Shown here in pieces: positions 1 through 30,137 of a stretch of DNA of 30,137 nt. Every line of letters starts with the position of its first letter. Positions within the stretch are counted from its first letter, which is position 1. Source of the DNA: a virus; IMG/VR virus record IMGVR_UViG_3300049793_000022, positions 1-30,137 of that record; one strand, written 5' to 3'. A program made the position numbers and the translations under genes. Below the pieces are notes generated by a model, which ran no database searches, was not told the origin of the DNA, and saw nothing but the letters and a program-made list of their open reading frames with translations.

Positions 1-1729
1 CAGTCGTCGGGCCAATCGCTCCAAACCCGTCTTCATAGCAAACCAGCTTTTTGCTATAGCCATCGATGATCGTTTTCCATGCTGGCAAGATAGTATCGTG
101 CTGGTACTTCAAGGTATCAGTGCCAAGCGTGCCGTTTAGAGTACCCTGTCGGAAATCCCAATCCATCCAATCGAGGGCCAATGTCTGGTTCGCGGGATCT
201 CCTAGAGCATATTGATCCGCCGCGCCGAGCAACCCAACAGCGTTACCGACCGGGCCGTCCGTGGTCATGGTGTTCGCGTAGTTGTTGCTGAATTGCATAC
301 ACTGAGCGCCAGCGTAATAAGGCGCATAGGACATAACTTCGCATCGATCAATCGGGCGATTTGGCGCTGAGTTAAATCCGTATGCCGAAAGGTCACTCCC
401 CTGACAATAATACAGGGGGATGTTGGTTGTTGACCCATATGCCTGAAACGCCAGCACACGCTGAAGATCGGTTCTCGGGAGCCACGCGGCGGACGCGAGC
501 GCCATCACCTCGCAATGCCGCTTGCCAAATACGGCCATATAGTCTCGGCCGCCACTAGCCGAAAAACCCATCACTGCGGCGCGATTGGTTCCCCAAAAAT
601 GGTGACCATAAACCGTATTCCAAACCTCGTTTGATAGCTCAAGATACAGCTTTTTGGTGCTATCCAGAGCCCCAAGAATTTCGGATATAATTGACGTAAC
701 GCCAGCGTCGTCCGTCAAATGCGGAACGTTGAACCACATGTCGCAGCCGACCTTGTTAGCCAAGGCGCACGCCATAGAAATCGGGATCATCGGAGCCGGC
801 ATACCCGACTGCCAAAGCATCCATTTGTCTAAGATGGCATCGTAAACCAACGTGGCATTCAGATTCGCGGATATCTGACCGGCGCTGATCGAGAAAATTG
901 TACTCCGGACAATTGCTTTCGCTCCGGTGCCATTGAAATTAAGCGTCGGAGTGGTGCCGGTATTGGCGTTCGTAAACTGCCCTTGGATCATCGTTCCATC
1001 TACAAGGGCCGTGGAATCCGTACTCGCTCCGCACGTATAGGTGTCGGTCCCGCCTATCGTCCCAACCCACGCGCCGGGGGGCCAACGCTCGGCCTGATAG
1101 CTGAAGCATCCCGTTGGCGTCCAATACGCATAACGGCTTAGGTTTGATCCTGGGGAATTGTTGAGTCCTTCAAATTCGTGGAAGCGGATTACCTGCGGGT
1201 TGAGCGTTGTTAGCTCGGTGATATAATCATCATTGAACATGTTCTGTAGAACGCCGCCATCGATCGCGGCCTCATCGCCCGTGTACGGCGATGAACTTCG
1301 GCAAAGAACCATGTTACTCGGAGACGCAACAGTTCCGACATTGCAAAATACGACTTGCACTTGGGGGCAGGCCGTCCATGTCATTTCGACGCGCGCATTC
1401 ACCCCGCCGATGGTGATGGTATTGGTGCCTCCGCTGACGACAAACCCGCTACCGCTGACGACGGTGATGGTCCCGCCGTTGCTAGGCGCAAGGCGAACGC
1501 GCATGTTCCCGGTATGCTTGTAAACCCAATTGCCCGAATATGAATTCGGGATCTTGGCAACCGCGGTGATCTCTTGTGTCGGCGTCGAGACCGGAAGACC
1601 ATTCGAGCCTAGCGCGCTAGGGTACGCATAGCCTGCCGATGTGTTGAGAGACGTGGCGCCCTTCAAGAAGTTCTTAAAGTGAAACTCGCTTGAGTAGGCA
1701 CCTGTCCCGACTAAAGTTCTACCTGTCAT
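1..1729 (-). CDS. Tail spike / receptor-binding protein with glycosidase-like domain (3' end outside window)
   Basis: Open reading frame of 576 codons without a stop from the ATG at 1729 to the left edge, so the C-terminus is missing. The start overlaps the stop of the upstream gene as ATGA. Roughly residues 1-290 are rich in Thr, Gly, Asn and Val and look like beta-structured fibre. From about residue 310 the sequence changes to an alpha/beta-barrel style domain: GCDMWFNVPH, then LYLELSNEVWN with Asn-Glu at residues 367-368, and KKLVCYEDGFG with Glu566. An Asn-Glu acid/base pair followed about 200 residues later by a Tyr-Glu nucleophile strand is the pattern of clan GH-A glycosidases. I infer a virion enzyme that binds or cuts a host surface polysaccharide. 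The exact glycosidase family and substrate cannot be told from the sequence. It follows two other probable host-recognition genes. Confidence 0.75.
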   Translation of the reverse strand, partial: MTGRTLVGTGAYSSEFHFKNFLKGATSLNTSAGYAYPSALGSNGLPVSTPTQEITAVAKIPNSYSGNWVYKHTGNMRVRLAPSNGGTITVVSGSGFVVSGGTNTITIGGVNARVEMTWTACPQVQVVFCNVGTVASPSNMVLCRSSSPYTGDEAAIDGGVLQNMFNDDYITELTTLNPQVIRFHEFEGLNNSPGSNLSRYAYWTPTGCFSYQAERWPPGAWVGTIGGTDTYTCGASTDSTALVDGTMIQGQFTNANTGTTPTLNFNGTGAKAIVRSTIFSISAGQISANLNATLVYDAILDKWMLWQSGMPAPMIPISMACALANKVGCDMWFNVPHLTDDAGVTSIISEILGALDSTKKLYLELSNEVWNTVYGHHFWGTNRAAVMGFSASGGRDYMAVFGKRHCEVMALASAAWLPRTDLQRVLAFQAYGSTTNIPLYYCQGSDLSAYGFNSAPNRPIDRCEVMSYAPYYAGAQCMQFSNNYANTMTTDGPVGNAVGLLGAADQYALGDPANQTLALDWMDWDFRQGTLNGTLGTDTLKYQHDTILPAWKTIIDGYSKKLVCYEDGFGAIGPTT

Positions 1730-2442
1730 TGAGGATACCAGAAAGAGAACGGGTCTGCCGCCCAAACGGAAAGCTGCGACGGGCTCATGAAGTTGTTCGA
1801 CGCCATAACAGCACCAATGAATAGCTTCCCGACATCGGAGCCGTTTCCGATTGTTATTGTGCCGGTCGGGGCAGTAACAGCAGCGTTAAATCCATTTACC
1901 GTCGTTTGTAAAATCTGGCCGGTATCCAACCTGACGACGACGAAGTTTGCGTTCCCCGTCGCGATGCCCGCATTGTAAGAGCACGCAAGAAAATATGGGA
2001 CGTTGGTCAATAGCGTTAAGGCAGATGAAAAGTTGCCGATGCCCTTATGCTCGACCTGAAAAACCCCGGCACTGGTCATCGCCAGATTTAGGCCGGCCGT
2101 ATAAAACCCGGTGCCGGTTGACGCGCCATCGCCAATAATTCCCTCGTTGAATCCGGTCGCCGTCAATATAAGGGTTACGGCCTTGGTGTAGGTCGTGTAA
2201 GCAGTCGTTGGATATCCAGTAAACGTCGCTTCCTTGAAGTTTGCTGTGTTGTCCACGCAGGGGCCAATGCCAGCCATGATCCGGCCGCCAGTGAAGTTTG
2301 AAGTGGCGGGAGGTTGTGAACGTAGAAGATCGCGGAAAGTCGCTCCCGCCGCAGAAAAGGAGGCGTACACACCTTTCGCTGCAATATGCTTCGGGTCAAA
2401 ACCCGGCGCGACACCGCATGGGAAGCCAAAATTTCCCTGCAT
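1726..2442 (-). CDS. LamG/concanavalin-like lectin-domain tail protein
   Basis: 238 residues. The ATG at 2442 shares its A with the upstream TGA (TGATG). The protein has the composition and rhythm of a concanavalin A-like jelly roll: alternating beta-type stretches, a central segment near residue 130 (VFQVEHKG), VPYFLACSYN, a late TITIGNGSDVGKLFIGAVMA strand pair, and the ending LSVWAADPFSFWYPQ. An ending of this Leu-Ser-x-Asp-Pro type is common in phage lectin-domain appendage proteins. Expected role is carbohydrate binding on the virion, together with the spike encoded next. No catalytic motif is visible. The fold assignment is by resemblance only. Confidence 0.6.
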   Translation of the reverse strand: MQGNFGFPCGVAPGFDPKHIAAKGVYASFSAAGATFRDLLRSQPPATSNFTGGRIMAGIGPCVDNTANFKEATFTGYPTTAYTTYTKAVTLILTATGFNEGIIGDGASTGTGFYTAGLNLAMTSAGVFQVEHKGIGNFSSALTLLTNVPYFLACSYNAGIATGNANFVVVRLDTGQILQTTVNGFNAAVTAPTGTITIGNGSDVGKLFIGAVMASNNFMSPSQLSVWAADPFSFWYPQ

Positions 2443-3134
2443 CAGTTGTTTTCCGCGAACGCAACAAGCTTCAGGGTATAGTTGCCAGCGCCGAACGCTG
2501 CGCCGGAGTTGTTCTGCACCACGGCCTTGAACGTGCCATAGGGAAGGTTACACGGCAGCGAGACCTTCACGGCAGCCGTGCCGAGTGCCGCGGCATCAAG
2601 CGGGATGATGCAATCCGGGGGACGTGGCAAAGCCGGAACCGTCGCGCTCGCGGTCGCCGGTGTGGTTTCATAGGTCGTGCCGCCATCGGGCGAGAACAGC
2701 CACCAGATGGAAATATTACCGCCAGCAGTAGGCGTGAATCCAGCCGTGACGGTCTGGAAGTAGACAAGGCCAGTCTTACCGCTGCCCGTGTTGGTCTGGC
2801 TTGAAACACCAGCCGCGCCGCCGCCAGTCAACGTCACAGCCGAACCGCTCGCCAGGCTGGCAAGATCCGCTCCCGCCGTCAAAGTCAGCGGCGCAATGAT
2901 CGAGCCATTCGATGAGCCGGTATTGTGGAGTTGCGAGCGCGAAGCAACGTCGCGCGAGATTGAGCGGAGCTTTGCTGATGCCGTCCCGCTTGCTCCCGCC
3001 GTGACGGCAGCATCGGCAATTGCGCCGATCGTCGCCTGCCCGCCATCTGCCATCAAGGCGTCAAGGGTTGAAACCGTTCCCGTTCCGCTGTTCGGAACGC
3101 CAGAAGAGATACCGACCGAAGTAAGATTGGGCAT
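2442..3134 (-). CDS. Structural/tail protein of unknown function
   Basis: 230 residues, rich in Gly, Ala, Ser and Thr, with no transmembrane segment. The N-terminal 70 residues are low-complexity and probably form a stalk. The C-terminal part has conserved-looking aromatic and proline motifs, ISIWWLFSPDGGTTYE near residue 140 and a PRPPDCIIPLD strand, and ends in a beta-rich VVQNNSGAAFGAGNYTLKL segment. I recall similar proteins beside tail-fibre genes in alphaproteobacterial prophages, but none with a firm function. It sits between an Fn3-like protein and a lectin-like protein, both with tight gene junctions, so a virion fibre or decoration role is the best inference. Confidence 0.6.
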   Translation of the reverse strand: MPNLTSVGISSGVPNSGTGTVSTLDALMADGGQATIGAIADAAVTAGASGTASAKLRSISRDVASRSQLHNTGSSNGSIIAPLTLTAGADLASLASGSAVTLTGGGAAGVSSQTNTGSGKTGLVYFQTVTAGFTPTAGGNISIWWLFSPDGGTTYETTPATASATVPALPRPPDCIIPLDAAALGTAAVKVSLPCNLPYGTFKAVVQNNSGAAFGAGNYTLKLVAFAENN

Positions 3135-3137
3135 GTT

Positions 3138-3557
3138 TTAGAATCCTAGAATGAAGTAGGTGGGGGTTGCAGATGACGCGGAAACCGTGAAGCTAACCGT
3201 GTTAGACCAGGCACTATCGATGACGTGATTGTCCTTCGCGCGCGCGTCATATGTGCCGTTTGCGAAGCCTGCCGGGGTCAGGTCGATCTCGTTGGCGGCA
3301 TCCTCACCCGAGGTGATGGTGTGCGTGGTGTTCGTGACGAGGCTCGACCAGTTGCCACCCGTGACCTGGGTTTGCAGGGTCACCGTGTCGCCAGCGACAA
3401 CCGTATTATCGACATCGATGGCAAGCGACACAGCATTACCGACCACGCCTGTTAGAACCAAAACAGGCGCCGATGGCGCTACAGAGGAGCTCCCCGCTCT
3501 CCCAAGGAGACCCAAAGAGCCGAAGCCGCCCCTACTCCCCATTTTTCCTAGTGCCAT
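3138..3557 (-). CDS. Fibronectin type III-like / Ig-like virion protein
   Basis: 139 residues. The N-terminus is a short basic Gly-rich segment (KMGSRGGFGSLG). It is followed by one Ig/Fn3-like beta-sandwich of about 95 residues: VTLQTQVTGGNWSSL near the middle, then the F-G strand pattern YDARAKDNHVIDSAWSNTVSF that is characteristic of Fn3 domains. Such domains on phage virions are thought to bind carbohydrates weakly at the cell surface. This is the first gene after the intrinsic terminator at 3571-3598, so it may begin a separate late transcript with the lectin-like and spike genes. Confidence 0.6.
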   Translation of the reverse strand: MALGKMGSRGGFGSLGLLGRAGSSSVAPSAPVLVLTGVVGNAVSLAIDVDNTVVAGDTVTLQTQVTGGNWSSLVTNTTHTITSGEDAANEIDLTPAGFANGTYDARAKDNHVIDSAWSNTVSFTVSASSATPTYFILGF

Positions 3558-3570
3558 GCTTTGCCTTATG

Positions 3571-3598
3571 AAAAAGCCGGCGCTGTTACACGCCGGGC
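3571..3598 (-). terminator. Intrinsic terminator after the lysis region
   Basis: On the minus strand a GC-rich stem (CCGGCG with CGCCGG, 6 bp, at 3591-3596 and 3577-3582) with an 8-nt loop is followed directly by C and then five U residues (3575-3571). It lies downstream of the small lysis-region membrane genes and just upstream of the Fn3-like gene. Confidence 0.65.
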
Positions 3599-3639
3599 AA
3601 GTCGTTGGGGAGAAACAGGCCCGTCTTAGGGCCGAGATA

Positions 3640-3662
3640 CCGCCGTAAGGAAATCACGGCGG
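3640..3662 (-). terminator. Second hairpin at the end of the lysis region (no U-tract)
   Basis: Perfect 7-bp inverted repeat, CCGCCGT and ACGGCGG, with a 9-nt loop, starting 9 nt past the stop of the last small membrane gene. No run of U follows on the minus strand, so it could be a transcript-end stabiliser or a helper to the terminator at 3571-3598 rather than a terminator itself. Confidence 0.4.
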
Positions 3663-3671
3663 ATTGGTGGA

Positions 3672-3809
3672 TTACAGGAATAGTGCGAGAGCGAAGATCA
3701 GCAGCAGCCAGATTTTATGCCCGGTCCAAATCGCAGCCGCGATCCCAACCACTGGCGCACAGAATGCAGCAACCACAATCACACTGATGGCATTGTCAGA
3801 GACTTTCAC
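3672..3809 (-). CDS. 45-residue small hydrophobic membrane protein
   Basis: Small protein with two hydrophobic segments (about residues 7-25, AISVIVVAAFCAPVVGIAAA, and 31-45, WLLLIFALALFL). I place the start at the GTG at 3809, which overlaps the stop of the preceding gene as GTGA. This matches the coupling used throughout the operon. A longer in-frame version from 3902 would add a basic, membrane-unlike leader lying entirely within the preceding gene and is less likely. Position in the lysis region suggests holin, antiholin or pinholin-like activity, but nothing in the sequence proves it. Confidence 0.5.
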   Translation of the reverse strand: MKVSDNAISVIVVAAFCAPVVGIAAAIWTGHKIWLLLIFALALFL

Positions 3810-3973
3810 TTGAACCACCATGCAAGCCAGCATACGAGTACGACTACCCACGCCAGGACGATCCACTCCATGCCGACGAACTTGCTGCCAATCGGAGCCC
3901 ATCCGTTCGCGAAGAATATAAAGATGGAGAGGATCAGTGCAGCGATGGTAGCGGTAATTGCCAGAGCCTTCAT
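3806..3973 (-). CDS. 55-residue two-helix membrane protein
   Basis: Reads from the ATG at 3973 (MKALAITATIAALILS) to the TGA at 3806-3808. It contains two transmembrane segments, about residues 4-22 and 36-53, separated by a short FANGWAPIGSKFVGMEW loop. The start overlaps the upstream stop as ATGA, and the end overlaps the next gene's GTG. The Trp-rich C-terminus (WLAWWFK) and tiny size are compatible with a small holin or antiholin, but the family is not recognised. Confidence 0.55.
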   Translation of the reverse strand: MKALAITATIAALILSIFIFFANGWAPIGSKFVGMEWIVLAWVVVLVCWLAWWFK

Positions 3974-4155
3974 TTCAAACACCTCTTCGCTGCACGTATT
4001 TCAGCCCACGAATACCCTTCACGTATCGCCCAAGCCAAAGCCTTAGCCCTACCATGCTCCGCGACGTATTGACGGACCAGATTGCAATCGATCTGCGGCA
4101 TGTCGGCGGCATAGGCTGGCGCGCTCAGAAGCGAGAGCGTGAAGACCAGGATCAT
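3970..4155 (-). CDS. Small exported protein with signal peptide
   Basis: 61 residues. Residues 1-17 form a signal peptide with a likely cleavage after AYA (LLSAPAYA-AD). The mature part is about 44 residues, with two cysteines that could form a disulfide and the pattern VRQYVAEHGRAKALAWAIRE followed by GYSWAEIRAAKRCL. Similar very short periplasmic proteins with this Ala-Trp-Ala plus Arg-Cys-Leu pattern are familiar from rhizobial genomes and their prophages, where they remain uncharacterised. No lipobox is present, so it is not an obvious outer-membrane spanin. The ATG lies 7 nt after the preceding stop and its own stop overlaps the next start (ATGA). Confidence 0.6.
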   Translation of the reverse strand: MILVFTLSLLSAPAYAADMPQIDCNLVRQYVAEHGRAKALAWAIREGYSWAEIRAAKRCLK

Positions 4156-4162
4156 GATGCTG

Positions 4163-4339
4163 TCAGGCGCGGAGTTTCAGTAGATCAGCGAGAATATTTG
4201 CCGCCTTGGTCAAGCCTTCCGCCGCTTCCGTCAAATGCTGTTGCGCTTTGCGAAGCCGCTCTTCTTGGCCGGTAAAGTCTTTGTCCCCTCGCCCGTCATC
4301 GCTGAATATCCTGCGGAATTGGTTTGCAATGCTGTTCAT
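4163..4339 (-). CDS. 58-residue helical cytoplasmic protein of unknown function
   Basis: Runs from the ATG at 4339 (MNSIANQFRRIFSDDG) to the TGA at 4163-4165. The first 20 residues are polar with a basic patch. Residues 24-56 form one long amphipathic helix (EERLRKAQQHLTEAAEGL and onwards, ending LADLLKLRA), probably a coiled coil. The start overlaps the stop of the preceding coiled-coil membrane protein as ATGA, so the two may be produced together and interact. No membrane segment and no recognised family. Confidence 0.5.
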   Translation of the reverse strand: MNSIANQFRRIFSDDGRGDKDFTGQEERLRKAQQHLTEAAEGLTKAANILADLLKLRA

Positions 4340-4584
4340 CGTTTATTGGCCCGCAGTTCGGCTGTCAGAGATTCGAGCGCGGCGCGCGTTCCGTGGATGG
4401 CATCAGCGACACGATCGGCCGCGGCAATCCGTTCGTCATAGCTTTCAGTCAGGAGGTTTTCGAGCATTTGGATTCGACTATCCTTTTTGTGCTCTCGCTG
4501 TTCCGACTTGTAGAGCGCCAACCATAGAAAGACGCAAATGAGGCCGGGAGGCCCCAATTTCAATAGCTCCTGCGCCAAGTCCAT
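4336..4584 (-). CDS. Single-pass membrane coiled-coil protein (holin- or spanin-like)
   Basis: 82 residues: a short amphipathic N-terminus (MDLAQELLKLG), one transmembrane helix at about residues 12-27 (PPGLICVFLWLALYKS), then a long charged helix to the end with heptad-like spacing (QMLENLLTESYDERIAAADR). This topology fits an i-spanin-like or regulatory lysis protein, and similar one-helix coiled-coil proteins occur near phage lysis genes, but no lipoprotein partner is obvious. Its ribosome binding site (AGGAG, 10 nt before the ATG) lies inside the 3' arm of a perfect 11-bp hairpin at 4592-4628, which suggests translational control. Confidence 0.55.
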   Translation of the reverse strand: MDLAQELLKLGPPGLICVFLWLALYKSEQREHKKDSRIQMLENLLTESYDERIAAADRVADAIHGTRAALESLTAELRANKR

Positions 4585-4591
4585 TTCCGTT

Positions 4592-4628
4592 AATCTCCTA
4601 GCTGTTAACTATTTTTCGCTAGGAGATT
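4592..4628 (-). promoter_or_regulatory. RNA hairpin sequestering a ribosome binding site
   Basis: Perfect 11-bp inverted repeat: AATCTCCTAGC and GCTAGGAGATT, with a 15-nt A/U-rich loop. On the minus-strand transcript the 3' arm contains the AGGAG that serves the gene starting at 4584, and the 5' arm supplies a perfectly complementary CUCCU. No U-tract follows, so it does not look like a terminator. It is best read as a structure that blocks translation until it is melted or cleaved. Confidence 0.6.
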
Positions 4629-4705
4629 CCCAGCCTGTAGAGAAGTTCACGCTTCGATACGGGTTAGGGTCGCGCCGACGTTTGCCGACGAAGGCGCGGC
4701 CCGTC

Positions 4706-5089
4706 TTATCGCTTGATAATCCGCGCCACGTTTTCAAAACCTCTTTTGACGAAGTAGAAGCTGACAATCAGGTTTGCCGATGTGGCAGCAAATCCTTGGA
4801 GGCCATCGGTAACGCCAAGGCCAAGAACTTTGTCCCAGATCAAAAGTTTGCCGAGATAGATGGCAACCATGTAGCCCATCAGCTTGTCAGGCTCGGACCA
4901 ATGGCCTATTTCGGCAATCCGATACTGAGTAATTGCTTGGGTCTCTGCCGTCTGCGCTGCAATCTCATGAGCAGCCGTATCCGACGCAATCTTTTCTGAG
5001 GTATTGCCGGCGGCTAGCTTCGCTTTATAGGCGTTGATTAGCCCAGAGACGACAGGGCCGCCCAGAAACGATAGGATCGTGAGCCACAT
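4706..5089 (-). CDS. Holin, GTA 3TM-type
   Basis: 127 residues. A hydrophobic N-terminal segment (residues 1-20, LTILSFLGGPVVSGLINAY) is followed by a polar Ala/Thr/Gln-rich helix (30-60) and two hydrophobic segments near residues 70-90 (MGYMVAIYLGKLLIWDKVLG) and 100-115 (ATSANLIVSFYFVKRG), ending in FENVARIIKR. This arrangement and the LIWDKVLGLG/KRGFENVARI motifs match the three-helix holin family first described for gene-transfer-agent release in alphaproteobacteria. It would form holes in the inner membrane and let the endolysin at 5531-6106 out. The start overlaps the upstream stop as TGATG. About 117 nt separate it from the next gene; that gap holds the hairpin at 4592-4628. Confidence 0.75.
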   Translation of the reverse strand: MWLTILSFLGGPVVSGLINAYKAKLAAGNTSEKIASDTAAHEIAAQTAETQAITQYRIAEIGHWSEPDKLMGYMVAIYLGKLLIWDKVLGLGVTDGLQGFAATSANLIVSFYFVKRGFENVARIIKR

Positions 5090-5370
5090 CAGTCACCAGC
5101 CTTCACGTTCGGCGCCGGGGCTTCCTCGCCCTTCGATCCGACAGGCCCAGTCGTCGCTTGGCGAAGCATCTTGGTTACTTGCCCGATGAAAATCAGAACC
5201 AGCGGAGCGAAGGGCACATATTTCTGCGGTATGATCGCGTTGATCTGGGTAATATCGAGCGCATCCAGGAGAGGAAGGCCGATGCCTAGAACAGCTCCGA
5301 CCGTCATCAGGATATAGGACCAGAGCATGGTCTTATAGCCTTTGAGCCTTTCCCTGATCTTGGCGAACAT
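5089..5370 (-). CDS. Small two-helix membrane protein, holin-like
   Basis: 93 residues when started at the ATG at 5370 (MFAKIRERLKGYKT), which overlaps the preceding stop as TGATG. A longer in-frame reading up to 5739 is an artefact, since it runs through two other genes. Two hydrophobic segments are seen, residues 15-37 (MLWSYILMTVGAVLGIGLPL) and 52-66 (VPFAPLVLIFIGQVT). They are separated by DALDITQINAIIPQKY and followed by a charged, proline-containing tail. It is a plausible second holin or antiholin of the cassette; the family is not firmly recognised. Confidence 0.6.
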   Translation of the reverse strand: MFAKIRERLKGYKTMLWSYILMTVGAVLGIGLPLLDALDITQINAIIPQKYVPFAPLVLIFIGQVTKMLRQATTGPVGSKGEEAPAPNVKAGD

Positions 5371-5528
5371 CAGACCGCAGCCTTGATCTTGTCGGCCTGC
5401 GCGTGGAGCTTGGCGGAAAGCGTGTTGGCGTCGATAACAAGGCTCTGGAGTTTTACTTTGGCAAACCAGATAAACGCGCCGCCACAGCCGAAACACAAGG
5501 CACCGAATAGAGCGGTCCAAATAGTCAT
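5370..5528 (-). CDS. 52-residue single-pass membrane protein
   Basis: Starts at the ATG at 5528, chosen because AGGA sits 7 nt upstream. An in-frame ATG at 5534 overlaps the endolysin stop as ATGA but leaves the AGGA only 1 nt away. An N-terminal transmembrane segment (residues 4-23, WTALFGALCFGCGGAFIWFA) is followed by an amphipathic helix (KLQSLVIDANTLSAKLHAQA and on). It has the size and one-helix topology of an inner-membrane spanin or an antiholin. It lies between the endolysin and the two holin-like genes and ends in a TGATG overlap. Confidence 0.5.
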   Translation of the reverse strand: MTIWTALFGALCFGCGGAFIWFAKVKLQSLVIDANTLSAKLHAQADKIKAAV

Positions 5529-5530
5529 GG

Positions 5531-6106
5531 TCATTTCCTTTTGAAGATTGCAGCGAAGATGGACGCAAAGAACGCGCCGATAGACCCCTTTGCGGGGTTG
5601 GTGATCGAGGGCTTTGCAGGTGGAACGTCAATCGGCTTAGGATTTGGCAGGATGACAATCGGGGGCTTGCCGCCGAATACACGCCTCTGAGCCTCGATCC
5701 AGTCGGCATCTGGTGCGGGATATTGCTTCCCAGCTTCATGCCATGCCTGAGCCTTCAGAAAGGCAATACCCAGCGGGCTATTCAACATTGCGTCCGACAT
5801 GATCGTATTTTCAGTCATGCCAGGCGCGCGGCTCTTTACGAAGTCGATATACGACTGCACGTAATTCCCGCCTGACCAAACCGCGATAGCATCCGCAAAC
5901 CTCTTGTTGTGGTAACGCGGAGAGCGCCATAGATCGATTTGCGCGCAGATACCTTGAACAAAGGTCGGGAATACCGCGATATTATTCCCCTGCCCTAAGC
6001 CATCGTTGAGGTTTACTGTCGGACCGGCCCCCCATTTTGTCGCAATGGGGTTGCCCTTGCCCCACATAGCGCCGGGGTTTTTGTAGCGGATTGATGCTGG
6101 TTCCAT
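5531..6106 (-). CDS. Endolysin (muramidase/transglycosylase-like) with hydrophobic C-terminal tail
   Basis: 191 residues. The N-terminus IRYKNPGAMWGKGN, the central IAVFPTFVQGICAQIDLW and ADAIAVWSGGN are typical of a group of alphaproteobacterial phage lysozyme-like proteins related to PRD1 P5-type muralytic enzymes. The domain covers about residues 1-145. A Pro-rich linker (NPKPIDVPPAKP) follows, then a hydrophobic, probably membrane-interacting tail, GSIGAFFASIFAAIFKRK. It should cleave the glycan strand of peptidoglycan; I cannot pick the catalytic residue with certainty. No signal peptide is visible, so export depends on the holins encoded downstream. It is followed after 2 nt by a 52-residue membrane protein. 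Confidence 0.65.
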   Translation of the reverse strand: MEPASIRYKNPGAMWGKGNPIATKWGAGPTVNLNDGLGQGNNIAVFPTFVQGICAQIDLWRSPRYHNKRFADAIAVWSGGNYVQSYIDFVKSRAPGMTENTIMSDAMLNSPLGIAFLKAQAWHEAGKQYPAPDADWIEAQRRVFGGKPPIVILPNPKPIDVPPAKPSITNPAKGSIGAFFASIFAAIFKRK

Positions 6107-6172
6107 TTGGATTCCTGTCAGCGCTTCGCGTTCGCTACTTTTAGCGCTACGAGATCGGTCATGATGGGGTGC

Positions 6173-7159
6173 CTAGATGACGCGGAGAATTTTGTTTAGA
6201 ACGATCGTCGGCTGGACGGTTCGGAATGCCGTGCTGGTGCCACCCTGCGCCGTGCCGGTGAACGAAGACGATGCAGAAAAAGTCGTCGCGGAGCCAGTAG
6301 TGGCCGCGAACTGAATTGACCCCGGAGGGGTGACGGAGTTACCGCCGGCCATTTGGAGAACGGTTTGGCTAGGCGTCACCGTTGTCGCGACCGAACCAGC
6401 AGGCGTGTAGGCAGGAAGGTTCGCGGTTATGAGTGACTTTGACTCTCCGCCACCAACAGCACCAAGCGCCGTTGAATCCCCAACAAAATAAGTTGACGTT
6501 AGCCGCGTGGAAGACGCCTCTTTCATAGCGACAACGCGGCCGGTTAGATCCGGGACGTTGAAGGTGGTCGAGCCGTCGCCAATTCCATATGTCGTGCTGA
6601 TAAGGCCAAACAGGACAGAATATGTCGTCCTGCTGATCGCCTGCCCGATCGGAAAGACAAACCCGCTGTTTGGAACGGAGGACCCAATAAAGTCCATCAT
6701 GCCGGCAACGGGCACATTGTACGGATTGCCGAAGAAGTTCTGGAGATACCAAGCCGCGTCCGAGTTATTATAGGTCGCGACGTATGGCGTCCCCTGAATC
6801 AGAACTCCGGCGAGCAGTTCAGTTGACGGCGCGGAGCGCAACGGTTTAGCCCCGAGGCCGTCAACGTTGAGCGTGACAGTAGCTCCGTTCGTCGCGTGTG
6901 GCGTGAAGGCCACCATAGCGCCATTCAAATGTGTGAGCGTATCAAAAATCTGATAACTGGTCACGGTATAAGCCGTGACAGAACCGCCGGTAACGATGGC
7001 GCCCGAAATGTCATCGCGAAACGCTGCTGTTGACGCCATCATAGCGCGTGCGGAATCGTTGACACTTGACGGCGCTTGTCCCTCCGCCCAGTTGACGGTC
7101 GAGTCAGCACTAGCGTTGCTGGAAGCCGTTCGGCTCCAGTTAAAGAATGGGAGGGACAT
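6173..7159 (-). CDS. Tail fibre protein with phage tail collar domain
   Basis: 328 residues. The N-terminus (MSLPFFNWSRTASSNASADS, then WAEGQAPSSVNDSARAMMAS) is a familiar virion-anchoring segment of podovirus and lambdoid fibres. Around residues 150-215 lies a collar domain: VAGMMDFIGSSVPNSGFVFP, then TYGIGDGSTTFNVPDLTGRV, the hallmark GDG-x-TF-x-(L/V)PDL-x-GR motif. The C-terminus is Thr/Ser-rich and ends IVLNKILRVI, typical of this group. It probably binds host receptors or anchors other fibres. The ATG at 7159 lies 4 nt after the transglycosylase stop. The 66 nt downstream of its stop, before the endolysin gene in map order, contain only a short AGCGCT repeat. Confidence 0.85.
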   Translation of the reverse strand: MSLPFFNWSRTASSNASADSTVNWAEGQAPSSVNDSARAMMASTAAFRDDISGAIVTGGSVTAYTVTSYQIFDTLTHLNGAMVAFTPHATNGATVTLNVDGLGAKPLRSAPSTELLAGVLIQGTPYVATYNNSDAAWYLQNFFGNPYNVPVAGMMDFIGSSVPNSGFVFPIGQAISRTTYSVLFGLISTTYGIGDGSTTFNVPDLTGRVVAMKEASSTRLTSTYFVGDSTALGAVGGGESKSLITANLPAYTPAGSVATTVTPSQTVLQMAGGNSVTPPGSIQFAATTGSATTFSASSSFTGTAQGGTSTAFRTVQPTIVLNKILRVI

Positions 7160-7163
7160 TCAG

Positions 7164-7877
7164 TTAGCCTCGCTGGGAGAAGATCGGAGCCTGGAACGCA
7201 GCTCGAAGCTTGGACAGGTCGGGAGATCGCCGCGGCGCATAGAAGATCGGGGCGCCCTGCATTTGGGGAGGCGCTTCAAACGGGGCCGCTTGGGCCTGTT
7301 GCTGTTGGGGTGCTGCCTGCGGTTGCGGCGCGAAGATTGGCGGGGCTTGCGGGGCGATATTGAGAGGCGCAGAAGGAGCGCTAGGAGTGGCTACGGGACT
7401 CGCTGGTGCGGGTTGCGGCTGGGGTGCAGAACCACCCATCTTGCGGCTTGCCCACGCATGGAGGTCCGCTGCGGTCATATTGGCTAGGAACGGGTTGGCT
7501 TTGACGACGGCGGGGCCGAGGACATCCCCGGCCATTGCGGTCGGGTCGGATTGCATGATTTTCACCGCGCCTTGCGGGCCGGCAAAATGGGCCAGATAGG
7601 TCGATCCGGGCGTGACGGGTAGCCCGTTCTTTGCTAGAATCGCGCCGTTCTGGTTCGCATAGGCTTCCGTCATTTCCCGCGAAAGCTGCGGATCGGTCTT
7701 AAGTGCTAAAAGCTCCTGATCGGTTTTGCCTTGTGCGAGGTCAGGACGTGCGCCGCGGATTGTATCAAGCCAGGTTGCGTCCAAAAACTGCCCAGCGCCA
7801 GACGCAGACGAACGGGGGTTCACTGCATTCGGATCGCCGCCACTTTCGGCACCGATGATGGAGTCAACTAAGCCCAT
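7164..7877 (-). CDS. Virion-associated lytic transglycosylase
   Basis: 237 residues. Residues 1-120 form a lysozyme-like SLT domain: IIGAESGGDPNAVN with the likely catalytic Glu at residue 11, SASGAGQFLDATW, and the later STYLAHFAGPQGAVKI. Residues 140-225 are a Pro/Gln/Ala-rich linker (repeated PQPQPAPAS and PQQQQAQA-type stretches), and the end is ALSKLRAAF-like and basic. It would make a local hole in peptidoglycan during DNA entry and be packaged with the ejection proteins encoded immediately upstream. AGGA lies 3 nt before the ATG at 7877. The 88 nt upstream hold a small CCAATA-TT-TATTGG palindrome and nothing else obvious. Confidence 0.8.
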   Translation of the reverse strand: MGLVDSIIGAESGGDPNAVNPRSSASGAGQFLDATWLDTIRGARPDLAQGKTDQELLALKTDPQLSREMTEAYANQNGAILAKNGLPVTPGSTYLAHFAGPQGAVKIMQSDPTAMAGDVLGPAVVKANPFLANMTAADLHAWASRKMGGSAPQPQPAPASPVATPSAPSAPLNIAPQAPPIFAPQPQAAPQQQQAQAAPFEAPPQMQGAPIFYAPRRSPDLSKLRAAFQAPIFSQRG

Positions 7878-7965
7878 GTGGTTCCTGCTTCAGTCATCAA
7901 TAATTTTCGGAGTGGCGGCATCCAATATTTATTGGCATTGGACGCCGAACGGATATATCCCAGCT

Positions 7966-9489
7966 CTAATAGGTGCCGGTCTGGCTTACGGGCTGACTTT
8001 GCTGCTGAGCAGCGCGCAAGGCTGGATCTGCCGCAATCAGAGCGCGAAGCGCCAGAACTGACTTCGGAGGCAGTGCTGCGGCCACCTGCGGATTTTGCGC
8101 TGCCATCTTCAGTGCTTCCGGCGAACCGGATCGAATGAGAGTATCCAGCTTTTTAACGGCGTTGAACGTTGAAGCGTTGCCGATCTTCTTCAAGGCACGG
8201 CCGGCCAAACCAGCTCCGATCGCGCCGCCAACCCCGCCCTCATGATAGCCAACAGCGCCGCTGGCGAGCATCCCGAGACCGCCGCCCCCGCCCAATAGAT
8301 TGCCGGCCGCACGCGCTGCTGAGCCGGTCCATGTCCCGCGAACGATCTTGTTAAGTGCGGCCCTTTCTTCATCGCTCCAGGAAGAGACCTTGGCCTCGCC
8401 ATTCTTGAGCAGCGGCTTGAACGCCTGCTTGATCGAGTTCTGGATATTGCCGCCTGAATTAGCGGAAGCGGCGTTTAGCTCGGCATTGGAAAGCAGGTTC
8501 TGGACCTGAGAGGATTTCTTGTAGGATGCCCAGTTTCCGCGCGCATCGCTGAGAATGCTGTTCGCCTTCGTCGCATCGCCAGCCAGCAAATCGGCTTGGC
8601 TTAGGTTTGGCAAGAACCGATCGATATGTCCCATCGCCTGAGAAGCGGCGGCGGCTTGTGGCGTCATCTGGCCGATGGCGTCCTTTTCCTTCGCCAAGAT
8701 GCCAAGCGCCTTGCGTGCGGCGTCGAGATCGGCAACGCCAACCGGGCCGGGAGCGCCCTTAAGTTCGTTGACAGTCTGGAACACGCTGGATTGGTTGTTC
8801 GGCCGGTAGCCCTGCCCGACAAGGTCGCTTTCAATAGTCGTCGCGAGATTATCGACGGCACCCGGATTAATCTTCACGGCTGCCACGTCCGGATGCTGAT
8901 ACCCAGCCCGCGATGCCGTTTTGATTTCCTGCGATGTGAGATCGGGGAGAGCCCGCGCCGCCGCCATCGCCTTAAACTTCTGCGCTGCGGCGGAAGCACC
9001 CGCACCACCAGCCAATGCGCCGGCAACCTCGCCGATAGGACCGCCAACTGCGCCGCCTGCCTCGCTCGCCACAGCCGGCGCAACGACGCGGGTGAGCGCC
9101 TTTGTCGCCAATGTCTCGGGTCCACCAATCATTGCAGGCGCGAACTGCCCTATCTTGGATGCGATATCTTCCGCCGTTCCCTGTGGTTTGTAGAAATCCC
9201 CCGTGTATTGCTCGACCTTCTTTTGCAGCCCTTCGGACCCGAGCGGGTTGGCATCGCTCTGGTTGGGCGCATAGAGGTGGGCAATATCAGCCGGCAGGCC
9301 CGCCAGCCCGATCACGCCTTGCGCCAGCCCGGTCCCGAGCGACTTGGCAACACCGCCAAGGCTCGAGCCTTCAGACTTTGGCGCAAGGTGCTGCTGCAAA
9401 ATCTGGAATGCCTGCTCCGGAGTAGCTCCTTCCGGCCCATCAACCGAATATGATTTTCCGCCCGGATCTGTGAATTCGAAAGTCGGCAT
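7966..9489 (-). CDS. Internal virion / DNA-ejection protein
   Basis: 507 residues. The N-terminus (MPTFEFTDPGGKSYSVDGPE followed by GATPEQAFQILQQ) is a small module often found at the start of phage internal proteins. After it come several Gly/Ala-rich hydrophobic stretches (around residues 55-75, 140-170, and 390-440 with a GGGGG run) and long helical polar regions. Such a mix of amphipathic helices and flexible membrane-active segments is usual for ejection proteins that form a conduit through the cell envelope. The C-terminus (MAAQNPQVAAALPPKSVLAL) is helical. It overlaps the upstream gene as TGATG and precedes the transglycosylase. Confidence 0.65.
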   Translation of the reverse strand: MPTFEFTDPGGKSYSVDGPEGATPEQAFQILQQHLAPKSEGSSLGGVAKSLGTGLAQGVIGLAGLPADIAHLYAPNQSDANPLGSEGLQKKVEQYTGDFYKPQGTAEDIASKIGQFAPAMIGGPETLATKALTRVVAPAVASEAGGAVGGPIGEVAGALAGGAGASAAAQKFKAMAAARALPDLTSQEIKTASRAGYQHPDVAAVKINPGAVDNLATTIESDLVGQGYRPNNQSSVFQTVNELKGAPGPVGVADLDAARKALGILAKEKDAIGQMTPQAAAASQAMGHIDRFLPNLSQADLLAGDATKANSILSDARGNWASYKKSSQVQNLLSNAELNAASANSGGNIQNSIKQAFKPLLKNGEAKVSSWSDEERAALNKIVRGTWTGSAARAAGNLLGGGGGLGMLASGAVGYHEGGVGGAIGAGLAGRALKKIGNASTFNAVKKLDTLIRSGSPEALKMAAQNPQVAAALPPKSVLALRALIAADPALRAAQQQSQPVSQTGTY

Positions 9490-11228
9490 CAGTGGACCTT
9501 CACAGACCAGCCGGAGGGGATGCCACCAGTTGGCGCGGCACTTGATTTGCCTTCAAGGCGATCAATCGCGCCCTGAATTTTAATGATGTTCTGCCGCGTA
9601 TCATTGCTAACGAGATCAACGCCGTTATTTGGACCAAGGATAGAGTCGCGGCGCTGCTCTAATGCCTTTAGGCCACCATCCATCGTTTCTAGTGTGGCCC
9701 TGAGCGCCGCCGCCAATTGCGGTTTCGATTTGACGGTATCGAAGCGTTCGCGCGTTAACTCGCGTTCATGGACGCCGCCACCGGCAGAGCCAGAGAACAG
9801 CTTTCCGACTTCGCCCGCTACCGTCTGACCAAGGCTTTTGGCTTCATCTGAAATCGCAGATTGCTGGTTGCTGAAAGCCTGCCGGGTTGCATTTACGCCT
9901 TGCGCGATGACAGGAATCCCGAGGCCATTGGAATTGTCTAGTTTCTCAAGATTATCGGCCAACCCGGTCATATGCGAGATGCCTTGGTTAAAGGCCTTGG
10001 CCTGACCGCCTGCTGAGTTCGGAGAGTTGGTTCCGAGTTCTGTGTAATATTTCCGCTTCTCGCCATAGAGAGCATCGCTGACAGGAATGCCCATATCCTG
10101 CCCGTATTTTTGTGCGATCTCCTTGGCCTTGGAGGCAATCGCCTGCGTTCGCGGATTTCCAGAGGGCATCACATCGCCCTTGATGTACGCCTTGACGGCC
10201 GCCTGCACTTCGGGGCCAAATTGTCCTAGATAGGCGTCTCCGCTCAAACTCGGGTTATATTCCTTCACGCCGGGCGCAAGTAGCGATACGCCGCCTTGAC
10301 CTGAGGCACCGCCTGACATCTCGCCATCTGAACCGACAGGCTTGAATGTCTGCTCGCGCGCATTCCAGCTATATGGATGCTCTGCACCGAGTGCATCCTT
10401 GACCATTTTCAATTCAGTCTTGTTGGTAAACAACTCGGGAAGGATTGTTTTCGCCGCCTCAGGGTTGAGGGCAGCAACCATCGCCTTAGATGAAGCAGCC
10501 TGCGGTGTATCGCCGTTATTAATTAATGCTTGGCGCACAGAATCATACTGCGCCTTTAGGTTCTGCTGCTGCATCCCCTGTGCATCAGTGCGATTGCCCG
10601 AGACAAGTCCACTAATTCCGCCCGCGAGAGCCTGAAGAGGACCGCCGGCATTAGCAAAATTTTGCATCCCGGCGTTAAACCGATCCCCGATACCTATGCC
10701 CTGTCCGCTTCCCATGAACGTCGGCTGGGTCTGCGGCTGAGATGATTGACGGCTCTGCGCTGAAAAATCGGTCGGCGACTGAGCGGAAGCGGTAGCTTGC
10801 GGCGTATAATCAGCCGCCGACCCGAACTGCGGCATTTGATAACCGCCGACGTTCATGCTGTTGATTGGGTTGTTCTGAGGTGCAGGAGCAGGTGCAGGAG
10901 TTGCCACCGGAGGCGGTGCAGGCTGCTGCATCGTAGACTGTGGCGGCATCTGCGGAGCCTGCGGAGGCATCATGCCGGGGCTGGGAGCGATCGATCCCGT
11001 ACCGCTTGCAAAGACGCTCTGCGGCTGTTGTGCGAAAGATGGGACAGCCCCGAACGGGCTTTGCGGGGCTACAAGGTTATTCCCCATCGAAGGATCTTGC
11101 CTGAGAGCCGCAAGAAAATCCTTGTTTGTATTTGCATCAGCCGGATTCTGCCACTGCCACGACGACGGCAGACCGCCAAGAAGGCCGCCCCCAGTATCGT
11201 TGCTAAAGAGCGCGTCAAGCAACCCCAT
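9489..11228 (-). CDS. Large internal virion / ejection-type protein
   Basis: 579 residues. It begins MGLLDALFSNDTGGGLLGGL, followed by a long low-complexity Pro/Gln/Ala-rich region (about residues 60-180). A folded-looking C-terminal half contains SGDAYLGQFGPEVQAAVKAY near residue 315, ALYGEKRKYYTEL, and a long coiled-coil-like stretch ending ERRDSILGP-type residues and a short GWSVKVH tail. Similar starts and tails occur in alphaproteobacterial podovirus proteins placed between tail and lysis genes. I infer packaging inside the virion and ejection with the DNA; no enzyme motif is seen. The next gene start overlaps its stop (TGATG). Confidence 0.6.
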   Translation of the reverse strand: MGLLDALFSNDTGGGLLGGLPSSWQWQNPADANTNKDFLAALRQDPSMGNNLVAPQSPFGAVPSFAQQPQSVFASGTGSIAPSPGMMPPQAPQMPPQSTMQQPAPPPVATPAPAPAPQNNPINSMNVGGYQMPQFGSAADYTPQATASAQSPTDFSAQSRQSSQPQTQPTFMGSGQGIGIGDRFNAGMQNFANAGGPLQALAGGISGLVSGNRTDAQGMQQQNLKAQYDSVRQALINNGDTPQAASSKAMVAALNPEAAKTILPELFTNKTELKMVKDALGAEHPYSWNAREQTFKPVGSDGEMSGGASGQGGVSLLAPGVKEYNPSLSGDAYLGQFGPEVQAAVKAYIKGDVMPSGNPRTQAIASKAKEIAQKYGQDMGIPVSDALYGEKRKYYTELGTNSPNSAGGQAKAFNQGISHMTGLADNLEKLDNSNGLGIPVIAQGVNATRQAFSNQQSAISDEAKSLGQTVAGEVGKLFSGSAGGGVHERELTRERFDTVKSKPQLAAALRATLETMDGGLKALEQRRDSILGPNNGVDLVSNDTRQNIIKIQGAIDRLEGKSSAAPTGGIPSGWSVKVH

Positions 11229-12092
11229 TTACTGTCTCCGACCCCAGAGATTGCCGAGTGAGCCGATGCCGCCCATGATGGTTGCAAACTGCTGCGCTCC
11301 GCTCTGCTGCTGCGTGCCCGTGCTCTGGCCCGTCGATTGACCGCCAAGTCCACCAATCGGAATACCGATCTGAGCAAGCAACCCCAGCGCCTGCACGGGA
11401 ATGCCGCGCCGCGCAGCTTCCGCCTGCAAGGTCGCGTTAGCTCCCGCGTTCGCCGTATCGGTTGCCTGACCCAGCGCAGTAACGCCCTGCCCCTGGTTGA
11501 CAAGCCCCTGCTGCGTCATACCCGAGAGAATGCCTGCGTTAGTGTTGCCCGCGTTGTAGAGGTTGCCTGCCGCTCCCTGCTGGTTCTGGATGTTCTGATT
11601 GTACTGAGCCGCAATCGTCGGGGCGATGCCTTGCGTGATGCCCCGCCCAAGCGCCATTGAATTAGCACCCGAGAAATCCCGGCCCGCAGCGGCGAACTGC
11701 CCGTTGGTGGCGTTGGTGATGTCTGAAATCTTGGTACTCAGCGCATCCGAAAAGCCCGGCGTAGACATCGGGTCATAGTTCGTATTCGACGCAAGCGGGT
11801 TGGTCTGGTTGTAGTAATTCTGATAGTTCTGGTTGACGGCACCGGCCTGATTGGTCGCGCCCCCGCCGTTCAAAAGATTGGTGGCGTAGTTCTGCACCAG
11901 CGGCGCATTGGCGCTTGCGGCATTGCCGTTGTTGGTGATGGTGTTGAGGGCGCCATTCTCAGCACCCGTCACGCCGGTATTGCCGAGGTTCTGATTGACC
12001 TGCCCGAGAATGCCCTGAAGGGCTGGCTGTGCCGGCGCCCAAGGATTTGTGGTGCTGGATTGGGTTTGCGTGCTCTTAGATTCGCCGCCCAT
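11229..12092 (-). CDS. Asn/Gln-rich internal virion protein
   Basis: 287 residues, extremely rich in Asn, Gln, Gly, Ala and Thr. The N-terminus (GGESKSTQTQSSTTNPWAPA then QPALQGIL) is a recurrent start of phage proteins in the tail/ejection gene block. Residues 100-200 read as a helical domain (DALSTKISDITNATNGQFAA, MALGRGITQGIAPTI). Residue 225 onward has LQAEAARRGIPVQALGLLAQ, and the end is Gly/Gln-rich, MGGIGSLGNLWGRRQ. The family appears conserved among rhizobial and other podovirus-like phages without a demonstrated role. One nucleotide separates the ATG from the upstream stop. Confidence 0.6.
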   Translation of the reverse strand: MGGESKSTQTQSSTTNPWAPAQPALQGILGQVNQNLGNTGVTGAENGALNTITNNGNAASANAPLVQNYATNLLNGGGATNQAGAVNQNYQNYYNQTNPLASNTNYDPMSTPGFSDALSTKISDITNATNGQFAAAGRDFSGANSMALGRGITQGIAPTIAAQYNQNIQNQQGAAGNLYNAGNTNAGILSGMTQQGLVNQGQGVTALGQATDTANAGANATLQAEAARRGIPVQALGLLAQIGIPIGGLGGQSTGQSTGTQQQSGAQQFATIMGGIGSLGNLWGRRQ

Positions 12093-12093
12093 A

Positions 12094-12495
12094 TCAGAGA
12101 GCCTTTTCCATGATGACGTATTCCGTTCGATAGTCTTTCAACGCACGTTCCCAACCCCGCCTTCCGTACAAACGGACACAGCGAGCGCCTTCAGCCTTTG
12201 CGTAATGTTCAATGCGAAGAAGCAACGGCAGCCAGCGTTCACGCTGATATCCGCTACATGCCGTAATAATCAGAACGGGCTTTCCCCGCGTCTTGATGAG
12301 GTGTGTGGTCGCGGCGGCCTCGATGTGATCCGAGATTGCCAGCCAGAGGAACTGATCGCCGTTTAGAACGTCGTATTCGATGTCTGCAAATTCGGTGAGG
12401 TCGGTCTGTTCAATCGCCGCGCGGATCAACTCTTTCGCTTGCGGCCAAATCTGATGTACGTTTTTAGGATCGACGCAAAGAAGGTCAGGTCCCAT
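12094..12495 (-). CDS. Conserved phage protein, GNAT acetyltransferase-like
   Basis: 133 residues of mixed alpha/beta composition: DVLNGDQFLWLAI, TRGKPVLIITACSGYQRERW, HYAKAEGARCVRLYGRRGWE and the end YRTEYVIMEKAL. The order of a central hydrophobic beta strand, a Gly/Arg-containing turn, an Ala-rich helix with Glu-Gly, and a final Gly-Trp-x-x-x-Leu plus strand resembles GNAT-fold proteins that occur in podovirus tail-gene blocks. A typical acetyl-CoA loop is not clear, so activity is uncertain. It overlaps the glycine-rich protein gene by 11 nt and lies one base from the next gene. Confidence 0.6.
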   Translation of the reverse strand: MGPDLLCVDPKNVHQIWPQAKELIRAAIEQTDLTEFADIEYDVLNGDQFLWLAISDHIEAAATTHLIKTRGKPVLIITACSGYQRERWLPLLLRIEHYAKAEGARCVRLYGRRGWERALKDYRTEYVIMEKAL

Positions 12496-13339
12496 AGTGC
12501 TCTAAGACGAAAATGCTGCCGGCCTGGCCGGCATCGCCCGCATTGCCGCTCGTCCCAGCCGTTCCAGCCGTTCCGGCCGCGCCAACCGTGTAGGTATATG
12601 TTGCCGATGGCGAGTTGATAATGACATAGGCCTGTTCGCCACCGCCACCGCCGCCACCGCCGCCCACACCGCCGCCGCCAGAACCGATACCGCCGCGACC
12701 AGACCCCCCGTTACTCCCGCTGCCCTTGCCGCCAACGCCACCAGTCCCGTTTGTGGTTGACGCCACGCCCGTTCCGCCAGCGCCGCCAGCCTGCCCGGCG
12801 AAACGCTGGGTTGCCGATCCTGTGCCGCCCGTTCCGCCAGTGCCGCCAGCCTGCCCGGTGCCACCAGTCACCAGCGAAGCAGCGCCACCAGAGCCACCTT
12901 TCGCAACAATCGAATTGAACGTGGTATCGCCACCAGCCCCGCCGCTGCCTATTGATGCCGTTCCGTTCGCGCCACCACCCCCGCCCGCGCCATTTATGTA
13001 AACCTCTATCCAGAGGCAGTTAGCTGGCTTGGTATAGGTCGCCGCTGTTCCGCTTGTAAAAAGCTGCGTCGTCGGCAGCGTGCGCCTAGCCGCCGTTAAC
13101 TGGATTTGGTTGGTGCTATTATCGATGCCGTTTGCAAGCGTGAACGCGCCGCTATTGCCAGCAATCGTGGTAACTGTTCCGGATTGAAGCGCAGTAATAG
13201 CCGCCGTGTTTGTAGCAATATTGGCAGTATTGGTCGCGACGTTAGCAATTGCAGTGCTGGTAGCGCCAGCAATCGCCTGCAACGACATATTCTGCTTTTT
13301 CGGGTCGGTCTCTTCCGTGCCCGGAACGTAAAGGACCAT
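12485..13339 (-). CDS. Glycine-rich tail adhesin-like protein
   Basis: 284 residues. A short N-terminal coiled or stalk region (ATSTAIANVATNTANIATNT) leads into an aromatic-bearing strand (PANCLWIEVYINGAGGGG). After that come about 130 residues dominated by Gly, Ala, Ser and Thr, with runs such as GGTGGTGGTG and VGGGGGGGGGE, then a closing cap, QAYVIINSPSATYTYTVGA. Glycine-rich modules like this are found in phage fibre tips and can pack as polyglycine II helices. The position between tail nozzle and ejection proteins supports a virion location. The opposite strand shows a long Pro/Ala-rich open frame here that is only a by-product of the Gly codons. Confidence 0.65.
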   Translation of the reverse strand: MVLYVPGTEETDPKKQNMSLQAIAGATSTAIANVATNTANIATNTAAITALQSGTVTTIAGNSGAFTLANGIDNSTNQIQLTAARRTLPTTQLFTSGTAATYTKPANCLWIEVYINGAGGGGGANGTASIGSGGAGGDTTFNSIVAKGGSGGAASLVTGGTGQAGGTGGTGGTGSATQRFAGQAGGAGGTGVASTTNGTGGVGGKGSGSNGGSGRGGIGSGGGGVGGGGGGGGGEQAYVIINSPSATYTYTVGAAGTAGTAGTSGNAGDAGQAGSIFVLEHYGT

Positions 13340-15048
13340 CAGGTTTTGCCCGAGATGTCAGGATCGGGCTCGATGCCCGCCGCAAACGTCCATGTCGTTC
13401 CGGCCGGAATACGCTGTTTGAACCTGATGTAACGGGCTTCACGCCTTAAATTGCAGTAACCCGTTCGCGCATTCATCGCGATTTCAGAACCTGTCGTCGG
13501 CGTTGCCGCTTGCGTTTGCCGCCATGAGACAGAGCCGTAAACCGTTGCCGCATCCGTGATCGGGCGGAACCCGTCAATATAAATTTCATCTCCCGAGGTG
13601 CCCTGCTCTGCGCTTTCAAATGTGGCCTCCAGGTTCGGCCCGGTAAAGAACCCCAACTTGTGAGCACTGTTAAACTGCGCGATCTGCGGCTGCACGGCGG
13701 TTGCGAATGAATCCAGACTGACCGACATTGCATCGATAGAAGATGAAATCGCATCAAGGTTTTCCAGCGTCAGACCACTTTGCGAAATGCCGAGAAGATA
13801 TTCCCCCTTCATTGAAACCTGAAAGAACCTGTCCAGCATTGGATCATAGCCAAGGAATTTGTCGTATAGTCCGATCTGACCAGAGACCGATTTATAAGCC
13901 CAATAAACCCGGCTCGATTGCGGGTCGGCCGCGCCCATGAACAGTTGCAGATTGCCCTTGTCGATATCAATCAGGAACGAACGATCAACACGCTCGCGTC
14001 CGATTTGAACGGGCAACTGTCCTGGTTCGATTTTGTGAAAGCCCTTGCTCGAATAAAAATAGATCGTAGAGCCCGCGCGAATGATCGAGTAAGGCGCATA
14101 AAGCCCCATGTCCTGCGTCATGCGCTCAATCTGGAAGATCAACGCAGAGCCGGGAATATAGGACATTCGCCGAATGGCCTGATCCTGGAAGATCGTTCCG
14201 AACTCCCCACCCGCCACGCCGCGAACAATGCCGCCGTCAGGGAAGTCCTGAAAATCTGAACTGTTAACGCCGCTTGTCCAACTCCCAGACGCGTTGAAGC
14301 TGTTCAACCCTGACCATTGAATGCGATACGGGAAAGACAGTAGACCCGAGAGAACCAGAAACCGGCCGACGTTACTGATGTAAGCTGCTTGCGGAGGAGA
14401 GCCGAGCGAAGCCGAGAACGCGCTGGCAGACGAAAGGTCGAATACCTGCAACACCGCGTTGGCCTGCGTAGCCCAGACAAGATTGCCGGTCTGTGCAAAC
14501 TGCCATTGAGCCGTGGAACTCAGCGTCGCATAAAGCCATGTTACCGAATGCGTCCCGGTTCCGGTTGATGCGGTATTGATCGCCGTGCCGCCCGGAGTTG
14601 CTGATATCGTGAATGTGCCTGATGTCAGAACCGTCTTGACGTAATAGGTGGTTCCTGCCGTGATCGCTGCGGGAAGCGCGCCCCCAGTATTATAGAAGAT
14701 GACAGGATCATTGACAGAGAAGCCATGAGCTACCAGAGAGACGACGCCGGGGCTTGCGCTCGATATCGTAACGGTCGCGGTATTAGAGACCGGCTTCCAT
14801 GTGAAATCGGTATTATTGAGCAGGTATAACCGATCGACCGTGGCCGCGAAGATCGCAACCGACCCATCTGATTTCAGGGCATAGAAGCCGCCGCGACATG
14901 CCGCGGGAAGTCCCGCCGTCAGCGTGGCAAAGTCTGGGAAAGGTCCGTATCCATCCCCTCGGGGCAGCACGTTTAGAATGTTGTGGACGCTTGAGCCTTC
15001 AAAATCCGTGGTGTCCGGCCGCCAGTCAGCCCAAGGAAGCAGCGCCAT
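13339..15048 (-). CDS. Tail nozzle-like structural protein with inserted FCCH-type beta domain
   Basis: 569 residues. It starts MALLPWADWRPDTTDFEGSS followed by the conserved-looking NVLPRGDGYGPFPDF, a common start of large podovirus tail proteins. Aromatic-rich beta repeats (FYALKSDGSVAIFAAT; WQFAQTGNLVWATQANAV; IVRGVAGGEFGTIFQDQ) suggest a beta-propeller-like core comparable to tail nozzle/tubular proteins. Residues about 93-165 form an insertion of the type VSLVAHGFSVNDPVIF / GTTYYVKTVLTSGTFTIS, seen as an independent small beta domain in many phage proteins (FCCH-like). It overlaps the SU10-type adaptor gene upstream (TGATG), consistent with attachment directly below the adaptor ring. Confidence 0.65.
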   Translation of the reverse strand: MALLPWADWRPDTTDFEGSSVHNILNVLPRGDGYGPFPDFATLTAGLPAACRGGFYALKSDGSVAIFAATVDRLYLLNNTDFTWKPVSNTATVTISSASPGVVSLVAHGFSVNDPVIFYNTGGALPAAITAGTTYYVKTVLTSGTFTISATPGGTAINTASTGTGTHSVTWLYATLSSTAQWQFAQTGNLVWATQANAVLQVFDLSSASAFSASLGSPPQAAYISNVGRFLVLSGLLSFPYRIQWSGLNSFNASGSWTSGVNSSDFQDFPDGGIVRGVAGGEFGTIFQDQAIRRMSYIPGSALIFQIERMTQDMGLYAPYSIIRAGSTIYFYSSKGFHKIEPGQLPVQIGRERVDRSFLIDIDKGNLQLFMGAADPQSSRVYWAYKSVSGQIGLYDKFLGYDPMLDRFFQVSMKGEYLLGISQSGLTLENLDAISSSIDAMSVSLDSFATAVQPQIAQFNSAHKLGFFTGPNLEATFESAEQGTSGDEIYIDGFRPITDAATVYGSVSWRQTQAATPTTGSEIAMNARTGYCNLRREARYIRFKQRIPAGTTWTFAAGIEPDPDISGKT

Positions 15049-15653
15049 CAGGGAGTGACGCCAATAACGCGGACGGCCATATTTTGCCGCTCGTTGAAAT
15101 CCAGCATGGCGATTTCTTGGAACACCTCATCGCGGCGCTGTTTCCAGAGCGAAGCAGAGTCAAAGGCCTTTCCCTTGTTGAACGCATTGGCTTCACAAAG
15201 CGAGCCGAACAAATAGGCGTCGGGATGGTTGGTATAGAGCCAGTTTAACGTGCCAGAGACCGCGGCGTTTCTCTGGAAATAATCAAATGTCAGCGCCGTA
15301 TCATCGGAAGGCGCAACGCGAAGGTTTGAACCCTCGATTGTGAATACCAGCGGCGGCGATGCTACCGGGCTATTAAGATAAGTCGCATACATCGTCGGCG
15401 TGACGTAGCTCAACTCCGAAATCGGCGATCCGGTCCACGTCACCCGCCGATAGCCGAGATAATCGCTTGGAACCGTGGCAACCCCAGAAGTCGGGGTTAA
15501 CGTCGCGGTCGTCTCCTGAAGCCGGACCTTGAGCTTGCGAGCCGCTGCGCATTCAAACAGCGTGATGAAGTCTGGAATATATGCCGTCAGGTCATCGCGG
15601 GCCAGCCAGTTCGCAATCTGGGTTTGGAGGTCGGAATCGGTTGCGAACGCCAT
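15048..15653 (-). CDS. Head-to-tail adaptor, SU10-type
   Basis: 201 residues. The N-terminal helices (LQTQIANWLARDDLTAYIPD, FITLFECAAARKLKVRLQE) are followed by the beta segment ATLTPTSGVATVPSDYLGYR and a C-terminal helical part (YTNHPDAYLFGSLCEANAFN). This is the pattern of the adaptor proteins of phage SU10 and T7 gp11-like tail tubular A proteins, which sit on the portal ring. The length is normal for the family. It overlaps both neighbours (TAATG at 15653, TGATG at 15048) and is encoded just before the nozzle-like protein. Confidence 0.75.
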   Translation of the reverse strand: MAFATDSDLQTQIANWLARDDLTAYIPDFITLFECAAARKLKVRLQETTATLTPTSGVATVPSDYLGYRRVTWTGSPISELSYVTPTMYATYLNSPVASPPLVFTIEGSNLRVAPSDDTALTFDYFQRNAAVSGTLNWLYTNHPDAYLFGSLCEANAFNKGKAFDSASLWKQRRDEVFQEIAMLDFNERQNMAVRVIGVTP

Positions 15654-15988
15654 TAGCTACCGAACCCCATCCAGCCCATCACAAGCGACGGTTTGTCAGT
15701 TCTTAGATAACTCCATTCGGGGTCTGCAAGTTTCTTCGCGACAAGCCGATCCATTTCCTCGCCAAGAAGCTTGATGGTGGTATTCCCTCTGGCCTGCTCT
15801 TCGTTAATCCATCGCATCAGGATCACGTTGGGGATTTCCGCAATCTCACGGCCCCAGTCGCTTTTCTGCTCCATGGTGCGGAGCATCTTGTTGCGCTCAA
15901 GAATAGGCTCGCAATCCTGCCGGTGCTCAATCGCTAAATCTTGCCCATTCGAATCGAGGTGAATGATCGTTTCTAGGGCCGCGTTCAT
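15653..15988 (-). CDS. Conserved phage protein, target of an N-terminal duplication
   Basis: 111 residues, soluble, mixed helical: RQDCEPILERNKMLRTMEQK, EIAEIPNVILMRWINEEQAR, ending SYLRTDKPSLVMGWMGFGS. I recall similar proteins beside the adaptor gene in alphaproteobacterial podovirus-like prophages, with no known function. Its residues 5-22 are identical to residues 2-19 of the HNH endonuclease encoded immediately upstream, although the DNA differs at many synonymous sites. The ATG at 15988 overlaps the endonuclease stop (ATGA), so its translation probably depends on ribosomes finishing the endonuclease gene; no Shine-Dalgarno is obvious within that gene's end. Confidence 0.65.
   Translation of the reverse strand: MNAALETIIHLDSNGQDLAIEHRQDCEPILERNKMLRTMEQKSDWGREIAEIPNVILMRWINEEQARGNTTIKLLGEEMDRLVAKKLADPEWSYLRTDKPSLVMGWMGFGS
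15923..15976 (-). repeat. Coding direct repeat, copy in the conserved phage protein gene
   Basis: 54 bp encoding LETIIHLDSNGQDLAIEH. It is repeated at 16459-16512 in the same orientation. The two copies encode exactly the same 18 residues but differ at 14 nucleotides in 11 codons, all synonymous. Confidence 0.9.
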
Positions 15989-16515
15989 GCAGCCCTCGCA
16001 AATTCACCACGGAGTGAGAGAGCGGCTTCATTATAGGAGGAGGAAGCAGCATCTGGCGTGGTGAATAGTCCGAGATGGATTCTGCGGCCTTGATGCTGTA
16101 TGGTGGCAGACCATTTACCTGTCACGCGATGAAACGAAACGCCCTTAAGCCCGCTTTTGTTGTCGGTCCTTAGACCGACATTTGCTTGGTTTTGTGAGGC
16201 TGTTGCTAATCGCAAATTTGCTATTCGGTTATCAGCAATTTTTCCGTTGATATGATCGATATCCTTGTCAGGCCATTCCCCATAAACATAGGCCCATGCC
16301 AATCTATGGGCTCTATATAAGCGCCCATTGATCTGGATCGATATGTAGCCGCGCTTACTTGGGCTGCCTGCCACGCTACCAGCAGGGGCTGCGTTGCTCA
16401 GACATTCCGTCCAAACAAATTCGCCAGTTTCTGGTGAATAGCTAAGCCATTTACGGATATGCTCGATAGCAAGGTCTTGGCCGTTGCTATCGAGATGGAT
16501 GATCGTTTCGAGCAT
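15985..16515 (-). CDS. HNH homing endonuclease with AP2-type DNA-binding domain
   Basis: 176 residues. Residues 2-19 copy the N-terminus of the next gene's product. After a linker (NPSPETGEFVW-like, residues 20-60), residues 67-110 form an HNH nuclease: YRAHRLAWAYVYGEWP with His70, KDIDHINGKIADNRIANLR with His88 and Asn96, and ATASQNQ. Residues 119-168 form an AP2-like three-stranded DNA-binding domain (SGLKGVSFHRVTGKWSATIQ and HLGLFTTPDAASSSYNEAA). HNH-AP2 proteins are free-standing phage homing endonucleases that cut alleles lacking them. The gene begins as TAAATG directly after the upstream stop and has no clear Shine-Dalgarno. Its end overlaps the next start as ATGA. Confidence 0.9.
   Translation of the reverse strand: MLETIIHLDSNGQDLAIEHIRKWLSYSPETGEFVWTECLSNAAPAGSVAGSPSKRGYISIQINGRLYRAHRLAWAYVYGEWPDKDIDHINGKIADNRIANLRLATASQNQANVGLRTDNKSGLKGVSFHRVTGKWSATIQHQGRRIHLGLFTTPDAASSSYNEAALSLRGEFARAA
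16459..16512 (-). repeat. Coding direct repeat, copy in the HNH endonuclease gene
   Basis: Partner of the copy at 15923-15976, lying right after the endonuclease start codon. It encodes the same 18 residues with 14 synonymous base differences out of 54. Similarity stops abruptly after the His codon, where the endonuclease-specific sequence begins. Confidence 0.9.
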
Positions 16516-16749
16516 TTAGGCGGGGATCTTCGCCACGATGGCCTCAACTGCGGCAGCGGCGGCATCGACGGCAGGCTGTTCATCGATCGGCGGCGGAGCC
16601 TGCTTGGCGATAAGGGCATCCACCTTCGCAGACAGGTCGGCGATATCGGCATTCAGCTTGGAAAAGTCAGACATCATTTTCTCCTGGGTTTTAACGAGGT
16701 GAATTAAGAGATGACGGTCGGTTGCGTCATCAATGTGGATATCGAACAC
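16516..16749 (-). CDS. Small coiled-coil phage protein
   Basis: 77 residues if started at the GTG at 16749, which abuts the upstream stop (TAAGTG). A strong AGGAG lies in front of a double ATG at 16677/16674, giving an alternative 53- or 52-residue product (MSDFSKLNADIADLSAKVDA and on). Which start is used is unresolved; the spacing of 6 nt favours 16674. The core forms a short coiled coil, followed by a Pro/Ala-rich acidic tail (APPPIDEQPAVDAAAAAVEA). It has the look of a minor head or fibre-associated protein; function unknown. Confidence 0.55.
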   Translation of the reverse strand: MFDIHIDDATDRHLLIHLVKTQEKMMSDFSKLNADIADLSAKVDALIAKQAPPPIDEQPAVDAAAAAVEAIVAKIPA

Positions 16750-17043
16750 TTAGACCGCTTCTGAAAGATAAGCCGTTCCAGTGCTCGAACCGTCGCGAGC
16801 AATGATGGCAATACTTTCTCCGGAGATCACGGTGATATGCATCGGACTTGAGGCATAGATGACGTTATCGGAGGTCGTCGCGGTCAAAGGTGCTGTGCCC
16901 TGCCGAAAACAAATATCAACCGTTGCACTCAGCATGGCTTTCTGGACGCCAGAACTAATAGCCGTGGTGAAGGTTGCGGTCGTGCCACTGACCGATTTGA
17001 TCTGCGGGTTTTGATATCTTGCAACTCCGATATATTGCGTCAT
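16750..17043 (-). CDS. Small beta-rich head/decoration-type protein
   Basis: 97 residues, lacking membrane segments and low in charge, with short beta-type stretches: IKSVSGTTATFTTAISSGVQ, VDICFRQGTAPLTATTSDNV, MHITVISGESIAIIARDGSS. It lies 3 nt after the stop of a similar beta-rich protein, and both follow the capsid gene. A trimeric decoration or minor capsid role is the natural inference, but no family is recognised. Its TAA directly abuts the next gene. Confidence 0.5.
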   Translation of the reverse strand: MTQYIGVARYQNPQIKSVSGTTATFTTAISSGVQKAMLSATVDICFRQGTAPLTATTSDNVIYASSPMHITVISGESIAIIARDGSSTGTAYLSEAV

Positions 17044-17046
17044 CGA

Positions 17047-17418
17047 TCAGCCCATGATGAAGTTGATTGAGATGTCCGCTGCGATGTTCGATCCCGAAGC
17101 ACCCGATGGCGTGAACTTGATAGTGTCGCCTTCAGCCACATAGGTCAGGATAGCAGGAATCCAGGACGCCGCCGTACCGGCCGCGGCGCCGGAAACAGGA
17201 AGCGTGCCCGCGAGATTGGCATTCGTTGTGCCGTTGACCGCGACCGCGAATGCGCAGTCGGCGGTTGTGATCGCACCTTGCGGCATGACCGCAATGGTGC
17301 CGATCCGCGCATTAAACGGAGCGCGGATATAGGCGGATACGGGCGTGCCGCCGATCGAAGAACAGTAGACGCTTCGAAACGCCTCTTTGAGAATGGGATG
17401 ATTACCGGGGATTGCCAT
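17047..17418 (-). CDS. Putative capsid decoration/stabilisation protein
   Basis: 123 residues. Early polar part (MAIPGNHPILKEAFRSVYCS), then a beta-sandwich-like series, IRAPFNARIGTIAVMPQGAI, CAFAVAVNGTTNANLAGTLP and ILTYVAEGDTIKFTPSGASG, ending with a hydrophobic strand ISINFIMG. This type of short, Ala/Thr/Gly-rich beta protein downstream of the capsid gene is typical for surface proteins of phage heads. It is the first gene after the UUCG terminator at 17431-17455, so it either starts a new transcript or is reached by read-through. The exact function is unknown. Confidence 0.5.
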   Translation of the reverse strand: MAIPGNHPILKEAFRSVYCSSIGGTPVSAYIRAPFNARIGTIAVMPQGAITTADCAFAVAVNGTTNANLAGTLPVSGAAAGTAASWIPAILTYVAEGDTIKFTPSGASGSNIAADISINFIMG

Positions 17419-17428
17419 TTAGTTCTCC

Positions 17429-17455
17429 AAAGAAAATGGCGACCCGAAGGCCGCC
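17429..17455 (-). terminator. Intrinsic terminator with UUCG tetraloop
   Basis: On the minus strand GGCGGCC-UUCG-GGUCGCC forms a 7-bp stem with one G-U pair (17455-17438), followed by A, UUUU, C and UUU (17437-17429). It is a textbook rho-independent terminator placed between two head-protein genes. Confidence 0.8.
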
Positions 17456-17480
17456 TATAGATTGAGGATGAAAGACGAAA

Positions 17481-18101
17481 TCAGTAGACGTAAGCGATCG
17501 GGCCAACGTCTGCGGTAAAGGTGGTCGGAGGCGTGATGGTCGGGGCTGCAACGGCATTCGTGCCGGTAGCCGAGCCGGTCAGCACGTTAACCCATGTAGC
17601 CGTTGCAATCGTGCGCGGCGTGGCGGTCGTGCCGTTCTGCTGGTATCCGATCCAGAACCGGCCCGGATTGAGCGTGGTGTAAGGCGCGGTGAAAGCCACC
17701 TGCTGGAATATGTTGGAGGTCGCAATCAGCGTACCGCCGCCAGTAACCACCGAATTAGCCAGCAACGTTCCCGCAGCGTTATAGAGCGAGACAATGGCCT
17801 TATCGGTCGTGGCCGTGGTGCCGTTCAAAAAGCCGATGCCGGTAATGACCATGTTCGGCAACGGAATGAAGATATCGGCATAATAGGTCTTGTCAGCGGT
17901 GACGGTTGTGGAGGTGCCGAGCGAAGACAGCGTTCCGAGATTGCCTTCGATGGTGCAATACCGATATCGCCCGGTATAGGGCGCGATCAATGAGGCGCCG
18001 GCCGTTCGCGCTCCGGCGTTGCTGGCAAGCAAAATCGGTAGCGTGGCCGTTGACGGAACGCTAGCTGCCGCCGTGGAGTCGAAATTGTCAGTCGTTCCCA
18101 T
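17481..18101 (-). CDS. Beta-rich virion protein, possible head fibre or decoration
   Basis: 206 residues when started at the ATG at 18101, selected because AAAGG lies 7 nt upstream; an in-frame TTG at 18116 is less likely. Composition is Thr/Ala/Gly-rich with no charged clusters. Segments such as RYRYCTIEGNLGTLSSLG, TYYADIFIPLPNMVITGIGF, KAIVSLYNAAGTLLANSVV and PGRFWIGYQQNGTTATPRTI look like a jelly-roll or carbohydrate-binding-type sandwich. A transcription terminator follows its stop. Position after the capsid gene suggests a surface protein of the head, but the family is not recognised. Confidence 0.55.
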   Translation of the reverse strand: MGTTDNFDSTAAASVPSTATLPILLASNAGARTAGASLIAPYTGRYRYCTIEGNLGTLSSLGTSTTVTADKTYYADIFIPLPNMVITGIGFLNGTTATTDKAIVSLYNAAGTLLANSVVTGGGTLIATSNIFQQVAFTAPYTTLNPGRFWIGYQQNGTTATPRTIATATWVNVLTGSATGTNAVAAPTITPPTTFTADVGPIAYVY

Positions 18102-18120
18102 CGGGAAGCCTTTCAATTAG

Positions 18121-18145
18121 AAAAGCCGCCTGATGAAGGACGGCT
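18121..18145 (-). terminator. Putative intrinsic terminator after the capsid-adjacent endonuclease
   Basis: On the minus strand AGCCG-TCC-loop-GG-CGGCT forms a bulged stem (5 bp plus 2 bp) ending in UUU. It overlaps the stop codon of the endonuclease gene (TAG at 18146-18144). Weaker than the UUCG terminator further downstream. Confidence 0.5.
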
Positions 18146-18662
18146 AGGGTTGAGTTCTACGCTTACGGGGACGCTTATTTAGCTTCTGCTCGTCAGCCGT
18201 TGCCCAACGGCAATTCCACGGCGCATAGGGGCCGTCATTGTCATTGCGCTCGATTGAGTATTTCTTGCCAGTTGGGCCTACGGGCCGTTCTCCCATGTCC
18301 GCATAGAAGCGTTCAAAGGACCCGCGCCATTCTTCGCAGACGGTAATTCCACGTCCGCCATACCGCTCGTAATGCGGCTGGTTCTCATTATAGCAGCGAT
18401 TAATCATGCCGCACCAAACCCGATAGAGCGGTGTACCGGACATGCCATGTGTCGTCTTAGTAAGACGGCTAAATTCGAGCCGCAGACATCCGCACGATTT
18501 TGTATTTCCCCGATTTAAATGACTGCCGGGAGTTGTAGTGATTTTCCCGCAGTCGCAGCGGCATCGCCAAAGAGCCTGACCGCTGCCTGATCCATCACGC
18601 TTTAAGACGCGAAGCCTGCCGAACCGAAGTCCCGTTAAATCTCGCTTGAGTGGTCGAGCCAT
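18144..18662 (-). CDS. HNH-like homing endonuclease behind the capsid gene
   Basis: 172 residues, basic. The N-terminal part (DLTGLRFGRLRVLKRDG) and a zinc-ribbon-like set of cysteines (WRCRCDCG near 32-39 and SCGCL near 56-60) are followed by YRVWCGMINRCYNENQPHYE, YGGRGITVCEEW and the C-terminal signature KYSIERNDNDGPYAPWNCRW. This is a well-known phage mobile-gene family, HNH-like although the central His is replaced. The C-terminus is strongly basic (KRPRKRRTQP), fitting DNA binding. It lies 60 nt after the major capsid gene. Its AGGAA and start codon border a stable 11-bp hairpin at 18663-18713, implying controlled translation. Confidence 0.75.
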   Translation of the reverse strand: MARPLKRDLTGLRFGRLRVLKRDGSGSGQALWRCRCDCGKITTTPGSHLNRGNTKSCGCLRLEFSRLTKTTHGMSGTPLYRVWCGMINRCYNENQPHYERYGGRGITVCEEWRGSFERFYADMGERPVGPTGKKYSIERNDNDGPYAPWNCRWATADEQKLNKRPRKRRTQP

Positions 18663-18713
18663 TGCGACTGTTCCTGAATATTTCGATTAAGAAACATAAC
18701 AAGAACAGCCGCA
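18663..18713 (-). promoter_or_regulatory. Hairpin abutting the ribosome binding site and start of the endonuclease gene
   Basis: Arms UGCGGCUGUUC (18713-18703) and GAACAGUCGCA (18673-18663) pair over 11 bp with one G-U pair around a 29-nt A/U-rich loop. The 3' arm ends right at the ATG at 18662 and covers part of the AGGAAC in front of it. No U-tract follows. Best explained as an RNA structure that limits translation of the endonuclease on the abundant capsid transcript. Confidence 0.55.
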
Positions 18714-18722
18714 ATTGTCAAG

Positions 18723-19688
18723 TTAAGCTGGTACAGTACAGTCGAAAACTCCGCCCGATGCTTTTTCGTTACGCGAAACTAGCACGTACTCCGACAGCAT
18801 CATGCGACGATCAGAGTCGCCGGTTTTCGCCAGCGGCAGATTGACCATGCTGCGACCGTTCAAATGAGCCTGCGCCCACTTCTCCATTTCCAGCACCAGC
18901 ACGTCACGGGTACGCATGAAGCGGTTCGGGACAATCTTGAGGGTGCCGAAGTCGCTCTCATACGCCGTGACCGAGGCCGTGATCTTCTTGGTGGTGGTTT
19001 CCTCGATCGGCGAAGCGCGGCCGGTGAAGGTCGAGAACGCCTGCTTGTTGCCGCCGCCGAGCATGACAACCGTTGGCTTGCCACCCTGCGTCCAGCACTT
19101 CTGCAAGACGGACTTCAGACGGCCTTCCGTGAACGCAATCTGCGTGCCGTCCGTTCGGGTGCCCGTACCGTCAGCCGCGGAAGGATCGGCAGCGCCGCCC
19201 GCCGTGCCCTTGTCGGTGTTGGTCTTGATCCAGGACAGGACCGAGGCCGAAACACGCGCGGTAGCGTCCGCACCTGCGTTGCGCGCCTGGTTGGAGCCGA
19301 CCATCTGGGATTCAACGTCGGTCTTCAGTTCCAAACCCGCAAGCATCGCCTGGTTGGCGAGTTCGTTCGGGACGCCGGCAGTGGTAACGGCCTGCTGCGA
19401 ACCAGTCACGCGGACGGTCTTGGTCGAGATCTGCGTGTAGTTGCCCCGGCGAACGCGAGGAGTAACAGCCTTGGTGGTGGCGTCGTCGCCTTCAAGCTGG
19501 GCGTTCGACGTGGACGCCGCGGCGAGTTCCTGCGTCTGCCATTCGTGGAAGGTGCCGGTCGCCTTTTCGCGATCAAGGCTGGACACGAACGGGGTATCGG
19601 TCGGAGTGATGCGCCAGACGACATTGGCGAGGTCTTCACGGTTGCCAATCGCTTCGAAGGTGGCAAGGGTATTGCTCGGGAGAGCCAT
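18723..19688 (-). CDS. Major capsid protein, SU10-type (HK97 fold)
   Basis: 321 residues. It starts MALPSNTLATFEAIGNREDL and continues VVWRITPTDTPFVSSLDREK, TFHEWQTQELAAASTSNAQL, VRRGNYTQISTKTVRVTGSQ and the late KIVPNRFMRTRDVLVLEMEK. These are the signature segments of the SU10 major head protein family (DUF5309-like), and the length is normal. AAGGA stands 9 nt before the ATG at 19688. The gene lies directly after the scaffold and forms the shell of the head, presumably with the small beta-rich proteins encoded downstream. Confidence 0.9.
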   Translation of the reverse strand: MALPSNTLATFEAIGNREDLANVVWRITPTDTPFVSSLDREKATGTFHEWQTQELAAASTSNAQLEGDDATTKAVTPRVRRGNYTQISTKTVRVTGSQQAVTTAGVPNELANQAMLAGLELKTDVESQMVGSNQARNAGADATARVSASVLSWIKTNTDKGTAGGAADPSAADGTGTRTDGTQIAFTEGRLKSVLQKCWTQGGKPTVVMLGGGNKQAFSTFTGRASPIEETTTKKITASVTAYESDFGTLKIVPNRFMRTRDVLVLEMEKWAQAHLNGRSMVNLPLAKTGDSDRRMMLSEYVLVSRNEKASGGVFDCTVPA

Positions 19689-19700
19689 GGTGATGGTCCT

Positions 19701-20786
19701 TTATGATGCCCGGCGCGTGGAGCGAGTCTGTAACGTGTACAGTTCTGTCGCTTCCTTCACGGTAAGTTCGGGCTTGCGGTTGAGGGCTTGGATGCGTTCG
19801 GAATCGACGCTTTGGCCTGCTGGCCTTGCAGCGCCGGGCCGCACGACGGGAGGAACGGGTTTGGCTGCGACAACCTTCGTGGCTTTCTGAATGTCGGAAA
19901 GCTTCAAATCGCTGAAGATGAGTTGCTGAAGGCGATGGTCGTAAATGGAAAGCTTTGACTTCCCGCTTGCGAGATCGTTCAGTTCTTCAGGTTTGAACCC
20001 GAGTTCAGCCAGCCTTTCAGCGGCTCGCGTCATCAGTGCGGGGCCCTTAACCTTGTCTGCGAGTTCGGGGATGTGTTCGGCCGCGAGCGCGTTTTCCGAC
20101 TGGACGTGTTTGGTCCATTCGGTCTGATGCTCTTGTGCCTTGCGTTGTTCGGCCTGGTTCGCTTCCCAAGTGACGGCCTGCAATTTTTGCTGGTGAACGT
20201 CCCATTGGATCTTGCGAAACGGGTCTTCCGACGCCATCCGCTCCACGTCCGCCATCGTTTTGATGTCGGGGAAATCGCGAAGCTGTTCCCTTTCGAGAAC
20301 TTCCGATGCAGTCTTGATCTTGGCTTCGAACTGCTGCCTTACCTGTTCCACCTGTTGCTCTTTGGCCGTAAGACCTTTGAGCTTTTCAGCGGCATCATTC
20401 TGAGTCCGGCGAAGGGCCGTATCGCGTTCCAGTTCGCGTGCAGCAATTTTCTGCTGCAAGGCGCGGGGCGTGGCTCGCCATTCTGCTTCCTCGGATTCAG
20501 TCCAAGACTTCGGGCGCTCGATGGGCGGCTCTGCGGCCGGGTCGGGCTCCTTGTCCTCACCGTGAGCCTGATCTTCATCAGGGGCGGCGTCATCCTCTTG
20601 CGAGGCTGATTCGGTTTCTGCGGTCGCCTCATCGGCGCTCTCAGCAGCGGGTTCTTTGCGCTTGTCCACCAGTGATGAGAAATATTCCGCGGCCTCACGG
20701 GGGGAAGAAAAACTCTCGGGTGCATCGGCAGGAAGGTCAGCAGCAATAGCTTCGCCGCCAGCAGGCGCGCCGGTTTCGGTGGTCAT
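19701..20786 (-). CDS. Scaffolding protein
   Basis: 361 residues, very acidic N-terminal third (Glu/Asp/Ala/Pro-rich, residues 1-100), then a long charged coiled coil (ALQQKIAARELERDTALRRT; LTAKEQQVEQVRQQFEAKIK; and so on to about residue 300) and a short basic C-terminus (PPVVRPGAARPAGQSV, TRSTRRAS). Acidic start, coiled-coil centre, basic end and position immediately before the capsid gene are the hallmarks of head scaffolds, whose C-terminus contacts the capsid protein. AAGGA lies 6 nt before the ATG. Confidence 0.8.
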   Translation of the reverse strand: MTTETGAPAGGEAIAADLPADAPESFSSPREAAEYFSSLVDKRKEPAAESADEATAETESASQEDDAAPDEDQAHGEDKEPDPAAEPPIERPKSWTESEEAEWRATPRALQQKIAARELERDTALRRTQNDAAEKLKGLTAKEQQVEQVRQQFEAKIKTASEVLEREQLRDFPDIKTMADVERMASEDPFRKIQWDVHQQKLQAVTWEANQAEQRKAQEHQTEWTKHVQSENALAAEHIPELADKVKGPALMTRAAERLAELGFKPEELNDLASGKSKLSIYDHRLQQLIFSDLKLSDIQKATKVVAAKPVPPVVRPGAARPAGQSVDSERIQALNRKPELTVKEATELYTLQTRSTRRAS

Positions 20787-20799
20787 GGGTTGTCCTTGT

Positions 20800-21102
20800 T
20801 TATCGGATTTGGTGCCAGCTCTTCTGGCGTTCGGCGGTGTCTGCGAGGGCTCTCAATTCAGCCGCCGCAAGTTTGCCGTCGTTGACTACTTTGACGAGGT
20901 GATCGCGGACCTTGCCCACGATATTGATTGCCAGGAACAGCTTTTCCCGGCCGTTTACGTCATCGATCGTAGTTGACCGCCATGCGGCCGAATAAGAGGT
21001 TTCCAGCGCGCTAAAGGCTTCGGTCAATAGTTCGTTGCCAAGCAGGCTTTGGGCTCTGGCGGCCTTCGCTGCGGCTTGGGAGAGCGCGTCTTCGTCACTC
21101 AC
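20800..21102 (-). CDS. Small helical protein between portal and scaffold
   Basis: 100 residues, all-helical in appearance: MSDEDALSQAAAKAARAQSL, LLTEAFSALETSYSAAWRST, DDVNGREKLFLAINIVGKVR, and a polar end. I recall small proteins of this type between portal and scaffold genes in alphaproteobacterial phages; function unknown, perhaps a morphogenesis factor. It overlaps the 3' end of the portal piece by 8 nt and the gap to the scaffold gene is 13 nt. Confidence 0.6.
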   Translation of the reverse strand: MSDEDALSQAAAKAARAQSLLGNELLTEAFSALETSYSAAWRSTTIDDVNGREKLFLAINIVGKVRDHLVKVVNDGKLAAAELRALADTAERQKSWHQIR

Positions 21103-22762
21103 CTGGCTTTGCCTTTACCTGTTGCAGCTTCAGATCATGTGCAGCCTGCGCCTGTTCCATCTTGTTATCGTGTGCGTGAGCGTCGGCGACGATCCCCACG
21201 ACGGTCTCGGCAATCTTGGCATGGTGTGTCTGCTGGTCGTGCGACATCTTGCGTTCGGCCTCTATCGCCTTGATGTGCGCTTCCAGCAGCTTCAGCTTCG
21301 CGTCGGTATCAGCCTTGAACTGCGCTAGCGCCGCAGCATCCTTGGCCTTCTGCTGGTCAAGCTGGGCCTTCATTGCTAGCTCTTGTTGGTCATTCTGCGC
21401 CTGCGCCTGGATCGCCATTACCTTCGGATCAGGCGGCGGCGGAATTGGGGGATGCAGCGGCTGGCCGGTCTGCGGATCGGTCGCCTTTGGATCATTAAAG
21501 AACTTGTCGGCGTTCTTGTGGCCCATGATCTTTGCGACTTCGGACGCCGCATTGAATAGTTCGCTATCTCCGACCAGATTGGCCTTGCCGCCCGCAAGCA
21601 TCTCCTTCTGGATGTTCATCAGCGCCATCATCTGCGCGAACTGCTGGGCCTTGCCGCCGGTTCCAAGACCGACATTGATGGTCATGTCATTACGGGTTTT
21701 CCACTGCCTCGGATCGACCTCAACCCACTTATTACGGAGACGAACGGTCTGCGCTTCCTGCCCGTGCTTTCGGATCGTGCCGTGAAGCAATGAGCAGATG
21801 TCCTTGACGCCTTGGGCTAGAAGCCGGGCAATCAGCTTCATTCGCATTTGCGAAGAACTGAATACCTGTGCAACAGCGGTAGCAGACTGGTTCTGCAGCG
21901 CGTTGGCGTCGATGCCCTGCCCTTGCTTGGTTACGCCGGTCTTGGTTTCCAGCTCTCCATCCAAATACTGGATCATCGGGTAGATCGAGCCTGTGATGTC
22001 GGGCACGGTCTGCCAGTTCAAGCCACCAGGCGTTTTAGTACGAACCACGCCACCAGGACGGGAAACAAGCAAATCATCCAGGGTGTTCGGGCCGGCCATT
22101 GCCTCCGAAACCTCAACCCTCGGATTATTATGCAGATATAGGTTGTCCAGCGCCCCGCGCTTCATCGCGGTTTTCTCACGCTGCACAGGCATCACAAGAT
22201 CGGCGATCGACCGCCCAAAGAACCGATGCGTGATCGGAACCGGCGTCCAAGCCGCGAACGGGATCTCATCGAAGGGCTCGATCGAGGGCTTGCCGTCCCG
22301 CTTGAGGACTTCGCCTTTATCCCCGCCCGTAATCACCTGATACAAACAAGGGCGCCCGTTGCCATCGTAATCCATCCTGACATAGTGCTCGGTGATCTTG
22401 ACCAAGCGCGCCGCGGAGTTCACGCCGCCATTCTGGATGCCGTAATGCTCCTGCTCCGTATCGCGGGTCAGGGTTTCGATTTCAGTCTGCCCGGTGTATT
22501 CTGACAGGGCCTTGACCTGCTCTTCGTCAAAGCCTTCCGCTATAAGCTGGGCCTCGGTCTTGGTCACAACCTCATGAAAGCAGTAGTTGCAATCCTTGAT
22601 GTTGCGGGCGCCGCGCTCGATTCCGAACTCTTCCGGGGGGACGCCTAGCACCTTGGCAGAGGCAAGCTTGCGCGTCGTGATCAGAGTGACATCGTGCGTT
22701 ACAGGCTTGGGCTGCTCGGGCGGGAGTGCAGCGAGTTGAGCGGCCGGCGTCATGGCGTCCAT
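21095..22762 (-). CDS. Portal protein, C-terminal piece of a split gene
   Basis: 555 residues. It begins in what is normally a linker of SU10-type portals (MDAMTPAAQLAALPPEQPKP) and continues with the conserved block KVLGVPPEEFGIERGARN, CFHEVVTKTEAQLIAEGFDE. Next come the clip/wing parts (MDYDGNGRPCLYQVITGG, DEIPFAAWTPVPITHRFFGR) and the helix-rich stem (REKTAMKRGALDNLYLHNNP; QNQSATAVAQVFSSSQMRM). The last 130 residues form a long Gln/Ala/Lys coiled coil (KDAAALAQFKADTDAKLKLL). Together with the 200-residue piece at 23229-23831 it makes about 755 residues, the usual size for an intact SU10-type portal. The ATG overlaps the upstream TAA (TAATG). The portal ring is the DNA gate of the head and binds the terminase. 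Confidence 0.85.
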   Translation of the reverse strand: MDAMTPAAQLAALPPEQPKPVTHDVTLITTRKLASAKVLGVPPEEFGIERGARNIKDCNYCFHEVVTKTEAQLIAEGFDEEQVKALSEYTGQTEIETLTRDTEQEHYGIQNGGVNSAARLVKITEHYVRMDYDGNGRPCLYQVITGGDKGEVLKRDGKPSIEPFDEIPFAAWTPVPITHRFFGRSIADLVMPVQREKTAMKRGALDNLYLHNNPRVEVSEAMAGPNTLDDLLVSRPGGVVRTKTPGGLNWQTVPDITGSIYPMIQYLDGELETKTGVTKQGQGIDANALQNQSATAVAQVFSSSQMRMKLIARLLAQGVKDICSLLHGTIRKHGQEAQTVRLRNKWVEVDPRQWKTRNDMTINVGLGTGGKAQQFAQMMALMNIQKEMLAGGKANLVGDSELFNAASEVAKIMGHKNADKFFNDPKATDPQTGQPLHPPIPPPPDPKVMAIQAQAQNDQQELAMKAQLDQQKAKDAAALAQFKADTDAKLKLLEAHIKAIEAERKMSHDQQTHHAKIAETVVGIVADAHAHDNKMEQAQAAHDLKLQQVKAKPGE

Positions 22763-23229
22763 TATTTCAGACCCAGCATTGATAGCAATCCGCCGCTGTT
22801 CTGCGCCTTGTCGTCAAACATAACGCGCCCGTTAGGTTGCGCCAATTGATCGTTCGGTGTCCATTGTGGAGCATTTCCCGGCGCCCATTGGCTCTCATTC
22901 GAGAATGTCTGATGCAGTGGCGTCTTCCAAAAATCAGGGAAATGTAACCGGCTGTCGTTAGGATCAATTGCCGATTGCGCTTTTGGATTGCCCTGCTGCA
23001 AGCCTTGATAAAAGCCGCGCATATCGTAATCCTGTGGCGCGGTATTATTTGGATCGGTCGGAACATTATTTTGCTGAACCCATTGCCGATATGCCAATTC
23101 ATCAAGCGGGCTTAACGGCGTATTGTAGCTCGTAGCGGGCTGGCGACCGGCCATCATTGGATTAGGAGAAGCCGGAGGGTGAGCCGCAAATATCGGAGGC
23201 GCAAACGGGCTATAAAGCGCCGGAGGCAT
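22762..23229 (-). CDS. Conserved virion-type protein inserted between the two portal pieces
   Basis: 155 residues. A Pro/Ala-rich start (SPFAPPIFAAHPPASPNPMM) is followed by a conserved core, NTAPQDYDMRGFYQGLQQGN, then DPNDSRLHFPDFWKTPLHQT, FSNESQWAPGNAPQW and GRVMFDDK, ending LLSMLGLK. I recognise this core as a recurrent phage family usually found alone in structural modules; its role is not established. It overlaps the portal N-piece as TGATG and the portal C-piece as TAATG, so it is fully embedded in the operon. It is unrelated to the portal and lies in a different frame from both pieces. Confidence 0.7.
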   Translation of the reverse strand: MPPALYSPFAPPIFAAHPPASPNPMMAGRQPATSYNTPLSPLDELAYRQWVQQNNVPTDPNNTAPQDYDMRGFYQGLQQGNPKAQSAIDPNDSRLHFPDFWKTPLHQTFSNESQWAPGNAPQWTPNDQLAQPNGRVMFDDKAQNSGGLLSMLGLK

Positions 23230-23831
23230 CAGTAGGCCGCCTCGGCTGGCTCTTTCGCGTCTTCCTTTGCGGGCTCGCCCGCCTCTTCCGCCTCGTTATT
23301 CGCCGTATGAGCAACGATCTTCATCGCCCCATCCGACATTTCAACCGCATAGGCCAAAGCCTGATATTGCTCCTCGGTGAGGTCGTAATAGGTCTCCCGC
23401 TCTTCCTGTTCGCGCTCTTCCCACCAGATTTTTGCGATCCCAGTTTTAGAAAGCAGACCATCTTTGGTGAAATCGTACAGAACCTGCCAGCCGTTGTTCA
23501 TCTGCATCAGGACATGATTGACGTAATCGGTCTCCTGCTGGGCGGCCTCTTCGTCCTCCGGGCCAACAGGCTCAAACCTGACAACCTCGTCCGTGCCGGC
23601 GATGATATCCATCAGGCTCGGCATCAGGCCTTCAATCGTGTCCGAAACATCGGTTGAAACAGCCTTTGATCTGCCATCCAGCGCCGGCATGTCCTGGGAC
23701 ATATCGCCCTGGTAGTAGGCCATGGCGGTTGCCCGATCGGCCATCAGTTGCTCTGAGGTGACCGCCGCAAGCGCGCTGGCGCGTTCTGACGCCAGCATGG
23801 TCTGGACATCGCGGACGGGCATCTTGGGCAT
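23229..23831 (-). CDS. Portal protein, N-terminal piece of a split gene
   Basis: 200 residues. MLASERASALAAVTSEQLMA, then AYYQGDMSQDMPALDGRSKA, VSTDVSDTIEGLMPSLMDII, DEVVRFEPVGPEDEEAAQQE, TDYVNHVLMQMNNGWQVLYD and LLSKTGIAKIWWEE form the standard first part of an SU10-type portal. It ends with a Glu/Ala/Pro tail (EAEEAGEPAKEDAKEPAEAA), which is where an intact portal would carry its flexible linker. The rest of the protein is encoded in a separate gene beyond a 155-residue reading frame. The stop is a clean TGA overlapping the next ATG, and nothing looks like decay. Confidence 0.85.
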   Translation of the reverse strand: MPKMPVRDVQTMLASERASALAAVTSEQLMADRATAMAYYQGDMSQDMPALDGRSKAVSTDVSDTIEGLMPSLMDIIAGTDEVVRFEPVGPEDEEAAQQETDYVNHVLMQMNNGWQVLYDFTKDGLLSKTGIAKIWWEEREQEERETYYDLTEEQYQALAYAVEMSDGAMKIVAHTANNEAEEAGEPAKEDAKEPAEAAY

Positions 23832-25345
23832 TAGGCCTGCCCCTGGTTGGGGTAGCTGAGTTTTCGGTTAAAGCTTCCCAAAGCTGGCTTATATCCATCT
23901 GAAAACACCATGAAGGCGTCAGCCCCGTGGCTGTGTTCGTCATGTCGCGGGTGATTGCGCCATACGCCCAATTTTTCGTCCCAATCTCTGCTATAGTTTT
24001 CAAGATGAACGATGCCTTTTGAGCATCCAGCCTCATCAAATGTGCATCCAGGCAATTTCGTGCGGATGCTCTGGATCGAATTCACCTTGTCAGGGTTTCG
24101 CTCTACCGTTTCGAATGTGTAGCCAAGGCCTGAAGCCATGGTCTTGATCGTCTCCGCCTGCCCACTAGTTGCAGTCTGCCGGCGATGATCCACGTCATGC
24201 GGAGCGAAGTGCTGACCGAAGACGGCATTCCGCGTTGCGCGCCACTTCTCCAGCCAATTGAAATAATGCCCTAGGCCCATCCCGCTATCTTCAAAATAGC
24301 CAACAAACCTGTTCTCTCCAGCCACCAACTGATGAAGCCAGATCGTTTGAGTGTCCCCGAGACCGAAATCCCACATCGTGTTGACAGCGATACCGGTAAC
24401 AAACGGGAATGCCCCGATCTTGCCAAGCTGGCGAAGCGCTCGCATTTCCTTGGAGAAGTAGGCACCGTCTTTGGCAGCCTTGAATGCTTCGTCCGGCGTG
24501 GAGGGATATTCCTTCCACATGTCATCGCCCTGCTCGACCTTCTTGGCCGTGTACCACCACATTTGCGGCTCGGTCAGGGTGATGCCGTGTTCGGTCTTTA
24601 GCTCCTCGAAGTATTTGGCATCTTCATCGGTTACCAGGTGCTCTGAGCTGGCCTGATATGTGGCGTCACGCCACCATGGGAAGAAGTGAAACCTGTAATC
24701 CAGATCACCTAAGACGCGCTTGGCATCAACCAGTGACCTGGCCTGCTGTGTCTTGTCGTAGAAGTCCCCCGCCCGGCCTTCCGCGGTGCTTTCGATAAAC
24801 ACCAATTGCCTCGGCGCGATCGTGTTCAACGTGCCGGATTTTATTTCCTTGGCCTTGTCCGGCGCCTTGGCGCAGATTTTTCCATACTCGGACACATGAA
24901 TGAAATTCTTTGTGCCCGATCGAAGGGAAACTCCGACCTCAATTCCAGATCCGTTGCAAAGTTCGATCTCGTAAGCATTGTCCGTCTTGATCGGCACAAC
25001 GGTCTTGATCTCAGCCGGCAGGTGCTCGTAAGCAAATTTTATCCGCTTTAGCAGGCCCTTCGCATTGTCGATCGTATCAGCCACCAAGCCAGCGGCGAAG
25101 TTGCTATTGAACAGGCAGCAATCAAGCGCCAGAATCAGAATGAACGTCGAGAAGCCCATCTGACGAGCTTTGAGGATGATGTTCAGAAAGTGCAGGTCGT
25201 CCAAAAGCGTCTTTTGCGCATCATTCAACTGGAACAGCACAACTTCGCCGAGCTTATCCTGGATGTAGTAGAGGTTATTCAGCCGCCATGTTCGATCAGC
25301 CCATTGATCCACAATGGCTTCACTTAGTGCGGGTGCGACCATCAA
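23831..25345 (-). CDS. terL: Terminase large subunit
   Basis: 504 residues. ATPase part: a deviant Walker A, KARQMGFST, at about 59-67; Walker B region FIHVSEYGK at 148-156; coupling motif FIESTAEG at about 183-190. Nuclease part: WDFGLGDT at about 325-332, HFAPHDVDHR near 379-388 and the final acidic/His motif HDEHSHGADAF at 468-478. It pumps DNA into the head through the portal and cuts it. The KARQMG type of Walker A is common among terminases of podoviruses related to this head module. It overlaps the small subunit gene by 26 nt and the portal N-piece as TAATG-like at 23831. Confidence 0.92.
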   Translation of the reverse strand: MMVAPALSEAIVDQWADRTWRLNNLYYIQDKLGEVVLFQLNDAQKTLLDDLHFLNIILKARQMGFSTFILILALDCCLFNSNFAAGLVADTIDNAKGLLKRIKFAYEHLPAEIKTVVPIKTDNAYEIELCNGSGIEVGVSLRSGTKNFIHVSEYGKICAKAPDKAKEIKSGTLNTIAPRQLVFIESTAEGRAGDFYDKTQQARSLVDAKRVLGDLDYRFHFFPWWRDATYQASSEHLVTDEDAKYFEELKTEHGITLTEPQMWWYTAKKVEQGDDMWKEYPSTPDEAFKAAKDGAYFSKEMRALRQLGKIGAFPFVTGIAVNTMWDFGLGDTQTIWLHQLVAGENRFVGYFEDSGMGLGHYFNWLEKWRATRNAVFGQHFAPHDVDHRRQTATSGQAETIKTMASGLGYTFETVERNPDKVNSIQSIRTKLPGCTFDEAGCSKGIVHLENYSRDWDEKLGVWRNHPRHDEHSHGADAFMVFSDGYKPALGSFNRKLSYPNQGQA

Positions 25346-25799
25346 TCGCTTTCATCAGGTCGGATACGCTTGCGCCCATCTCATGGGTGGTGGTCTGATC
25401 AACCTCGGACTTGTCGGTTAACCCCAAATCGCGCGCGATAATGTTCGGATTCAAGAGGTCTGCAGCGGCGCCTTGGAACTTTTGCGTTCGGATAATTTCG
25501 TCCACGCGCGTTGTGATTGGAGTAAAATCTTCGCGATCGCGATATTCGGCCCATGTTTTGACGCTGATATCCAAGAAAATACAAAGACCTGAGACGGTCA
25601 TAGCCCTCATCTTCGGCAGGTCTTGCAGAGTCACAGTTCCTTGGAACGCAAAGGCCTTCGCCTCATAAAGCGGGTTGGTCTCTACCCATTCAAAATATTC
25701 GAGGCAAGAAGACCATAAATCATCAGGCGAACCAAAGATCGGCGCGCGGCCGTGGGAACTTCTAGCCTCCCAGAATTTGTTGCCGATTGGAGCTGACAC
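25320..25799 (-). CDS. terS: Terminase small subunit
   Basis: 159 residues. An N-terminal aromatic segment (GNKFWEARSSHGRAPIFGSP) and an early helix (WSSCLEYFEWVETNPLYEA) precede a central helix-turn-helix region (RAMTVSGLCIFLDISVKTWA followed by EYRD) and DLLNPNIIARDLGLTDKSEV with the C-terminal THEMGASVSDLMKAIDG. This order matches the DNA-packaging small subunits found beside TerL in many temperate phages. It recognises the packaging site. The start is a GTG abutting the upstream stop (TAAGTG). Confidence 0.85.
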   Translation of the reverse strand: MSAPIGNKFWEARSSHGRAPIFGSPDDLWSSCLEYFEWVETNPLYEAKAFAFQGTVTLQDLPKMRAMTVSGLCIFLDISVKTWAEYRDREDFTPITTRVDEIIRTQKFQGAAADLLNPNIIARDLGLTDKSEVDQTTTHEMGASVSDLMKAIDGRTRTK

Positions 25800-26045
25800 T
25801 TACGGTGGGTCTTTCTGCGGCGCGACGTATTCAGGCGCCATATCTACCTGGTTCATGATCTCTAACGCCATAACCGCCAAAGGATCAGGCTCACGGCCCT
25901 TCCAGAAGGCTCTTTGAGCGTTGTGGTTTGAACGGGGGATGAACAGTATGATATCGGCGCTCAGTGGTGCATTATCTCCGCAGTCACACGGGCCGGGCGG
26001 GAGTGCTGGGCCGTTGTTGGTTGAGCAGGAGGACCAATGAGCCAT
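25800..26045 (-). CDS. Small Cys-containing protein of unknown function
   Basis: 81 residues. The N-terminal third carries closely spaced cysteines (SCSTNN, PCDCGDN), possibly a metal site, followed by ILFIPRSNHNAQRAFWKGRE and an acidic end (QVDMAPEYVAPQKDPP). Similar small open frames sit before terS in rhizobial prophages, without known function. GAGG lies 8 nt before the ATG at 26045. The 99 nt upstream, up to the first tRNA gene, show no further gene. Confidence 0.45.
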   Translation of the reverse strand: MAHWSSCSTNNGPALPPGPCDCGDNAPLSADIILFIPRSNHNAQRAFWKGREPDPLAVMALEIMNQVDMAPEYVAPQKDPP

Positions 26046-26144
26046 ACTGAAACCTCATGAAGGGTACCGGACGACGCTGGACAATCTCGCTGCCTCAAAC
26101 GTGGGCTCTGGGGGTATGATTGAGATGCCGCGCCGTCCGATTGG

Positions 26145-26220
26145 TGGTTGCAGGGGTGAGGATCGAACTCACGCATACATCGGTTATGAGCCGACGGCCT
26201 TTCCGCTTGGCTACCCTGCG
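26145..26220 (-). tRNA. tRNA-Met (CAT), with a C1/A72 mismatch
   Basis: Reads from 26220 to 26145 and ends with encoded CCA after discriminator A. The acceptor CGCAGGG pairs with CCCTGCA except at the first position (C against A), the feature of bacterial initiator tRNA. U8 A9, D-stem GCC/GGC, loop CTCATAA with anticodon CAT at 26188-26186, and T-arm GTGAG-TTCGATC-CTCAC are all present. The D-stem lacks the initiator-type A11-U24 pair, and the anticodon stem has only two of the three G-C pairs of initiators. The variable loop has 6 nt. It may be an elongator Met, an Ile2 or an initiator-like tRNA. Confidence 0.8.
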
Positions 26221-26229
26221 TCTGATAAT

Positions 26230-26306
26230 TGGTGGCCCACCTAGGATTCGAACCTAGATCGCCCGGTTTCTAAGACCGGCGCCTCTACCAATTGGGCTAG
26301 TGGGCC
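26230..26306 (-). tRNA. tRNA with anticodon TAG (Leu-type), class I body
   Basis: 77 nt including CCA. Acceptor GGCCCAC/GTGGGCC is perfect; D-arm GCC/GGC; anticodon stem CCGGT/ACCGG with loop CTTAGAA and anticodon TAG at 26272-26270; variable loop of 5 nt; T-arm CTAGG-TTCGAAT-CCTAG; discriminator A. The anticodon reads CUA (leucine), yet bacterial leucine tRNAs normally have a long variable arm, which is absent here. Confidence 0.8.
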
Positions 26307-26309
26307 TAT

Positions 26310-26386
26310 TGGTGCGCGCGGTCAGATTCGAACTGACACTTATCGGGGTTTGAAGCCGATGCCTCTGCCTATTGGGCTACGCGCGC
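26310..26386 (-). tRNA. tRNA with probable anticodon CAA (Leu-type), class I body
   Basis: 77 nt including CCA. Acceptor GCGCGCG/CGCGCGC; D-arm GCC/GGC; T-arm GTCAG-TTCGAAT-CTGAC; discriminator A. Standard numbering gives stem TCGGC/CCCGA with a C-C mismatch next to the loop, loop TTCAAAC and anticodon CAA at 26352-26350 (reads UUG). A 9-nt-loop view without the mismatch is possible, so the anticodon is slightly uncertain. The variable arm is short. Confidence 0.75.
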
Positions 26387-26441
26387 TATATGAGCTGGCG
26401 TAACAGTCGCAAATGGCTGGGCATGGTATGTCTCCTGAATC

Positions 26442-26471
26442 TTAAACCCGGCGAGGATTTCTCCTGCCGGG
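26442..26471 (-). terminator. Strong hairpin with GAAA loop between the early genes and the tRNAs
   Basis: On the minus strand CCCGGC-AGGA-GAAA-TCCT-(C)-GCCGGG forms a 10-bp stem with one bulged base and a GNRA-type loop, followed by UUUAAG. It begins 7 nt after the stop of the preceding gene. The weak U-run makes it either a terminator or an RNA-processing or stabilising element in front of the tRNAs. Confidence 0.5.
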
Positions 26472-26477
26472 CGCAAA

Positions 26478-26741
26478 TCACGAACCTGCCTTATGAGGGG
26501 TGATTTGTGACGGATTGTCAAGCTCCATAGCTTTCCACATCGCAACAGGCGGCGGAAAACGTTTTTGGATGCCGTCGATAATTGCTTCGGCCTCTTTGGC
26601 AAATATCCACCAATGAGGCGAGCCGTCCTCGCTATCGACGGGTTCAATGCAAGCCGCGCGGCACATCAGGATCGCCATCAACCGGATTGCAGACTCCCTG
26701 TGATCCTTTAGTTTTTCCTCTAATGTCAGGCTTTCAGGCAT
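26478..26741 (-). CDS. Small protein of unknown function
   Basis: 87 residues from the ATG at 26741 (MPESLTLEEKLKDHRESAIR), which overlaps the upstream stop as TGATG. An ATG at 26756 would only add five residues. The product is helical at the start, with a central Cys/Trp-containing part (CRAACIEPVDSEDGSPHWWI) and KEAEAIIDGIQKRFPPPVAM. No membrane segment and no recognised family. It is the last gene of the early-type operon, followed by the GAAA-loop hairpin and the tRNAs. Confidence 0.5.
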   Translation of the reverse strand: MPESLTLEEKLKDHRESAIRLMAILMCRAACIEPVDSEDGSPHWWIFAKEAEAIIDGIQKRFPPPVAMWKAMELDNPSQITPHKAGS

Positions 26742-27298
26742 CACCCAATCCCCCACAACTTTGCGAGCTTCCGCGCACTCTCCCGCAAAATCCGCTCGCC
26801 GTTATCCCTTGCCGTCGTCCTCGAATTATACCCAATCGACCAACCCGCGACCTCCAGCGACGTTTCAGCGCACACCACGTTATCCACAACGATGCCTGGT
26901 TTATGGCCTATGTGATCTCTTGCCGCGCGATATTGCTGGCGATGATGCGCCTGCTTTTCTGATTTCGCCATGCCTGACATTGAACCTGGATCAGAGGCGA
27001 ATATCCGGTTGAGGTCTGCCGAGCCCAAGGACGATTGCAGCCCCGCGGAAAACCAATGATGTTTCCATTTCTGCAATGCAATATACTCCGACCGCAGCCC
27101 TTCCTCCAGCGCCCTAGATTTGGTGGCCTTCGTAAGGCGGCTGTAAAGCCTGTCCATCGTGCTGTCGTGAAACTGGTAGATGCGGCCGCCCTGCTTGTCG
27201 TCGCCGACGTGGACGTGGTTTTGGGCCTTCGTGAGCCTTTCCAAGGTTGGCCCCTCTGAGCGTCGTTCGATGATGGTGATGCGTTTAGCCATTCCCAT
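26741..27298 (-). CDS. DUF6456-like conserved alphaproteobacterial protein
   Basis: 185 residues, basic. The N-terminus reads MAKRITIIERRSEGPTLERL. From about residue 65 the sequence follows the layout I associate with DUF6456: a helix with EEGLRSEYIALQKWKHHW, a polar spacer with SGMAKSEKQAHHRQQYRAAR, then GIVVDNVVCAETSLEVAG and a C-terminal helix RILRESARKLAKLWGI. The molecular function of this family is unknown; in cellular alphaproteobacteria it accompanies helix-turn-helix regulators. A G-rich Shine-Dalgarno lies 5 nt before the ATG at 27298. It could act as a regulator in early expression, but that is inference. Confidence 0.55.
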   Translation of the reverse strand: MGMAKRITIIERRSEGPTLERLTKAQNHVHVGDDKQGGRIYQFHDSTMDRLYSRLTKATKSRALEEGLRSEYIALQKWKHHWFSAGLQSSLGSADLNRIFASDPGSMSGMAKSEKQAHHRQQYRAARDHIGHKPGIVVDNVVCAETSLEVAGWSIGYNSRTTARDNGERILRESARKLAKLWGIG

Positions 27299-27321
27299 TT
27301 ATTCCCCCTGTTCCACGGATT

Positions 27322-27852
27322 TCACGCTGTAGCTTTTCTCGCTAGAATATCGGCGAGCTCGCTGCTTATTGCGAGCGGTGGCTTTTCATCCTTACCCTTT
27401 GCCAAGCCCTCTTCCTTTCTATTCTTACTTTGTGAGTAGTCGAGCGGGGCTTGAGGTTTGCTTGGCATTTGGTAAGCAATTGCTTGGCTCGGGACGTGTT
27501 TGGATAGCGCAGCGTTTTCCAGCTTCATTCGACCAAGTGCTGACCTAATGCCACCCTTAAAACCGGCCTGCTTTCGCTTCTCCGATATGGCCTCAGTCTT
27601 ATAAATCTCGGCATCGATGCGCTTGTGCTTCCAGCCTTCGTAAAAGAAGCTCTGCAAGGTCTCCCGGTATTCAGTCCAGACCTTCAGCGGCAGTTTGGTG
27701 ATCTTGGCTAGCTGTTTATCGTCGTCAGGAAGCTCGCCCTTGCGCCAGTAGTGCATCATGAGCAGAAGGTACGCGCCGTGCTGCGTCGTGGTCAGGTGCC
27801 CCGTATCGCCAAGGTAATCGCCAACATAAAGGGGCATCCAGGGTCGGTTCAT
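27322..27852 (-). CDS. DUF1376 (YdaU-like) replication-module protein
   Basis: 176 residues from the ATG at 27852 (MNRPWMPLYVGDYLGDTGHL), which overlaps the HNH stop as ATGA; a longer start at 27900 would run into that gene. The segments TTTQHGAYLLLMMHYWRKGE and LPLKVWTEYRETLQSFFYEG form the DUF1376 winged-helix-like domain that occupies the replication-initiator position in many prophages. The tail is basic and polar. It likely binds DNA or helps load the replicative helicase; no helicase gene is seen in this window. Confidence 0.8.
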   Translation of the reverse strand: MNRPWMPLYVGDYLGDTGHLTTTQHGAYLLLMMHYWRKGELPDDDKQLAKITKLPLKVWTEYRETLQSFFYEGWKHKRIDAEIYKTEAISEKRKQAGFKGGIRSALGRMKLENAALSKHVPSQAIAYQMPSKPQAPLDYSQSKNRKEEGLAKGKDEKPPLAISSELADILARKATA

Positions 27853-28304
27853 TCGTCGTGAACCTTCCGTCCGGCCCAATCGAACTCGATCTCGCCCCAC
27901 AGGACCTTATATTGGCGCCCAGCCTCGCGGCCCCAATCAGGGTCATTTTTCATGAGCCAGCTAAGCTGTTCGAGCTTCCCGCGCTGCTCAGGTGTTGCAT
28001 GGGCGAGAACAGCCCTTTTCCAGTTCATGTGCTGGATAAGTTCGTCAGAAGCCCGAAAGCGCCAGTCAGTCGAATCCTTGTTGCTCTTGCCCATGTTGCA
28101 GGCTTTGCAGAGCACCTGCATATTGGACTCGGCTAGCTCTAATTCAGGATGGAGAGAGCGCGGCTTGATATGGTCAACCTGGATTGGGTTGTCAGCCGTG
28201 GCGCGACATCCGCACAGTCGGCAGCTACCGCCTGCCTTCTGCAGGACGCGGTAACGCAAATCGAGCCACTTCGGGCTTTCGTAAAAACCGTCGCTAGCAC
28301 TCAT
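27849..28304 (-). CDS. HNH endonuclease with zinc-binding cysteines
   Basis: 151 residues. YESPKWLDLRYRVLQKAGGS precedes a CxxC (SCRLCG, residues 27-32), the HNH core IQVDHIKPRSLHPELELAES (Asp-His at 44-45) and NMQVLCKACNMGKSNKD with the second CxxC at 66-69. All elements of a classic HNH nuclease are present. The remaining 70 residues are helical and may contact DNA. The gene is tightly overlapped with the GapR-like gene upstream and the DUF1376 gene downstream, so it looks like an established operon member rather than a recent insertion. A role in packaging, recombination or host DNA breakdown is possible. Confidence 0.85.
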   Translation of the reverse strand: MSASDGFYESPKWLDLRYRVLQKAGGSCRLCGCRATADNPIQVDHIKPRSLHPELELAESNMQVLCKACNMGKSNKDSTDWRFRASDELIQHMNWKRAVLAHATPEQRGKLEQLSWLMKNDPDWGREAGRQYKVLWGEIEFDWAGRKVHDE

Positions 28305-28543
28305 GCGCTTTCCAGCGCGTGAAGGTAGGTTTCCAGAATAGCTTCCTGTTCGGCCCTCGCCGCTGGATCTTGCTTGCGAAGGGCTATGACCTTTCGAAGC
28401 ACCTTGATATCGTAGCCATTCGATTTGGCTTCCGAGTAGATCTCCTTCTGGCCGTCGCGGAGCTCCTTGATTTCCCCGTCAAGGGTTTCAATTCGCTCTA
28501 CGATCGATCGGAGCTGTGCCCCGCTATTGTGCCCCTCGGACAT
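28301..28543 (-). CDS. GapR/DUF2312-family nucleoid-associated protein
   Basis: 80 residues from the ATG at 28543 (MSEGHNSGAQLRSIVERIET). The helical sequence LDGEIKELRDGQKEIYSEAK, SNGYDIKVLRKVIALRKQDP, and the end EQEAILETYLHALESA match the short GapR family. In Caulobacter GapR binds overtwisted AT-rich DNA ahead of replication forks and stimulates topoisomerases. The family is typical of alphaproteobacteria and their phages. The start lies 20 nt inside the end of the upstream small gene; a longer start at 28699 adds an unrelated Pro-rich leader and is rejected. Confidence 0.85.
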   Translation of the reverse strand: MSEGHNSGAQLRSIVERIETLDGEIKELRDGQKEIYSEAKSNGYDIKVLRKVIALRKQDPAARAEQEAILETYLHALESA

Positions 28544-28727
28544 TCGCGTTCTCGTTTGGTGATGCTGTTGCGGGAACGCGGTGGGGATACTGACTGGCGT
28601 AGTTATCGTTGCGCTTGGCGAGTTGGGCGGCATCGCCATCCAACAGGCGGGCTTGGTTGATGCGTTCGGCACGTAAGGCGGCGCGAAGTAGCACTTCATT
28701 GAGACAGGCTGTAGGAGGCTTGCTCAT
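28524..28727 (-). CDS. Small protein of unknown function
   Basis: 67 residues. The ATG at 28727 overlaps the upstream stop as ATGA. The first half is helical (CLNEVLLRAALRAERINQAR), the second polar and rich in Asn, Ala, Pro (NYASQYPHRVPATASPNENA). It overlaps the GapR-like gene by 20 nt, so that gene's ribosome binding site lies within this frame. No family recognised. The tight junctions support a real gene. Confidence 0.5.
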   Translation of the reverse strand: MSKPPTACLNEVLLRAALRAERINQARLLDGDAAQLAKRNDNYASQYPHRVPATASPNENANVRGAQ

Positions 28728-28927
28728 GCTTCCGCCTGATGATCGATAACCCTGACGTTCGTATATTTCGGGATTTTTGTCCGGCGCCGGGCTGTACCGC
28801 CGGGATGAACCATAAGTGTTTTGCTTTTGATGCCAGCGACCGTAGGATCAGGATTACCGTCAAGCTGGCAAAGTTCGACCTCGCGATCAGAGCCGTATTC
28901 TTGAACCATCACAGAGTATCGCTTCAT
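28724..28927 (-). CDS. Small protein of unknown function
   Basis: 67 residues, beta-rich and basic: MKRYSVMVQEYGSDREVELC, QLDGNPDPTVAGIKSKTLMV, RRRTKIPKYTNVRVIDHQ. It overlaps its neighbours on both sides by ATGA junctions. The layout resembles short phage accessory proteins of early operons; no function can be assigned. Confidence 0.5.
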   Translation of the reverse strand: MKRYSVMVQEYGSDREVELCQLDGNPDPTVAGIKSKTLMVHPGGTARRRTKIPKYTNVRVIDHQAEA

Positions 28928-29127
28928 GCTGCACTCCTGTTTTCGCGTTTCAGCTGCTTGTTGAGGATGTCCTTCAACGCCGCCTGCAATTCCCGAATGC
29001 GGACGCTGGTTTTATAGATGTTGCCGCCCTGCTCGCTGGAAATTACCCCGCGTAAATGGTAGACTTGATGATGCTTTGCGAGCGGGCGGATGCGGCGAAG
29101 GATCTCGGATATACTAGTTCTTTTCAT
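28924..29127 (-). CDS. Small basic helical protein of unknown function
   Basis: 67 residues from the ATG at 29127 (MKRTSISEILRRIRPLAKHH), overlapping the DnaA-like gene stop as TGATG; an upstream ATG at 29172 would sit inside that gene. Residues 40-66 (KTSVRIRELQAALKDILNKQ, LKRENRSAA) form a charged helix. Basic character fits nucleic-acid binding, and the coupling to the DnaA-like gene suggests a linked job in replication, but this is inference. Confidence 0.55.
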   Translation of the reverse strand: MKRTSISEILRRIRPLAKHHQVYHLRGVISSEQGGNIYKTSVRIRELQAALKDILNKQLKRENRSAA

Positions 29128-29576
29128 CACAGCATCGCCTCCACATGGGCCACGTCGAAGGCGAGTTTCCAATCCTTGAGCAAATTTGCTTCAATCTTTC
29201 GATACCCGTGCATTACGGTCGTATGATCCCGGCCACCAAGGCGCCGGCCAATCTCTGGATAGGATTTGATAGTGTGGAACTTGCAAAGATACATCGCGAC
29301 CTGACGGGCATAGACGACCGGGGCCGTTCGACGCGCGGATTTGATCTGGCTGCTTGTAAGATCGAAATATTTGCAACAGACGCGCAGAACGTCGTCTATT
29401 TTGGTCTGGCTACCGGGTGCTGCCTTCTCGGATATGATCTCAAACCATGGCTCTTTTTTTTGCGGAGCAGCGACAACGATCAATGGTTTTAGAACAGATG
29501 CTTGAAAGCGTGGTGGCGCCCCAAGCCGCATAAGCCTCGCCTTGTGTTCCGCATGGAATGTTTCGACTAAAGACAT
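29127..29576 (-). CDS. Stand-alone DnaA domain IV (DnaA-box binding) protein
   Basis: 149 residues. Residues 58-135 match the C-terminal DNA-binding domain of DnaA: IDDVLRVCCKYFDLTSSQIK, then ARQVAMYLCKFHTIKSYPEI, and GRRLGGRDHTTVMHGYRKIE with the signature RDHTTV at 116-121 that contacts the DnaA box. There is no AAA+ ATPase domain; the first 57 residues are a short unrelated leader. Such a protein could bind DnaA boxes on phage or host DNA and either recruit the initiator or compete with it. It is the second gene of the early-type operon. Confidence 0.85.
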   Translation of the reverse strand: MSLVETFHAEHKARLMRLGAPPRFQASVLKPLIVVAAPQKKEPWFEIISEKAAPGSQTKIDDVLRVCCKYFDLTSSQIKSARRTAPVVYARQVAMYLCKFHTIKSYPEIGRRLGGRDHTTVMHGYRKIEANLLKDWKLAFDVAHVEAML

Positions 29577-29598
29577 TTTCCCCTCCCCAAGTTAAGCG

Positions 29599-30033
29599 TT
29601 ATTTTCCAGCCAAGGGGCGGTACGGGCCGCCGAGTTGACTAACAAGCTCGCGAGCATGAGCAATAGACGGGCTATGAAAGTGCGCGTCCCCCTGAGCCAG
29701 TAGCGATTCCATTCTTGCGATCCGCGCCTTGAGGTCTCGTAATTCATTCCGGGCGTCCCTTTCGTTTTTCTCTTTGATGGCGTCGGCTATTTGATCTATT
29801 TCCCAAGTCTCAATCTGGCGCGCTTTCGAGTACCAAATGTCCGTCGCCCTCCAGAATGCCAGCCCGGCTAATTTCGCCGCGCGCTCAACAGCATCCCTAA
29901 CCTTTTCACCCCCAGGTCGCGGCTCAGCTAATTCCTGGAGCCACTTCGCAACCCTGCTCGGTGGGGGGTTCCCAACGATTCTGGGTTCTGTTCCCGGTGC
30001 ACTCCCAAGACTCTCCCCGCATTCTTTCCCCAT
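29599..30033 (-). CDS. Conserved rhizobial-phage-type protein of unknown function
   Basis: 144 residues. The N-terminal 45 residues are Gly/Pro-rich and variable. Then VRDAVERAAKLAGLAFWRAT, DIWYSKARQIETWEIDQIAD and KNERDARNELRDLKARIARM form a conserved-looking helical core that resembles a helix-turn-helix followed by a coiled coil, ending with HSPSIAHARELVSQLG. I recall similar sequences in rhizobial prophages. The AAGGAG 7 nt before the ATG at 30033 is the best ribosome binding site of the operon. A DNA-binding role is plausible but unproven. Confidence 0.65.
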   Translation of the reverse strand: MGKECGESLGSAPGTEPRIVGNPPPSRVAKWLQELAEPRPGGEKVRDAVERAAKLAGLAFWRATDIWYSKARQIETWEIDQIADAIKEKNERDARNELRDLKARIARMESLLAQGDAHFHSPSIAHARELVSQLGGPYRPLAGK

Positions 30034-30137
30034 GACGCAACTCCTTACTGGTGTGGGACAAATGGCTTTTCAAACAATCGGCTTTCACGCCGCACTCATT
30101 CTCAACAAGCTACGAAATGAACGATTGAAGTCCGCAG
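30034..30137 (-). other. Leader at the right edge; ribosome binding site, no clear gene
   Basis: About 100 nt ahead of the first complete gene. AAGGAG at its end (about 30046-30041) serves the ATG at 30033. All three minus-strand frames are closed by stops within it, one only at about 30085, so the tail of an upstream gene cannot be excluded. No convincing promoter or operator is seen. Confidence 0.35.

Follow-up and report, generated by a model that had tools for sequence, protein, structure and literature searches.

How a free-standing endonuclease gene can enter an important gene without destroying it is an open question, and it is raised in readable form by a locus in the virus record IMGVR_UViG_3300049793_000022. 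The 30,137 nucleotides analysed here (hereafter the window) carry genes that resemble those of Bradyrhizobium prophages, among them an endonuclease gene that begins with the start of the gene following it. One gene start is thus present twice, once at the head of the endonuclease and once on the gene itself. Which of the two copies belongs to the resident gene, and how did the other come to lie beside it?

Organisation of the locus

Every gene of this region lies on the minus strand, in the order major capsid gene, a second HNH gene, several small genes, a 77-aa gene, the endonuclease gene, a 111-aa gene (the target gene) and an adaptor gene. The features referred to below are as follows.

18723-19688, minus: SU10-type major capsid gene
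18144-18662, minus: second endonuclease-like gene (HNH, phrog_374), immediately after the major capsid gene
16516-16749, minus: 77-aa gene upstream of the endonuclease; its TAA immediately precedes the ATG of copy 1
15985-16515, minus: HNH_3-AP2 homing-type endonuclease ORF, 176 aa, in frame with copy 1 (PF13392, phrog_99)
16459-16512, minus: copy 1, endonuclease codons 2-19, read as the stranded native start of the target gene from its codons and its 40-bp run with L054
16458/16459, minus: putative junction of native remnant and endonuclease core, approximate to about 5 codons
16186-16317, minus: HNH_3 nuclease domain, aa 67-110 (domain profile)
16006-16152, minus: AP2 DNA-binding domain, aa 122-170 (E 4e-5, 24.2 bits, under the cutoff of 33.3)
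15993-15997, minus: GAGGG, possible ribosome-binding site in the conserved GEFAR end, 4 nt 5' of the new start codon
15985-15988, minus: ATGA overlap of endonuclease stop and target-gene start codon (same geometry in L117)
15923-15976, minus: copy 2, target-gene codons 5-22, read as the imported replacement start (same peptide, 14 synonymous differences)
15653-15988, minus: target gene, 111 aa, phrog_3982, between the major capsid gene region and the adaptor gene
15048-15653, minus: SU10-type adaptor gene, downstream; its order with the target gene is conserved
27849-28304, minus: third HNH gene (PF01844)

An earlier note, made from the sequence alone, had marked positions 15923-16515, an interval that takes in the endonuclease and copy 2 but does not cover the whole of the neighbouring gene. 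No flanking gene-end copies were found at the two other HNH genes of the window (18144-18662 and 27849-28304). Three tRNA genes are clustered at 26148-26386 on the minus strand.

One peptide encoded twice

The endonuclease protein begins MLETIIHLDSNGQDLAIEHIRKWLSYSPETG and the 111-aa protein begins MNAALETIIHLDSNGQDLAIEHRQDCEP, which confirms the earlier observation that the endonuclease, after its initial methionine, repeats residues 5-22 of the next gene without a change (18 residues). Both copies translate to LETIIHLDSNGQDLAIEH. A codon comparison likewise bore out that the 54-bp copies differ at 14 nucleotides in 11 of the 18 codons and that every difference is synonymous; random synonymous recoding of this stretch is expected to give 12.2 +/- 2.5 differences. 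All 22 pairs with at least 7 synonymous differences here (copy 2 excluded) also have at least 3 amino-acid differences, so that the combination seen between the copies, 14 synonymous and 0 amino-acid differences, has no counterpart among the comparable pairs. The 18-residue peptide has no match in the window other than itself and its copy (E about 3e-6). Of 26,102 mismatched endonuclease flank pairs, about 0.36% attain its score of 92, and genuine homologues are among these. Judged by these comparisons, the match between endonuclease and target gene is not due to chance. The similarity ends at endonuclease codon 19/20, as the earlier note had reported, but the boundary is less sharp than it had supposed, because the residues LAIEH also align with the first helix of the endonuclease family (LTxEx) and blur the exact fusion point by about 5 codons.

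An intact endonuclease with a borrowed start

The HNH_3 domain scores 68.8 bits against a cutoff of 24.8 (PF13392, E 3e-19) and the protein matches phrog_99 (E 5e-67), while the AP2-like domain that follows scores under its curated cutoff (24.2 vs 33.3 bits). The residues D87, H88, N96 and N100, invariant in an alignment of 33 sequences, are all kept, as are the near-invariant H70, R71 and N90. By these profile matches and motif residues, the endonuclease is a member of the HNH_3-AP2 family (PF13392/phrog_99). Its core is intact and confidently modelled in the predicted structure (pLDDT >90); roughly the first 14 residues lie outside this confident core, and residues 1-6 have pLDDT <50. Most family members start a few residues before an 'LTxExL+xLLxY' helix. 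In the window endonuclease an extra 13-14 residues precede this helix, with the target-derived LAIEH filling the LTxEx positions, and among 84 listed N-terminal stretches none of the other endonucleases has this N-terminus; the earlier note had named its occurrence in other endonucleases as something that would count against its reading. From copy 1 to the HNH domain the reading frame has no further ATG, and the endonuclease therefore depends on the ATG of copy 1. We found no close protein relative of the endonuclease in IMG/VR.

At the other end of the gene, the last endonuclease codons, GCGAGGGCTGC-ATGA, could provide the ribosome-binding site and the overlapping start codon of the target gene. 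Distant as the two proteins are, the 3' ends of the window endonuclease (15985-16515) and of the endonuclease at L261:2474-3019 are nearly identical in DNA (GAATTTGCGAGGGC..ATGA), and it may be that the conserved GEFAR codons also act as a ribosome-binding site for the gene that follows.

The target gene and its uninterrupted relatives

The target protein belongs to phrog_3982, a family with no assigned function. In its predicted structure (mean pLDDT 80) the copied segment forms an N-terminal beta-hairpin, and a fold search against solved structures returned nothing below E 0.6. Relatives of the target gene were identified at 48 IMG/VR loci, at 7 GTDB contig loci, in 33 of 272 Bradyrhizobium genomes and in the GenBank phage ppBeUSDA76-2. 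Those inspected have the same neighbours, with the capsid side upstream and the adaptor gene directly downstream, and many begin directly with an M-L/E-D/E-T-x-x-H-L-D-S-N-G-Q-D-like peptide, the same start as that of copy 1. No endonuclease was found inside the gene in any of these relatives, which leaves about 80 target genes without an endonuclease and one, that of the window, with it. The earlier note had anticipated that an endonuclease-free relative with both starts would tell against its reading; none was found, and the starts seen were all single. No endonuclease-free relative above about 69% identity was present in the 272 Bradyrhizobium genomes, and a search for an empty site by way of the upstream 77-aa gene gave one partial phage match only. 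In L054, a prophage with an uninterrupted target gene, an endonuclease 47% identical to that of the window lies just after the adaptor gene (L054:3970-4464).

Copy 1 looks native

At the 11 codons that differ between the copies, copy 1 has the majority codon of the target-gene family at 8 and copy 2 at 1. Measured as codon identity to the family, copy 1 reaches 0.61 and copy 2 0.38 (0.379), compared with a mean of 0.54 (sd 0.09) for the relatives. Copy 2 is the fourth lowest of 47, within the range of the relatives at its low edge since three of them are lower, and the second half of the window target gene is also off-consensus; copy 2 could for these reasons be the resident sequence. A test based on draws from the family (P=0/20,000 for copy 2) was dropped as too strict after a leave-one-out comparison. 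The codon usage of copy 2 falls at the 39th percentile of 18-codon windows of this phage, and being ordinary for the phage it gives no argument for foreignness.

The uninterrupted gene of L054 (Bradyrhizobium sp. CSA112) shares an exact run of 40 bp with copy 1, whereas the longest run among 701 comparable pairs is 24 bp. The run corresponds to L054 codons 9-21, and outside it the L054 gene is only 63% identical to the window gene. As the island is flanked by differences, it reflects an exchanged patch rather than kinship of the whole gene, and we read it as a sign of a recent short exchange at the presumed cut site. Copy 2 matches its best relative at 38 of 54 nucleotides, and a DNA pattern scan of IMG/VR for its donor was without result. 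The alignment with uninterrupted genes that the earlier note had proposed thus gave a match for one of the copies, copy 1, but none for the other. Taken together, the family codons, the run shared with L054 and the position directly after the upstream stop codon make copy 1 look native, if indirectly, since a close endonuclease-free relative of this phage was not found. The earlier idea that alleles of two lineages stand side by side fits best, but with the roles reversed: it is the copy fused to the endonuclease that behaves as the native one, and the copy on the working gene that behaves as the imported one.

Duplicated gene ends at related endonuclease loci

We compared the upstream and downstream flanks of 174 distinct endonucleases of this family by peptide similarity. 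Scores of at least 90 were reached by 5 loci against 0.63 expected from the 26,102 mismatched pairings, a modest excess. The five were the window, L266, L261, L108 and one tandem endonuclease pair; L117 fell under the threshold and was recognised by its geometry. The high-scoring flank pairs of L259 and L177 are tandem endonuclease paralogues and were rejected as scars. Beyond the window, four of the 174 loci therefore carry a duplicated end of the adjacent gene. At L261, the first 42 codons of a lysin-like gene (peptidoglycan-binding domain) are present twice; at L117, a 14-codon gene start is repeated with the same ATGA overlap as in the window, and the target gene of this locus has no relatives in phage records. 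At L266, the 3' end of a terminase gene is repeated over 34 codons with 23 synonymous nucleotide and 5 amino-acid differences, and at L108, the repeat is a 24-codon stretch close to the 3' end of the gene. The duplication is thus at the 3' (C-terminal) end in L266 and L108 and at the 5' end in the window, L261 and L117. No scars were seen in six further phage regions.

Two of these loci have endonuclease-free relatives close enough for the two copies to be told apart. The upstream flank and remnant of L261 are mostly 92-98% identical to L365, and the remnant stops a few bases at most from codon 42; the working gene is 58-72% identical to L365 over its first ~540 bp and then 83-95% identical to its end. 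The terminase of L266 is about 97% identical to that of L285 up to about nt 215 and about 60% thereafter, and on the far side of the endonuclease the native terminase end resumes and runs into the next gene through the native TAATG junction. This remnant matches L285 at 90/102 and L291 at 90/102 positions, against 67/102 and 62/102 for the end attached to the working gene. In both L261 and L266, these alignments show the stranded remnant to be native and the end on the working gene to be foreign. The similar scars suggest that these endonucleases spread by putting a foreign version in place of one end of the target gene. Two different endonucleases follow the terminase gene in L266 and L293 and share a 23-bp identical leader (TTGCGGATAGGGTAGCTCCTGAA; L266:337-376 and just past the terminase stop of L293), although no native remnant was seen in L293.

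A proposed route of entry and its alternatives

We consider it probable that the window records a one-sided homing event, in which the incoming endonuclease brought along a diverged version of the target-gene end that it presumably cannot cut, and left the native start stranded. A free-standing HNH-AP2 endonuclease from a related phage would have cut the native gene near codons 19-23. Homologous repair on the gene side, as seen in L261 and L266, would then have imported the endonuclease and the donor's diverged gene end, at least codons 5-22 and possibly to about codon 30, and by this import the target gene would have kept its protein and changed its DNA. The native 5' end, for which the donor had no matching sequence, would have been joined non-homologously to the 5' end of the endonuclease, a join that may have been made in frame with the help of the likeness of '..ATCGAGCATATCC..' in the gene to the start of the first helix of the endonuclease. 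As the reading frames stand, the putatively stranded copy 1 supplies the endonuclease with its start codon and first 18 residues, and the target gene restarts at the ATGA that overlaps the endonuclease stop. The synonymous divergence of copy 2 may make the allele resistant to cutting and may remove a long direct repeat that could delete the endonuclease; both kinds of protection are plausible. For free-standing endonucleases in general, it is assumed that a diverged imported end prevents recutting (PMC12724721; PMC2988022). The divergence of copy 2 may have been selected or simply inherited from a distant donor; the fungal cases described below have the same appearance. The identity of the peptide would reflect the need of the target protein for its N-terminal beta-hairpin and not a function in the endonuclease.

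The same arrangement could have arisen in the reverse direction, with copy 2 and the gene body resident and the endonuclease, landing just upstream, bringing copy 1 from an L054-like lineage. Copy 2 is about as distant from the nearest relatives as the rest of the gene is (nucleotide identity 0.61-0.70 vs 0.63-0.70), and the run that copy 1 shares with L054 exceeds that of every comparable pair; both points speak for this direction. We nevertheless regard it as unlikely: both readable cases, L261 and L266, have a native remnant and a foreign end on the gene, and copy 1 sits directly after the upstream stop as native starts do, so that an insertion exactly there would have to be a coincidence. 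What weight it keeps is owed to the search for a close relative of the window phage with an empty site, which found none. A local duplication at insertion, followed by selection on copy 2 against self-cutting and recombinational deletion, appears more improbable still. It would account for the exclusively synonymous differences, the number of which is close to that from random recoding and makes copy 2 look saturated. However, copy 1, which as an appendage of the endonuclease would be expected to drift, has an unchanged peptide and 40 bp identical to L054, so little time can have passed, and L261 and L266 have long foreign-looking tracts with sharp edges rather than local drift.

The remaining alternatives seek the explanation in the peptide or in splicing. 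An interaction or targeting hairpin that functions in both proteins, as the earlier note had suggested, would explain an exact peptide identity in spite of DNA divergence, but the peptide occurs in 0 of the 32 other aligned endonucleases, and the residues that form a beta-hairpin in the model of the neighbour lie outside the confident core in that of the endonuclease. The suggestion is thus unsupported and we consider it very improbable. Introns are known to house HNH_3 endonucleases in phages such as ICP1 (PMC10448857), and the copies could in principle be exon and intron parts around an endonuclease carried by a self-splicing intron or intein. Group I and group II introns were absent from Rfam scans of the window and the analogous loci, relaxed scans of the window, L266 and L261 included. 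All of the sequence between the copies is taken up by the endonuclease ORF, so that an intron core would have nowhere to lie, and this ORF closes with a stop codon and is therefore not an intein. With the scans empty and no non-ORF space, we rejected this scarcely tenable explanation.

It is conceivable, if on balance doubtful, that phage HNH-AP2 endonucleases move as two-part cassettes of a nuclease and a synonymously diverged, cut-resistant end of the target gene, at 5' and 3' ends alike, with selection at that end keeping the protein and changing the DNA, and with some of them taking over the native start codon of the target. If true, such cassettes would constitute a natural cut-and-restore system that is widespread in phages.

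Implications and comparison with known systems

To the question of how free-standing endonuclease genes enter important genes, these phage loci offer a readable answer: a foreign version replaces the end of the gene, and the native end stays behind as a scar. Such scars mark approximate cut sites, give the direction from donor to recipient and offer a sequence-only route to the targets of endonucleases. A further consequence is that conserved phage genes such as those for lysin and terminase can have foreign terminal segments, a point to bear in mind for phylogenies and gene calls.

Duplicated C-termini in fungal mitochondria and co-conversion by free-standing endonucleases of T4 are already known. 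In the open-access papers searched we found no account of phage endonucleases flanked by a remnant and a replacement of a gene end, and as a variant, the 5' form in which the native start codon is taken over appears to be new.

The closest precedent is provided by the mobile ORFs of fungal mitochondria (LAGLIDADG/GIY-YIG) with their duplicated C-termini, described in Allomyces macrogynus atp6 and in atp6, atp9, cox2 and nad3 of Glomus sp. (PMC3630166). There, as at the phage loci, the endonuclease gene lies between two copies of one gene end, and the direction is the same as that read in L261 and L266: the stranded copy has native-like DNA, while the attached copy is foreign in DNA and nearly or fully identical in protein (PMC3630166). 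Native ends have 91-98% and inserted ends 64-81% DNA identity to a close relative, and the inserted ends are 94-100% identical in protein, reaching 100% in three of four genes (PMC3630166). The fungal cases are organellar, involve the 3' end and belong to other nuclease families (PMC3630166), whereas the window is from a phage, with an HNH-AP2 endonuclease at a 5' end. Unlike the fungal ORFs, the window has its apparent native remnant fused in frame as the start of the endonuclease.

Intronless homing and marker exclusion by the Seg and Mob endonucleases of T4 are alike in that a free-standing endonuclease co-converts neighbouring diverged donor sequence (PMC2988022). Cleavage in T4 occurs far from the endonuclease gene, at sites hundreds to thousands of bp away, and the passages of that review consulted here contain no description that we could find of a stranded gene-end remnant or an in-frame fusion (PMC2988022). 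The insertions of mobA in T4 topoisomerase 39/60 and mobE in Aeh1 nrdA likewise place a free-standing endonuclease in an essential phage gene, and in T4 an added sequence may protect against self-cutting (PMC2988022, PMC5009743). These insertions are described there as leaving the gene split in two coding parts (PMC2988022, PMC5009743), while the target gene of the window is whole again because it carries a second start. Among the phage HNH_3-AP2 endonucleases (PF13392 plus AP2, phrog_99), the window protein is alike in domain order, in its motif residues and in sequence (about 47% identity); it differs from them in the 13-14 additional N-terminal residues that it appears to have taken from its target gene.
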